Of a stretch of 55,699 nt of DNA, positions 1 through 55,699 are shown piece by piece. Every line of letters starts with the position of its first letter. Position 1 is the first letter of the stretch. The translations under genes and the position numbers were made by a program. Source of the DNA: Anaerolineae bacterium (GTDB lineage Bacteria; Chloroflexota; Anaerolineae; Caldilineales; Caldilineaceae); contig JAUIHI010000042.1 in NCBI GenBank assembly GCA_030432295.1, forward strand, positions 1-55,699. The letters are read 5' to 3'. Under the pieces are notes generated by a model that had not been told where the DNA came from, searched no databases, and worked only from the letters and a program-made list of their open reading frames with translations.

Positions 1-208
1 CAAAAAATCGTCGTCAAGGGCCAAATGCCTGTCACAACCGCCTGATTTCGACTCGATGATCCAATTCTATTGGCCCTTCCCTTCACATAACATCTGTTGG
101 GTTGGCTCGTTGTTGTCCAAACTCCAACTTTCATAGCCTCTCAATTTTGTGGCCGCTTCCGGGAAGGCCGCCTCGCCTCGCAACTCGCAATTCGCCCCTC
201 GTATCACC
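1..208. other. Intergenic edge region, no gene seen
   Basis: No coding region is supported here. It holds a 9-base inverted repeat (AAGGGCCAA at 16-24 and TTGGCCCTT at 70-78) and, at 149-170, a copy of the GTGGCCGCTTCC/GGAAGGCCG palindrome also found near 7134-7199. It is the downstream region of the NACHT gene and may contain its transcription stop, but no T-tract hairpin is convincing. Confidence 0.5.
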
Positions 209-2821
209 TCACCGATAAATTTGCAGATTCGTCAAATGGGCCAACGGCGATACATCCGTCACCTGCGTATTCCTCAGGTACAGGTATTGCAGGCTCGTCA
301 ACCCCGCCAGGGGCGTCACATCCCCCACCTGCGTAGAATTCAGGTACAGGTATTGCAGGCTCGTCAACCCCGCCAGGGGCGTCACATCCCCCACCTGCGT
401 AGAATTCAGATCCAGGGATTGCAGGCTCGTCAACCCCGCCAGGGGCGTCACATCCCCCACCTGCGTATAATTCAGGTCCAGGGATTGCAGGCTCGTCAAC
501 CCCGCCAGGGGCGTCACATCCCCCACCTGCGTAGAATTCAGGTCCAGGGATTGCAGGCTCGTCAACCCCGCCAGGGGTGTCACATCCCCCACCTGCGTAG
601 AACTCAGGTCCAGGCGTTGCAGACTCGTCAACCCCGCCAGGGGCGTTACATCCCCCACCTGCGTATTCCTCAGGACCAGCCCTCGTCCGTCGTTTTGATA
701 CAGATCGGCCGCATGCTGAGCCATCAGCCCATTGGCCTCTGCCGTGCGCTGGTCCAGCAGTTCCCAGAAGGCCCAGGCCAACAGATGGTAGCTACGGGCT
801 TCCGCTGGGTTGGCCTGTGCGGCTGCCAGCAGCGTTTCCAATAATTCTTTGTGATCCCCTGGCTGCGCAAAACCAGCCAGCAGTACTATCGTCTCCCGCC
901 ACGATTTCTGCCCAGCGTACTGTTTGACCACTGGCACCACCCGGTGGCTGGTCGCGATGTGCTGGGCGGCCAAGAATTCCTGGAAGATGCGGTGGGCAAA
1001 GTCGTAGACCTCCTGGGATTGGGGTTGCAACAGACCGGAGCGCTCGGCCAGATAGCGGGCGATTCCCGCGCCGTCCAGCCCCTGGCTGGCGATGAGCCGG
1101 GCCGCGTCAGCCCGGTCAATCGTAGACTGCTCCCGTTCCAGCATCCAAAAGGCGATCTCGCCCAGACGGAGGCGAGCGCTATGCGGGCGGAGAGAGTCTA
1201 TGCCGTAGCCCGATGTATCCACTTCACGAGCCTCGTCCCGGTCCAGGAGCATATCCACGCAGCGGTTATAGAGACGGATGCGGTCCCGGGGCAGTTCCCG
1301 CTCTTCGGTCAGGTTGAGGGCGCAGAGCATGGCCGCAATCAGGGGCGTGGCGGCCAGTTGGCGTAGTTCGGGGCGCTGGGCCAGGGCAGCGCGTAGCCGT
1401 ATTTCCCGCGCTGGGATGCGGCTCTTGTCGCTATATTTGCAGTTGGTGTCGGCCATAGCCGCGTGCCATTGGGTCACAAAGCCGTCGATGCGTTCGTCGT
1501 CCAGGGGTTGCAGAGCCACAAAGTCAAAGCCCAGCCGGGTCAGTTCGGGCTGGGTGCTCTCCCGGTCCAGCGCCGCGGGCCGCCCGGAGAGGACAAAGAG
1601 GGTCTCCGGGGCCATTGCCAACAGCTTCTCCACCCATTCCACGGCCTCCTGGCGTTTGGCCTCGTTGATTTCGTCCAGCCCGTCCACAAAGATAGCGGCC
1701 CGTTTCAGTCGCAATTGCTCTCTGGCCCAGCCTTCCGGCGCGGAACCGGCCAGCAGTTCCATACCGTCACCCCGGTAGGCCAGGGGCAGGTCGGCGATGG
1801 AAGGGAGCGGCTTCTGGCTGTAGTCCCGCAGTTGCAGAAAGAAGGGCAGCCGATTCTGCCAGAGGGGGAACTCCCCGTCCAGATTGTGACGGGCCATCTG
1901 CACCGCGGCCCAGCGCAGAAGGGTTGTCTTGCCCAGGCTCGCGGGCGCGGTCACCGCCAGCCGCTGGCCCAGGCCAAAGGCTTGGGACACGGAGAGGATT
2001 TCTGTGCGGGCTTCAGACCTGCCAGGTTTCGGAAAACCTGGCAGGTCTTCCCGATCCGTGTGGGCCAGACGCATTTTGACGAAAGCGACGCTCAGTGGCT
2101 GGCGCGCGCCGTCCACCAGGGGCACGCCAAAGAGACGCAGCCGGTCCAGGGCGCTGGCCAGGGCTGTGCGGTAGTCCTGCTCAAACTGGTTGCGTTCGCC
2201 CCGGCGCTGGTGGCCGTAGCTCTCCTGCAAAATCGCCTGCTGGTTGGCCAGCCCCAGGCGCATCCCGTCCAGCAGGTGGTCCGTGTCCTGCAACAACTGG
2301 CCGGTGGTGTCCCGTGTGAAGTGGGGAATCTGCTCGGCCGCGGCAAAGAGGGCGTCGGCGCTGATGGCGAGGATGCGGCGGTAGTAGTCCCGCTGCTGCG
2401 CGGACCAGCCGGAGCCGGGATGGGGCGTTGCGCTCAGTTCCCGGCGAAAGGCGATGCGGTCGAATTTTGTCTCAATGAGCAGGGCCAGGCCGCGACGATT
2501 CATCACCGCTTTGGCCGCTTCCAACGCCTGTTCCATCTCCCCTTCCGCCGGCGTTTCGTTCTCTCGGACAAAAAGCTCGGCCACCCGCACCGCCACTTCA
2601 TCGCCGATTGTCTCGAAGATGTAGGGCGCGTTGCGCTTGGCCGCGCGGTCACCACCGCTCAGGCTGTCCACCGCCCCGGCAATGTCCAGGCTGTCGGCCA
2701 GTGTTTCGGCGATGTCGCCGCCGGTGAGGAAGCCCAGATCGGTTTTGCGCAGGGCATAGGCAAAGAGCATCCGGGCAAAGACCGGGCCGAAGATTTTTGC
2801 GAAGAGGGGGAGCAGTTCCAT
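209..2821 (-). CDS. NACHT NTPase with C-terminal leucine-rich repeats
   Basis: STAND-type signalling NTPase of 870 residues. The Walker A motif is APASLGKTT at about 292-300 (K298; the first Gly of GxxxxGK[ST] is Ala), Walker B is IFVDGLDE at about 377-384, then a sensor-like LSGRP and a helical region typical of NACHT proteins (LAATPLIAAML, ELPRDRIRLYNR). Residues about 715-868 are seven 22-residue leucine-rich repeats of internalin type (TQVGDVTPLAGLTSLQ). Start ATG 2821 is chosen because AGGAG lies 7 bases upstream. Residues 258-269 are encoded by an inserted DNA palindrome (2015-2048). Some bacterial NACHT proteins are antiphage receptors; that role here is inference. The gene stands alone, with no partner effector next to it, and the N-terminal 200 residues match nothing I recognise. 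It could instead be a regulatory STAND ATPase. Confidence 0.86.
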   Translation of the reverse strand: MELLPLFAKIFGPVFARMLFAYALRKTDLGFLTGGDIAETLADSLDIAGAVDSLSGGDRAAKRNAPYIFETIGDEVAVRVAELFVRENETPAEGEMEQALEAAKAVMNRRGLALLIETKFDRIAFRRELSATPHPGSGWSAQQRDYYRRILAISADALFAAAEQIPHFTRDTTGQLLQDTDHLLDGMRLGLANQQAILQESYGHQRRGERNQFEQDYRTALASALDRLRLFGVPLVDGARQPLSVAFVKMRLAHTDREDLPGFPKPGRSEARTEILSVSQAFGLGQRLAVTAPASLGKTTLLRWAAVQMARHNLDGEFPLWQNRLPFFLQLRDYSQKPLPSIADLPLAYRGDGMELLAGSAPEGWAREQLRLKRAAIFVDGLDEINEAKRQEAVEWVEKLLAMAPETLFVLSGRPAALDRESTQPELTRLGFDFVALQPLDDERIDGFVTQWHAAMADTNCKYSDKSRIPAREIRLRAALAQRPELRQLAATPLIAAMLCALNLTEERELPRDRIRLYNRCVDMLLDRDEAREVDTSGYGIDSLRPHSARLRLGEIAFWMLEREQSTIDRADAARLIASQGLDGAGIARYLAERSGLLQPQSQEVYDFAHRIFQEFLAAQHIATSHRVVPVVKQYAGQKSWRETIVLLAGFAQPGDHKELLETLLAAAQANPAEARSYHLLAWAFWELLDQRTAEANGLMAQHAADLYQNDGRGLVLRNTQVGDVTPLAGLTSLQRLDLSSTQVGDVTPLAGLTSLQSLDLNSTQVGDVTPLAGLTSLQSLDLNYTQVGDVTPLAGLTSLQSLDLNSTQVGDVTPLAGLTSLQYLYLNSTQVGDVTPLAGLTSLQYLYLRNTQVTDVSPLAHLTNLQIYR
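218..679 (-). repeat. Tandem array, 7 x 66 bp, encoding the LRRs
   Basis: Seven head-to-tail 66-base units, each one 22-residue LRR. Units 2-6 are almost identical at DNA level, differing mainly in the two codons after LDL/LYL (NS, NY, SS), while the C-terminal unit (RNTQVTDVSPLAHLTNLQ) has diverged. Identity at silent positions implies recent duplication or gene conversion. Confidence 0.92.
2015..2048. repeat. REP-like palindrome inside the NACHT gene
   Basis: Perfect 15-base inverted repeat (AGACCTGCCAGGTTT at 2015-2029; AAACCTGGCAGGTCT at 2034-2048) with a 4-base loop. It lies in frame in the NACHT coding sequence and encodes EDLPGFPKPGRS between the N-terminal region and the NACHT core. 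Confidence 0.9.
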
Positions 2822-2911
2822 CGGGGGACTCCTGGGAATGGACGAAAGCTTGCCGGAAAGATGCAGATAGTATACCGTAACTCGCCTTTTCTGTCTCGCG
2901 CTTTCGGCTTT

Positions 2912-3127
2912 GGGGTGTATTTCAATTTTAGGGCGAAGTGGAATCGCACACACCGCCCGGCCTCTTTAGGGCCGGGCTACCGAACAACGCCCCCTGGAGG
3001 GGGCTTTCGGAGGCACGAACAGACCGCTCTTTAGCCGGATTTATCCGGCGTTGCTCGGTAGCTCCGGGTCTTTAGCCCGGTGCGGTCATCGCAACCGTCA
3101 ATTTTCCCTAAAATTGAAATGCACCCC
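2912..3127. repeat. Nested palindromic (MITE-like) element
   Basis: Outer inverted arms at 2912-2933 and 3106-3127 match at 21 of 22 bases (GGGGTG[TC]ATTTCAATTTTA). Inside are a second pair of imperfect ~40-base arms (GGGCTACCGAACAACGCC near 2971-2988 against GGCGTTGCTCGGTAGC near 3049-3064) and short GC-rich hairpins. No open frame or transposase lies within. It is located just upstream of the NACHT gene, so it may carry or disturb that promoter. Confidence 0.8.
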
Positions 3128-3135
3128 GGCTTTGA

Positions 3136-3185
3136 CAAAGAAAAGGAGTGGCAGATTTCGGAAAACCGGCCACTCCTTTTCTTGT
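3136..3185 (-). terminator. Rho-independent terminator after hpf
   Basis: About 15 bp hairpin (AGAAAAGGAGTGGC / GCCACTCCTTTTCT) with T-rich flanks in either direction, located about 65 bases downstream of the hpf stop on the minus strand. Confidence 0.7.
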
Positions 3186-3198
3186 CTTTCGATTCCTG

Positions 3199-3234
3199 TA
3201 GAAGTTCGACTTTTCAGAAAAAGTCGAACTTCTA
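3199..3234. repeat. AGAAGTTCGACTTTT palindrome, copy 1
   Basis: Perfect 16-base inverted repeat (3199-3214 with 3219-3234) around a 4-base loop. The same palindrome recurs at 30157-30190 and 47230-47263, each time between genes, so it is a dispersed family. Here it lies just downstream of hpf. Confidence 0.9.
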
Positions 3235-3248
3235 CGGCTCATTACCGT

Positions 3249-3824
3249 TTACCCCTGCTCGGGCTGCAACAGGCCGTAATTGCCGTCCTTGCGCCGATAG
3301 AGGACATTGAGGGCCTGGGCTTCCACGCTGAAAAAGATGAAGAAATCGTGGCCCAACAGTTCCATCTGGTCGGCGGCCTCTTCCTGTGTCATAGGCTGGA
3401 CCAGGAAACGCTTGGTGCGCACCACATTTCCCAGATTCTCCTCGGCCTCGACTTCGGCCTCCTCGGGCAGAATGGTGGCGGCCAGGTCTGCGTTGGCGGC
3501 CCCTGCCGCGGCCTCCCGTCGTTTGCTCTTGTAGCGCCGTCCTTTATAGCGTTCGATCTGCCGGGACATCTTGTCCATAATTGCGTCAATCGAGGCAAAA
3601 ATGTCGCCCGTCGACTCCTCGGCCCGCAGAATACGGCCATTGGCCCAGATGGTAAGCTGGGCTGTATAGCGGTCTGCGGCGGCACGGGTCTCGGTATAGA
3701 CCAGTTCAGCTTTGGCCTCCCTGGCCTGGGGCAAATAGCGTTCCAGGCGTTCCACCTTTTTTTCCACATACTGCTGGATCCAATCGGTCACTTCAATGTT
3801 CCGGCCATGAACGTTCAGCTTCAT
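3249..3824 (-). CDS. hpf: Ribosome hibernation promoting factor, long form
   Basis: A 191-residue HPF/YfiA-family protein that binds 30S subunits during growth arrest and dimerises 70S ribosomes into inactive 100S particles. The N-terminal ~100 residues have the family pattern ([20 protein letters not shown], then [20 protein letters not shown] and [20 protein letters not shown]). A charged Ala/Glu-rich linker follows, then the C-terminal dimerisation domain ([44 protein letters not shown]). Its length fits the long form. The start has AAAGGAG 8 bases upstream, and a good sigma70-type promoter lies at 3952-3980, giving a leader of about 120 nt. Confidence 0.97.
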
Positions 3825-3951
3825 ACCAGAAACTCCTTTCTACACAAACAGAATAGACAGATGGAATTGAATGGCGCGAACCAGTGGATAAAACGAAAAT
3901 GGGGAGATCGGATGGGGTTCGGTACACCTCCTTTGGTGTGGGGTTTCATCT

Positions 3952-3980
3952 ATTGTATGCCTGATATGCGGCCTTGTCAA
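3952..3980 (-). promoter_or_regulatory. Promoter of hpf
   Basis: On the minus strand, -35 TTGACA (3975-3980) and -10 TACAAT (3952-3957) with a 17-base spacer. The leader then carries AAAGGAGGTG near 3928-3937, a perfect Shine-Dalgarno-like sequence with no usable start codon after it, flanked by ACACC/GGTGT. Confidence 0.75.
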
Positions 3981-4026
3981 CCGTCCCTGCGTAGGGTCTT
4001 TAGCCTAGACATCTGGCCTGGTTGGG

Positions 4027-4806
4027 TCAAGCATCGCCAAAGTCGCGTTCGGCAGAATCACCGGGCGAGAGAGCCAGCGCGGAAACCGGTAGGGGCGCAG
4101 GCGTGGCCAGGGCCAAGCCGTACACCGCTGCGCAACCGGCCATCCGCAACGCCTGGGCACACTCGGTCAGGGTTGTGCCGGTGGTGAAGACGTCATCGAT
4201 CAGAAGCAGACGCTTGCCTGCCACCAACGGGTCGGCGCGAAAGGCCCCGGCCACATTCTGCCTGCGTTCTGCCCCATTCAGCCCCACCTGGGAACGGGTC
4301 TGACGCTCGCGGTGGAGCCAGTTTTCGGTCAGTGGCAGCCCCATCCGCTCGGCAAACGGCCCGGCCAACAGCGCCGACTGGTTGAATCCCCGTTCGGCCA
4401 GGCGCTGGGCGTGGAGAGGAACGGGAATAACCCCATCGATGTGGGCGAGAATCTCCAACCAGGGCGGCTGTTGGGCCACGGCAATCAGATAACGTGCCAA
4501 AAGGGGCGCCAGTTCCGGCTGTCCGCTATATTTCAGGGCGCGGATGGCTGGGCGCAGGGGGTCGGTATAGAGGGTAGCCGCACGAACCAGGGCCAGTGAG
4601 TCCCGTTCGCCGCTGCGGCAGGTGCTGCACAGGTCCGTTGGAGCGGACTGGGGATGGCCGCAATGGGCGCAGATCGGTTCGGCAACCGGGTCCACAGCCT
4701 GGGCGCAGGTGGGGCAAAAAGCAAATCCCGCCCTGGTGCAGCCAACACACCGGGGCGGGAAAAAGAGATCGATCAGATGTTCGCGCAACTGCTGAAAGGG
4801 TTTCAC
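4027..4806 (-). CDS. comF: ComF family phosphoribosyltransferase-like protein
   Basis: A 259-residue ComF-family protein, associated with DNA uptake (competence). The N-terminus has a double zinc ribbon (CVGC, CPTC, CAHC, CSTC within residues about 20-65). The C-terminal phosphoribosyltransferase fold has the PRPP loop LLIDDVFTTGTT and the family motif VPVPLHAQRLAERGFNQSALL. The start is GTG, overlapping the upstream pilin gene by 4 bases (GTGA), so the two are probably translationally coupled. This pairing suggests a pilus/competence context, but no other competence genes are in the window. Confidence 0.93.
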   Translation of the reverse strand: MKPFQQLREHLIDLFFPPRCVGCTRAGFAFCPTCAQAVDPVAEPICAHCGHPQSAPTDLCSTCRSGERDSLALVRAATLYTDPLRPAIRALKYSGQPELAPLLARYLIAVAQQPPWLEILAHIDGVIPVPLHAQRLAERGFNQSALLAGPFAERMGLPLTENWLHRERQTRSQVGLNGAERRQNVAGAFRADPLVAGKRLLLIDDVFTTGTTLTECAQALRMAGCAAVYGLALATPAPLPVSALALSPGDSAERDFGDA

Positions 4807-5000
4807 CCCAAGAACCTCCCCAACAGGGCTTCGGGCTGGGCCGGGAACCAGCGCAGGAAGAGGTCATTGATAAAGGTGCGCAGGTCATCGCCGACGATGA
4901 GCAGAATGGAGAGCACGACAATCGCAATCAGAATGATCATCAGCGCATATTCGAGAAAACTCTGGCCGCCCCGGTTGGAGGGCGTTTGAGACATTGACAC
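4803..5000 (-). CDS. Flp-type pilin-like small membrane protein
   Basis: A 65-residue protein with the class III prepilin pattern: a short N-terminus ending in GG, then QSFLEYALMIILIAIVVL with Glu at +5 after the presumed Gly cleavage site, and one hydrophobic helix. The C-terminal 25 residues are short and end in WFPAQPEALLGRFLG. It is followed directly by comF with a 4-base overlap. No tad assembly genes are nearby, so it would have to rely on a distant secretion system or be a non-pilin membrane peptide. GGAG lies about 10 bases before the ATG. Confidence 0.75.
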   Translation of the reverse strand: MSMSQTPSNRGGQSFLEYALMIILIAIVVLSILLIVGDDLRTFINDLFLRWFPAQPEALLGRFLG

Positions 5001-5037
5001 AGGCAGCTCCTCTGGAAAAATATATTTCTATTGAAAC

Positions 5038-5076
5038 AGAAAAAAGCAGGGAGCGCAAACTGTGCGCTCCCTGCTT
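5038..5076 (-). terminator. Rho-independent terminator
   Basis: Perfect 14 bp stem (5044-5057 with 5063-5076), 5-base loop and a run of six T on the minus strand (5040-5045). It closes the response-regulator transcript before the pilin-comF pair. Confidence 0.92.
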
Positions 5077-5128
5077 CCACATCTCTGCGACTGCATAGGA
5101 GGAGAAACCGGTTGGTCGGTGGGAAAGG

Positions 5129-5869
5129 CTAGTGCATGGCCGCGGTGTCTTCCAGACGTACCCATCCCCGGCGCAGGGCCAGAACCGCGGCCTGGGTGCG
5201 GTCGTTCACGGCCAGCTTGCGCAAAATGCTGCTCATGTGGTTTTTCACAGTCTGGCGGCTGATGCCCAGGTCGTGGGCGATCTCTTTGTTGCTGGCACCC
5301 CGGGTGATGTATTGGAGAATCTCCATCTCTCGGGGGCTGAGGGGCACAAACATTTCGTCCGGCGACTCGCCAAAGATGGCCAGGTCCTCAAATTGACGAA
5401 TCATCCAGCGGGCCACTTGGGGTCGGTTCATCACATCTTCGCCGATGACGTAGTTGTTCTGCGCCACAGCCCGCACAGCAGGAATCAACTCGCTGGGCAA
5501 CACGTCCTTGGGATAATAGGCCGCGGCCCCAGCCCGCAGGGCATGAAATAGCTGCTCGTCGTCATGATAGGCAGTGAGAATAATTACACCAATTGCACTG
5601 CCCAGGGCATTGTTCTTGATCTCCCGGGTTGCTTGCAGGCCGTTCTTGCTGGGCAGATTGATGTCCATCAGAATGACATCGGGCTGGACTTCCAGGGCTT
5701 TTTCCACTGCATAGGCACCGTCCTCTACTTCGGCAATCACACGCAGATCGTCTTCGCCTTCCAGAACCCGGCGCAATCCTTGACCGAAGAGGGGGTGATC
5801 CTCCACAATCATGATGCGAATGATGTCGGTTTCCCTATCTCCATTGCGATACTGTTCGATGTGGGTCAT
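5129..5869 (-). CDS. NarL/FixJ-type response regulator
   Basis: A 246-residue two-component regulator. The receiver domain (about 18-140) has IMIVEDHPLF, phospho-acceptor D69 in VILMDINLPS, the LTAYHDD switch region and PKD. The C-terminal LuxR-type DNA-binding domain reads LSPREMEILQYITRGASNKE then IAHDLGISRQTVKNHMSSIL. No sensor kinase is adjacent, so it is an orphan here. The start has AGAGG 5 bases upstream. The regulated genes cannot be deduced, although the terminator after it shows it is transcribed separately from the pilin-comF pair. Confidence 0.95.
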   Translation of the reverse strand: MTHIEQYRNGDRETDIIRIMIVEDHPLFGQGLRRVLEGEDDLRVIAEVEDGAYAVEKALEVQPDVILMDINLPSKNGLQATREIKNNALGSAIGVIILTAYHDDEQLFHALRAGAAAYYPKDVLPSELIPAVRAVAQNNYVIGEDVMNRPQVARWMIRQFEDLAIFGESPDEMFVPLSPREMEILQYITRGASNKEIAHDLGISRQTVKNHMSSILRKLAVNDRTQAAVLALRRGWVRLEDTAAMH

Positions 5870-6289
5870 GCTATCCTCTCATGCTCACTATAAGGTTGCA
5901 CAATAGTCCGCGAGCTACGACATTTAGCGGATATGTCATTTTTCCGGTAATTGAACTTTCCAGCACTTTGATCGCCCAGCCATTGTAAGCAACTGACAGT
6001 TCGATTTGTTGGCCTGGTCGGGCTGCTGATTTCTACTGCTGAACGGAGTATATCATTCTCTTTCCAAGTCTTCAATGGTTGACCGCACGCCAATATGCGT
6101 ATTTGTAGATAATAGGGTATCAAATTCTCATCGGAGCGATCCATGCAGGCATTTTGGCTTAGAAAATGCTATTGTCCCTGACAGTTTTATGTTGGCGTTG
6201 CACACCGGTTGCGACACCTCCCCTCTCAATGTTATACTTTTAACAGTTGGACTGCATCAGAAATCGCCCCACATTCGCCAGGAGCCTCC
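5870..6289. other. Divergent intergenic region
   Basis: A 420-base region between the response regulator (minus) and the zinc-ribbon gene (plus). A promoter for the plus-strand gene is visible at 6209-6238. No RNA gene or coding region is supported in the rest. Confidence 0.5.
6209..6238 (+). promoter_or_regulatory. Promoter of the zinc-ribbon gene
   Basis: -35 TTGCGA (6209-6214) and -10 TATACT (6233-6238), spacer 18. The predicted transcript would start near 6245, about 45 bases before the GTG start codon. Confidence 0.6.
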
Positions 6290-6991
6290 GTGAACCCAAT
6301 AGCTGAACTATACCGTTTGCAGGAAATTGATACAGCCTGGGAGAAAATCCGACAGCGAATCCTTCAATTGCAGAAATTCTCCGGTGGTTCCGGTCAACTG
6401 CTCAAAGCACGTGAGCAGGCAAAAGTTGCCGAAGCCGAATTGAACGATATTCGCAAGCAACAGCGGGAGGCCGAGAGCGAGGCAAATTCCTTGACAGAGC
6501 GCATCCAGGAAGCAGACGCGCTGCTGATGGGTGGGCAGGTGCGCAACCCCAAGGAGTTGGAAGCCCTGCAATCCAGCCTGGAATCCATGCGCCGTCACAA
6601 GAGCGCGCTGGATGATCGGGGCGTGGAGGCAATGGTCAAGGCCGACGAACTGGGCGTAAAATTCGCGGAACAGACAGAAGCGCTGGAGGCCCTGGAGACC
6701 GAGTGGGCAACCAAACAGCAGTCGATTGACGACGAATTGGTGCGGCGCAAAAAGGAATACGCCTATCTGAAAAATGTGCGCGCCCAGGCCATCAAGACCA
6801 TCAGCCCCAAATTTCTGGAACAGTACGAATATTTGCGTGGACGCAAGAATGGCATCGCAGTTGCCAAACTGGAAGACGATTCCTGTGGAGCCTGCCACAT
6901 GCAGCTCCCAGTCGGGGTGATCAGCAATGTGCAGCGCAGCCCGGATTTGGTCCTGTGTACCGCGTGCGGACGCATTCTCTATGCGGAATAG
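6290..6991 (+). CDS. Coiled-coil protein with C4 zinc ribbon
   Basis: A 233-residue member of the C4-type zinc ribbon family (formerly DUF164). A long coiled coil spans about residues 5-170 (EIDTAWEKIRQRILQLQKF, heptad-rich Glu/Lys). The C-terminal ribbon has CGAC at about 200 and CTAC near the end (LCTACGRILYAE). The family is widespread, with a loosely defined role as a nucleic-acid or protein-interaction factor. The GTG start at 6290 is chosen because AGGAG lies 5 bases upstream and homology-like sequence begins right there (NPIAELYRLQEID). It is a single-gene transcript ending at the terminator 7049-7075. Confidence 0.93.
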   Translation: MNPIAELYRLQEIDTAWEKIRQRILQLQKFSGGSGQLLKAREQAKVAEAELNDIRKQQREAESEANSLTERIQEADALLMGGQVRNPKELEALQSSLESMRRHKSALDDRGVEAMVKADELGVKFAEQTEALEALETEWATKQQSIDDELVRRKKEYAYLKNVRAQAIKTISPKFLEQYEYLRGRKNGIAVAKLEDDSCGACHMQLPVGVISNVQRSPDLVLCTACGRILYAE

Positions 6992-7048
6992 ACCCAGCAG
7001 ATCAGGCCAGGCAGGCGTTTACACCCGCCCCAGAATCACTTACAACTA

Positions 7049-7075
7049 CGCCCCACAATTTTCGTGGGGCGTTTT
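7049..7075 (+). terminator. Rho-independent terminator
   Basis: 8 bp GC-rich stem (CGCCCCAC 7049-7056 with GTGGGGCG 7064-7071) and a short T run, about 58 bases after the zinc-ribbon gene. Confidence 0.85.
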
Positions 7076-7133
7076 GCTACCCCGACGCCGTCGCGCGCCC
7101 GCTTAGAAACGACGATCAAATAACGTCCGGCAG

Positions 7134-7196
7134 CCTTCCGGGAAGCGGCCAAACCTTCTTCCATACTCCCTGATTTCGTGGCCGCTTCCCGGAAGG
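7134..7196. repeat. Inverted repeat between convergent genes
   Basis: Perfect 18-base arms (7134-7151 and 7179-7196) with a 27-base spacer. The same sequence occurs as a single arm at 149-170, so this is a dispersed palindrome family. It lies 33 bases past the stop of the minus-strand peptidase and may also help terminate it. Confidence 0.88.
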
Positions 7197-7228
7197 CCGA
7201 AATCGTCAATTTATTTGATTGCCAATCC

Positions 7229-10200
7229 TTATCTGCCCGTGCCCATCCCATTCCCAATCAGGGGCAGATATTGCAAGGAGCCGAAACGCACCTCCACTTC
7301 CTCACTCCGTTCCCGGCCTGCATTGTGCAGATGGAGCAGAAGCACCCCCCGGCTGCCGTTAGCAGCCATTGCCTCCCGGTCTGCTTCAATGGCAATGGTT
7401 GTGCCAGGCAGATCGTAGAAAAGCGGCAGATCCGCCAGCCCGGCTTCCACACGAATCCCCGGCTTCAGCACATCGTATACCATCAGCCGGGAACGATCAA
7501 TCACCTCTTCGGGGTCGTCTGTGTCCACGCTGTGGGTTGTAATCATATAATTGAATGAGGAGAGGTCAGCGGTCAATCCGATATCCCTCGCGTTCACAGC
7601 CAGCAGCACACTGCTGTTATTGAAAGCGGCTGTGTTCAGTTCGGCGCTGGAAACCAGATTGCGAAAATGGGCGAGCTTTTTGGCTCCTGTACGCGATTCC
7701 TCCAAAATCGAAAAGAATTCGTCTTTGCTTGCAAACGCAGTAAATTCGGCCACATTGCCCGAACGGAGAACGAAGTCGGTCACGCCATCTTTGTTCACGT
7801 CAATGTGTATCCGAAAAAGCACTTCGTTGGGCGATGACCAGTCCCCATAGGTCACCAGACCAAACAGCACCTTGGCGGTAGTCAGACCACCGCTCGCCCC
7901 GATGTCCGATCCCACGCCCACATACTTCAAATCCGCGTGGTTCATCAAACCTTTGCTGGACTCCTCGTTCGGGCTGCTGTATTGCAACTCCAGCGCAGCC
8001 GCCACCGACACTGTATCTGTGGGGAAAGAGGCCCGCTGCACACTGGGCGCAGTGAGCAGCCCCTGGCCCACCAGTTGGATCGTCTGCACGCCGCTGAGCA
8101 CATCGCCGTAGTCCAGCGTGGCCTGGGTCGAACGCATGGCCGAGACGGGCCGGGGCGCGGCATAGACGGGCAGACGCGGCACGACCTCTACGTTTTCCAA
8201 CTGACCCCTGGCCCCGCCGCTGGGATAAGCAGCGTCCCCAATTTGCACATAAATATCCCCAGCCGCCAAGAGCGCCATTGTTTCGCTGGTCAGGGTGACG
8301 GTCCCACTGGTTGTCAACGTCGGCGTGCCAGCCAATCCAGCGCTGTCCAGAGCCTGAAATTGGGGGCCATCTGCATAGAACTGGCCCAAATGAAGCCCGG
8401 CGCTGGTGATAGTGACAGGGACCGAAGCGCTCACTGTCACCGTATAGTCCAGTTGCCCGGTCTCTGGAACGAGCACCCCATCCAGCAGACCCGTCATTCC
8501 GCCAGGAATTCCGGTCTCTGCGCCTGCCAATAGATTGGCATCGGAAAGAAGGGCGCGAACCCGGGTCTGCTGGGGCCAGACGTAGACAAAGCCGGTCTCT
8601 TCGCTGAGCAGGTGGCGGGGAAATTGCCCACTGGTGGCCACCGTCGGGTCGCCCTGGTAGAGCAATTGATCGCTCTGCGCGCTGAACAGGACAGCCGCGT
8701 TGAGCGAATTATAGGGCAGCAGATGGAGCGTAGGGCCACCCAGGACACGGATTTCGGCACCGGGAATGTCCACCACAGGCACATACGTCAGATAGACGTT
8801 CTGCTCCTGTGGCCCTCTGTTGACCAGCCGCACATTCTTCAGCGCAGTATATTCGCCCTCCACTTCGGGCGCACCGTAGGAGAGCGTCACCTGCCCCGGA
8901 TCGCTGGCGTTGTAGAGGATCACTTGCCCCCGGCGGGCCGCGTCGATGTCCATACGACCCGCGCCGGACCGGCCCGCGCCATAGAGCAGAGGCGGCTGCT
9001 GATCGTTGACTGTGACATTGTAGCGGGCTGTGTTGAGCAGTAGGGCTTTGATCTCCTCGACTGTCCAGCCCGGGTGCAGTTGGCGCAGGAGTGCCGCGGC
9101 CCCGGCCACAAAGGGTGTCGCCATCGAAGTGCCGCTGTAGCTGGCCGATCCCTGGCCTGTGCCCGCGGACGCCGAACGGATGGAGACACCGGGCGCGGCG
9201 ATCTCCGGCTTCAGCACAGAATCACCCCGCCGGGGGCCGCGTGCAGAAAAGGAGGCGATTGTGTCGATGGCTGCGGTCGGTTCAGTGTCCCCATCTGCCG
9301 CGCCCAGACCGGCAGTCGATGTGGCGGCTACGCTGATGGCCCGATCGGCCACACCGGGCGAATTGACCTGATAATAGGCGTCGCCGCTGTTGCCCCCCGC
9401 GGCCACCACAAGCACACCGGCCAGGGCGGTATTGTCCGCCGCGATGGAACTGGGGTCTTCGTAGGAGCCATAGGAAGAGCCGACAGAAAGATTGACCACA
9501 TCCAAATGGTCCGAGAAATCGCCGTCGCCGTTGGGGTCCACCGACCATTCCAGCGCCAGGGGAACCAGATTCGAGGCCCCTGTACAGCCAAAGACCTTCA
9601 GCGCGTAGAGTTCGGCCCGGGGCGCAACACCCGGCCCAATCGAAAACTGATCAAAGGCAAGTCCACCGGTATAGACACCGGTGTAGGTGTCGCTGGTTTG
9701 CCGGAGCAGGCCGCTGCCGCCAGCAATACCGGCCACGTGGGTTCCGTGCCCCCAACAGTCCATCGGGTCCGGGTCGGGTTGGGGAATGGGGTCAGCAGCG
9801 CCAGTGAGGCCGTACTTGTCGCCAGCAAAATCGTAGCCACCCACAATCCGGGCGCTGGGGAAGGTGAAGCCCGCTATCACATCACTGATAATCGTTGTAT
9901 CGTTGCTGGCATAGCCGAAGCCCGGCCCACCGAAGTCCTTGTGCAGATAGTCGATGCCTGTGTCAATAATGCCAATGGAGACCGATTCGCCGGTCAAGCC
10001 GCCGGGATAGACCTGATCCCAGAGCGCAGGCGTGCCCAAAAACGGCACAGCACTGGCTGTTTCGACGGTCTGCACAGGCAGGGGATGGACTGCAAGCACA
10101 CCGGGCAGGGCACTGATTTCGGGGATCAGCGCGGGGTCCACATAGAGGCCGATGCCGTTGTAGACTCGCTGGGTGCGGTAGACGAATTGGGCCGCGGCCA

Positions 10201-10480
10201 GCGGGGACTGGTTGAGCAGAGAGCGCTGGGCCTGGTCGATCTGCTGGAACCGGGACTGGGCCAGGCTGGTGGCCTGGGCCGTGCTGGCCCGTTGCTCCAA
10301 AGCCGCGGCATAGACCTGGGCCGAGGGATCGTCGGCCAGTTGCACCAGAATACCGACTTTTTCCGGCGTCGGCTCCTGACTGCGCGGTGCTGCTGCTGCC
10401 CACCCCAAGCCAAGCAGCAAAAAGGCAATTCCCCCCGCTCCGACCAGCCGCCACAGTCGAACTGATAAAGTTTGTCTCAT
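7229..10480 (-). CDS. Secreted S8 (subtilisin-like) serine peptidase
   Basis: A 1083-residue exported protease. A signal peptide occupies residues 1-30 (hydrophobic GAGGIAFLLLGLGWAAAA), then an I9-like propeptide (about 40-150) and a subtilase domain with catalytic Asp173 (GIIDTGID), His245 (GHGTHVAG), oxyanion Asn near 363 (AGGN) and Ser452 (SGTSMATP). A CHRD-like segment lies near 690-760. The C-terminal quarter has no recognised domain but contains a repeat-type calcium-like stretch (DVNKDGVTDF). The tail ends with the short motif YLPLI followed by Gly-rich residues. A -10-like TATTAT lies at 10520-10525. It is separated from the upstream peptidase gene by two strong hairpins, so it is probably transcribed independently. 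Confidence 0.95.
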   Translation of the reverse strand: MRQTLSVRLWRLVGAGGIAFLLLGLGWAAAAPRSQEPTPEKVGILVQLADDPSAQVYAAALEQRASTAQATSLAQSRFQQIDQAQRSLLNQSPLAAAQFVYRTQRVYNGIGLYVDPALIPEISALPGVLAVHPLPVQTVETASAVPFLGTPALWDQVYPGGLTGESVSIGIIDTGIDYLHKDFGGPGFGYASNDTTIISDVIAGFTFPSARIVGGYDFAGDKYGLTGAADPIPQPDPDPMDCWGHGTHVAGIAGGSGLLRQTSDTYTGVYTGGLAFDQFSIGPGVAPRAELYALKVFGCTGASNLVPLALEWSVDPNGDGDFSDHLDVVNLSVGSSYGSYEDPSSIAADNTALAGVLVVAAGGNSGDAYYQVNSPGVADRAISVAATSTAGLGAADGDTEPTAAIDTIASFSARGPRRGDSVLKPEIAAPGVSIRSASAGTGQGSASYSGTSMATPFVAGAAALLRQLHPGWTVEEIKALLLNTARYNVTVNDQQPPLLYGAGRSGAGRMDIDAARRGQVILYNASDPGQVTLSYGAPEVEGEYTALKNVRLVNRGPQEQNVYLTYVPVVDIPGAEIRVLGGPTLHLLPYNSLNAAVLFSAQSDQLLYQGDPTVATSGQFPRHLLSEETGFVYVWPQQTRVRALLSDANLLAGAETGIPGGMTGLLDGVLVPETGQLDYTVTVSASVPVTITSAGLHLGQFYADGPQFQALDSAGLAGTPTLTTSGTVTLTSETMALLAAGDIYVQIGDAAYPSGGARGQLENVEVVPRLPVYAAPRPVSAMRSTQATLDYGDVLSGVQTIQLVGQGLLTAPSVQRASFPTDTVSVAAALELQYSSPNEESSKGLMNHADLKYVGVGSDIGASGGLTTAKVLFGLVTYGDWSSPNEVLFRIHIDVNKDGVTDFVLRSGNVAEFTAFASKDEFFSILEESRTGAKKLAHFRNLVSSAELNTAAFNNSSVLLAVNARDIGLTADLSSFNYMITTHSVDTDDPEEVIDRSRLMVYDVLKPGIRVEAGLADLPLFYDLPGTTIAIEADREAMAANGSRGVLLLHLHNAGRERSEEVEVRFGSLQYLPLIGNGMGTGR

Positions 10481-10579
10481 TCCACCACCAGCTTATTGCT
10501 ATAGACCTCACGACACAGAATAATAGCTTACCCCATTGCAGGCGAGAATGGGAAACAGACTGCCCTTTGCACAGGGCAC

Positions 10580-10625
10580 AACAAAAGAGGACGGGCCGAA
10601 GTACTTGCGCCCGTCCTCTTTTGTT
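10580..10625 (-). terminator. Strong bidirectional hairpin terminator
   Basis: Perfect 17 bp inverted repeat (10580-10596 with 10609-10625) whose downstream arm ends in TTTTGTT on either strand. It ends the 10681-14994 peptidase transcript on the minus strand. Confidence 0.9.
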
Positions 10626-10635
10626 GTCGAATAGA

Positions 10636-10668
10636 ACCATCCGGGAAGGATTTCACTTCCCGGATGGT
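10636..10668. repeat. Second palindrome, 13 bp arms
   Basis: Perfect inverted repeat (ACCATCCGGGAAG 10636-10648 with CTTCCCGGATGGT 10656-10668), 7-base loop, lying 13-45 bases past the stop of the 1437-residue peptidase. Without a T-tract it is more likely an mRNA 3' end stabiliser than a terminator. Confidence 0.85.
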
Positions 10669-10680
10669 AGAAGCACAGGA

Positions 10681-13600
10681 CTATCTGCGGATATTGGGCA
10701 GAATGACCCGGAACTTCACCCCAGCCACCGCGAATTCAGTCAGGTGGTCGAGCTTCAGTACGAATTCATTCTTATCCATATCGTGGGTGCAGCCATTGCA
10801 CGGGAAGAGCGGTACCCAGGCTCCGTCTTTGTAGAAGTAGACATTCAGGTTGGCTTCGTCGGTAATACCCGCCTTCTGCCAGTCACTGTCCGCATACTTC
10901 ACAACCAGCGTGAAGGGCTGGGCGAAGGATGTCACCGGGTTGCCGTCGGCATCCGTGGCGTTGATGGTAATCGCATTGCCCGCAAAGGAAAGGCCACCCA
11001 TTGCCGCACTGGGTTCCGTCTGCTTGGCAACGCTGATCGTCGTGTCACCGGCCACCGCACCTGCCGGGAAGTCTACGGTGAACGTGCCGTCGTCCGAGCG
11101 CAACTGGCCACCCTCGCCGGCTGTGACTGTGCCGGTAGTCGGCACTTCACAGGCAGTGACAGTGACAGTCTTGCTGGCGATGGCACTGTTGCCATAGTTG
11201 TCGATCACTTCGGCGCGGATTGTGTAATCGCCGCACTCGACGTAGTGGTGAGATGCAACACCGGTGAAGAAGTAATCGGTATAAGGTGAACCGTCTCCCC
11301 AATCGATGCGCCCTTGCCACGGCCGCGCGTACTCGATATTGGAGCTAAAGTCGATCTGACCGATCAGAATCTGGGATGTTGTGACATTCCAGGTCCCTGT
11401 AATCGTCGCCGTTGGTTCGTCCAACAGATATTCCCAGAAGGTCGATAGCAGATATTCACGGCTGTCGGCAAACTTGCCATTGTTTACGCCTTCTAAACCG
11501 AACGACGTATAGATGCTACGGCCAAGATAAGCAACACCTGGCCGTTCCAGTGTTGGTTGGTCACGGTGGGCAACCGCCACTGTATTCTCATCCAGCGGGA
11601 TGCTGCCAGGATAGCGCAACAGAGGCCAGAATTGGTCGATCTCGTAGGGCGCTGCACTGGGATCGAAGCCCCAGGCATTGGAGGCAAGCTCATCAATGTA
11701 GTATTGATTGCTTGCGCCATCGCCGGCTACCGCTGTGCTTGGCACCTGACCGCGCACTTCGCCACCAGGATGGGCGCTGGAATGCACATTGAAGTACATA
11801 CCATCCGCCTCGCGCTGGGCATTCTGCTCCGGGGTCAGAGTTACCGAGCCTCCCCAGGAGATAGTATCAGTTACCACCTGTGGTTGAGTGAAAGGCCATG
11901 TCGGATAGATCACACCGCCAGAGATACCTGTGGTGCCACTGTGGATGTGAGAATTGGTAAGGGTCAACGGCGCAGTGACATTAATCTCTATACTGTAGTC
12001 AAGCATACCAGTGAAGTTATCATAGAAAACATCCACCGTACCCGATGCAACGCTATCGGTGATGGGCGGTGTTTCGTTGAGGCCACTCAGTTCTGCCTGA
12101 CCAACCGCATGATCCACATCTGTCAGATCGAGATAGAGCCACTCGAAGGCCGGGGGTGCATCCATATGGCCTTCGATGGGCAAGCTGGGAAGCTCGAAAT
12201 ACGAAACAGAATCCCACAGACAGTTCGCGCCAAGCGTAAAGCCAGAGAAGAAAGAGCCGCCCTCGCCGTCACAGGCATCACCCATCACCGAACTGGCATC
12301 CTGACCCATGACGATCAGTTTGCCACCGGTTTGGGCGTATTCATTCAGCCGCTCCATATCGCCGCTGGTCAGCGGTGTGGGCACAGTAAAGGAGCCATCG
12401 GCATAGAAGTTATCGCCAGTGAAGATCAACACGGCTGTGTATGCCTTCAAGACAGAGATGTCAGGCACAAAACTACTGGCTGCACCGGCTGTGGCGTCCG
12501 CATTCAAATAATCCCAGGTCAAGCCCAGATTATCCAATGTGGATGCGTAGTAGCTGGCGTAGTTAGGCATACCCAGAGAAGCGCTGGCATCGTTGTCGAT
12601 CAGGAGCACATCAGCGCTCTTCATACCCGCGACTACCCGGGCGAACATGGGCAGATGGGCATTGTGATCCGTGCCCTGCATGACGATATAGCCCTGATTG
12701 ATGCCCATTCCCATACCCAGTGCGGGGTCGAAACCGACCGTAAAGCTCTTGGTTTCGCCCGGATTCAGAGTCAGGGAAGCAGGCGAGACTGTGACACCAG
12801 CCAGGGTAGTTGTCTGGGTCGGTGCGAAGCCATTGCCTGTATAGAGCGTAGAGATATTGTATGTCTCGGTGTGGGTCGTGACATTTGTCACCATAATCTC
12901 TCGCCCCAGCTTAGCCGTGCCAGTGTAGATCAGGCCAAAGTCTGCTGCTGGTGGGTCAAGAATCACACCCGGATACATAGCCGCGCCGATGTCCAGGCGA
13001 CCTGCACCCATATCCGTGGGCTGGGCTGGGCTGCCGTCGAAGTTGTAGATGTCCATATATTTGGAGGTGGACATCAACGCCGATTTGATAGCGTCATTGG
13101 ACCAGGAAGGATACATCTGGCGCAGAAGCGCAGCAGAGCCAGCCACGTGGGGCGAGGCCATGGATGTGCCGCTGGCCTGACCGAAGCCAAGATGGCGAGC
13201 TTCACCCTCAGCACCAACGGCATAGCCCTGGGCCATAATATTGACGCCAGGAGCGGCAATGTCGGGCTTAAGACTGTTGCGGGTGGAGGGTCCCCGGCTG
13301 CTAAAGCTGGCGATCATATCGGGAGTATTACCCGATTGATAGCCAGTGGTGTTGATTGTCAATTCCGCGTCGGTTGGGTGAGCAGCGCTGAAAGCTGTCA
13401 GATCCAAGCCTGCGGAATAGCCTATGGCGATGACTGGAATCGTTACCTGAGCCCCCACCGCACCGCCCGACATTCCCATGGGGCTGTTGCCGCCATCAGA
13501 ATTGTTGTGGATGATCACGAAGCTGGCGCCCGCATTCTGGGCATTGAGCGCCTTCACACCAAACTCACAGCTACCGCGGCTGATGAGGGCGGTCTTACCA

Positions 13601-14994
13601 TTAAAGGCATTGGCCCCAAAAGGATCACAACCAATCCCATTTGTTGGTGAGATCACCGCTGCTGCCACGTAATCCTTCACGAGTAGCTGGGCCAAGGGGA
13701 CATTGCCGCCAAAGCTGGCAGAAATCAAGGCATATTCGGTGGTGGTGCTCACCGGTTGTGGTGCAGACATATAGACCCGACCAGTCGCATAGGTGCCACT
13801 GGTGGTACTGGCTGCTACGTTGATATATTCGGGGGAGGGATGGTCACCCGTGCCCAGATTCGGGCCAGCATTGCCGTTGGACATACTCACAAAGACGCCG
13901 GCTTTGGCTGCGTTGACCAGCGCATTGTCAATGGCATCAAAGGGGGCACCAATCCCACCAGGACCGCCGCCCCAGGAGTTGTTGACCACATCTGCGCCAT
14001 CTTTGACCAGGTCTTCCAGGGCAGAGATGCCCTCGGCTGTGTGGAAGGAACCGTCGCCACGGACGCTGGCATAGAAGACCCGGTAGCTCATCAGCCACGC
14101 GCCGGGGGCCACACCGCTCATGGGCGGCAGGGGCGAGCCTGCGTAGGTTGCATCAGTGACCAGATTGCCGGCCGCGGTGCTTCCCGTGTGGGTTCCGTGT
14201 TCCGTACCATTGACACCCGGCCAAGGGTTTTCGTCGCCGGGTGCCGGAGGATCCCACCAGCGGAAGTAGGCCCGGCTGGCGATAATCTTGCCGTTATTGT
14301 TGCTGGTCAGGCCCAGGCCATTGGCCGGATAACCCGCCGGATAGCTCCAGCCGGTTCCATCGAACATGGCGGCGTCTTTGTGCAGGCCACCGTCCATGGA
14401 AGCCACTTTGATACCCTTACCAGCCATTGCCTGCCCACCCAGCATGTCCCAGGCCATGGGGGCATTGATCAGGTGGGTGCTTGTGTAGAGATCGGTATGG
14501 TATTTGTAATCCCGATAGACAGCCTTGACACCAGGCAGGCTGCTGAGTGCCTTCAATTCGGTAGTGCCAGCGTCAAAACCAGCATCGACCACAACAGCAT
14601 TCAACACAACCTGATAGGTCTGCTGGTTGGAGATGCCGTTTTCATCGATGTAAGTGCTGACTTTGGCATTGGGCAATGCAGCCTGCATCTGGGACACAAA
14701 TGCGGCCTGCTCAGCCTGCAATTGTGCCACATAGCTCTGGGCTGTGGTGGAACTGGCGTCCAGCTTGCCATCCACCGACTGCGCGCCCACCATTTCCTTA
14801 TACTGAACTGCCAAAGGAGCGGACTGCAACTCGACAATAAAACGATGGGAGACTGCGGGTTGGCCGTCCGGTGTAGAACCATTGCCATCGGTCAACTCGG
14901 CGGAAGCCGCCAGAGAGAAGACCAGAATCGCGCTGGTGACCAGTACACCAACTACGCTCAGGAGTGTCAGTAGGCGAGAAAGTTTATGTCTCAA
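10681..14994 (-). CDS. Secreted multidomain S8 serine peptidase
   Basis: A 1437-residue exported subtilase. A TTG start at 14994 is preferred because AGGAAGAG lies just upstream; an in-frame TTG at 15012 would put that ribosome site inside the gene. A signal peptide ends near AASA. The catalytic triad is Asp201 (ASMDGG), His266 (EHGTHTG) and Ser611 (SGTSMASP). A PA domain is inserted between His and Ser (about 450-535, RGSCEFGVKALNAQ). Later come a CHRD domain (about 1015-1115, SAHPGGEVRGQV), a PKD-like domain (about 1240-1300, IDWGDGS) and a ZU5-like domain (about 1310-1400). The C-terminus ends VILPNIRR, resembling the tail of the neighbouring peptidase. Likely an extracellular scavenging protease. 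Confidence 0.95.
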   Translation of the reverse strand: MRHKLSRLLTLLSVVGVLVTSAILVFSLAASAELTDGNGSTPDGQPAVSHRFIVELQSAPLAVQYKEMVGAQSVDGKLDASSTTAQSYVAQLQAEQAAFVSQMQAALPNAKVSTYIDENGISNQQTYQVVLNAVVVDAGFDAGTTELKALSSLPGVKAVYRDYKYHTDLYTSTHLINAPMAWDMLGGQAMAGKGIKVASMDGGLHKDAAMFDGTGWSYPAGYPANGLGLTSNNNGKIIASRAYFRWWDPPAPGDENPWPGVNGTEHGTHTGSTAAGNLVTDATYAGSPLPPMSGVAPGAWLMSYRVFYASVRGDGSFHTAEGISALEDLVKDGADVVNNSWGGGPGGIGAPFDAIDNALVNAAKAGVFVSMSNGNAGPNLGTGDHPSPEYINVAASTTSGTYATGRVYMSAPQPVSTTTEYALISASFGGNVPLAQLLVKDYVAAAVISPTNGIGCDPFGANAFNGKTALISRGSCEFGVKALNAQNAGASFVIIHNNSDGGNSPMGMSGGAVGAQVTIPVIAIGYSAGLDLTAFSAAHPTDAELTINTTGYQSGNTPDMIASFSSRGPSTRNSLKPDIAAPGVNIMAQGYAVGAEGEARHLGFGQASGTSMASPHVAGSAALLRQMYPSWSNDAIKSALMSTSKYMDIYNFDGSPAQPTDMGAGRLDIGAAMYPGVILDPPAADFGLIYTGTAKLGREIMVTNVTTHTETYNISTLYTGNGFAPTQTTTLAGVTVSPASLTLNPGETKSFTVGFDPALGMGMGINQGYIVMQGTDHNAHLPMFARVVAGMKSADVLLIDNDASASLGMPNYASYYASTLDNLGLTWDYLNADATAGAASSFVPDISVLKAYTAVLIFTGDNFYADGSFTVPTPLTSGDMERLNEYAQTGGKLIVMGQDASSVMGDACDGEGGSFFSGFTLGANCLWDSVSYFELPSLPIEGHMDAPPAFEWLYLDLTDVDHAVGQAELSGLNETPPITDSVASGTVDVFYDNFTGMLDYSIEINVTAPLTLTNSHIHSGTTGISGGVIYPTWPFTQPQVVTDTISWGGSVTLTPEQNAQREADGMYFNVHSSAHPGGEVRGQVPSTAVAGDGASNQYYIDELASNAWGFDPSAAPYEIDQFWPLLRYPGSIPLDENTVAVAHRDQPTLERPGVAYLGRSIYTSFGLEGVNNGKFADSREYLLSTFWEYLLDEPTATITGTWNVTTSQILIGQIDFSSNIEYARPWQGRIDWGDGSPYTDYFFTGVASHHYVECGDYTIRAEVIDNYGNSAIASKTVTVTACEVPTTGTVTAGEGGQLRSDDGTFTVDFPAGAVAGDTTISVAKQTEPSAAMGGLSFAGNAITINATDADGNPVTSFAQPFTLVVKYADSDWQKAGITDEANLNVYFYKDGAWVPLFPCNGCTHDMDKNEFVLKLDHLTEFAVAGVKFRVILPNIRR

Positions 14995-15343
14995 CGTACT
15001 CTTCCTTTCCAAATGCAGACAGATTGTGCTGCAATTATTTGGACTTGCTCATTTCACGATTGAAGGATAGAAACTGTGTGGAAAATCGGGGAAAAGGTTG
15101 CAGTGATATATGGCTATGGCGGCTCCTTTCAGAAATGGCTGTCGTTGCGGTTTGATAATTCACTGGTGCCGCAACGGACGCGGGGAAGATGTCATACAGT
15201 TGTTGTTACCGGGGAGACGATCGATTCTGATTTCCGTATCAGCGTGGTAGCCGTTACAAAAATGTAGAATCTGCAATCGGGTTAGGTAAGAGTATAGCAA
15301 CCTGCACCCTTGATGTCAAAATAACCGCGTTGATCTCAATCCT
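14995..15343 (-). other. Long 5' leader region of the S8 peptidase
   Basis: A 349-base region without a supported gene. A promoter at 15291-15319 points toward the peptidase, leaving a leader of about 290 nt. An internal AAAGGAG near 15120-15126 (minus strand) is followed only by ATA, so no leader peptide is supported. I recognise no known riboswitch class in it. Confidence 0.5.
15291..15319 (-). promoter_or_regulatory. Strong promoter upstream of the S8 peptidase
   Basis: On the minus strand, -35 TTGACA (15314-15319) and -10 TATACT (15291-15296) with a 17-base spacer, plus TG one base before the -10 (extended -10). It is the best promoter match in the window. Confidence 0.8.
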
Positions 15344-16075
15344 TTATGCAAGTGAGGTAGCCGAATGACCAAACAGCCGACTCTCATTCTTGGCCAGCCA
15401 CGCGCTGGACTCGAAGAAGCCGTAGGTGCGGCGCAGGGGATCGTAGCGTCGGCGCACCAGTTCGTCCGCATCGGTGACGCCCACCTGCCAGACAATCTCC
15501 TCCAATTCTTCAATGCGATGGAGCAGTTCACCCGGCGAATGAGGCACAGGAATATCTGCGTAGGACGCGCCCTTGCGATAGCTGCGGGGGAAAGTGACCT
15601 CCTCCTGGGGCATCCGGGGCAGCGCGCCCAGCGCGACCACCGCCATCCCAAAGGCCATCAGTTGATCCTGCACCCGCTGAATGGCCGCTGTTTCGCCGCT
15701 CTCGCCGTTAGCCGTGCCGGTGCTGTCGTCCAGCCCCAATTCCTCCTGCAGCGCATCCCAGTCGTAGAGAACCCGGCGCAGCAGATAGCCCAACTCGGCC
15801 CGGCTGCCCACCTCTTTCGTGCGCACACTGAGCACAAAGCCCTCCCGCACCCGGCCCAAATAGTCCCGGGCCTGCTGCAAAATCATCTCGGCTACCCGGT
15901 CCACCCCCTGGCTGCCCCGCCGGAAATCGCCTTCCAAATTCAAACAGAGAAAGTGGCGGGTCGTGTCGGCCAGTTCGCCAATCGCCACAAAGTCATAGAA
16001 TCCGTCTACTGTGGAAGTCATATCGTCCACCCCGTTGTCAACACAAAGACCGACCTCGACCGTCGGTACAGCCAT
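15344..16075 (-). CDS. Uncharacterised protein, 243 aa
   Basis: I do not recognise this protein. It has no signal peptide or membrane segment and is acidic. The N-terminal half (VDGFYDFVAIGELADTTRHF, then DYLGRVREGFVLSVRTKEVG) looks like a compact alpha/beta domain. The C-terminal half is helical and ends with charged segments (HRIEELEEIVWQV). It carries a Gly/Ser/Thr-rich linker near residues 112-125, which suggests two domains. ATG 16075 has AGGGTG upstream and an extended -10 promoter (TGGTATACT, -10 at 16102-16107). It is transcribed divergently from the mntR-like gene. A cytoplasmic location is the only thing inferred. Confidence 0.75.
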   Translation of the reverse strand: MAVPTVEVGLCVDNGVDDMTSTVDGFYDFVAIGELADTTRHFLCLNLEGDFRRGSQGVDRVAEMILQQARDYLGRVREGFVLSVRTKEVGSRAELGYLLRRVLYDWDALQEELGLDDSTGTANGESGETAAIQRVQDQLMAFGMAVVALGALPRMPQEEVTFPRSYRKGASYADIPVPHSPGELLHRIEELEEIVWQVGVTDADELVRRRYDPLRRTYGFFESSAWLAKNESRLFGHSATSLA

Positions 16076-16101
16076 ACATCACCCTGAACAGAATGGCCGC
16101 A

Positions 16102-16110
16102 AGTATACCA
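16102..16110 (-). promoter_or_regulatory. Extended -10 promoter of the 243-aa gene
   Basis: The minus strand reads TGGTATACT, i.e. TG-N-TATACT with the -10 at 16102-16107, about 27 bases before the start codon. No good -35 is seen, as expected for an extended -10 promoter. Confidence 0.6.
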
Positions 16111-16180
16111 TAGCCTTTCCGGGAACGCATACCGTTTTTTCCGACAAGCAAACAGCCCAGAAAAGGATAGATTTCCCCAT

Positions 16181-16210
16181 TTGACATCCGCGCCCGACCA
16201 ATGCTATATT
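16181..16210 (+). promoter_or_regulatory. Promoter of the mntR-like gene
   Basis: -35 TTGACA (16181-16186), spacer 18, extended -10 TGC-TATATT (16202-16210). Transcription should start at about 16216-16218, exactly at the ATG (16217), which implies a leaderless mRNA. Confidence 0.8.
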
Positions 16211-16226
16211 TTAGCCATGACTAAAA
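16209..16226. promoter_or_regulatory. Putative MntR operator, copy 1
   Basis: Inverted repeat TTTTAG-CCATGA-CTAAAA overlapping the -10 element and the start codon of the mntR-like gene. The same TTTTAG-N6-CTAAA pattern recurs at 16974-16991 before the metal ABC operon. Position and recurrence support an autoregulatory operator. Confidence 0.78.
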
Positions 16227-16918
16227 ACTATGTGCACGCAACCGAAAACCCCTTGACTCCGGCCCACGAGGACTACCTGAAGGCCATCTATCTGCTGGAA
16301 GCCAATGGCGAGCCGGTGAGTAATTCCGCTCTGGCCCAGCATATGGGTTTTGCACCGGCCTCGGCCACAAATATGGTCAAGAAGCTGGCCGAGCTCCATC
16401 TGGTCACCCACGCTCCCTACCGGGGGGTGGAATTGACCGACCTGGGCCGCCAGGTGGCGCTGGAGGTCCTGCGCCACCACCGGCTGATTGAGCTTTTCCT
16501 CCACGAGACGCTGGATATGTCCTGGGACCGGGTTCATGAGGAGGCGGATAAGCTGGAGCACGTCATCAGCGAGGCGATGGAGGACGCGATGGCCGCGGTG
16601 CTGGGCAACCCCACCGTCGATCCTCACGGCGATCCCATCCCCAGCAAAGAGGGCCACGTGGACAAAACACCCGGCTCCCCGCTCTCGGTTGCAGCCATTG
16701 GGGAGCCGATGCGTCTGGTTCGGGTTCTCACCCAAGACCCGGACCGGCTCTGCTATCTGGGCGGTCTGGGCCTCTACCCGGACGCGGAAGTCGTTCTGCG
16801 CGAGCGTGCGCCCTTCCAGGGACCGCTGTTGGTGGAGGTCAATGGCAAGCCCCATGCCCTGGCCTTCGAGATGGCCGAATGTTTACAAGTCGTTGTGGAG
16901 GAACCGTTGCCAGTCTGA
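16217..16918 (+). CDS. mntR: MntR/DtxR family metal-dependent repressor
   Basis: A 233-residue metalloregulator: N-terminal winged helix (about 14-75, EDYLKAIYLLEANGEPVSNS, then a recognition helix near PASATNMVKKL), dimerisation/metal domain and C-terminal SH3-like domain (about 155-230). Ligand positions aligned to DtxR/MntR are D19, H88, E92, H107, D111, E114 and H115. Asp111 replaces the Cys of the iron-sensing DtxR type, and Asp19 matches the MntR pattern, so Mn2+ sensing is favoured over Fe2+. It should repress itself and the downstream uptake operon when metal is replete. ATG 16217 has no Shine-Dalgarno and coincides with the predicted transcription start. Confidence 0.93.
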   Translation: MTKNYVHATENPLTPAHEDYLKAIYLLEANGEPVSNSALAQHMGFAPASATNMVKKLAELHLVTHAPYRGVELTDLGRQVALEVLRHHRLIELFLHETLDMSWDRVHEEADKLEHVISEAMEDAMAAVLGNPTVDPHGDPIPSKEGHVDKTPGSPLSVAAIGEPMRLVRVLTQDPDRLCYLGGLGLYPDAEVVLRERAPFQGPLLVEVNGKPHALAFEMAECLQVVVEEPLPV

Positions 16919-16973
16919 TTTCCACATTGCGTGGCTTCCGGGCGATCTGCTATGGATTTTTTTTGCACCCGTG

Positions 16974-16991
16974 TTTTAGGAATAGCTAAAC
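16974..16991. promoter_or_regulatory. Putative MntR operator, copy 2
   Basis: Inverted repeat TTTTAG-GAATAG-CTAAAC, 50 bases before the substrate-binding protein gene, directly downstream of a possible -35 (TTGCAC 16963-16968). It has the same half-sites and the same 6-base spacing as the copy at 16209. Confidence 0.75.
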
Positions 16992-17041
16992 ATTTTTTTG
17001 GCAACTACTACTCATTGATTGATGTACAGGAAAGAAAACAG

Positions 17042-18016
17042 ATGAACCACAAAATCGAAAACCGTACAACAAAATCGCCCTTTCCGCACCGGATTGCGCT
17101 TCTACTGCTGGCTGCACTGCTCCTGCTGGTGGCCGGGTGTAGCCCCGCAGGCCAGGCCGCAGCCAACGCTGACGGCAAAATCCGGGTGGTCACCACCATC
17201 GGAATGATCACCGACGTAGCCCGCAATGTGGGCGGTGAGCACGTGGAAGTGACCGGGCTGATGGGCGCAGGTGTAGACCCCCATCTCTACAAGGCCACGG
17301 AAAGTGATGTAAATAGACTCCTCAACGCCCAGATTGTCTTCTACAACGGCCTATTTTTGGAAGCCCGCATGGAAGATGTCTTTGAACAGATGGCAGAATC
17401 CAAACCGACTGTCGCGGTGGGCGAAAGCGTCCCCGTGGCAGATCGTCTGGCCAGCCCCCAATACGCCGAACATTTCGACCCCCACATCTGGATGGATGTA
17501 AAAAACTGGATGCGGGTGGTGGAAAAGATTCGGGCTGAACTGAGCGCCTTTGACCCGGACAACGCCGCCGACTATCAAGCCAACGCCGACGCCTATCTGG
17601 CCCAGTTGCAGGAATTGGAAGAGTGGGTGCAGGCCCAGGTGGTCACTGTGCCCACCGAGCAGCGTCTGCTCGTCACCGCCCACGACGCCTTCCACTACTT
17701 CGCCAAAGGCTACGATTTCGCAGTCTTTGCCCCCCAGGGCATCAGCACCGAATCGGAAGCGGGGGTGGATGACATCCGCCGCACGATTGATCTGGTCGTC
17801 GAGCGGGACATCCCGGCCATCTTTGTGGAAAGCAGCGTGCCGCCGGATGTGGTGGAGGCGATTGTGGAAGGGGCGAAAGCCAGAGGCCACGACATCCGCA
17901 TCGGCGGCTCCCTCTTCTCCGATGCGATGGGCGAGGATGGCACGCCCGAGGGCACGTATATCGGGATGATTCGACACAACGTGCAGACCGTTACCAGCGC
18001 GCTGCGCGGGGAGTAG
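17042..18016 (+). CDS. TroA-type Mn/Zn ABC transporter substrate-binding lipoprotein
   Basis: A 324-residue lipoprotein that captures metal outside the membrane for the importer encoded next. The lipobox LLLVAGC places lipidated Cys33 after a hydrophobic signal. Cluster A-I ligands are His81 ([13 protein letters not shown]), His148 (HFDPHIWMD), His214 ([10 protein letters not shown]) and Asp294 (SLFSDAMG). This His3-Asp set is as in TroA/ZnuA, whereas PsaA has Glu as third ligand. There is no His-rich loop of the kind typical of ZnuA, so Mn or Zn are both possible. Start ATG 17042 has AGGAAAG 7 bases upstream. First gene of an operon with 4-base or overlapping junctions, under operator copy 2. 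Confidence 0.95.
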
Positions 18017-18020
18017 AACT

Positions 18021-18815
18021 ATGCCAGGCCAACGCAACGGCAGCCCACCCATCCACATCGAAGACCTCACCGTCGCCTACCGGGAGGAACCCGTCCTCTG
18101 GGACGTGGACCTGGACGTGCCCGAAGGCACGCTGATGGCAATTGTGGGACCAAACGGCGCAGGAAAATCCACTCTCATCAAGACAATTCTCGGTCTGATC
18201 CAGCCCGCCGCGGGCCAGGTGCGCATCTACGACAGGTCCTACACCGAGCAGCGCTCCCTCGTGGCCTACGTTCCCCAGCGGGGCAGCGTGGACTGGGACT
18301 TCCCCACCAACGCGCTGGATGTGGTGATGATGGGGCGATACGGCCATCTGGGCTGGCTGAAACGGCCCGGCCCCACCGAGCGCAAGTTGGCCCTGGACGC
18401 CCTCACCAAAGTGGGAATGCAGGAGTACGCCGGTCGCCAGATCAGCCAACTCTCCGGCGGCCAGCAACAACGGGTCTTTCTGGCCCGGGCCCTGGTGCAG
18501 GACGCCCAGATTTATCTGATGGACGAACCCTTTCAGGGGGTGGACGCCACCACCGAAAAGGCGATTATCACCGTCCTGCGGGAGCTGCGGGCCGCGGGGC
18601 GCACAGTCGTCGTCGTCCATCACGACCTGGAAACTGTGCCCGAATATTTCGACCACGTGCTGCTGCTCAATGTTCGGGCAATCGCTACAGGACCGGTCGC
18701 AGAGATATTCACCCCGGCCAATCTGCGCCGGACCTACGGCGGCCATATGGATATGCTCCTGGCCCGCGACGGCGAGTTGACCCCAGGCGGAGGCAGCAAT
18801 GGACGCCATTCTTGA
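18021..18815 (+). CDS. Metal ABC transporter ATP-binding protein
   Basis: A 264-residue ATPase powering the TroA-type importer. It shows Walker [10 protein letters not shown] (about 43-51), Q-loop [13 protein letters not shown] signature LSGGQQQR, Walker [12 protein letters not shown] and the switch His in VVVHHDLE, so it should be active. It starts 4 bases after the binding-protein gene and overlaps the permease gene by 17 bases, a tightly coupled operon. The motif order and [10 protein letters not shown] sequence are those of the Mn/Zn/Fe chelate subfamily. Confidence 0.96.
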
Positions 18816-20007
18816 GTTCGTCCAGCTGATCTTTACCGACTACACCCTGCGCACAGTCACCCTCGGCGCGATGATTCTGGGGCTGGTCAGCGGCCTGCTG
18901 GGCAGCTTTGCCGTCCTGCGCAAACAGAGCCTGCTGGGCGACGCGATGAGCCACGCGGCCCTGCCCGGCGTCGTCATCGCCTTCATCCTCACCGGTTCCA
19001 AAGCGCCACTGGTGCTGATGCTGGGCGCGTTGGCCGCAGGCTGGCTGGGCGCGCTCCTTGTCCAACTGGTCACCGAGCAGACCCGCATCAAACAGGACAG
19101 CGCACTGGGGATTGTACTGGCTGTCTTCTTCGGCTTCGGCCTGGTCCTGCTCACGTGGGTGCAGCGCCAGGGCAGCGCCAACCAGAGCGGGCTGGACACC
19201 TTTCTCTTTGGCCGGGCCGCCGCGCTGGTGATGAGCGATGTCTGGGCGATGGCCGGGGTGGGGGGCGCGGGTCTGCTGTTGGTCCTCCTCTTTTGGAAGG
19301 AGTTCAAACTGCTCAGCTTCGACCCGGACTTTGCCGCTACTCTTGGCTTTCCGGTGGGATTGCTGAATGTGGCCCTGACGACGCTGATTGTGGTGGCGGT
19401 GGTCATCGGCCTGCAAACCGTCGGCGTTGTGCTGATGAGCGCGATGATTGTGGCCCCCGCGGCCGCGGCCCGCCAGTGGACCGATCGCCTGGACCGGATG
19501 GTGCTGCTGGCCGCGCTCTTCGGTGCGCTGGCAGGGATCAGCGGCGCTCTCATCAGCAGCCTGAGCCGGGGGCTGCCCACCGGCCCGACGGTTGTACTCT
19601 GTGTCAGTACCCTCGTTGGCTTTTCGCTGCTCTTTGCGCCCAACCGGGGGCTGGTGGGCGCGTGGCTGCGTCAACGGCACAATCGACGCCAATTGCGCCG
19701 GGCCGCGGTGCTGGAGACGCTCTATCAGTTGGCTATCTCCCACGGGGATGCCGCAGAAGTTGCTTCTGCCCACGCCCACCAGTTGGGCGCGCTGCTGGCA
19801 GCCATGCCCGGTGTGGATGTGCGCCGCACCCTGGACGTGCTGGAAAGCGAAGGGCTGGCCCGACCCAGCACTGGAGACCGGTGGGCATTGACCCCCGCCG
19901 GCGCAGATCAGGCCCGCCAATCCCTGGCCCGCTTCACCCGCCACAGCCCAGACGAACTGCCCATCCGCCCCATCGCCCTCACATCCGCGGGGGAGGTGAT
20001 CAAATGA
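18799..20007 (+). CDS. Metal ABC permease with C-terminal winged-helix domain
   Basis: A 402-residue protein. Residues about 1-285 are a complete TroC/ZnuB-type permease with multiple hydrophobic helices ([58 protein letters not shown]). Residues about 300-385 are a cytoplasmic extension with the layout of a winged helix: [13 protein letters not shown], then [20 protein letters not shown] and [11 protein letters not shown]. Typical permeases end near 280 residues, so the extension is real added sequence. It lacks DtxR metal ligands. It may act as a regulatory domain; DNA binding by it is inference. It overlaps both neighbours (17 and 4 bases). Confidence 0.92.
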
Positions 20008-21107
20008 CACCCCAGGCAGAAATTCAACTGATTGCCAGTATTGTGGCCGTGGCCTGTGCCCTGCCCGGCGTCTTCCTGATTTTGCGCCGGGTGGCCCTGA
20101 TGAGTGACGCCATCAGTCACAGCATCTTGCTGGGCATTGCGGTCGGCTTTTTATTTACTGGCAGCACCAGCCACCCCCTGCTCGTAGCCCTGGCCACGGC
20201 CAGCGGCATTCTGACTGTCTCACTGGTGGAAGGACTGATCAACACCCGACGGGTGAAGGAGGACGCAGCGATTGGGCTGGTCTTCCCCGTGCTTTTCAGT
20301 ATCGGCGTCATCCTCATCAGCCGCTATGCAGGGGATGTCCACCTGGACGTGGACGCGGTGCTGCTGGGCGAACTGGCCTTTGCGCCCTTCAACCGAATGG
20401 CGTTCTTTGGCCTGAATCTGCCCCAGGGCGTATGGGTGATGGGGGGGATTCTGCTGCTCAATCTGCTCCTCATCGGGCTATTCTATAAAGAGCTGAAGCT
20501 GGCAACCTTCGACGCCGGGCTGGCCGCGGCCCTGGGCTTTTCGCCTGTGCTTCTCCACTACGGGCTGATGACTGTCGTCTCGGTGACAGCCGTGGGCGCA
20601 TTCGATCACGTGGGGTCGATTTTGGTGGTGGCGCTAATGATTGCGCCCCCGGCCTCGGCCTATCTGCTCACCAATTCCCTGCCCCGGATGCTGGGGCTGA
20701 GTGCGCTCTACGGGGTGGCAGCGGCCATCGGCGGCTATTGGCTGGCCCGAACGCTGGACGCCAATATCGCCGGCGCGATGGCGACAATGACCGGCGTCTT
20801 CTTTCTGCTGACCCTACTCTTTGCGCCGGAGCAGGGGCTGATCGCCCGAGCCCTGCAACGCCAGCGCCGCCGCCAGCGCTTTGCTGTGGAGATGCTGCTG
20901 GTCCATCTGAGCCGCCACGAGAACGAGCCGGAGGCAGGCACAGAGAACTCCCTGGCCCATCTGGTGGAGGAATTGAAATGGCAGCCGGACTTCGCCCAGT
21001 CCACCGTGCGCAGCGCCCAGGAAGAAGTCTTTGTAGAACGGCAGAACGGGCTGTTACTATTGACTGAAGAGGGTCGGCAGGTGGCAAGTCGAGTGCTGCA
21101 ACGCTGA
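20004..21107 (+). CDS. Second metal ABC permease, also with C-terminal wHTH-like tail
   Basis: A 367-residue permease. The membrane part (about 1-285) starts [20 protein letters not shown] and has the family pattern LMSDAISHSILLGIAVGFLF. A soluble tail of about 80 residues follows (RFAVEMLLVHLSRHE, then FAQSTVRSAQEEVFVERQNG, LLLLTEEGRQVA), again with winged-helix spacing. The start overlaps the previous stop (ATGA), ensuring coupling. With the first permease it would form a heterodimeric translocation channel. TroC/TroD-type importers likewise use two permeases, but the tails are unusual. Confidence 0.92.
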   Translation: MTPQAEIQLIASIVAVACALPGVFLILRRVALMSDAISHSILLGIAVGFLFTGSTSHPLLVALATASGILTVSLVEGLINTRRVKEDAAIGLVFPVLFSIGVILISRYAGDVHLDVDAVLLGELAFAPFNRMAFFGLNLPQGVWVMGGILLLNLLLIGLFYKELKLATFDAGLAAALGFSPVLLHYGLMTVVSVTAVGAFDHVGSILVVALMIAPPASAYLLTNSLPRMLGLSALYGVAAAIGGYWLARTLDANIAGAMATMTGVFFLLTLLFAPEQGLIARALQRQRRRQRFAVEMLLVHLSRHENEPEAGTENSLAHLVEELKWQPDFAQSTVRSAQEEVFVERQNGLLLLTEEGRQVASRVLQR

Positions 21108-21150
21108 GCTATCGAAGAACAGAAGTTCAACCTTTACGAAGGAGCTTTGC

Positions 21151-22170
21151 ATGGAGAGTATCTTTTCTCAACCCCTATTCTGGGTCTTCGTTTTCGCACT
21201 GCTATTTGCTGCCGCATTCTGGCCGGGCCGGGGACCCTTCTGGCGGCGTTTGCAGAAGAACCAGCGCCAGCAACGGGTGCTGATCGAAGACGGCCTGAAG
21301 CACGTCTACACATTCCGCCAGCGGGAGATTCCCGTCACCGTCGAGTCTCTGGCCGGCGCAGTAGAACTCAACCGCTCCCAGGCCAGCGAACTGATCGCAG
21401 AAATGGAAGAGTCCGCCCTGCTCCACTACGGCGAAAGCGGCCTGGAACTGACGCCCAAAGGCGAAGCCCTGGCTCTGCACGTCGTCCGTGCCCATCGCCT
21501 GTGGGAGACCCACCTGGCCGACACAACCGGTCTGGCCCCCACGGATTGGCACAGTCAGGCCGACCGCAAGGAACACAGTCTCTCCCCCGCCGAGGTAGAC
21601 GCGCTGGCCGCCAGCCTGGGCCATCCGGTCTTCGACCCCCACGGCGACCCTATCCCCACCGAGAAAGGTGTGGATGCGCCGCCCAGTTTTGCTCTCACCG
21701 AAGCCAAACCAAACCAGACCCTGCGCATCGTCCATCTGGAAGACGAGCCACCGGTGGTCTTTGCCCAACTGGTGGCCGAGGGGCTACATCCGGGCATGGC
21801 GATTCAATTGATTGAAAAGACCGATCAATTTCTGCACTTTGTGGGCGAAGGCGAAGAGCGTCGTCTGGCCCCCCAACTGGCCGCCAATGTGAGCGTGCGT
21901 CCCGTCCGCAACCACAATGGAGTGATGCTGGGCGGCGCGCAGCCTTTGAACAGCCTGCGCGTGGGCGAAGAGGCCAAAGTTGTGGCTGTCTCCCGGGCCT
22001 GCCGCGGGCCGGAACGCCGACGGCTGATGGACCTGGGCATCCTCCCCGGCGCGGCTATCGAAGTCGCCATGCCCAGTCCAATGAATGACCCGGTAGCCTA
22101 CCGGGTGCGGGATACACTGATTGCATTGCGTAACGATCAGGCGCAGATGATTTTGATTGAGAGAACCTGA
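21151..22170 (+). CDS. Membrane-anchored MntR-like sensor fused to FeoA
   Basis: A 339-residue protein in four parts: one N-terminal membrane helix (about 8-24), a DtxR/MntR winged helix (about 40-105), a metal domain with all ligands conserved (D47, H115, E119, H134, D138, E141, H142), an SH3-like domain, and a C-terminal FeoA domain (about 262-338, RRRLMDLGILPGAAIEVAMP). The PVFDPHGDPIP segment matches the soluble MntR in this window. A DNA-binding metalloregulator tethered to the membrane is unusual; it could sense metal beside the transporters or gate FeoB through its FeoA domain. It lies between the ABC operon (44 bases) and feoB. AAGGAG lies 7 bases before the ATG. Confidence 0.9.
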   Translation: MESIFSQPLFWVFVFALLFAAAFWPGRGPFWRRLQKNQRQQRVLIEDGLKHVYTFRQREIPVTVESLAGAVELNRSQASELIAEMEESALLHYGESGLELTPKGEALALHVVRAHRLWETHLADTTGLAPTDWHSQADRKEHSLSPAEVDALAASLGHPVFDPHGDPIPTEKGVDAPPSFALTEAKPNQTLRIVHLEDEPPVVFAQLVAEGLHPGMAIQLIEKTDQFLHFVGEGEERRLAPQLAANVSVRPVRNHNGVMLGGAQPLNSLRVGEEAKVVAVSRACRGPERRRLMDLGILPGAAIEVAMPSPMNDPVAYRVRDTLIALRNDQAQMILIERT

Positions 22171-22180
22171 CGCTCAAAGA

Positions 22181-22315
22181 CCAGCGCCGGTTGAGTAGCC
22201 CGGAGTCTGCGGAGGGCGTATCGAAATCAAGCGGGTGTACGTAGAACTGTTCGTAAACCCGTTCGCTTGATTTCGATACGCCTCGAAGACTCGGCACTCA
22301 ATCAGCGTTCACTGG
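22181..22315. repeat. GGTTGAGTAG-family palindromic element, copy 1
   Basis: A 135-base imperfect palindrome bounded by CCAG/CTGG. The left arm has GGTTGAGTAG and GGCGTATCGAAATCAAGCG; the right arm has CGCTTGATTTCGATACGCC and ACTCAATCAGCG. Related copies lie at 30250-30309 (half) and 50477-50632 (full). There is no coding capacity. It lies between the FeoA fusion and feoB. Confidence 0.88.
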
Positions 22316-22393
22316 AGCGGATTCTACAACCCGTGGCCTCGCCACCCTACGCAATACGCAGTGCCTTGCCAGACACAAAAAGGAATGACTCTT

Positions 22394-23269
22394 ATGGCCG
22401 ACAAAGTACAGATCGAACCCATCCCCCTCACTTCTACCCAGGGGGGCCACGCGGCCGCAGGCTGCGACGGCTGCGCTGTCCACAACGCGGGCGCGCTGTT
22501 GAAGCTGGGCGTGGATATGCAAAACTGGGATTACGTCGTCGCCCTGGCCGGTAATCCCAACACCGGCAAAAGCACCGTCTTCAACGCCCTGACCGGGCTG
22601 CGCCAACACACGGGCAACTGGCCGGGCAAGACTGTCGCCCGCGCCGAGGGCGGCTTTGTCTACAGCGACAAACGCTACAAATTGGTGGACCTGCCGGGGA
22701 CCTATTCCCTCCTCGCCACCAGCCTGGACGAGGAGATCGCCCGCGACTTCATCCTCTTCGGCCAGCCCGATGTGACAATTATTGTCGTGGACGCAACCCG
22801 GCTGGAACGCAATCTGAATCTGGTGCTGCAAACCCTGGAAATCACCGACCGAGCCGTCGTCTGTCTGAATCTGATGGACGAAGCCCGCCGCCACAAACTG
22901 ACCATCGATGACCGTCGCCTGGCCCGGGATTTGGGCGTGCCCGTCGTGCCCACCGCGGCCCGTCAAGGCGAAGGGCTGCAAGACCTGCTCCAGGCCGTCC
23001 ACGAAGTCGCCACCGGCCAGGTGATCGGCAAACCCTACCGGATGCAGAAGGAGCCCAAGGCCATCAAAGGCGCGCTGGACCGGCTGGTGGCTCAACTGAC
23101 CACCGCCTTCCCCGGACTGCCCAACGCGCGCTGGGTGGCCCTGCGTCTGCTGGACGGGGACGAGAGTATTGTGCAGGCCGTGCGCAGCGGTGAATTGGGC
23201 CAACTGATCAGCGGCACGCCGGATGTGGCTCAACGCCAATTGACACACCAGATGGAGGTGGTCCTATGA
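22394..23269 (+). CDS. feoB: FeoB GTPase domain protein (N-terminal half of split FeoB)
   Basis: A 291-residue soluble half of the ferrous iron transporter FeoB. The G1 loop is GNPNTGKST (53-61), followed by the NWPGKT switch region, G3 [10 protein letters not shown] and G4 NLMDEA, then part of the helical GDI domain. An N-terminal extension of about 40 residues carries a CDGC pair (Cys24, Cys27) not found in ordinary FeoB. ATG 22394 is preferred, with AAGGA about 9 bases upstream. The stop overlaps the start of the membrane half by 4 bases (ATGA). The G-protein may regulate Fe2+ (possibly Mn2+) flux through the separate membrane subunit. Confidence 0.92.
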
Positions 23270-24750
23270 CCGTTGATGTTTCCAGCGCGGGGATGCCCAG
23301 CGGCCTTTCCCCCCGCCAACCCCAACCGAACCCGCCCGTCAACGCGGACTCGATTCTCGCCAGCGTAGACGCCTTCCGCCGGGAGATGACCACCGACATC
23401 CACGAAGAGTGGGTCGAGGCGATCTACGGCGAAGCCAGTCGCCTGGCCGAGCGCAGCGTCACCCGCCCGGACCAGAAGGCCCGCTTCGATCTGGACCGCA
23501 CCATCGACCGAGCGGTCACCAGCCGCTGGCTGGGCTTCCCAATTATGCTGATTCTCTTTACTTTCATCCTCTGGCTGACAATTTCTGGGGCCAATGTGCC
23601 GTCGCAGATGATTGCCAACGTACTGCTGGGAATGGTACACCCCTGGCTGAAAGGCGTAGCCGCGGCCATCAGTATGCCCTGGTGGCTGGACGGTCTGCTC
23701 ATCGACGGCGTCTATCTGGCGACGGCCTGGGTGGTCAGTGTGATGCTGCCGCCTATGGCCATCTTCTTCCCTCTCTTTACGCTTCTGGAAGATCTGGGCT
23801 ATCTGCCCCGGGTCGCCTTCAATCTGGACGCCATTTTCCGCAAGGCGGGCGCGCACGGCAAACAGTCGATGTCAATGATGATGGGCTTCGGCTGCAACGC
23901 GGCGGGGGTCATCGCTACCCGCATCATCGACAGCCCGCGCGAGCGGCTGATCGCCATCATAACCAACAACTTCGCCCTCTGCAACGGACGCTGGCCCACG
24001 CAGATTTTGATTGCCACGATTTTCGTCGGCGGGCTGGTTCCGGCCCAGTTGGCCGGGCTGATCTCCGCCAGCGCAGTGGTGGGCATCGCCCTGCTCGGCG
24101 TGCTGCTGACTTTTGTGGTCTCCTGGGCGCTCTCCCGCACAGTGCTGAAGGGCGAAGTCTCCACCTTCAGTCTGGAACTACCCCCTTACCGCCCGCCCCG
24201 GGTTTTGCAGACAATCTACACATCCCTCATCGACCGCACGATTTACGTCCTGTGGCGGGCAATTGTCTTCGCCGCCCCCGCGGGCGCGGTCATCTGGCTG
24301 GTCGCCAACATACACATCGGCGGCCCAAGCATCGCCGAGTGGATGATCCAGTGGATGAATCCCTTTGGCCTGCTGCTCGGCTTGAACGGTGTGATTCTGC
24401 TTGCCTATATTGTGGCCATCCCAGCCAATGAAATCGTCATTCCCACAATTCTGATGCTCACCGTTCTCACCGCGGGCGTGTCCGGCGCAGGTGAAGGCGC
24501 GGGGGTGATGTTCGATCCGGGATCGACGAATGCCACTGCCGCGCTCTTCACGGCTGGCGGCTGGACGCTGCTGACCGCTGTCAATCTGATGCTCTTCAGT
24601 CTGATGCACAACCCGTGCAGCACGACGATTTATACGATCTACAAAGAGACGGGCAGCGTCAAATGGACGGCCCTAGCGTCGCTGATGCCCGTGGCGATGG
24701 GCTTTGTGGTAACATTCACTGTAGCCCAGGTCTGGCGGCTATTTGCGTAG
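23266..24750 (+). CDS. feoB: FeoB membrane domain protein (C-terminal half of split FeoB)
   Basis: A 494-residue permease half of FeoB. After a Pro-rich N-terminus of about 25 residues, the rest of the GDI helices appear ([20 protein letters not shown]), then [19 protein letters not shown] and the membrane core. Gate motifs are [12 protein letters not shown] and, near the C-terminus, [16 protein letters not shown], both with the conserved Cys. About ten hydrophobic segments are visible. The break relative to one-piece FeoB falls within the GDI domain. The new ATG, the 4-base coupling overlap and the added N-terminal sequence make this a genuine gene split, not a frameshift. Confidence 0.93.
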
Positions 24751-24766
24751 AAGAAATTATTGGATA

Positions 24767-24989
24767 TTGGGTATTGGATATTTCGCTGAGTTACGCACAA
24801 TGCCCAATATCGGCGTGGTTCATTTGAGCCGATCGTCATCTTTACAATTTGGTACGAGGAGTAGGCACGCCCACGTGCCGGTCGTAGTCGAGTTACCGCC
24901 GCACGTGGGCGTGCTCTCTCCTCTCGAATTGTAAAGATCATTCGACGGCGAAATGAACCACGCCCCAATATCTAATATCCAATACCCAA
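24767..24989. repeat. Large nested inverted repeat before the P1B ATPase
   Basis: Outer perfect 16-base arms (TTGGGTATTGGATATT 24767-24782; AATATCCAATACCCAA 24974-24989) enclose imperfect arms of about 65 bases (24812-24880 with 24898-24964), sharing GGCGTGGTTCATTT, ATCTTTACAATT and GCACGCCCACGTGC. No coding capacity. The outer word also occurs inside the 36678-39581 gene, so it is a dispersed MITE-like element. It fills almost the whole gap between feoB and the P1B ATPase. Confidence 0.88.
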
Positions 24990-25002
24990 AGGCGAATCAA
25001 CG

Positions 25003-27282
25003 ATGACTAATCCCCCCCCCACCCTCACCCTCCCCATCACCGGCATGGACTGCGCGGACTGTGCGCGTACGATCCAGACCGGTGTTTCCCGCTTGGACGG
25101 TGTGGAAAGCTGCGCGGTCAACTTCACCGCGGCTAAAATGAATGTGACCGGTTCGGCAACCGAGGAAGCCATCGCTACCCGTGTGCGTCAACTGGGCTAC
25201 GACATCGGCCAGGAGGACGCTCCCGGCGCGGCTGTAACACCGTCCCCGGCCAACTTCTTCGGCTTTCTGCTGCAAAGCCAGGAGACCCGGCTGGCCCTGC
25301 TCGCTGCCCTTTTCATCTTGCCCGGTCTGATCTTCAACGAATTTCTGCCGATGCTGGGCGTGGAACACTGGCTCTTTGACGCCACTTCTTTGCTGGCGAT
25401 GCTGCTGGCCGGTTTTCCCATCGCGCGCAGCGGCTGGAACGCGCTGCGCATCAACCGCCAAATTACCATCAACGGACTAATGACAATTGCCGCCGTCGGT
25501 GCGGTCGTCATCGGCGCCTACAGCGAAGCCGGGCTGGTGATGGTCCTCTTTGCCCTGGGCGAGGCGCTGGAAGGATATACCGTCGAGCGCTCCCGCCACT
25601 CCATCCGCAGCCTGCTGGAAGTGGCCCCGGCAGAGGCGCTGGTCCTCCATCCCTGTATGGATTGCCAGGGCCATCAGGGCAAACTGCTGGACGACGGCAC
25701 GCCCTATACCGGCGGTCCCTGCCCCTGGTGCGGCAGCCACGAAGAGAGTGTGCCCGTTGCGTCCCTGGCCATCGGCGACACAGTGCTGGTTAAGCCCGGC
25801 GCGGCCATTCCTGTGGATGGCCGGGTGCTGACCGGTGCATCCGCGGTCAACCAGGCCCCTATAACCGGCGAGAGTGTGCCGGTGGACAAAACCCCCGGCG
25901 ACGAACTCTTTGCGGGCAGCATCAACGGCCAGGCCGCGTTGGAAGTGGAAGTCACCCGGCTGGCCGCGGACAATACGATCAACCGGATGATCCGGCTGGT
26001 GGAGGAAGCCCAGGAGCAGCGTGCCCCGGCCCAGCGCTTTGTGGATCGCTTCGCCGAGGTCTACACACCGCTGGTCGTCGTGCTGGCTACCCTGACCGCG
26101 GCCCTGCCCCCCCTCTTTTGGGATGCGCCCTTCTGGAACACTGCCGACGGCGGCCAGGGCTGGCTCTACCGGGGATTGGCTCTGCTGGTGGTGGCCTGCC
26201 CCTGTGCGCTGGTCATCAGCACACCGGTCACAATTATCAGTGCCATCAGCAACGCGGCCCGCAACGGCGTGCTCATCAAAGGCGGCGCGTTTCTGGAAGC
26301 AATGGCGAGCGTCCGGGCCATCGCCTTTGACAAGACCGGCACGCTGACCGCAGGCCGTCCTGCCGTCGTGACTGTGCGCTCGGTCAACTGTCAATTTCCC
26401 GCTGAGGAGTATTGCCCGCCCTGTGCTGACCTGCTGGCCCTGGCCGCGGCGGTGGAGCAGCGCAGCGAACACCCGTTGGCCCGGGCTGTCGTCAGCGCTT
26501 CCGAACGGATCGTCAGCCCTTATCCGGCAGCGGAAGGAGTCACCGCGCTGGTGGGCGCGGGGGTCTCCGGCGCGGTGGCGGGGCGACCTGTGCTGGTGGG
26601 CAGCCACGCCTATTTCGAGCAGAATATTCCCCACGCGTTGGAGCAGTGTGCGGCCATCGACGCGGCTTCCGGTCTGGGCCAGACGCCCCTGCTGGTCAGC
26701 GCGGGCCAGGAGTATCAGGGCTATATTACTGTCGCCGATGAGGTTCGGGAGAGCAGTCAGCGGGTGCTGGCGGAGTTGGGGGAAGCGGGGATTGGGCATA
26801 CGGTGATGCTCACCGGCGACAACCCGGCCACAGCCCAACACATCGCCGCCCAGGTGGGCGTGACCGATGTGCGCGCCAGTCTGCTGCCGGAGCAGAAGGC
26901 TGGGGCTATCCAAGAATTGCTGGCCCGTTTTGGCCCGACCGCAATGGTGGGCGACGGCATCAACGACTCGCCCGCGCTGGCCACGGCGACCGTCGGCATC
27001 GCAATGGGTGGGGCCAGTGGTGGCACGGCCCAGGCAATGGAGACCGCTGACATCGCGCTGATGGGCGACGACCTGAGCCGCCTGCCCTTCCTCGTCCGAT
27101 TGAGCCGGGCCGCGATGCAGACGGTAAAGGTCAATGTGGCCCTGAGCATCGGCATCAAAGTTGTCTTCCTGCTGCTGGTCCTGGCTGGGTGGGGGACAAT
27201 GTGGATGGCCGTACTGGCCGATGTGGGCACATCCCTGCTGGTGACGCTGAATGGCATGCGGCTGTTGGGATGGCGGGGGTAG
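25003..27282 (+). CDS. P1B-type heavy-metal ATPase (Zn/Cd/Pb type)
   Basis: A 759-residue metal exporter. It has an N-terminal HMA domain (GMDCADC, Cys17/Cys20), membrane helices, the actuator TGES loop, the CPC metal site (Cys399-Pro-Cys401), phosphorylated Asp443 (DKTGTLT), SEHPLA and GDGINDSPALA. The CPC motif, the HMA GMDCADC and the C-terminal DVGTSLLVTLNGMRLL fit the ZntA/CadA group. Odd feature: about 33 residues (216-249) inserted in the actuator domain carry two more pairs, CMDC (218/221) and CPWC (240/243), a zinc-ribbon-like insert. Another CPPC lies in the nucleotide-binding region. It is preceded by a weak AAAGGCG ribosome site. Placed after uptake genes, it probably provides metal efflux balance. 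Confidence 0.95.
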   Translation: MTNPPPTLTLPITGMDCADCARTIQTGVSRLDGVESCAVNFTAAKMNVTGSATEEAIATRVRQLGYDIGQEDAPGAAVTPSPANFFGFLLQSQETRLALLAALFILPGLIFNEFLPMLGVEHWLFDATSLLAMLLAGFPIARSGWNALRINRQITINGLMTIAAVGAVVIGAYSEAGLVMVLFALGEALEGYTVERSRHSIRSLLEVAPAEALVLHPCMDCQGHQGKLLDDGTPYTGGPCPWCGSHEESVPVASLAIGDTVLVKPGAAIPVDGRVLTGASAVNQAPITGESVPVDKTPGDELFAGSINGQAALEVEVTRLAADNTINRMIRLVEEAQEQRAPAQRFVDRFAEVYTPLVVVLATLTAALPPLFWDAPFWNTADGGQGWLYRGLALLVVACPCALVISTPVTIISAISNAARNGVLIKGGAFLEAMASVRAIAFDKTGTLTAGRPAVVTVRSVNCQFPAEEYCPPCADLLALAAAVEQRSEHPLARAVVSASERIVSPYPAAEGVTALVGAGVSGAVAGRPVLVGSHAYFEQNIPHALEQCAAIDAASGLGQTPLLVSAGQEYQGYITVADEVRESSQRVLAELGEAGIGHTVMLTGDNPATAQHIAAQVGVTDVRASLLPEQKAGAIQELLARFGPTAMVGDGINDSPALATATVGIAMGGASGGTAQAMETADIALMGDDLSRLPFLVRLSRAAMQTVKVNVALSIGIKVVFLLLVLAGWGTMWMAVLADVGTSLLVTLNGMRLLGWRG

Positions 27283-27285
27283 ACG

Positions 27286-27432
27286 GTAGGTTGGGTCAAG
27301 GCCCCGCTCGCAGCCGCGAACGCCCGACCAACGCCATCGGGCAATCACCCAACCGGCGCGTGGGCCTGTTGGGTTCTCACCGCACACCCGGTTGGGTATT
27401 CGACACTTTTCGGCGGTGAGAACCCAACCTAC
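27286..27432. repeat. GTAGGTTGGGTT terminal-inverted-repeat element
   Basis: Terminal arms GTAGGTTGGGT (27286-27296) and AACCCAACCTAC (27421-27432), with an inner perfect 15-base inverted repeat (27368-27382 with 27414-27428). It starts right after the ATPase stop codon. MITE/REP-like and non-coding. Confidence 0.85.
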
Positions 27433-27453
27433 ACGATATTTGGAGTCTTCTCA

Positions 27454-27609
27454 TTGACTCGCGCACAACAAATCCTCGCTCTCTTTCTGGGACTGATGAT
27501 CGTCGCCGTCGCCTGGCAGCCGATTATCGATCACCCGGGCACGGACAATCTCTACGTGGCCCAGGCCGACGCCTTTCTAAATGATCTGTTGCTGACCTGG
27601 CTTGGCTAG
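27454..27609 (+). CDS. Small single-pass membrane protein, 51 aa
   Basis: A 51-codon frame starting TTG at 27454 with GGAG 8 bases upstream. The translation begins MTRAQQILALFLGLMIVAVA and continues WQPIIDHPGTDNLYVAQADA, ending LLLTWLG. One N-terminal membrane helix precedes an acidic extracytoplasmic tail. I do not recognise a family. It lies 170 bases after the P1B ATPase, separated by the palindromic element, so an accessory role with that pump is possible but unproven. The good ribosome site and hydrophobic pattern argue it is real. Confidence 0.55.
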   Translation: MTRAQQILALFLGLMIVAVAWQPIIDHPGTDNLYVAQADAFLNDLLLTWLG

Positions 27610-27696
27610 AGGCGTAGGCTGGGTTGATCTGTGTCTGACAGGAAGGGGATCGGGCGGCTTGTCCTGTTTCTGATGTTACCATTGGAGTCGAGTATT

Positions 27697-28941
27697 ATGT
27701 CCAAAAAATTACTGCTCTTTGCGCCGGTTGCCTTCAATTTGGCCGAGATAACCCGTATGATTGAGATCGCCAAAGGCATCCGGCAGCACCCGGAGGCCAG
27801 CCAGGTGTTTGACATCCAGTTCATCTCGGACGGGGGCGAATTCGAGCATCTGATCGGGGAAGCTGGCTTTCCAGTCCACAAAATGGAACCCCAGTTGACA
27901 CCGCAGAAAATCGAACACATCGCCAAAGTGGATAAAGGCGAAACGCTCGGTTCGGCCTTTAGCAAAGCCGAGATGATTGCCCGCATCGAAAGTGAGATGG
28001 CCTATTTCCGGGCGTGCCAGCCCGTTGCGGTCATCACCGGCTCGTATGTCTCCGCGCCCATCACCTGCCAAATTATGCACATTCCCCTGGTTTGGGCCAT
28101 CCAATCGACCTGGCTGGAAGACTTCTTTGCCCACGGCGCGGGCACGACGGACAACATCCGCTTCGGTCCGGCCAAAGCCCTGGCCGATTGGATCGTCTTC
28201 GGATTTATCAATCTTTGGATACGCATCGGGTTCTTGGGGGTGGCCAACCAGGCGGCCAGACACTTCGGCGCGCCGGGATTTCGCTCGATCTTCGACTACT
28301 GGCGGGGGGATGTCAATCTGGTGGCGGAACCGGCTGAGTTTACCGGTGTCGCCCTGCCGCCCAACTACTATTACACCGGGCCGCTGATCGCCCGACAGGA
28401 TTTCCCTCTGCCCGAGGAAATCCAAAAGCTGCCCCACGATAAACCGCTGATCTATTTTGCTATGGGCAGTTCCGGCACGCCGCCAATTGTAGCCAATATT
28501 GTGGAGAGTTTTGCCGACAAACCCTATCGGGTGATTGCGCCGGTCAAGAGCCATCTCGACAAAGTGCCGGGCGTGCGCATTCCCGAAAATGTGCTGGTGA
28601 CCGACTGGCTGCCCGCGCTCGCTGTGAACAAACTGGTCGATCTTTCCGTGATCCATGGCGGCATCGGCACAGTGATGACCGCGGCCTATGCGGGCAAACC
28701 GGTGGTGGGCGTGGGGATGCAGCCGGAGCAGGACGCCAACATTGCCGCGCTGGTGCACAAAGGCTTTGCGATCCGAATCCCCAAATCGAAAGCCCCCGGC
28801 CAGAAAGTCCAGGCCGCGATTGCGCAGTTGTTGAACGACGCGAACGCCAAACAAAAGGCCGCAGACTTTGCCAAAGTCATGGAAAAGTGGGACGGCCCCC
28901 AAATGGCGGCGGAATTGCTCTATGACAAATTCGGTCGTTAG
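27697..28941 (+). CDS. Glycosyltransferase, GT1/MurG-like fold
   Basis: A 414-residue GT-B fold protein. The N-terminal Rossmann part starts KLLLFAPVAFNLAEITRMIE; the C-terminal donor-binding part contains YFAMGSSGTPPI and HGGIGTVMTAAYAGKPVVGV followed by MQPEQDANIA, the pattern of UDP-glucuronosyl/MGT-type transferases that bind a nucleotide sugar. A membrane-associating hydrophobic stretch (WIVFGFINLWIRIGFLGVA) lies near 190. Acceptor unknown; a lipid or small molecule is plausible. Start ATG 27697 has GGAG about 10 bases upstream. Transcribed alone. Confidence 0.88.
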   Translation: MSKKLLLFAPVAFNLAEITRMIEIAKGIRQHPEASQVFDIQFISDGGEFEHLIGEAGFPVHKMEPQLTPQKIEHIAKVDKGETLGSAFSKAEMIARIESEMAYFRACQPVAVITGSYVSAPITCQIMHIPLVWAIQSTWLEDFFAHGAGTTDNIRFGPAKALADWIVFGFINLWIRIGFLGVANQAARHFGAPGFRSIFDYWRGDVNLVAEPAEFTGVALPPNYYYTGPLIARQDFPLPEEIQKLPHDKPLIYFAMGSSGTPPIVANIVESFADKPYRVIAPVKSHLDKVPGVRIPENVLVTDWLPALAVNKLVDLSVIHGGIGTVMTAAYAGKPVVGVGMQPEQDANIAALVHKGFAIRIPKSKAPGQKVQAAIAQLLNDANAKQKAADFAKVMEKWDGPQMAAELLYDKFGR

Positions 28942-28964
28942 GTCAGGCCAAAATCACTCCGTAG

Positions 28965-29148
28965 CCGTGACCCATTCCGCCCCTCCACATCCCCAACCCG
29001 GCCCACTCACCCCACTCCGCCAACATCCCAGGAATGGGTTACCCGCCGCGTATCCGCCGTGACCCATTCCTCGGACGATCTCCCGTTGACCAACCGGTTG
29101 GTTCGACAATCTCGCTGGAATAGCCAATGAAACGGCACGGAATGGGTC
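28965..29148. repeat. Alternating GTGACCCATTCC half-site cluster
   Basis: Four half-sites in alternating orientation: TGACCCATTCC near 28968, GGAATGGGT at 29031-29039, CCGTGACCCATTCC at 29057-29070 and GGAATGGGT at 29139-29147. A perfect CCAACCGGTTGG palindrome lies at 29090-29101. Non-coding; it occupies the gap between the glycosyltransferase and the HAD gene. Confidence 0.75.
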
Positions 29149-29162
29149 GCCCCTACCCGGTG

Positions 29163-29171
29163 TGATACACT
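29163..29171 (+). promoter_or_regulatory. Possible extended -10 promoter of the HAD gene
   Basis: TG-A-TACACT, 40 bases before the ATG; the -35 region (TGGGTC) is poor. It lies directly after the last half-site of the repeat cluster. Confidence 0.4.
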
Positions 29172-29211
29172 GATCGGAGCGTTCATCACACCGATTCAGG
29201 AGACACCCCCA

Positions 29212-30036
29212 ATGCACCAGCCCACACCCATCGACGCGATTATTTTTGATCTGGACGGAACCGTCTATCTGGGCGACGCGGCCCTGCCCGGCGCGGTGGA
29301 AGCCATCGCAGAACTGCGGCGACGGGGCAAGCGCACCCTTTTCGTCAGCAACAAACCGTTGGAGCCGCGGGGTGTCTATGCGGCCAAACTGACCCGGCTG
29401 GGGATTCCAACCCGCGAGGAAGAGGTCATCACATCAGCATACGTTCTGGGCCGCCATCTGGCCGGGAGCGCGCCCCATTTGCGGCTGTATGTCATCGGGG
29501 AGGAGAATCTGCGCGCCGAACTGCGGGGCCACGGGCTGACTGTGCTGGACGAATTGGACGGGCAGAATCCCCAGGATGTGATGGACCCGACGGGCATCGA
29601 CGCAGTGGTGGTGGCGTTGGATCGCACGCTGGACTACCGCAAACTCAACACCGCCTATCAGGCATTGAGGGCGGGCGCACACTTCTTTGCCACGAACCCG
29701 GACAGCACCTGCCCCATGCCCGGCGGCGACATCCCCGACGCAGGCGCGACGATTGCGTACCTGGAACATCTGACCGGACGCGAGGTGGAATTGCTGGCGG
29801 GCAAGCCCTCGCCGTTGACGGTGCAGGTGGCTATGGCCGAATTGCAGGTGGAGCCGTCCCGCTGCCTGATGGTAGGCGACCGGCTGGAAACGGACATTCG
29901 TATGGGCCGGGAGGCGGGGATGGTGACCGCTGTGGTGCTGACGGGGGTGAGCAGCCGCAAAGACGCTCTTCACGCCGCCCAACCAGCCGATTGGATTGTC
30001 GAGGGCCTGGGCGAGTTATTGGCGCTCACCCAGTAA
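29212..30036 (+). CDS. HAD-IIA phosphatase, NagD/AraL-like
   Basis: A 274-residue haloacid dehalogenase-type phosphatase. Motif I is FDLDGTVYLGD (nucleophile and acid Asp near 11 and 13), motif II FVSNKPLEPR, the C2 cap (subclass IIA) lies between motifs II and III, motif III is AGKPSP and motif IV is MVGDRLETDIRMGREAG. The NagD-type arrangement points to a sugar-phosphate or nucleotide substrate, not identifiable from sequence. AGGAG lies about 10 bases before the start. Confidence 0.93.
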   Translation: MHQPTPIDAIIFDLDGTVYLGDAALPGAVEAIAELRRRGKRTLFVSNKPLEPRGVYAAKLTRLGIPTREEEVITSAYVLGRHLAGSAPHLRLYVIGEENLRAELRGHGLTVLDELDGQNPQDVMDPTGIDAVVVALDRTLDYRKLNTAYQALRAGAHFFATNPDSTCPMPGGDIPDAGATIAYLEHLTGREVELLAGKPSPLTVQVAMAELQVEPSRCLMVGDRLETDIRMGREAGMVTAVVLTGVSSRKDALHAAQPADWIVEGLGELLALTQ

Positions 30037-30138
30037 GCAAATCGATAATAATCTGAGTAAAATATCTATTGTTTTGCTTGCTCCTATTCTGCAAAAATTA
30101 ATGGTATAGTCATACCGTACTGCTGAATACTCCGTAAG

Positions 30139-30207
30139 CGAAGTTTTTGGAGGGTTAGAAGTTCGACTTTTCCGAACAAGCCGAACTTCTGGAATGCAAA
30201 AACTTCG
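30139..30207. repeat. AGAAGTTCGACTTTT palindrome, copy 2, inside a second inverted repeat
   Basis: Outer 11-base arms CGAAGTTTTTG (30139-30149) and CAAAAACTTCG (30197-30207) surround a copy of the AGAAGTTCGACTT palindrome (30157-30169 with 30178-30190, one mismatch). Confidence 0.85.
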
Positions 30208-30249
30208 TCTACAAAGTACTGAATACACTGTCAACAAAGTCTTTGCGAG

Positions 30250-30309
30250 TAACCCGTTCGCTTGATTTTGATACGCCTCGAAGACTCGGCTACTCAATCA
30301 GCGCTCACT
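30250..30309. repeat. GGTTGAGTAG-family element, half copy
   Basis: Matches the right arm of the 22181-22315 element, including CCCGTTCGCTTGATTT, GATACGCCTCGAAGACTCGG and ACTCAATCAGCG. The left arm is absent, which indicates a truncated copy. Confidence 0.85.
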
Positions 30310-30356
30310 CTCCAGAAACTTATTTTACGGTGTACTGAATACATTGATGGAAAAAA

Positions 30357-33300
30357 ATGATGGAATTATCAAATCACTCCACAGCCCCTGTGCGGCATAC
30401 AAAATCGACAGACTACGAGCTGCAACGCAAACTCAGACTGGCGGGAATACGCTGGCTGGCTGGAATAGCCCTATTGGGGACACTCCTGACCGGTTGGCTC
30501 TGGCAATGGGATATGCTCTCCTGGCTGCCTTTGCTGGCTTCTCTGCTGCTGTTGGCCGGGGCGCTGGTTGCCCACGAATTGACCCGCCGCGATCGCTGGA
30601 GTCTGGGGCTGCATACGGCATTACTTGCAATGCTAACAGGCCAGGTGTTGCTTATCCTGGACAAGGGTCTTTCTGCCCCGGCACTGCTCATCCTTGTGAT
30701 TGTTCCTATCATCGCCGCTCTCCAGTCCAATCGCATTCTGGCCGGGCTATATCTCTTGACCGCCCTGGGGCTGATTGCATTCACCTTTCGCCCGGCAACG
30801 ATTGATGGCTATCTGATTCTGACAGTTCTGGAATCCCTCTTTGCCCTGGCGATTGTCTTTTTGATGATCTATTCTATATCCAAAGCAATTGGCCAATCAG
30901 TCGGGCGCGAACGACTGTTGATTGTCCAGCTACAAGAACAGACGACTGCCTTGCAGGACCAGGTGGCCGAACGCACGCGGGAATTGACCAATGCCAACAA
31001 CCAGCTTAGCGAGAGCGAAAGCCGCTATCGCAGTCTGGTCGAACTCTCGCCGGAAGGCATCTGTGTCAACGACGGGCGCACAATTCTCTTTGTCAACCAG
31101 ACCGGCTGCCGGATGCTGGGGGGCAGCCATCTGTCAGAGTTTGTCGGCACGTCCATCCTCGACATCATCCGAGCCGAGGACCGGGAGAGGATCGCCGAGC
31201 GCATTGACGCCATTTTGGACGGCGCAACCGAACCGCGCATAGAAGCCACACTCATCCGCCGGGACGGCACAGATTTGGAAGTGGCAATCAGCGCAGGGCC
31301 AGTTCAATACGGCGAAATGCCGGCCATACAGATTCTGTTCCGTGACATTGCAGAGCGAAAGCGCATCGAGACGGAATTACGCCAGCGCCAGGAACAGGAG
31401 CGGGCAACTCTCAACGCCCTGCCCGATCTCCTCTTTCTGATCGATCGCAATATGACCTATCTGGAGTATTGGACTGAAGACAAACGAACCCTCGCTGCCG
31501 ACCGGGAAGAGTTGCTGGGGCATACGATCTCCGAAGTTCTGCCTTCCCCGGTGGCCCAAGAGATCGAAGATGCAATCGGCCTGGCGCTGGCAAACGGGAA
31601 TATCACAAAAGTGCAGTACAAACTACAGCTTCCTATCGGCGAACGACTCTTTGAAGCCCGTATCTCTCCCCTGGAGGATCGCTCGGCAGTCCTTTTTCTC
31701 GCCAGAGATTTTACCGAACAGCAAGAATTGGAAGAGGCGCTGCGTCAATCCCGTATGCAGGCAGAGACCGAGCGCAATCTGCTGCGCACGATCATCGACA
31801 ACCTGCCGGAAAAAGTATATGTAAAGGACGCCAATGCAGCCTTCTTGGCCGCAAACCGCCAAGCCCAGCAGTTGGTGGGTGCGTCCAACGAGGGCGAGCT
31901 GATTGGCAAGACTGATTTTGATCTCTTCCCGCCCGAATTTGCCGATGAATACTTTGCCGATGACCAGGCGGTAATGCGCACGAGTCAGCCTATTTTGGGC
32001 AGGGTTGAACGGACAATCAATGCCAACGGCGAAATCTCCTGGACTCATACCAGCAAAATCCCCCTGATAGACACTGACGGTCAGGTCTTTGGGATGGTTG
32101 GTCTGGGCCGGGACATCACCCAACTCAAAGAAGCCCAGGACAAACTGGCCGAAACCGAACGCATCTACCGCCAGGCCATCGCGGCCGCGGGGGGCGTCCC
32201 CTATCAGGTCGATTTCGCCACCGGGCGCTATACGTTTATGGGCGACGGGATTGAGGAATTGACAGGCTATACGAAGGAAGAGATGAGCCACGCGCTGTGG
32301 CTTAAAATTGGGGAAGAATATACGCTCAGCGGTCCACTAAGCGGTCTCTCCATGGCGGATGCGCGGGATCTGGTTTTGACCGGTGAAGTAGCAAGTTGGA
32401 CGAGCGATGTGCATATCCGTACCAAAAGCGGGGAGAGGCGTTGGATTTCTGACGTATCGGTGGAACTGCGCAATGAAAGCGGCCTCTCCAGTGGCTCCAT
32501 CGGCTTTCTGACAGACATTACAGAGCGCAAACGTATCGAAATGGCGCTGCAGGCCAGTGAAACACTTTTCCGCACCCTCTTCGAAGAATCGCCGGATGGG
32601 ATATTCCTGCTCGATCCCAATCTGTCGGAGGGTGAGAATATCATTGTGGATTGTAATCGAGCGGCCTGTGAAATGAATGGTTACAGCCGGGACGAACTGA
32701 TCGGCCAGGATATCGCTATGTTAAATGTCGATCAGCACGGCAGGAGCGAATACTTGCAAACCCTGCGTTCATCCGGTTCTATCCACAAGGATGTCTTGCA
32801 CAAACGCAAAGATGGCATGATCTTCCCCATCGCAATCTCCAGCTCACTTGCCCAGGTCAACGGGCGGGAGCTGATCCTCGGCTTTGACCGGGACATCACT
32901 GATCGCAAGGCGATGGAGGCCGAACTGCGCCGGGCCAAAGAGAGCGCCGAAGCCGCCAACCAGGCCAAATCCGCTTTTCTGGCCAATATGAGCCACGAAA
33001 TCCGCACACCGATGAATGCCGTCGTCGGGATGACCAGCCTGCTGCTGGATACCCCCCTCTCCGCAGAACAGTTGGACTACGTCAACACAATCCGTTCCAG
33101 CGGGGATCATCTGCTGTCGGTCATCAACGACATTCTGGACTTTTCCAAAGTCGAATCGGGGAAATTGGAACTGGAGGCGGTCCCCTTCAATTTGCGGGAG
33201 TGCATCGAAACGTCGGTGGATATCTTTACCAACGAAGCAGCCCACAAAGGGCTGGAGTTGGTGGTCGTCTTTGCGCCGGACGTGCCAGCCAGGGTGATCG

Positions 33301-34565
33301 GCGATCCCACACGCCTGCGCCAGATTCTGACCAATCTGCTCGGCAATGCCATCAAATTCACCCACAAAGGCGAGGTGGTTGTCCGCACTGCCAAAGAAGA
33401 GTTGCAGGAGGATTTGGTCCGTCTCTGTTTTACCGTGCAAGACACAGGCATTGGCATCTCGCCCGAAGGCCAGGAGCGTCTCTTCAAATCCTTCTCCCAA
33501 GTGGACGCATCCACCACACGCAGATTCGGCGGCAGCGGTTTGGGGCTTGCCATCAGCCGCCACCTCTGCGAAGCGATGGGGGGCAGCATTTCGGTGGAGA
33601 GCAAAGCCGGGCGCGGCTCGACTTTCCATTTCCATATTCCGGTGTTGGTGGATCGAGAGACGGCTGCCATTCCCAGCCCAGAGGCAGAGAAACTGGCAGA
33701 GAAGCTGGCAGGCAAACGGCTGCTGGTGGTGGATGATAACCGGACAGCCAGAGAGTGGGCCATCGCCGTGGCCCAACAGAAAGGACTGATGGCAGAAGGG
33801 GTAAGTGGGGGCGCGGCAGCTTTGCAGATGCTCGCCAATGGCGCACATTTTGATATGGCACTGATCGACGCCAAACTCAAAGATATGTCCGGGCTGGTAC
33901 TGATCGAAAAGTTGAGCCAGGGCATGGGAGAAAAGCTGATCCCCCTGGTTTTGCACAGTGCGCCAGGAACAATAGCTGCTGGGCTGAGCCAGCGTCCAGA
34001 AGCTATGCAAGGCTTCCTGCCCAAACCCCTCAAAGAATCAGAGATGGAGAATCTGCTGGTTGGGATATTCTCGCCCAGGGCAGAAGAAGCCCAAAGCGTT
34101 CGCCAACCGGTTGAAAGCCCAGTGCTGCTGGGCGACAGATTCCCCCTGCGCATTCTGCTGGCAGAAGACAATCGGGTCAACCAGAAGGTGGCCCAGCGTA
34201 TGTTGGGCAAATTGGGTTACCGGGTGGACATCGCCGCCAATGGGGTAGAAGTGTTGGAGGCCATGCGTCAGCAGAGGTACGATCTGGTATTGATGGACAT
34301 TCAAATGCCGGAAATGGATGGACTGGAAGCCACCTATGCCATAAAGGCGGAATGGAAGGAGGCGGATCGGCCACGCATTGTGGCTATGACAGCCCACGCC
34401 CACGACGAAGCGCGCAAACTGTGCGAAGAAGCCGGTATGGATGATTATGTGACCAAACCGGTCCGTGTGGAAGCATTGATCCAAATACTCAACCGGGCAG
34501 AGGCGGCGTTCGCTACGTCCGACGCAGCAGAAGTTCATCCGCCAAAGCGTGCAATGGCGATGTGA
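30357..34565 (+). CDS. Hybrid sensor histidine kinase with five PAS domains
   Basis: A 1402-residue membrane sensor. About six N-terminal helices (30-190) precede a coiled coil, then five PAS domains (roughly 225-345, 350-470, 480-600, 605-720 and 730-860), several ending in the RDI[AT]ERK/DRK PAC signature. The HisKA phospho-acceptor is His880 (NMSHEIRTP). The ATPase domain has [13 protein letters not shown] and [10 protein letters not shown]. Two receiver domains follow, with phospho-acceptors Asp1171 (ALIDAKL, less conserved) and Asp1314 ([11 protein letters not shown]). The output partner is not in the window. The start codon is ATG 30357 or 30360 with only a weak ribosome site. The 3' end overlaps the convergent prenyl synthase gene by 53 bases. 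Confidence 0.96.
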
Positions 34566-35550
34566 GGGCGCGGTCGCCCAGGGCTTCAGCCAGCCCATCC
34601 AGCCCGGCCTGATGGTGGCTGTGCATCTGCTCCTCGGCAAAAGCCTGGGCTTTGGCAAGAGCCAGCAATTCGTAGATGGCTGGCAAATCCTCCTCGTCCA
34701 AAGGCTGGGAAATGCGCTCCACCAACCGGGGGCCAACCGTTGGATGTCCCAGGGCATAGAGCAGGGGCAGGCTCTTCTTGCGGCGCAAAATATCGTTGCC
34801 CGCGGCCTTGCCCGTCACCGCAGGATCACCCCAAATCCCCAAAATATCATCCTGAATCTGAAACGCCAGGCCAAGATGACGGCCAAAGCAATAGAGCGCG
34901 TCGTCAACCGGAGCGGTTGCGCCCCCAATCAGCGCGCCAATCGACAGGGAAGTTGCCAGCAGGGATGCGGTCTTGCCTTCGATCATACGCAGATAGTCTG
35001 CCACCTCTACCCGGTCTTGCTCCTCGAACCACATATCCAGATGCTGGCCTTCGGTCAAAGCAGTGCAACAGGCCGTAAAGCGCTCCAGGGCTGCTACCAC
35101 CCGGTCATTCGTCACCCCCTGGGCCTTGCTGCCAAGGAGCGCGGCAAAAGCCAGGGCAAACATCCCATCCCCCGCGTTGATGGCCTGGGGCACACCCCAA
35201 ATCGTCCACAGCGTGGACCGATGACGACGGGTCTCGTCCCCGTCTTCGATGTCGTCGTGGATCAGCGAAAAGTTGTGCAGAATTTCCAGCGCAGCCGCCG
35301 CGGGCAGGGCCGTGGCCGGATCGCCGCCAACAGCCTCACAGGCCATTAGGCAGAGCAGGGGGCGGATGCGCTTGCCTGTGCCAAACTCGCCGGGCTGGAA
35401 TGATTCGTCCACCCAGCCCATGTGATAGTGCATCATCTGGTAGTGGCGTTCGGCTGCGCCCAGGCCGGTGGCGAGCACCGCACGCATTTCAGCCTCCAAG
35501 TAGGGCAGCCATTCCTGACCGAAAGCCTCCAGTCCGTTCTGTTCAGACAT
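34513..35550 (-). CDS. Polyprenyl (FPP/GGPP) diphosphate synthase
   Basis: A 345-residue trans-prenyltransferase that elongates allylic diphosphates with isopentenyl diphosphate. The first Asp-rich motif is [15 protein letters not shown] (DDxxD) and the second is [14 protein letters not shown] Gly-Lys-Arg IPP-binding stretch is seen at [15 protein letters not shown]. Chain length cannot be read reliably. Start ATG 35550 overlaps the end of the upstream isomerase gene by 8 bases, so the two form an isoprenoid operon (IPP/DMAPP interconversion, then chain elongation). It overlaps the histidine kinase gene tail to tail. Confidence 0.95.
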
Positions 35551-36598
35551 TCCGTTCTCCCGTAGATACCAGCACACCGGGCCGCCGCAGCCCGTTCAGA
35601 TCCGCCGCGCCAGATGCAAACATTGCGATTCGCATCTCCGCCTCCAGAATCTCGATTTCGTCCACCACCGCCTGCCGGGATTCCATCACCCGTTTCAAAA
35701 ATGGGCCAGCCAGCCCCACCAGATCAGCGCCCAGGGCCACGGCTTTGGCGATCTCCTGGCCTGTGCGGATGCCGCCGCTGGCGAAGACGGGCAGACCTGG
35801 GGCCAACGCATCCCGCACAGCCACCACCTGGCCCAGGGATTCGGCTGTGGGGATACCCCATTCCCGAAAGGCCCCGGCCAGACGGCGCAACCGTTCGGTG
35901 GGCGCGCGATGCTTCTCCACTTCGCTCCAGGATGTGCCCCCAGCACCGGCCACGTCGATGGCACTCACACCGGCATCGATCAACCGTCGGGCCATCTCAG
36001 CACTGATGCCCCAGCCCACTTCCTTGGCAATCACCGGCGTCTTCAGTTGGCGGCAGACCGCTTCAATCCCCGCCAGGACACCCCGCCAGTTCGTATCCCC
36101 TTCCGGCTGCAAAATCTCTTGCAGGGGGTTCAAATGGAGGATCAGCGCGTCGGCTTCCACCATCTCCACGGCCCGGCGACACTCGTCCACCCCATAGCCG
36201 TAATTGAGTTGCACCGCGCCCAGATTGGCAAAGATCAGCGCATCGGGTGCGTAGCGGCGCACCACAAAAGAGGCCGCCGCAGCCGGGTCTTCCAGCGCGG
36301 CCCGCTGGCTGCCCACCCCCAGAGCCACCCGGCGCTCCTGCACAGCTTCGGCCAGCCGCTGGTTGATCAGCTCGGCCCGCTCTGTGCCGCCGGTCATCGA
36401 GCTGACCAGAATGGGCGCGGCCAACCGTTTGCCAAAGAGGGTGACGCCCGTCTCCACTTCGCCCATATCCAATTCGGGCAGGGCCTGGTGTACGAAACGA
36501 TAGTGCTCGAATCCAGCGGTCAATTGGTGAAAATCCACATCCTCATCGAGATTGATGCGGATGTGGTCGGCTTTGCGGTCGCTGTGGGACACTGGCAT
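35543..36598 (-). CDS. fni: Type 2 isopentenyl-diphosphate delta-isomerase
   Basis: A 351-residue FMN- and NAD(P)H-dependent TIM-barrel enzyme that interconverts IPP and DMAPP. Family motifs are [10 protein letters not shown] at the N-terminus, [27 protein letters not shown], the catalytic-region Gln/Glu segment [35 protein letters not shown] and [11 protein letters not shown] with LVGLAGPFL. The length is typical. It is translationally coupled to the polyprenyl synthase by overlap. Type 2 isomerases occur with both the mevalonate and MEP routes, so the upstream pathway is not revealed. Confidence 0.97.
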
Positions 36599-36677
36599 CT
36601 CCCCAAAATCCTACGAATTTATGCGCTCTCCTGCACATTTGGCAGAGCGACATCCACGTGTGGTCACTACCCAATCG

Positions 36678-39581
36678 CTAATACCCAATATCGACAATCC
36701 CGACCGCCCCGGCCAGGGTGCGCCGGTCCTGGTTTAGGCTGACGCGCAGGAAGGCTTCGAAGGGATCGATGACTTGGGCTGCACTGCCGAGCGCGGCCCC
36801 TTTCACTCCCACCAGAGCCAGATAGTTTCCCCGCAGATTTTCCAACGTCACATCCCCGCCCAGAGAATTGAGCGCGGCAATGCCGTCGTCAGTCAGGAAA
36901 GCGGCCGCGTCACCCCGTGTGGCAACCAGCACCGGTGCGCCGTCGGGAATCCCGGCGATGAAGGCGGCCAGCTTTTCGCTCTCAAAGCTATTGGCCGCGG
37001 TATCGAAGCCTATAGAATCCAGCACAGCTCCGCTCTGCCCATCAAGCACCGTCACATTCACACCCTGCCGCCCCGCGCTGGCATCCCTCTGCCCGCCCTC
37101 CTCATCAAAGAGCGCCATAAATGCACCGTCGGCAAAGGCTTTCAGGTCCGCGTCGATGGGCAGTTCCACGCCGGTGCTGCCGATGAGCCGGTCGCCGCCC
37201 AACACAGAACGGGGCGCGGCCGCATAGCCCCATTCCAGACAGAGCCGGTTGACTGAATCGACCAGCCCGCTGCCGGGGACGCTCCACTCGACGGTCTGCC
37301 AGTCGTTGACCAGCACCTGTTCAGCCAGCCGCGTGCCATTGACCACAGTCGTCACCGTCTGGGCCTCGCTGCCGGGATAGTCGAAGGGGCGCACCTGCAC
37401 CCGCAGGGGATAGGCTTTCGCCCCATCCACCCCGCGCAAGGGCAGAAGCAGACAGCTTTCCCGATCCACCGCCCAGATGCCGGGCAGGCCGTAGGGCATG
37501 TCCACAGGCGATTCGTCCCAGCCTTCGGCCCGATAGGCGAAGGTGTCGGGCTGGCCCAGCTGGAGTTGGAAGCTGTCGCTGCCGGTCGGCTGCATCACCC
37601 GCCAGGCTTCGATGCCGTCACCGGTCCAGAAGGGCGCGGCTTCCAGGGGCAGGGTAGATTTGTAGAAATCCCAGGTGGCCTGCCAGTGATCCGCGTAGGG
37701 AAAGCGCTGGGGAATGGGCGGCATCAGCAGCACATAGCCCACATTGTAGAGATACATCAGTTCCCCGGCCTGGGCCTGGGCCGCCGCGGCCAGAGCCTCG
37801 CCCACCTGTCCATTGAACTCCACCTGCTCGATGGCCTGGAAGAGAGGCAGGCGCTCGAAGTAGCCCATTTTGAAGTCCGGGGCGCGGCTGGTATTGCCGC
37901 CGATCATCGGTTTGCCGTGGGTCGATTGGTAGTATTGGAGGATCGTCCGCTCTGCGCCAAAGACGCCGAAGCTATTGCGCCAGCCCAAAGGCGCGTGCAT
38001 CACAGAAACCGGCGCGGGGTCCGCGGCGATCTGCTCATAGACAGCGGGAACCCGGTGATCCGAGAGGGGAAGAGACAGGGCCAAATGCTCGAAAAGGATT
38101 GCGCCAATCAAAACGACTGCGGTAAGACCACTGACGGCAGACGGCAGACGATGGTCGGCAGTCGGCGGTCGGCGGTTCCAGCCACCCAATCGCCCAATCA
38201 CCCAATTCGCTCCGTAGGCCGCCAGCACCGCCACCGCCAGCATCAGCACCACACTGTTGCGGTTAGGCGCGCGGTTAGCGGCGATAATCGGCAGGTAGTG
38301 GAGAAGAGCATAGGGCAGGGGGAAGCTGGTCTCCACCCCGTCCAGGTTGAAGCGATATTGGCCGTTGATTTGCAGGAAAGGGCCGAGGGTAAATGCGCCA
38401 AAAATCAGCGCGGTCCAGGCCCAGATGCGCACCCGGCCCCGGTAGACCAGTAATCCCAGCAGGGCCAGCGCACCGCTCACCCAGCCGATGAAAACTGTAT
38501 TGATGTCCCGGAAACCGGTGACGCCGCTGCCTTCCAGCGCCCGCAACTGCACCCGGCGCAGCTCCGCCACCAGATCGCCGCCGAAGATCGGATGCACCAC
38601 CGTCGGCGTGAACCAGCCCCACAGGTCTGTGCTGAGGGGAATGGCCTCGCCCCAGCCTATCAGCGAAAAGTCGCTGGTCAAAAACTGTTTCAGAATGGGC
38701 AATAGCGCTGGCGACCAGAGGAGGAAGGCGACGACCCCAAGGAGGAAGATATTGGGTATTAGATATTGGGTATTTCGTAGTGCCAGAAACGCGAAACGTG
38801 AAGCGGGAGGGGCGCTGTCCGCACTCTGCGCCGCTGCGTCTCTGCGTCTCTGCGTTGAAAAGAGCGTCACCAGCACGACAATGACGGTAAAGATCGCCAG
38901 AAAGAGAGCGGTGATCATCTCGGCTAGGCCGTTGAAGGCGAAGAAGACGCCCGCCAGTACAGCCGAGCGGCGACGGGCCGCGGGATTGCGCCGTTCGTCC
39001 AACGCCTGCAAGAGCGTCAACGCATAGAAGGGAATCCACTGGGTCGTCACCATATCGTAATGGCCCAGAGTGGCGTAGATAGCCCGGTTGGAGGCGAAGG
39101 CGTAGAGTGTCCCGGCGAGCAAAGATGACAGGATGACGAGATGACGGGATGACAGGAGAGATGTCTGCCGTCCGCCGTCCGCCGTCTGCCGTCTGTGGTC
39201 GGTCAGCAAATAGCGGGCCAGCAGAAATGCGCCGTAGCCGCTGAGGGCAGTGCTGAAGAGGACAGTCGCGTTGCTGGAAAAGACGAGTCCTACGGCCAGG
39301 TTCAGGGGCTGGGCGATGAGCGCGTTGAAAAAGTTGTAGGTATAGAGGATCAGGTCCATACCCAGCGGATAGTAGATCAGATCGCTGTGCAGGGGCGTGG
39401 ACAAATTGTCGATCAGCGCGTGCTTGAAGTACCAGATGTTCCAGACGAAGGTGGATTCGTCGAAAGCCCACTGGGCTACGCCAGGGACGAAATCGAAGAT
39501 GTGGAGGGGCAACGGCCAGGAGAGGGCAATCGTCAGCAGGGCAAAGAAGCCCAACACCCATCGGTGTAAACGCTTTGGCAC
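36678..39581 (-). CDS. Polytopic membrane protein, glycosyltransferase-like (GT-C type)
   Basis: About 967 residues. Roughly 11-12 hydrophobic helices (first WVLGFFALLTIALSWPLPL) precede an extracytoplasmic C-terminal domain of about 470 residues. The early acidic motif FDESTFVWNIWYFKHAL and the topology resemble GT-C/PMT-type lipid-sugar transferases, although no diagnostic motif proves it. GTG 39581 is preferred over GTG 39602 because GGAG lies about 10 bases before it and 39602 would overlap the methyltransferase by 17 bases. Three segments are repeat-derived insertions with no equivalent in such proteins: residues encoded at 39121-39204, 38749-38866 and 38129-38197. They stay in frame. 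Operon with the upstream methyltransferase. Confidence 0.8.
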   Translation of the reverse strand: MPKRLHRWVLGFFALLTIALSWPLPLHIFDFVPGVAQWAFDESTFVWNIWYFKHALIDNLSTPLHSDLIYYPLGMDLILYTYNFFNALIAQPLNLAVGLVFSSNATVLFSTALSGYGAFLLARYLLTDHRRQTADGGRQTSLLSSRHLVILSSLLAGTLYAFASNRAIYATLGHYDMVTTQWIPFYALTLLQALDERRNPAARRRSAVLAGVFFAFNGLAEMITALFLAIFTVIVVLVTLFSTQRRRDAAAQSADSAPPASRFAFLALRNTQYLIPNIFLLGVVAFLLWSPALLPILKQFLTSDFSLIGWGEAIPLSTDLWGWFTPTVVHPIFGGDLVAELRRVQLRALEGSGVTGFRDINTVFIGWVSGALALLGLLVYRGRVRIWAWTALIFGAFTLGPFLQINGQYRFNLDGVETSFPLPYALLHYLPIIAANRAPNRNSVVLMLAVAVLAAYGANWVIGRLGGWNRRPPTADHRLPSAVSGLTAVVLIGAILFEHLALSLPLSDHRVPAVYEQIAADPAPVSVMHAPLGWRNSFGVFGAERTILQYYQSTHGKPMIGGNTSRAPDFKMGYFERLPLFQAIEQVEFNGQVGEALAAAAQAQAGELMYLYNVGYVLLMPPIPQRFPYADHWQATWDFYKSTLPLEAAPFWTGDGIEAWRVMQPTGSDSFQLQLGQPDTFAYRAEGWDESPVDMPYGLPGIWAVDRESCLLLPLRGVDGAKAYPLRVQVRPFDYPGSEAQTVTTVVNGTRLAEQVLVNDWQTVEWSVPGSGLVDSVNRLCLEWGYAAAPRSVLGGDRLIGSTGVELPIDADLKAFADGAFMALFDEEGGQRDASAGRQGVNVTVLDGQSGAVLDSIGFDTAANSFESEKLAAFIAGIPDGAPVLVATRGDAAAFLTDDGIAALNSLGGDVTLENLRGNYLALVGVKGAALGSAAQVIDPFEAFLRVSLNQDRRTLAGAVGIVDIGY
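38129..38178. repeat. CGGCAGACGGC-type repeat within coding sequence
   Basis: Degenerate GGCAGACGGCAGACG / GTCGGCGGTCGGCGG tract encoding RRPPTADHRLPSAVSG in the membrane protein, followed by a CCCAATCGCCCAATCACCC tract. Related tracts lie at 39163-39204, 48522-48620 and 50038-50115. Confidence 0.75.
38749..38866. repeat. NTQY/QRRRD-type double repeat within coding sequence
   Basis: ATATTGGGTATTAGATATTG (the same word as around 24767) followed by a GCGTCTCTGCGTCTCTGCG tract. On the minus strand they encode LALRNTQYLIPNI and TQRRRDAAAQS, inserted between two membrane helices without breaking the frame. Confidence 0.82.
39121..39204. repeat. GATGAC and CCGTCTGCCGTC repeats within coding sequence
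   Basis: A GATGACNGGATGACGAGATG-like tract followed by CGTCCGCCGTCTGCCGTCTG. The minus strand encodes DHRRQTADGGRQTSLLSSRH in the membrane protein. Confidence 0.8.
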
Positions 39582-39585
39582 GGGA

Positions 39586-40341
39586 TTACTTCTCCGCCAC
39601 ACAAATCACACTCGACCCAAAGGGCAGATTGACCCGCTCGATCAGTTCCGCCTCCAGCCAGCCCACTGCGTGCAGCAGGGAATTGACCGGTTCCAGCGTC
39701 GGCTCCATCTCCACCTGATAGACCTCTTCGTCCGCGGTCAGGTGGGGACTGTCGAGTTCCGGTGCGTCCGGGCGCAGCAGACGCATCCCCGCGATAAGGG
39801 GGAAGACGAAGAAATTGTTGTAGCTGGCCCGCTTGACCCGGAAGCCGGAGAGTTCCAGTTTTTGGCTCAGTTCCGGCACAGTATAGCGGCGCTGGTGCTC
39901 GTTGATGACGTCGTTGTAGCTCCACAGCCACATAAAGGCGGGCACAGTCACCATCAGTTTGCCGCCGGGTTTCAGCACCCGGTAGGCTTCGGCAAAGACG
40001 CCCAATTCGTTGGGGATGTGCTCCACCGTGTCCAGCAGCGTGACCAGATCGAAGCTGGCGTCGGGGAAGGGAAGCTGATCGCCGGACGCCTGGCTGGTGG
40101 TCAATGCGCGGGCTGCGGCCACGGGCAAGGGCCGGGCGTTGTAGTCCAGGCCGATGACCTGCCCGTAGTGGGCCAGGTGGTGGGCCATATTGCCCGCGCC
40201 CGCGCCGATGTCCAAGACCCGGCGGGGCGTGCCGTTGGCCGGGCCGACCTCCGCGTCCAGGTATTTCAAAATGGCCCGGGTGCGGGTCATAAACCACCAG
40301 TGGTTGTCTTCTTCCAGAACAGTCAGGGCAGGGGTGGGCAT
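39586..40341 (-). CDS. Class I SAM-dependent methyltransferase
   Basis: A 251-residue methyltransferase. The N-terminus [20 protein letters not shown] precedes motif [16 protein letters not shown], an acidic motif II region ([11 protein letters not shown]), [20 protein letters not shown] and [15 protein letters not shown]. The sequence after motif III ([20 protein letters not shown]) is typical of methyltransferases in polysaccharide or lipid-sugar gene sets, which agrees with the glycosyltransferase-like gene directly downstream (4-base gap). Substrate not identifiable. Confidence 0.9.
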
Positions 40342-40466
40342 GAAAATGAGTATTCTCCGCTACATAAACATTTCGACGAATGAACTGATTATAACCGATC
40401 CATTCAAGAGTGACGAAAGGGGGTGGTATGAAAGATTTTCAGAGTTCGCCTTCTGTAACCACCTGA

Positions 40467-40475
40467 TGGTATACT
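40467..40475 (+). promoter_or_regulatory. Extended -10 promoter of the BrnT-like toxin gene
   Basis: TG-G-TATACT with the -10 at 40470-40475, six bases before the ATG, implying leaderless transcription. The -10 sits at the centre of an imperfect palindrome (GATGGTATACTCATC, 40464-40478), a plausible site for autorepression by the antitoxin. Confidence 0.6.
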
Positions 40476-40481
40476 CATCAT

Positions 40482-40760
40482 ATGTACATCGCCGACATTA
40501 TCTGGTTACCCAAGGTGATAGACAAACTGGCCTGGAAGCACTCCGTCTCACCAGAAGAGGTGGATGAAGTTCTCTTTGGCAATGCTCAGTTCCAAAAGGT
40601 TCAAAGAGGGCACATCCCTGGCGAAGACGTTTATGCTGGCTTGGGCCAGACGGATGCAGGCAGGTATCTGATCGTCTTTTTTGTTTACAAACCAACGCGT
40701 GAAGCATTGATTCTTAGCGCTCGAGATATGGAGCGTAAGGAACGGCGACGATATGGATAA
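40482..40760 (+). CDS. BrnT-like toxin
   Basis: A 92-residue small protein matching the BrnT ribonuclease-toxin pattern: a WK(H) motif with SVSPEEVDEVLFG, a central strand segment (DVYAGLGQTDAGRYLIVFFV), and the C-terminal REALILSARDMERKERRRYG, equivalent to the R-I-IS-AR-A--E---Y signature. It precedes and overlaps its antitoxin by 8 bases, the toxin-first order of brnTA systems. It probably degrades RNA when unbound. No ribosome site is seen because the message looks leaderless. Confidence 0.8.
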   Translation: MYIADIIWLPKVIDKLAWKHSVSPEEVDEVLFGNAQFQKVQRGHIPGEDVYAGLGQTDAGRYLIVFFVYKPTREALILSARDMERKERRRYG

Positions 40761-41025
40761 CATACAAGAAATTCCGAATTTTAAGAGCTACGAAGAAATC
40801 GGCGAGTTCTGGGATACACACAGTTTGGCCGATTACTGGGATCAGACCGAACCCGCTGACTTTGAGATCGCGCCGAACGCCCGGCGTCGTTATCTGGTCG
40901 CCATTGATCCAGAACTTTTGAGCCGTATCCAACCGTTGGCCCATAGCCGTGGATTAAGCACAGAAAGTCTGGTCAATCTTTTTCTGGAACAACATTTGCA
41001 TCAACTAAGCACTGTTTCAGCTTGA
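40753..41025 (+). CDS. CopG-type antitoxin partner of the BrnT-like toxin
   Basis: A 90-residue antitoxin. The N-terminus IPNFKSYEEIGEFWDTHSLA followed by DYWDQTE is the hallmark of CopG-type antitoxins (toxin-neutralising part). The C-terminal ribbon-helix-helix is RRYLVAIDPELLSRIQPLAH and GLSTESLVNLFLEQHL. It overlaps the toxin gene by 8 bases, so translation is coupled. It likely binds the palindrome around 40464-40478 to repress its own operon. Confidence 0.85.
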   Translation: MDNIQEIPNFKSYEEIGEFWDTHSLADYWDQTEPADFEIAPNARRRYLVAIDPELLSRIQPLAHSRGLSTESLVNLFLEQHLHQLSTVSA

Positions 41026-41038
41026 TCTACTATCGCCT

Positions 41039-42463
41039 TCATCCCTTCACCCCAAACTCCGCGGCCAGCCAGCCTCGCCAGCCAGCCTCAAATTCCGCCA
41101 CAGAGACCCCATAGGCAGCAGGCAGCACACCGGTCCAGCCCCGGTAATCCCCCACGGCTTCCAGAAAGGTGGGCAGACGCGCCACTCCATAGGTTTCGCC
41201 CGCGTAGAGAAAGATCGTCGTCGCTGCCACAATCTCCTGCCGGGACTCCTCCCGCCACATCGGCCCGGACGGGGTGCCCGCTGCATTGGCATCCTGGGTG
41301 AAATCGAAATCGTAGGTGGTGGTGAGTCGGGCCAATTCCAGAACGGACGGCCGATTCGGGCGCGAGAATTGGATGCCCGGAGTGCAGGGGAGCAGAAGCA
41401 TCCCTACGCCCAGGGCATTCATCAACTGGCACTGTTCGGCCACACCGACAGGTAGCTGGACCGGGGCGTCTGGGTCTGTTGCCAGAAGCCAGGGAATCAA
41501 ATCCCCAAGGCTGATGTCCACCACGCCGCTCTCCCACTGCAACCAATTGCGCAGACCGCTTTCGGTCAGATTCGACCACATCCAGGCTTGGCCGTAGGCG
41601 TAGCGGTCGAAACTTTCGCGCACCAGCTCGTTGATCAGATAGAGGGTGAGGGAGCGGAAAAGCGCGTCTTCATCGCCGATCCCCGCGGGCAGTTCGAGGA
41701 GTTGGGGAGAAGGGTGGCGCAGCTCGCCGGAAGGAAAGTCAAGCTCCACCGGTCGGTCGTCGGGACGCACCACCACAACCCGACGCGTGGGCAGAATCGG
41801 CAGACCCAAATTCTGGCGCAGTGCGAGATAGACAGCATCCACTTGTGGCCCGGCGGAGAGCACTGCCGCCCGATCCCGCGTCTGGAAGCGAAAGGAGAAA
41901 TATTCGCCCTCCCAGCTTTCGCCTGCCCCCCAGAAAGAGGCGACCGGCGGGGTACGCAGCCAGCCCCCAGCACTCTCCCGATAGAAGCGCACTGAACGGC
42001 TGGTCTGGGGCAGGTCCGGGTCGGTGATAGAGAGACGGACCAGCGCCACCCCATCGACCCATTCCATCTCTTCCACCACAGGCACAGGCGGTCCAGAAGA
42101 GTCAGCCATCGACTGTTCCACGAGCCTCTCCCGCCATTCCGGGTCAGCCGCGGGATCGAGCAGGGCCAGAGCCAGCCGGGGATTGCGCTGGCGCTGGGCG
42201 TCGGCTTCCCGCAGCGCGGCCTTTTCAATCTCCCGTTGCATTTCGGCCAGCCCGCTCTGCGCCCGCTGCCAGAGAAACAGTCCGCCACCCAACGACGACA
42301 ACACAAGCACAAGAGCGGCTGTGATCCACCAGCGCCGGGGAAGAACCCAACGTCGGCCCGACTCGGCTCTTTCTGTTGAAGCCAACGGCGCTTTGGCTTC
42401 CCGCTCCCACTGGGCATCCTCCAGCAACACCTGCCAGGAAACCGTCGGTTCTTTTTCCGCCAT
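41039..42463 (-). CDS. Membrane-anchored protein with degenerate peptidase-MA-like domain
   Basis: A 474-residue protein. A cytoplasmic N-terminus of about 45 residues (EKEPTVSWQVLLEDAQWERE) is followed by one membrane helix (WWITAALVLVLSSLGGGLFL) and a coiled coil, then a large outer domain. The last 200 residues have the layout of the MA-type metallopeptidase family (LTLYLINELVRESF, then SGLRNWLQWESGVVDISLGD, and a C-terminal FLEAVGDYRGWTGVLPAAYG), but the zinc motif HExxH is replaced by LINELV, so it is probably not catalytic. The short N-terminus before the helix resembles anti-sigma factors, though no sigma gene is adjacent. ATG 42463 has GGAG 9 bases upstream. Confidence 0.7.
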   Translation of the reverse strand: MAEKEPTVSWQVLLEDAQWEREAKAPLASTERAESGRRWVLPRRWWITAALVLVLSSLGGGLFLWQRAQSGLAEMQREIEKAALREADAQRQRNPRLALALLDPAADPEWRERLVEQSMADSSGPPVPVVEEMEWVDGVALVRLSITDPDLPQTSRSVRFYRESAGGWLRTPPVASFWGAGESWEGEYFSFRFQTRDRAAVLSAGPQVDAVYLALRQNLGLPILPTRRVVVVRPDDRPVELDFPSGELRHPSPQLLELPAGIGDEDALFRSLTLYLINELVRESFDRYAYGQAWMWSNLTESGLRNWLQWESGVVDISLGDLIPWLLATDPDAPVQLPVGVAEQCQLMNALGVGMLLLPCTPGIQFSRPNRPSVLELARLTTTYDFDFTQDANAAGTPSGPMWREESRQEIVAATTIFLYAGETYGVARLPTFLEAVGDYRGWTGVLPAAYGVSVAEFEAGWRGWLAAEFGVKG

Positions 42464-42571
42464 AAGCGATGGCTCCAATGAAAAACCGAGTTTTTGGCGA
42501 AAGCGATTTGGAATCTCTGGAGTGATTCGGCCTTAAAAACTCGGCTTTTGAACTCTTTGCAGCAGACTCGG

Positions 42572-43393
42572 CTATGCCTGCCCCAGGCGGGGAAAGAAAA
42601 AGGCCCACACGGGCTTGCCGTTGACCTGACACCAGTGCTCCCGGTGGGTGGGGACGTAGGGGGTGATGCGCTCGGCCAGCGTCGGCTCGTGCGCACCAAA
42701 GGCCGGGTGCTGCTCCACCAGATAGCGGACCAGTTCGCCGTAGCCCTCCACATCGCTCTTGAAATGGAGAAAGCCGCCGGGCCGGATTTTGGCCGCCAGC
42801 AGATCAACGAATGGGGGCGCAAAGAGCCGTTTGATCTTGTGCTGCTCTTTCCACCAGGGGTCGGGGAAGAGAACGTGAACCGCGTCCAGCCGCCTGTCCG
42901 GGATGATCTCCGGCAGGTTCACCCGCACGTCGTCGTCGGAGAGCCAAAGATTCTCCATCCCCAGCCGCTCTACACGGGTCAAAGCCAGACGGGTGGCTTT
43001 GGTCTTGACTTCGTAACCGATGAAAAGTCGATCCGGGTGGCGGTTGGCCCGATCCAGCAGAAAGTCGCCCCGGCCATAGCCCACCTCCACTTCCAGGGGC
43101 AGGTCGCTGGCCAACGCGGCCCGGAAACGTTGGCCGTTGTCGCAGCGGGGATCGTCCAGGGCATACACGCGGAAGAAGGGCCGGTTGAGTCCCCAGACCG
43201 ACAGCCGATCCGCGCCGGGTCGGTGGCGGGGATGGCCGCCGATCAGCCCTTTGCCCGCGTTCCAATCTGCGTAGAGTTGGGCGCGCTCGTCGTCGGAGAG
43301 TTCCTCCCAAGCGAAATCCATCCGTCCTTGGGAGAAGGTGGTGGGGGCGTAGGTGAGGAGTTGGGTGATTGGTTGATTGGTTGATTGGGTCAT
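42572..43393 (-). CDS. trmB: tRNA (guanine-N7-)-methyltransferase
   Basis: A 273-residue TrmB-type enzyme that forms m7G46 in tRNA. Motifs are [20 protein letters not shown] (SAM site; the usual GCG/GSG is GYG), [33 protein letters not shown] (the FPDPW-K-rH-KRR motif) and a C-terminal [20 protein letters not shown]. It is about 50 residues longer than common TrmB, owing to an N-terminal extension of which the first ~20 residues ([12 protein letters not shown]) come from a GATTGGTTGATTGG repeat. ATG 43393 overlaps the upstream toxin stop (ATGA); ATG 43321 (MDFAWEEL) is the alternative. Confidence 0.92.
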
Positions 43394-43770
43394 TCGGCGC
43401 GGCTTCCCAGAATTGGCAATCGGTGAACACGTATACGATCAGACTGGACTGTCAACAGCGCGCCGAGCTCCAATTCCTCGGACCATTCCGCCATAATTCT
43501 CTGCAACAGCCGAGTAAGGGCAATCGCTTTCAGACCTTCCATACGGATTCGAACCACAGAAGGGTCGGAGGCACCAGAGAGTGCCAAAAGGCTGTGAAAA
43601 TCTGCGTCCAAAGTCACAACGACACGATTCTCTATACGGGCGCGTTCAACAATCTCCACATCTTGCGCGGTAGCGTAGCCGATTTCTCCTGTATGAATGG
43701 TATCAACACCACTTTCACGCAACAGATCCGCTGCACCTCTCGGCAAGCCCTGGTCAAGCAGCAGTTTCAT
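43390..43770 (-). CDS. DUF5615-type PIN-like toxin
   Basis: A 126-residue PIN-fold protein of the type paired with DUF433. It starts [20 protein letters not shown], then [37 protein letters not shown] and [12 protein letters not shown]. Acidic residues Asp5, Glu41-region and Asp72/Asp74 form the expected metal site of a ribonuclease. It overlaps its partner by 17 bases and trmB by 4. Probable toxin of a type II module; activity is inferred from family. Confidence 0.8.
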
Positions 43771-43990
43771 AGGAGAACTCGACAATCTGATCGGACATAG
43801 ACGCCGCGGCAAACTCTAACGCCTGTCGAATATCTTCTGCCTCCAGTTCTGGATATTCCCGGTACAATTCCTCTCTGTCTGGATAAAGCGCCAGAATCTC
43901 CAGCACTCTACGCACCGTCAGTCGCAAATCGCGAATGCTCGGTTGTCCATTCATACGGGTCGGATTGACAGAAATTCGTTCGAGTTTCAC
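43754..43990 (-). CDS. DUF433 family antitoxin-like protein
   Basis: A 78-residue DUF433 protein with the family core RISVNPTRMNGQPSIRDLRL, then TVRRVLEILALYPDREELYR and YPELEAEDIRQALEFAA. DUF433 proteins are small helix-turn-helix proteins usually encoded just before a PIN-like DUF5615 gene, as here, and serve as the antitoxin. Start is GTG 43990 with GGAGGA 8 bases upstream. It overlaps the next gene by 17 bases. Confidence 0.87.
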   Translation of the reverse strand: MKLERISVNPTRMNGQPSIRDLRLTVRRVLEILALYPDREELYREYPELEAEDIRQALEFAAASMSDQIVEFSYETAA

Positions 43991-44004
43991 AAATCGTTCC
44001 TCCT

Positions 44005-45336
44005 CTACAATGCCAACTTCCGAGAGATCGTATCCTTCACCACCCCGGCATCCGCGGGCAGATAGACCGGTGGATTGGCGAAGCGGCTCTCCACTTCGTC
44101 CAGGGTTCCCTCGTGATAGCCCACTTTGAAGGGGGTGAACTTCAGCCCGTGGGCGGTGGAAACGACAACGACCCGCTCGTCCCGCTGGATGACGCCCCGC
44201 TGCCGCAGGTTGAAAAGGGCGGCCAGGGCCGCGCCCGTGTGGGGACAGGTGTACATCCCCGTATTGTCAGCGATGGCCGCGGCGTTGGCAAGCTCGTCTT
44301 CCGTCACCTGCTCCACCAGACCGTTTGTCTCCTGCACGGCCTGCACCGCCTTTTCGTAGCTGACCGGGTTGCCGATCTGAATGGCCGAGGCCAAAGTTTT
44401 GCTGGCCTGAATCGTCGCCTTTTCGGCAAAGCCGTTGCGATAGCTGAGATAGAAGGGATTGGCCTTCTCCACCTGCGCGGCCACCAGCCGGGGCAGTTTG
44501 TCGATGAGGCCCAATTCCTGCATCAGCTTCAGCCCCTTATAGAGCGCGCTGATATTGCCCAGATTGCCCACCGGAATCACAATCCAATCGGGCACTTCCC
44601 AATCGAACTGCTGGACAATCTCAACGGCGACGGTCTTCTGTCCCTCCACCCGCAGACTGTTCATCGAATTGGCCAGATAGAGGCTGTCGTCCTGGGTCAC
44701 CTCTTTGACGATCTCCATACAGCCGTCGAAGTCCGTGTCCAGGGCCAGGACGTGAGCGCCGTTGGCGATGGGCTGGATGAGCTGGGCCGGGCTGACTTTG
44801 CCCTGGGGCAGGAAGATGACCGCGGGGATGCCCGCGGCCGCGGCGTAGGCAGCCAGGGCAGCGCTGGTGTCGCCGGTGCTGGCACAGGCCACAGCCCGCA
44901 CGCTTGTGCCATCCTGCATCATCTGCTTGACGACGCTGACCAGCACAGTCATGCCCAAATCCTTGAAACTGCCCGTGTGGGAGTTGCCGCAGAGCTTCAC
45001 CCACAGGTCGGGCAGATCGATCTGCTTGCCCAGTCGCTCGGCCCAGAAGAGGTTGGAATTGCCCTCGTACATACTGACGATATTGTCGTTGTCGATAGTG
45101 GGGATGACCCACTCCTTTTTGCCCCACACGCCGCTGCCATAGGGCCATTGGGTAGCGCCGATGCGGCTGTCGAGGAGGGCCTTCCACTCGTCGGCAGAGC
45201 GCTGGCGCAGGGCCTCCACGTCGTGGGCTACTTCCAGCAGACCGCCGCAGGTGGGGCAGGTGTAGATGACCTGATAGATGGAGTATTCGCCGGGGCAACC
45301 CCGGAAACAGCGAAAATGGACTTTATAATCGGACAT
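44005..45336 (-). CDS. thrC: Threonine synthase
   Basis: A 443-residue PLP enzyme that converts O-phosphohomoserine to threonine. The PLP lysine is K125 in [12 protein letters not shown]; the phosphate-binding loop is [15 protein letters not shown]; other family motifs are [20 protein letters not shown] and [15 protein letters not shown]. An N-terminal zinc-ribbon-like part (CFRGCPG and [10 protein letters not shown], Cys10/14/27/30) is typical of the long bacterial/archaeal type. ATG 45336 ([10 protein letters not shown]) is chosen because the family starts there. The AT-rich region upstream probably holds its promoter. Confidence 0.95.
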
Positions 45337-45405
45337 TGGATTCACCGGGGAGACGGGAGCGCCAGGTAGCGCTGGGATGATGAGATTGTGGGGATATTTT
45401 ACCAC

Positions 45406-45593
45406 AGGGGAAGCACCTGTTGCGAAAGGACCGCTTTTGCCGTTAGCCTAATATATTTGACTTTATCTGAGCATGTATTCAACAATCTGGTTGACATATG
45501 TCAGTCAATTGTCATCTATCCGGCATTTATCTCCGATAAAATTTCAGTAGCAATAACTCATGTGTTGTTGTTGAACTACTATTAGGACGAAAA
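45406..45593. other. AT-rich intergenic region with operator-like palindrome
   Basis: Lies between divergent thrC and the AT-rich membrane gene. It contains TTGACA (45491-45496) overlapping a perfect 12-base palindrome TGACATATGTCA (45492-45503), then TCAATTG. It could be a regulated promoter for either gene, but no clear -10 is assigned. Confidence 0.45.
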
Positions 45594-46433
45594 ATGAAAG
45601 TCATAGCTGGAACATTCAATAATCGAGAAATTGCGGTTGGAATTTGGATGATTGTTGTCTTCGTTTACCTTATCATAACCATTGGAAAGCAACCATTCAC
45701 AACTCTCTTGAAGGCTGTCCTCGTAAAACAAATCAGCATTCTTATGGTAGTGATGTTTCTTTACATTTCTTCTTTGATTTCCATCTTCTCTCGAATTGGA
45801 ATATGGAATGTCGCTGACTTGAAAGATACGCTCTATTGGAGTTTGGGTGTTGCGTTGGTAATGCTTATAAACCTCAATCAGATAGCCCAAACAGAAGGTT
45901 ACATTAAAAAAATCATTCTTGACACCATCAAGCTTATCGCTATTCTTGAATTCGTCGTCAACTTCTATGTCTTTGACTTGTGGGTTGAAATTCTCTTACA
46001 ACCAGTGATTGTATTGATCTTTATGCTAAAGACTGTCTCCGATTCGGATTTGTCGTACAAAAAAGTTGGCAAGCTGATGGAGTATTTTCTTGGCATAATC
46101 GGAATTGGAGTCCTTATTTTTGCATTTACAAGTCTCTTCTCAGGCTTTCAGGAATTTATGGCGACAGAAACGCTACGAAGTTTCTTGTTGACGCCAGTTT
46201 TGACCGTAGGTTTTCTACCATTTGTATTACTTCTGGCACTTTATAGTGAATACACGCAGATTCTAACTCGTTTGAAGATGGCCAAAAATGATTCAAGAAT
46301 TATCAGAATTGCAATGCTCAAAATCTTTTTGGCATTTCACTTGAACATACGGGCACTTCATTTATGGTCAAAACGCGCTCGCCCATTCAAAATTACAAAT
46401 AAGGATGAAATTGCCGATCTCATTGGACGATAA
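45594..46433 (+). CDS. AT-rich multi-spanning membrane protein, unknown
   Basis: A 279-residue protein with about seven hydrophobic helices (IAVGIWMIVVFVYLIITIG; ISILMVVMFLYISSLISIF; FLPFVLLLALYSEYTQIL). The C-terminus is basic and cytoplasmic. I recognise no family. Base composition and codon use (AAA, ATT, TTT, AAT dominate) are clearly lower in GC than all neighbouring genes, suggesting recent acquisition. AGGA lies about 8 bases before the ATG. It may be a cargo gene from a phage or island, or an abortive-infection-type membrane effector, but nothing in the sequence proves it. Confidence 0.8.
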   Translation: MKVIAGTFNNREIAVGIWMIVVFVYLIITIGKQPFTTLLKAVLVKQISILMVVMFLYISSLISIFSRIGIWNVADLKDTLYWSLGVALVMLINLNQIAQTEGYIKKIILDTIKLIAILEFVVNFYVFDLWVEILLQPVIVLIFMLKTVSDSDLSYKKVGKLMEYFLGIIGIGVLIFAFTSLFSGFQEFMATETLRSFLLTPVLTVGFLPFVLLLALYSEYTQILTRLKMAKNDSRIIRIAMLKIFLAFHLNIRALHLWSKRARPFKITNKDEIADLIGR

Positions 46434-46536
46434 ATTTACGCCCATTTCTCTACCAATAGACGCCGCCCAAACAACTGTGATATCATTCCCCAAACCCTCT
46501 CAGCCAAATCTACTCCCCACCCACCCGGAGCCACCA

Positions 46537-47190
46537 ATGAACCTATCCACCCCCGACCACCTGGCTGTCGTCGATCACCTGCTCACCACCACCCGCTCTG
46601 TGCGCAAGCGGCTGGACTTTGGCCGGCCTGTGCCGTCCGCAATCATCCAGTGCTGTCTGGAGATTGCCACCCAGGCCCCCAGCGGCTCCAACCGCCAGGG
46701 CTGGCACTTTCTGGTAATCACCGACCCGGCCAAACGTCAGGCCCTGGGCGATCTCTACCGCCGCTCCTTCGACATCTACAACCGGGAGCGCAGCGCGCCG
46801 AGCGACCCCGCGGCCCAGACCCAACAGCGCAAGCTCATCGACTCGGCCAGCTATCTGTCGGAAAATATGGGACGTGCGCCGGTGCTGATCCTTCCCTGCA
46901 TTTCGGGCAAAGCCGAGAGTGTCGGCGCGCAGGCCGGTCTGTGGGGGTCGATTCTGCCCGCGGCCTGGTCGCTGATGCTGGCCCTGCGCGCCCGGGGTCT
47001 GGGATCGGCCTGGACGACCCTGCATCTGCGCTACGAAGCGGAGGCGGCCCAACTGCTGGGCATCCCTGAAAATGTCACCCAGGCCGCGCTCCTGCCTGTG
47101 ACCTGGTTCAAAGGCGACGACTTCCGGCCCGCGGCCCGGGTCCCGGCCGGGGAGATTACCTATTGGGATAGCTGGGGAGAGACCCGCTGA
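46537..47190 (+). CDS. Nitroreductase family protein
   Basis: A 217-residue FMN-binding flavoprotein of the nitroreductase superfamily, reducing nitro compounds or quinone-like substrates with NAD(P)H. The N-terminal FMN loop is TTRSVRKRLDFGRPVPSAII, then APSGSNRQGWHFLVITDPAK. The C-terminal part has WGSILPAAWSLMLALRARGL and GSAWTTLH, followed by LLGIPENVTQAALLPVTW. The length is typical. ATG 46537 has GGAG 6 bases upstream. Physiological substrate unknown. Confidence 0.92.
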   Translation: MNLSTPDHLAVVDHLLTTTRSVRKRLDFGRPVPSAIIQCCLEIATQAPSGSNRQGWHFLVITDPAKRQALGDLYRRSFDIYNRERSAPSDPAAQTQQRKLIDSASYLSENMGRAPVLILPCISGKAESVGAQAGLWGSILPAAWSLMLALRARGLGSAWTTLHLRYEAEAAQLLGIPENVTQAALLPVTWFKGDDFRPAARVPAGEITYWDSWGETR

Positions 47191-47229
47191 TGCCCATTCG
47201 CTTCTACCGTTCCAGCGATCCCTACTCGC

Positions 47230-47263
47230 AGAAGTTCGACTTTTTCTGAAAAGTCGAACTTCT
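47230..47263. terminator. AGAAGTTCGACTTTT palindrome, copy 3, between convergent genes
   Basis: Perfect 15 bp stem (47230-47244 with 47249-47263) and a 4-base loop, sitting between the convergent nitroreductase and enolase-superfamily genes. Stem and T/A runs make it a likely bidirectional terminator. Same repeat family as 3199 and 30157. Confidence 0.82.
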
Positions 47264-47269
47264 AACTCC

Positions 47270-48454
47270 CTACAGCGTAAAGGTATGCAACGCTGTGCGG
47301 TTGGCCTCGATGAAGTCCCAGTCGTACTCCACGCCCAGCCCCGGTCCGTCGGGCACGGGGACAGTGCCGTCGGCGGCGATGTCCTCCGGGTGATCCGAGT
47401 AGCCATTGGTGTAGACCGGCGGCACCAGATTGGGCATCCCCGGCCCCATCAGCGCCATTTCGTAGAAGTGGGAGTTGCGCAGCGCGGCCAGCACGGCCCG
47501 GTGGGCTGGTCCGCAGGCGTGTAGCTGGACATCCAACCCCAGAGCCTCGCAGAAGGTGGCGATCTTCAGCGCGCCGGTGATGCCCAGGTCGTATTCCGGG
47601 TCGGCGTGGACCATATCGCAGCCACCCGCCAGCAGAAAGTTGGCTTTCTGCTCCACCCCGCGCACGTGCTCGCTGACCAGAATCGGCGTCTGCAAGCGCT
47701 CGCGCAGACGCTTGTGCCCCTCGACCGCCACGCCGCTGTCCCGGTAGGGGTCCTCATACCAGAGACAGCCCGCCTCGTCGCAGGCCCGCCCCACATAGAG
47801 GGCATCCAGCCAGGTGCGCAGTTGACAGGCCGGGTCCACCATTACGTGCATCCCATCGCCCACCGCGGCGCGCACGCCCAGAATCGTGGCCGCCTCTTTG
47901 GCCGCGTTGCCCTCGTGCCAGCCGTGGATTTTGAAGCCCACAAAACCCGCTTCCTTGCAAGCCAGCGCGTAGTCGGCGTAGGCCTGGGGTGTGTCCAATC
48001 CGCCCGCTTCCACCTGGCCGTGATAGGTGCTGGCGTAGGTGGGCAGCCGCTCCCGGTAGGCCCCCAGCAGCTTGGCGACGGAAGTGTTGTATTTCTTGCC
48101 CGCCAAATCCCACAGGGCAATGTCCAGCACGCCGTGGCCCATGTGGTCATAGGCCCGCACCTCCCGCTTGAGGTCGTCGTAGATGATGGCGCGCTGCTCC
48201 GGGTCCCGGCCCAGGAGGTTGGGGGCCAGCATCGTACACTGGCCCAGGCTGGAAGGCGTGCCCACCCAGTGGGTGACATACTCGCCGGACGCGCCGTCGT
48301 CGCAGAGGATGCGCACGGCGAAACGTTCGGCGCTGAATGTGCTGCCCTTTTTGTAGATGACATTGCCCACCCCGGCAGCCGAGTGGCCGCCCAGCCCCAG
48401 ATTGGGCACCTGAAAACGGAAGGCGTAGATTTCTACCCGATCGATACGGCTCAT
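47270..48454 (-). CDS. Enolase-superfamily enzyme (mandelate racemase/muconate lactonizing type)
   Basis: A 394-residue enzyme abstracting an alpha-proton from a carboxylate, probably a sugar-acid dehydratase or racemase. The metal ligands lie in MVDPACQL (Asp), WYEDPY (Glu) and VSEHVRG (Glu). The barrel residues at strand 2 are KIH (GFKIHGWHEG), where the mandelate racemase group usually has KxK. The Asp-His dyad is represented by MVHADPEYDLGI and LDVQLHACG. Substrate cannot be read. ATG 48454 has GGAGA upstream. Next to a GH32 gene and an exporter, it fits a sugar-use locus. Confidence 0.92.
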   Translation of the reverse strand: MSRIDRVEIYAFRFQVPNLGLGGHSAAGVGNVIYKKGSTFSAERFAVRILCDDGASGEYVTHWVGTPSSLGQCTMLAPNLLGRDPEQRAIIYDDLKREVRAYDHMGHGVLDIALWDLAGKKYNTSVAKLLGAYRERLPTYASTYHGQVEAGGLDTPQAYADYALACKEAGFVGFKIHGWHEGNAAKEAATILGVRAAVGDGMHVMVDPACQLRTWLDALYVGRACDEAGCLWYEDPYRDSGVAVEGHKRLRERLQTPILVSEHVRGVEQKANFLLAGGCDMVHADPEYDLGITGALKIATFCEALGLDVQLHACGPAHRAVLAALRNSHFYEMALMGPGMPNLVPPVYTNGYSDHPEDIAADGTVPVPDGPGLGVEYDWDFIEANRTALHTFTL

Positions 48455-48521
48455 TGGTCTGTCTCCTGTCTTAAGAATAGGGGTGTATACACGGATGGGA
48501 AGGAACACGGATTTAGTTTCA

Positions 48522-48620
48522 GTAGACGGCGGACGGCGGACGGCAGTTGTGGAGATGACGGGAGCGGTCTGCCGTCGGTCGTCTGCCGTCGGTTGTTAGG
48601 CTACGCCGTCTGCCGTTCGC
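48522..48620. repeat. GGCGGACGGCGGACGGCAG-type repeat
   Basis: A degenerate tract of GACGGCGGACGGC and GTCTGCCGTCGGTC words between the MFS and enolase-superfamily genes. It runs into the MFS coding end, supplying RERQTA and the stop codon. Confidence 0.75.
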
Positions 48621-50010
48621 GTATGCCCAGCCCGGCGACCGTCGCCACCAGAGCGATGACGACGTGCAGCCAGAAGACGCTCTGGTAGGCGGCCAGGGGA
48701 GGCAGCAGACGGTCCAGCCCCTGTTGCAGCAGGACACCGGCCAGGGCGGTCCCCAAAATCTGCCCGGCGAAACGGAGCATACTGTAGAGACCAGCGGCCA
48801 TCCCCGTCTCCGCCTCGTCTACTTCCTGCATTGCCGAGCGGTGGAGCGGGGCCAGGGAGAGGCCGATGATCAGCCCGTGCGCCGCCACAATCACAAAAAT
48901 CGCCCACAGAGGCACGGACGCGGGCAGGAGAGCCAGGGCCACCATCACCCCCACCAGCCCCAGCATACTGACAGCCGTGGGCAGACGGCTGCCCCAGCGA
49001 TCCGCAATCTGCCCGCCGGCACGGGAGACGAGAAAGAGGGTCCCTGCCTGCACAGCCAGCACCGCGCCCACTGTGCTGGCGCTGGCGTTGTGGATGTCCG
49101 TGAGATAGAGGGGCATCAGAAAGCTGATACCGCTCATCAGAAACATACGCAGCCCGGCCACTAGCGATGTAAGGGTGAAAGTGCGGTGGGCGAAGAGGCG
49201 CAGATTCACATAGGGCTGGGGTCGGCGCAGCTCCCATAAGACCAGAGCGACCAAAAATCCAGCGCAGGCAGCCAGCAGCCGCATATCCCGCAAGGCCGGA
49301 ACGCCGGTGATAGGTCGGCTGGATGTGTAGAAGAGCAGTGTCATCAACCCAGCGGAGAGGAGGAAGACGCCGGTCCAGTCGAAGCGGCGCAGAAAGCCGT
49401 AGTGGAACGCGCCGCTACGGGCCGGGATATTGCGCCAGATCATCCCAACGGCGACCAGACCGGCCACCAGCAGGGGTGGGAAGATGGCCCACCAGCCCCA
49501 GCGGTCCACCAGCAGTCCGGCCACATAGGGGACGCTCAGCCCAGTCAGAGGAACCGCCGAATTCCACGCGCCCATCACCCGCCCCCGCGCGTTGGCAGGA
49601 AAGCGCTCGGAGATGATGGCGATGCTGAGAGGCACAAAGCCCGCGGTCCCCGCGCCCTGGATGGCCCGGCCCAGAATCAGCATCGGCAGGCTGGCCGCGG
49701 ACATCACCACGCCGGTCCCCAGCAGAAAGATTGTCGTACCGATGAGCAGCAGACGGCGCTTGCCCAGCCCGTCGCCCAGCCGCCCGTAGAGAGGCATCAG
49801 TGTGATGAAAGGCAGAGTGTAGGCCATCACTACCCAGGCCGCCACGTCTGCACTGATGGCAAAATCCTGGCGGATGGAAGGCAGGGCCACGCCAAACATA
49901 TGGTGGGCCATGCCGGTCATCACCGACGGCGCAATCAGGCCAAAGAGGATGTGGGTCTGGGCCGATTGCAGGGCCGCGCTGGTGGTGGTCGTCGATTGGC
50001 TTTGGGACAT
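48601..50010 (-). CDS. MFS transporter, DHA2-like drug efflux family
   Basis: A 469-residue proton-driven exporter with 12-14 helices. Family motifs are MAHHMFGVALPSIRQDF (first helix), MPLYGRLGDGLGKRRLLLIG (motif A, G-x-L-x-D--G-kr), LILGRAIQGAGTAGFVPLSI (motif B) and SFLMPLYLTDIHNASASTVG later. Motif C-like GAWNSAVPLTGLSVPYVAGL places it with antiporters. ATG 50010 has AGGAAAG 6 bases upstream; the longer frame upstream runs through a repeat and is rejected. The C-terminal ERQTA is repeat-derived. Substrate unknown. Confidence 0.92.
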   Translation of the reverse strand: MSQSQSTTTTSAALQSAQTHILFGLIAPSVMTGMAHHMFGVALPSIRQDFAISADVAAWVVMAYTLPFITLMPLYGRLGDGLGKRRLLLIGTTIFLLGTGVVMSAASLPMLILGRAIQGAGTAGFVPLSIAIISERFPANARGRVMGAWNSAVPLTGLSVPYVAGLLVDRWGWWAIFPPLLVAGLVAVGMIWRNIPARSGAFHYGFLRRFDWTGVFLLSAGLMTLLFYTSSRPITGVPALRDMRLLAACAGFLVALVLWELRRPQPYVNLRLFAHRTFTLTSLVAGLRMFLMSGISFLMPLYLTDIHNASASTVGAVLAVQAGTLFLVSRAGGQIADRWGSRLPTAVSMLGLVGVMVALALLPASVPLWAIFVIVAAHGLIIGLSLAPLHRSAMQEVDEAETGMAAGLYSMLRFAGQILGTALAGVLLQQGLDRLLPPLAAYQSVFWLHVVIALVATVAGLGIRERQTA

Positions 50011-50037
50011 TGGGGCTTTCCTGAATGGGGGAGAATC

Positions 50038-50115
50038 AGTAGACCGCAGACGGCTGACCGCGGACCGCTCCTGTATCTTCGTCGTATGCGGTCTGCCGTC
50101 GGCGGTCGGCGGTCG
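50038..50115. repeat. Degenerate CCGCGGACCGC / GTCTGCCGTCGGCGG repeat
   Basis: Same low-complexity family as 38129, 39163 and 48522, here lying in the 5' region of the MFS gene between it and the small monooxygenase gene. Confidence 0.7.
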
Positions 50116-50142
50116 GTTCAGCATCTTCGCCTCTTCCATTTC

Positions 50143-50433
50143 TCATTCAATCTGGCGGACGACTTCGTACACCTGCGACGGATCGATGACCAGCCCCACC
50201 AACTGGAACCGCTGGACCATCCCGCCCAGAGCCGTGCGAAAGCCATCCGCGGCTTCCCGGCTCTCCCAGACGGTGATAGAGACGCCCCGGCGGGTGTCCG
50301 GGTCCAGCCCGTAGGTGTAGCTGACAAAACCGGGCAGTTGGCGCAGCCGGGGGATCAGATGCTCGTCGTTGAGTTGCAGAAGTTCATCGGCCTGGGCCGG
50401 GTTGTAGGCGTAGGTGGTGGTGCGGATATACAC
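50143..50433 (-). CDS. ABM-type (antibiotic biosynthesis monooxygenase-like) protein
   Basis: A 96-residue dimeric alpha+beta barrel candidate with the family pattern MYIRTTTYAYNPAQADELLQ, then HLIPRLRQLPGFVSYTYGLD and VSITVWESREAADGFRT. The family includes small monooxygenases and many proteins of unknown function. It lies upstream of the MFS gene and may be cotranscribed with it. Confidence 0.8.
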   Translation of the reverse strand: MYIRTTTYAYNPAQADELLQLNDEHLIPRLRQLPGFVSYTYGLDPDTRRGVSITVWESREAADGFRTALGGMVQRFQLVGLVIDPSQVYEVVRQIE

Positions 50434-50476
50434 GGCGGTTGCCTTTTGTGTGAGAGTTGGCGATTCAGTTTTCAGG

Positions 50477-50632
50477 CTAGCGCCGGTTGAGTAGGCTGGG
50501 GCTTTTTCCAGCCGTATCGAAACCTAGCGGGTATACACATTCATATACGTCTACCCGTTCGCTGGTTTCGATACGCCTCGAAGACGCAGAATCCGAAGGA
50601 TTCTGACGGCTACTCAACCGACGCTCACTGGC
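50477..50632. repeat. GGTTGAGTAG-family palindromic element, copy 3
   Basis: A full copy of about 155 bases: left arm AGCGCCGGTTGAGTAG and CCGTATCGAAACCTAGCGGG, right arm GGTTTCGATACGCCTCGAAG and GGCTACTCAACCGACGCTCA. Its right end lies inside the GH32 gene and supplies that gene's last residues (PVSVG) and TGA stop codon. Confidence 0.88.
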
Positions 50633-52203
50633 CTGGCATAAATATCTTCCATCTGCCACACATCCAGCCGCTTGACCAGCGCGTCCTGGCCCTGGGCGCG
50701 CAGGGAGATGCCGGTGCTGTCATCCCTGCCCGGATAGACCCGCACGGCCAGGCATTGACGTCCGTTGGCGTAGACCTCCACCACACTCTTGTCCACAAAG
50801 ACCCGCAGCCGCAGAGGTTCGCCCGGCTCCAGAAAAAGTGGGCCGGTCTCTGGCCCGCGGGAGCGCACATCGGGCAGGGTGGAGGAATAGGAAGTGTCGA
50901 TGGAAAGCAGACTTTCCGGCGCGGCTTTGCGCCCGGAACGGCCTTCGTCCGCGTAGTTCTCGTAGAGCCAGTAGCCCCGCTCCCGATAGAAGGCGATGCG
51001 GGTTACCTCTTCCCGGCCCGGCGAACGCAGCACATTCAGCTCCACCAGCGACGCATGGCCGGTTTCGATCTCCGCCAAAATTTCGATGGCATTGCCGCCC
51101 ATCCCGTCCAGCACAATTTCCTGGTTGGCGGGCAGAGTCAGGTCGCTCACCTGCTGATGCTGGCCGCGCAGACTCTCCACATCGCCCGCGGGTTCCACGC
51201 CCAGCGTCTCTGGTCCCAGCAGCGTCAGACGCCGGGGCAGGGTCATTATCTGGTTCCATCCATCTGTGGGTTTGCCCTGGTTCATATTGAAGATGACCAC
51301 CACTCCGCCGTCTCCGTCCGGCGCGGCCGAGGGAGCGTGGACCCCGCTCGGCCCATAGGCCCCGGAGTTGAATTTGTGGTGGGAGGAGGCCACAAATTTG
51401 TCCCGGTCCGTGTCGTAGTCACCCAGCAGGGCCTGGCCCCCGCTCATATGGCTGAAGAAGAGCAGAATGTGGCGGTCGCCGATGGGCCAGAAATAGGGGC
51501 AGGCGCCGTCGTCACCGGGCAGGGTGAAGCGGTCGCCTTCCACAAAGGGATGCAGATAGTCCCAGTGGATCAGGTCCGTCGAGCGGAAGAGATAGTCCAG
51601 GGGCCGCCACCAGTCCCGCCCATTGGAAAGCGCGTAGTAGACGCCCTCCTTCTGCCAGATGCAGGGGTCGTGGATGCGGTAGGGCAGGTCCGAGCCGTCC
51701 GGGCTGGCGATGGGGATGACGGCTTGGCCGGTCAGCTTCTCCCAGTTGAGCAGGAGCGGATCGTCCGAGAGGGCGACGATATTGCCGTGCTTTGTGCCGT
51801 GATAGATGGCGATGACCCGCTCCTCCTCCACCAGGGCCGTGCCGGAAAAGCAGCACTCCTCCGGGTTGGGGTAGATAGCGTAGGGCAGGTCCCGCCAGTG
51901 GATCAGGTCGTCGCTGACCGCGTGGCCCCAGTGCTGGCGGGAGTCGTCCGGCGGGTAAGCCTGGTAGAAGAGATGCCAGCGCCCCTGCCAGAAGCAGAGA
52001 CCGTTGGGATCGTTCAGTGTGCTTTCCGGGTTGACGTAGTGGTAGATGGGCCGGTGGGGATCGTCGGCGTATCCCCGGCGGGCTGCGTGCAGCCGTTGCA
52101 GCAGAGGATTGGCGGCCAACTCGGCTTCCTGCTCGGCCAGGGTTCTGGAAAAGGTGTAGTGGGGCACGCGGGATGTGTAGTCAATGGCTTGGGTGTCAGG
52201 CAT
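50614..52203 (-). CDS. Glycoside hydrolase family 32 protein (fructosidase-like)
   Basis: A 529-residue five-bladed propeller plus C-terminal beta-sandwich enzyme acting on fructosyl linkages (sucrose, inulin, levan). Nucleophile region NDPNG is at 64-68 (Asp65). The RDP transition-state motif is HDP (Asp179, RIHDPCIW). The usual acid/base motif EC is GAC (Ala234-Cys235 in GDDGACPYFW), so the general acid may be one of Asp231/Asp232 or activity may be altered. There is no signal peptide, so it would act in the cytoplasm. GAGGAGAGG lies just before the ATG. The C-terminal five residues derive from a palindromic element. GH43/GH68 are alternatives, but NDPNG and FSGTAL favour GH32. Confidence 0.88.
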   Translation of the reverse strand: MPDTQAIDYTSRVPHYTFSRTLAEQEAELAANPLLQRLHAARRGYADDPHRPIYHYVNPESTLNDPNGLCFWQGRWHLFYQAYPPDDSRQHWGHAVSDDLIHWRDLPYAIYPNPEECCFSGTALVEEERVIAIYHGTKHGNIVALSDDPLLLNWEKLTGQAVIPIASPDGSDLPYRIHDPCIWQKEGVYYALSNGRDWWRPLDYLFRSTDLIHWDYLHPFVEGDRFTLPGDDGACPYFWPIGDRHILLFFSHMSGGQALLGDYDTDRDKFVASSHHKFNSGAYGPSGVHAPSAAPDGDGGVVVIFNMNQGKPTDGWNQIMTLPRRLTLLGPETLGVEPAGDVESLRGQHQQVSDLTLPANQEIVLDGMGGNAIEILAEIETGHASLVELNVLRSPGREEVTRIAFYRERGYWLYENYADEGRSGRKAAPESLLSIDTSYSSTLPDVRSRGPETGPLFLEPGEPLRLRVFVDKSVVEVYANGRQCLAVRVYPGRDDSTGISLRAQGQDALVKRLDVWQMEDIYARPVSVG

Positions 52204-52268
52204 AGCCTCTCCTCATTTTGCGAAATTTGCTCATCGATTCCAATGGGCCACATTGAATGCTCCCCGCC

Positions 52269-52298
52269 GGTCCGTGACCGGTGGGCGGGTTACGGACC
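52269..52298. promoter_or_regulatory. Inverted repeat, possible operator
   Basis: GGTCCGTGACC (52269-52279) and GGTTACGGACC (52288-52298) pair with one mismatch over 11 bases, 66 bases upstream of the GH32 start. It could be a dimeric repressor site. Confidence 0.45.
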
Positions 52299-52382
52299 AC
52301 ACCCGGAGCCGCGCAGCCTACAGTTTCTCAGTATACGTCGGCTTGGGCCGATTGTCAGATCGGCTTTTTACCCCGGAAAAGC

Positions 52383-52454
52383 AGGGGCACGAGGTGGGGC
52401 AGGGGAGCATTTGCGTTTATAGGCGAAAGTTCAGTTGCTCCACCTCATGCCCCT
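52383..52454. repeat. Long inverted repeat upstream of the molybdenum hydroxylase
   Basis: Arms AGGGGCACGAGGTGGGGCA (52383-52401) and TTGCTCCACCTCATGCCCCT (52435-52454) match at 17 of 19 positions with a 33-base spacer, placed just before the -35 element. A regulatory site or a cruciform are both possible. Confidence 0.6.
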
Positions 52455-52473
52455 ACCCACCCGCAAAAGTGCA

Positions 52474-52503
52474 TTGGTTTCGGTTCGACGGGCGTGGTAT
52501 GAT
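52474..52503 (+). promoter_or_regulatory. Promoter of the molybdenum hydroxylase gene
   Basis: -35 TTGGTT (52474-52479), spacer 18, extended -10 TGG-TATGAT (52495-52503). The leader would be about 90 bases. Confidence 0.55.
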
Positions 52504-52601
52504 GGCTACAATAAGGCGCGCCGTAAAAAACTGTGTGTCAATTCACCCCATCAGCGTCATCCGCGTTCTGTCCTTTTTCACCACACCCGCGAGAAAACCC
52601 C

Positions 52602-55229
52602 ATGCCCACACAATTCCACTACCAGATCAACGGCGACGCGCACCAATTGGCAGTCGATCCCGACCGCAGCTTGCTCAGTCTCCTGCGCGACGAAATCGGG
52701 CTGACCGGCCCCAAATATGGCTGTGGCGACGGCAAGTGCGGAGCCTGCACAGTGCATATCAACGGCGAACCGGTGCAGGCGTGCAGCATCACAGCCAGCG
52801 CATCCGCCCAAAGCCAGATTACGACAGTCGAGGGGCTGGCCCAGGGCGGCAGACTGCACGCGCTTCAGAGTGCCTTTTTGGAGATGGGCGCGCTCCAATG
52901 CGGCTATTGCACCCCCGGAATGCTGATGTCCGCCGCCGCGCTCCTGGCAGAGAATCCCCAGCCCACCACCGCGGAGATCGTCCACACCATGCAGGACAAC
53001 ATCTGCCGCTGCGGGGCCTACCAGCGCATCATCGCCGCCATTCACCGCGCGGCGGCCAAAATGCAGGCAGGCAACGCTACCGAAGAAGAGGCCCCAGCGC
53101 TCCCGGAAGTAGCGCTACACGAAGCGGCTGCACCCGGCGTTGTGGACACCGACGAACCGATCCCTGCCAAGACCGACGAGGGCATCTTTGTGGCCTACCC
53201 CTGCCCGGAACTGGCCGTGGCTCTCTACGGCGAGGATGTCACCCCGCCTGCACCAGAGGAGCGGGCGCTGTCGGATATCGGCCCCTGGCTGCACATCGAC
53301 GGCGAGGGAGCGATCACTGTGGCCGTGGGCAAGGCCGAAGTAGGGCAGAATATCCGCACCTCTCTGGCCCTGATTATAGCCGAGGAGTTGCGGGTTCCGG
53401 CGGAACGGGTGCGGGTGGTGTTGGGCGACACCGCGCTCACCCCCTACGACCGGGGCACATTTGGCAGCCGCACCACACCGGTCACCGGTCCCCAGCTTTG
53501 GCGGGCAGGCGCAACGGCCCGGGAATTGCTGCTGGAACTGGCCGGGGCCAACTGGCGGGTGGATCCCAGCGAACTGAGCCTGGCCGATGGCACTGTCCAC
53601 CACCCGGAAAGTGGGCGCAGCGCCTCTCTGGGCGAGCTGGCCCGGGACCGCAACCTCCTGCGCATCGCCGACGCCAGCCAGCCCATCACCCCGCCCGCCA
53701 ATTGGCAGGTAGCCGGACGATCCCCGGCCAAAGTCAACGGGACCGCCTTTGTCACCGGACGCCACCGCTTCGCCTCGGATATGGCCCTCGACGGTGTGTT
53801 GCACGGCAAAATTCTGCGCCCGCCCGCCTATCAGGCCACGCTGCAAGAGATCGACACAGGCCCAGCCCAGGCATTGCCGGGGGTGACGGTTGTGCAGGAG
53901 GGGGATTTTGTGGGCGTCGTCGCCCCAGACCCCTGGCAGGCCGAGCAGGCGTTGGGAGCCATCCGCACCCGCTGGAAACGCACCCTGCAAGTCTCCCAGC
54001 CCGAACTCTTCGAATATCTCAAAGCCAGCCCCGCCGCAGACGAAGGCAGACACCGGCCCTATCTTTCCGAGGCCGGTTCGGCAGAGGAGGCTCTGGCATC
54101 CGCCCATCTGACCCTCTCCCGCCAGTTCACTGTGGACTACATCGCCCATTCGCCCCTGGAACCCCGAGCCGCCCTAGCCCGCTGGAACGGCGAGCGGCTG
54201 ACGATCTGGACCGGCACATCCCGCCCCTTTGGCGTGCGCACAGAACTGTCCCTGGCTTTCGGCATCCCAGAGGCCCAGGTGCGGGTGATTGTGCCGGACA
54301 CGGGTTCGGGCTACGGCGGCAAACATACGGGGCAGGCAGCCATCGAAGCCGCACGTCTCGCCAAAGCCGTGAGCCAACCGGTCAAACTGGTCTGGACACG
54401 GGAGGAGGAGTTCACCTGGGCCTATCTGCGGCCAGCGGGTCTGATTGAGATCAGCGGCGGGGTGGACGCGGAGGGTCATTTTGTGGGGCTGGATCTGTAC
54501 AACTACAACTCCGGCGCGGCGGGCATCGAGACGCTCTACGACATCCCCAACCGCCACATCGCCTATCAGCCCTGCGACGCGCCCCTCCCCCAGGGCTCCT
54601 ACCGTTCCCTGGCCGCGCCGGCCAACCACTTCGCGCGGGAGACTCTGGCCGATGAACTGGCCCACGAACTGGGCATGGATCCGCTGGAATTCCGACTGCG
54701 CAACCTGACCCACGAGCGTATGCGGGCGGTGTTGACCGGGGCGGCAGACGCCTTTGGTTGGGGCAAGACTCCGCCACCCAACTGCGGCTACGGCATTGCC
54801 GGGGGCGCGGACAAAGATTCCTACATCGCCACCTGTGCCGAAGTCTATGTGAACCCGGAGAGCGGAGAGGTCAAAGTGGTGCGGCTGGTGGCGGCATACG
54901 ATTGCGGCGCAATTATCAACCCGGACAATGTGCGCAATCAGGTGGAGGGGGCGCTGGTACAGGGGCTGGGCGGCGCGCTCTTCGAGAGCATCGGCTTCAC
55001 CAATGGACGTATCGACAACCCCAACTTCGCTGAATATCGAGTTCCCCGCTTCGGCGACGCGCCGCAGATCGAGACGATTCTGCTGGACCGCCGCGACATT
55101 CCCCCGGCTGGTGCAGGGGAAACGCCGATTGTGGCCGTGGCCCCGGCCATCGGCAACGCCATCTTCCAGGCCACCGGCGTGCGGTTGCGCGCCCTGCCTC
55201 TGGCTCCGAATGGGATGCAGCGAGGATAA
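52602..55229 (+). CDS. Fused molybdenum hydroxylase (2Fe-2S plus Moco domains)
   Basis: An 875-residue xanthine-oxidase-family enzyme. The plant-type 2Fe-2S cluster uses Cys41/46/49/61 (CGDGKCGACT), the second cluster Cys100/103/135/137 (CGYCTPGM, CRCG). The Moco-binding part starts near 225 with LHIDGEGAITVAVGKAEVGQ, contains GSGYGGKHTG, and has catalytic Glu840 (AGETPIVAVAPAIGNA). The domain order after the FeS part matches the IorB type (isoquinoline oxidoreductase-like), so this looks like IorA and IorB joined in one chain. No FAD domain or cytochrome is present, so electrons must go to another partner. Substrate unknown. ATG 52602 chosen as the 2Fe-2S domain begins there. Confidence 0.93.
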   Translation: MPTQFHYQINGDAHQLAVDPDRSLLSLLRDEIGLTGPKYGCGDGKCGACTVHINGEPVQACSITASASAQSQITTVEGLAQGGRLHALQSAFLEMGALQCGYCTPGMLMSAAALLAENPQPTTAEIVHTMQDNICRCGAYQRIIAAIHRAAAKMQAGNATEEEAPALPEVALHEAAAPGVVDTDEPIPAKTDEGIFVAYPCPELAVALYGEDVTPPAPEERALSDIGPWLHIDGEGAITVAVGKAEVGQNIRTSLALIIAEELRVPAERVRVVLGDTALTPYDRGTFGSRTTPVTGPQLWRAGATARELLLELAGANWRVDPSELSLADGTVHHPESGRSASLGELARDRNLLRIADASQPITPPANWQVAGRSPAKVNGTAFVTGRHRFASDMALDGVLHGKILRPPAYQATLQEIDTGPAQALPGVTVVQEGDFVGVVAPDPWQAEQALGAIRTRWKRTLQVSQPELFEYLKASPAADEGRHRPYLSEAGSAEEALASAHLTLSRQFTVDYIAHSPLEPRAALARWNGERLTIWTGTSRPFGVRTELSLAFGIPEAQVRVIVPDTGSGYGGKHTGQAAIEAARLAKAVSQPVKLVWTREEEFTWAYLRPAGLIEISGGVDAEGHFVGLDLYNYNSGAAGIETLYDIPNRHIAYQPCDAPLPQGSYRSLAAPANHFARETLADELAHELGMDPLEFRLRNLTHERMRAVLTGAADAFGWGKTPPPNCGYGIAGGADKDSYIATCAEVYVNPESGEVKVVRLVAAYDCGAIINPDNVRNQVEGALVQGLGGALFESIGFTNGRIDNPNFAEYRVPRFGDAPQIETILLDRRDIPPAGAGETPIVAVAPAIGNAIFQATGVRLRALPLAPNGMQRG

Positions 55230-55231
55230 AC

Positions 55232-55293
55232 TTCCCCAGCCAAAAGAAAAGAGCGTCCGCTATGGCGGACGCTCTTTTCTTTTGGCTGGGGAA
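55232..55293. terminator. 29 bp perfect hairpin, bidirectional terminator
   Basis: Arms 55232-55260 and 55265-55293 are perfectly complementary with a 4-base loop. The inner part (GAGCGTCCGC with A/T-rich flanks) is a normal terminator for both the hydroxylase gene (plus) and the tRNA-like sequence (minus). The outer 11 bases on the right are the acceptor end of the tRNA fragment (GGCTGGGGAA), repeated inverted on the left. Confidence 0.88.
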
Positions 55294-55331
55294 CAGGGAT
55301 TTGAACCCCAATCGTCTGATCCAGAATCAGC
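55283..55331 (-). pseudogene. tRNA-Gln(CTG) 3' fragment
   Basis: On the minus strand the anticodon arm CTGAT-TCTGG-ATCAG (anticodon CTG, Gln), a variable loop, the T arm with GGTTCAAATCC, acceptor strand TTCCCCA, discriminator G and encoded CCA are all in place. The 5' half (acceptor TGGGGAA and D arm) is missing upstream, where the sequence turns into unrelated AT-rich DNA. It therefore looks like positions ~27-76 of a tRNA, as left at the distal end of an element integrated into a tRNA gene. A degenerate full tRNA cannot be excluded. Confidence 0.72.
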
Positions 55332-55699
55332 TTGGTGTTTATTTCACGCGCCCAACAAAGTCTTGAAAGGAGATCGCGTGGAAATGCAGGCCGCTTGCTA
55401 TACATGCGCTACTCCAAAAACCAGAGAATCAGGTGGTGGATTTCCCTATCCACTCAGGTACACTTCTGATTCTCTTCTGAATCTTCTATAATTCCAAATT
55501 TGCATGCAGCAGTACAAAAGTGAGTGCCAATATCAGAGACAGACCGCCAACTGATTTCAATATCAGTTGGCGGTGTCAAGTCCTGAAATATGTTGACAGA
55601 GAAATGGTGGATAAAAACAGAATAGAAACGGATAGCAGAGCATCTTTACGCCGGGAAGACGGTGGTTTTGGTGGCAGGCCGACGACGCAGAAAGGCTTG
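55332..55699. other. Right-end region, AT-richer, no gene seen
   Basis: No open frame with coding character is supported. A perfect 12 bp hairpin lies at 55544-55573 (CCGCCAACTGAT / ATCAGTTGGCGG, loop TTCAAT). If the tRNA fragment marks an attachment site, this stretch would be the first 370 bases of an integrated element extending beyond the window. Confidence 0.45.

Follow-up and report, generated by a model that had tools for sequence, protein, structure and literature searches.

The gene at 21151–22170 of the window, by which we mean the whole 55,699-nucleotide stretch of DNA that was analysed, encodes a 339-residue protein in which a single N-terminal helix anchors a DtxR/MntR core that is followed by two FeoA domains, and which represents a real and widespread membrane variant within the DtxR/FeoA kind, one that is apparently undescribed. 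By computation, we found a membrane anchor, near-invariant metal residues, a lost DNA-reading signature, linkage to one FeoB subtype, and homology of the anchor and core to the tails of permease–DtxR fusions. We propose, with a probability of about 60%, that this tethered protein is a membrane-anchored Mn/Fe sensor that acts as FeoA-type subunit for a single subtype of FeoB and controls import post-translationally. The sequence-only reading had suspected an undescribed membrane metalloregulator here, and the open-access papers indeed yielded no description of a membrane form of a DtxR/FeoA protein; a soluble relative, PgMntR (PG1044) of Porphyromonas gingivalis, has already been studied.

The tethered gene lies in a cluster that runs from a soluble mntR-like gene through a lipoprotein, an ABC ATPase and two ABC-3 permeases to the tethered gene itself and a feoB carried by two open reading frames. 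Its neighbours are as follows.

16217–16918, forward strand: soluble MntR-like regulator that opens the cluster and has an intact recognition helix (Pfam Fe_dep_repress, 59 bits), preceded at 16181–16210 by a promoter-like site, TTGACA-18-TATATT
16961–18016, forward strand: ZnuA/MntC-type metal-binding lipoprotein (domain and family matches)
18021–18815, forward strand: metal ABC transporter ATPase (best NCBIfam score with the manganese MntA model, below its cut-off)
18799–20007, forward strand: ABC-3 permease 1, with a C-terminal winged-helix-like tail at about 19650–19950 (alignment with DtxR-fused permeases; predicted tail fold)
19992–21107, forward strand: ABC-3 permease 2, with a shorter winged-helix-like tail (Pfam; alignment with DtxR-fused permeases)
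22385–23269, forward strand: feoB part 1, a CxxC N-terminus and GTPase with GNPNTGKST (Pfam FeoB_N; family-wide motif; start codon at 22385 or 22394)
23266–24750, forward strand: feoB part 2, the membrane domain with gate motif LCNGRWPTQ (Pfam Gate and FeoB_C; motif)

Manganese is favoured only tentatively as the metal of the cluster, since the best NCBIfam models of the ATPase are manganese-type and all score below their cut-offs. The GTPase and membrane frames of feoB overlap in ATGA, and a sequencing frameshift is an unlikely cause of the split, which occurs in 49 loci while feoB is intact in 22. The gap of about 215–225 nt between the tethered gene and feoB contains a perfect 19-nt inverted repeat at 22215–22282. 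We rejected this repeat as an operon switch because it belongs to a REP-like palindrome family whose related copies occupy about 40 genomic sites.

The tethered protein itself is laid out as follows.

21151–22170, forward strand: whole gene, 339 aa (open reading frame; full-length homologues, 79–88% in the genus and 32–54% in other families and phyla)
21172–21216, forward strand: transmembrane helix, residues 8–22, predicted N-out/C-in (AlphaFold2 helix, conserved in homologues, charge bias; matches only the last transmembrane helix of ABC-3 permeases)
21217–21234, forward strand: FWPGRG turn, residues 23–28, common to the end of ABC-3 permeases (FAPxxG)
21283–21453, forward strand: degenerate winged helix, residues 45–101, with the former recognition helix at 75–87 (Pfam Fe_dep_repress, PF01325, 14.9 bits, below the cut-off of 26; conservation and signature tests)
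21451–21660, forward strand: metal-binding and dimerisation domain, residues 101–170, with H115, E119, H134, D138, E141, H142, D162 and H164 (Pfam Fe_dep_repr_C, PF02742, 83.2 bits against a cut-off of 27; ligand conservation)
21697–21906, forward strand: SH3/FeoA-like domain 1, residues 183–252, with H195, E197, D198 and E199 (FeoA HMM, 26.2 bits; residues 39–252 match whole MntR structures)
21943–22164, forward strand: FeoA domain 2, residues 265–338 (FeoA HMM, 72.9 bits against a cut-off of 23; sequence matches to FeoA structures)

The AlphaFold2 model, built from an 82-row alignment, has a mean pLDDT of 93.8 and shows a helix at residues 8–22, a turn, and an unbroken helix at 29–57 that forms the first helix of the winged helix, together with two SH3-like barrels. 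Residues 44–252 superimpose on Mn-bound MntR (5zr6) with a Z score of 25.1 and an rmsd of 1.4 over 205 residues, and the winged-helix fold is still predicted despite its low Pfam score. The tethered protein thus has a DtxR fold with its metal domain in place and without a conserved recognition helix. The SH3 and FeoA domains directly ahead of feoB, read earlier from the letters, are recovered here as two FeoA stretches with feoB as the next gene.

The single N-terminal anchor that had also been proposed is borne out. Of the 82 aligned homologue rows, 77 have a hydrophobic helix ahead of the DtxR core, so we regard the anchor as conserved and reject a chance hydrophobic N-terminus. The mean net charge changes from −0.43 before the helix to +3.58 after it, from which an N-out/C-in orientation is predicted. 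Five proteins (L101, L102, L103, L106 and L129) lack the helix and keep the FeoB link, and tethering is therefore inessential in some members. One of these, the Bacteroidales protein L129, nests inside the tethered clade and is followed by the same FeoB subtype (L247), which makes loss of the helix within the clade plausible.

A scan of GTDB genomes with the patterns DPHGDPIP and RAHRLWE gave more than 590 relatives, of which we studied the best 80. Among these 80, 77 loci encode the same protein. They are spread over at least 11 phyla, comprising Chloroflexota, Bacteroidota, Ignavibacteriota, Calditrichota, Balneolota, Gemmatimonadota, Acidobacteriota, Verrucomicrobiota, Planctomycetota, Myxococcota and Chlorobiota. 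In this best-80 set feoB lies directly downstream on the same strand in all 74 loci with enough downstream sequence; the remaining three of the 77 stop at a contig edge, where one (L108) has the start of a feoB fragment. The downstream FeoBs carry the gate motif CNGR[WFY]P in 71 of 71 cases and a CxxC ahead of the GTPase in 66 of 73, and most have GNPNTGKST, while several canonical FeoBs of relatives have SC[SG]ARLPV at the gate position. The FeoB of the window (22385–24750) is apparently of a distinct subtype, encoded by two genes, with the CxxC and with LCNGRWPTQ instead of SCSARLPV.

The linkage also holds in 61 relatives that were found without sequence patterns and searched genome-wide. 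The tethered protein occurs in 15 of them, all with this FeoB subtype; the subtype occurs in 16, being missing from 45 of the 46 that lack the tethered protein (Fisher p 2e-13). The clade is broad and, judged by gene order and co-occurrence, obligately linked to a distinct FeoB subtype. The sole exception, G055, has the FeoB subtype and no tethered gene, and a stand-alone FeoA of 92 aa stands directly before its FeoB. This lone FeoA shares 54% identity with the tethered protein's FeoA domain 2 and, by its place before the same FeoB subtype, is our best hint that domain 2 acts as the FeoA of FeoB.

With a canonical FeoA domain 2 and a similar FeoA on its own in G055, the tethered protein might be a plain FeoA subunit of FeoB in which the DtxR part serves as a structural scaffold that senses nothing. 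We consider this unlikely, because the metal ligands are near-invariant over at least 11 phyla while the adjoining winged helix drifts. All seven residues picked out from the sequence at the start (D47, H115, E119, H134, D138, E141 and H142) are present. H134, E141 and H142 are found in 78 of 78 aligned rows, H195 and D198 in 77, and D47 in 74, and position 138 is mostly E or D. Conservation of H115, E119, D162 and H164 arises in part from selection by the scan patterns, which leave the other ligands unaffected. MtsR has a Mn site at the junction of its dimerisation and FeoA-like domains (PMC9253540), and the invariant H195–E199 block of FeoA domain 1 fits this location.

The opposite pattern is seen on the DNA-reading side. 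In 38 loci that have both a tethered and a soluble protein, mean identity of the metal domain is 0.57 for the tethered and 0.54 for the soluble kind, and that of the recognition helix is 0.25 and 0.43, respectively. The recognition-helix to metal-domain ratio is 0.43 [0.39–0.49] for tethered versus 0.80 [0.73–0.87] for soluble proteins, with no overlap in 1000 bootstraps. The metal domain of the tethered proteins is as conserved as in soluble regulators, while the winged helix drifts. The recognition signature [TS]xMx[KRQ][KRQT][LM] is present in 38 of 40 soluble neighbours, in none of 77 tethered proteins and in none of seven permease-fused ones; as it was derived from the soluble set, its absence shows loss of that surface and is no proof against DNA contact. 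A wing motif follows the same trend (35 of 40, 3 of 77 and 0 of 7), and the winged-helix body carries on average a net charge of −1.3 in tethered versus +1.8 in soluble proteins.

These observations bear on the two roles that had been offered for the protein, DNA binding from the membrane and gating of FeoB, of which gating fits far better. A transcription factor that sensed metal at the importer and repressed promoters from the membrane, like the one-component membrane regulators, would be in keeping with the winged-helix fold that is still predicted, and PgMntR, which is soluble and related to it by its twin-FeoA domain order, gives an in vitro shift with DNA of its own promoter (PMC4805248). 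By analogy with that report, related proteins may bind DNA. We nevertheless regard this role as improbable for the tethered protein: the signature, wing motif and charge all differ from those of the soluble neighbours, and a signature-bearing soluble DtxR regulator is already present in the cluster of the window and lies directly upstream in 30 of the 77 loci. Moreover, the binding of PgMntR to DNA persisted in EDTA, was seen at 700 nM protein, and required the basic second FeoA domain (PMC4805248). A database would probably name the protein a 'DtxR-family transcriptional regulator', a role that the evidence on DNA contact would argue against.

PgMntR is the closest known protein to the tethered family, and like the tethered protein it has a DtxR core with two C-terminal FeoA domains and a feoB in its operon. 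That FeoB (FB2) is a Mn transporter (PMC4805248). The putative ligands of PgMntR (D19, H85, E89, H104, C108, E111, H112, D132, H134, H166, D169 and E170) have counterparts in the tethered protein in the same order and at near-identical spacing (D47, H115, E119, H134, D138, E141, H142, D162, H164, H195, D198 and E199). PgMntR was reported to be a soluble repressor of transcription whose DNA-binding domain spans residues 13–65 and in which D19 is a ligand, and it binds Mn(II) and Fe(II) tightly, with an overall Mn Kd of 2e-11 M and three Mn per monomer (PMC4805248). Unlike the tethered protein it is soluble, and the positions of D19 and the domain leave no room for a transmembrane helix before the core. 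We judged relatedness by domain order and ligands, and the stand-in for PgMntR in our tree is L129, which is similar and likewise lacks the helix. The tethered family suggests that PgMntR deserves a second look.

Other known proteins share parts of the design. MntR, DtxR and IdeR (5zr6, 1fx7) have the winged helix, the metal and dimerisation domain and the SH3-like domain, with Z scores up to 25, but they are soluble DNA-binding proteins with neither a transmembrane helix nor a second FeoA domain, whereas the tethered protein is without the recognition signature. FeoA proteins, including the FeoA domain of FeoAB fusions (7r7b, PMC8980893), share FeoA domain 2, which scores far above the Pfam cut-off, and a gene position ahead of feoB; a stand-alone FeoA, however, is small and soluble and has neither metal sensor nor anchor.

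A tethered sensor joined to FeoA bears on how FeoB import is shut off. In the Bacteroides fragilis FeoAB, FeoA contacts the GTPase domain (NFeoB) in the GTP state, a contact that slows GTP hydrolysis about 50-fold, and the authors proposed that an 'unknown downstream signal' dislodges FeoA when iron suffices (PMC8980893). We propose that in the tethered family this signal is built in, such that metal on the DtxR core would reposition FeoA domain 2 on FeoB. The N-terminal helix would hold the dimeric DtxR/MntR core at the membrane's inner face, where cytoplasmic Mn2+ or Fe2+ would bind D47, D138, E141 and H142, and a putative second site would be formed by H115, E119, D162 and H164 together with the first FeoA domain (H195–E199). 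Binding would change the way in which both FeoA domains are positioned, after which FeoA domain 2 would engage or leave the FeoB GTPase domain, so that import is set after translation. Both metal binding by the tethered protein and its contact with FeoB are inferred in this scheme, as is the direction of control, in which most likely high metal would remove FeoA and stop import. The covalent joining of FeoA to a membrane metal sensor makes the dislodging idea testable.

The conserved metal ligands, invariant at the cytoplasmic face, would also fit a membrane-tethered metal acceptor or chaperone, to which FeoB would hand the incoming ion for onward transfer, and PgMntR does bind three Mn per monomer, but such a role is doubtful because the sites are of the DtxR sensor type, the reported Mn affinity of PgMntR would suit release poorly, and there is no known acceptor partner.

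The membrane-anchored sensor that we favour may have a counterpart in another importer. In several Bacteroidota, ABC-3 permeases end in a DtxR domain, through which the transporter may have a metal sensor of its own. These fusions share with the tethered protein the last transmembrane helix, the FAPxxG turn, the long helix, the winged helix and the metal domain; they differ in being joined to an ABC permease, in showing no FeoB link that we could see, and in the absence of the second FeoA domain. In the examples at L113 (6146–7696), L115 (248–1750) and L203–L207 the metal ligands are conserved and the DNA-reading signature is absent. Profiles of the tethered and DtxR-fused permease proteins align over 238 columns, from inside the transmembrane helix through the metal domain (E 2e-41), and the permease matches also begin inside the helix in the whole-genome HMM search.

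An HMM of the anchor (residues 1–45) was searched against 10,638 open reading frames of the window and the fetched loci (1.47 Mb), of which 56 are permeases, most of them fetched on purpose. Apart from the family and other DtxR hits, the 19 best matches are all ABC-3 permeases, each at its last transmembrane helix, and other reading frames score at most 11.0 bits. The two ABC-3 permeases of the window end in shortened, winged-helix-like cytosolic tails, which can be aligned to the first part of the permease-fused DtxR domains. For permease 1 the tail is predicted as helix, turn, long helix and winged helix (pLDDT 84.8), with weak winged-helix matches in the PDB (best E 0.007). As the anchor and DtxR core are collinear with the tail of the permease–DtxR fusions, the anchor looks like the last helix of a permease.

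The tree separates the tethered, the permease-fused and the soluble proteins into three groups (supports 100/97, 98/89 and 100/94, respectively), the permease group falling between the other two. The tree is unrooted; with a root on the soluble side, the tethered and permease-fused kinds would be sisters. We tentatively suggest, at somewhat short of an even chance, that a DNA-free, membrane-fixed DtxR core arose in two related settings as a direct feedback gate on an importer, as the tail of an ABC-3 Mn/Zn permease and as a subunit of the FeoB subtype, the latter through gene fission that kept the last helix and gained two FeoA domains.

Two other arrangements of FeoA domains were seen among the loci. 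At L248 (1795–3780) and L004 (genome contig C40), a Cys-rich protein with a C-terminal FeoA domain comes after a second FeoB in the same genome. In other Chloroflexota (L150, L151 and L153), soluble twin-FeoA DtxR proteins retain the recognition helix, and their metal site is of the Cys type; in L151 and L153 their genes precede feoB.
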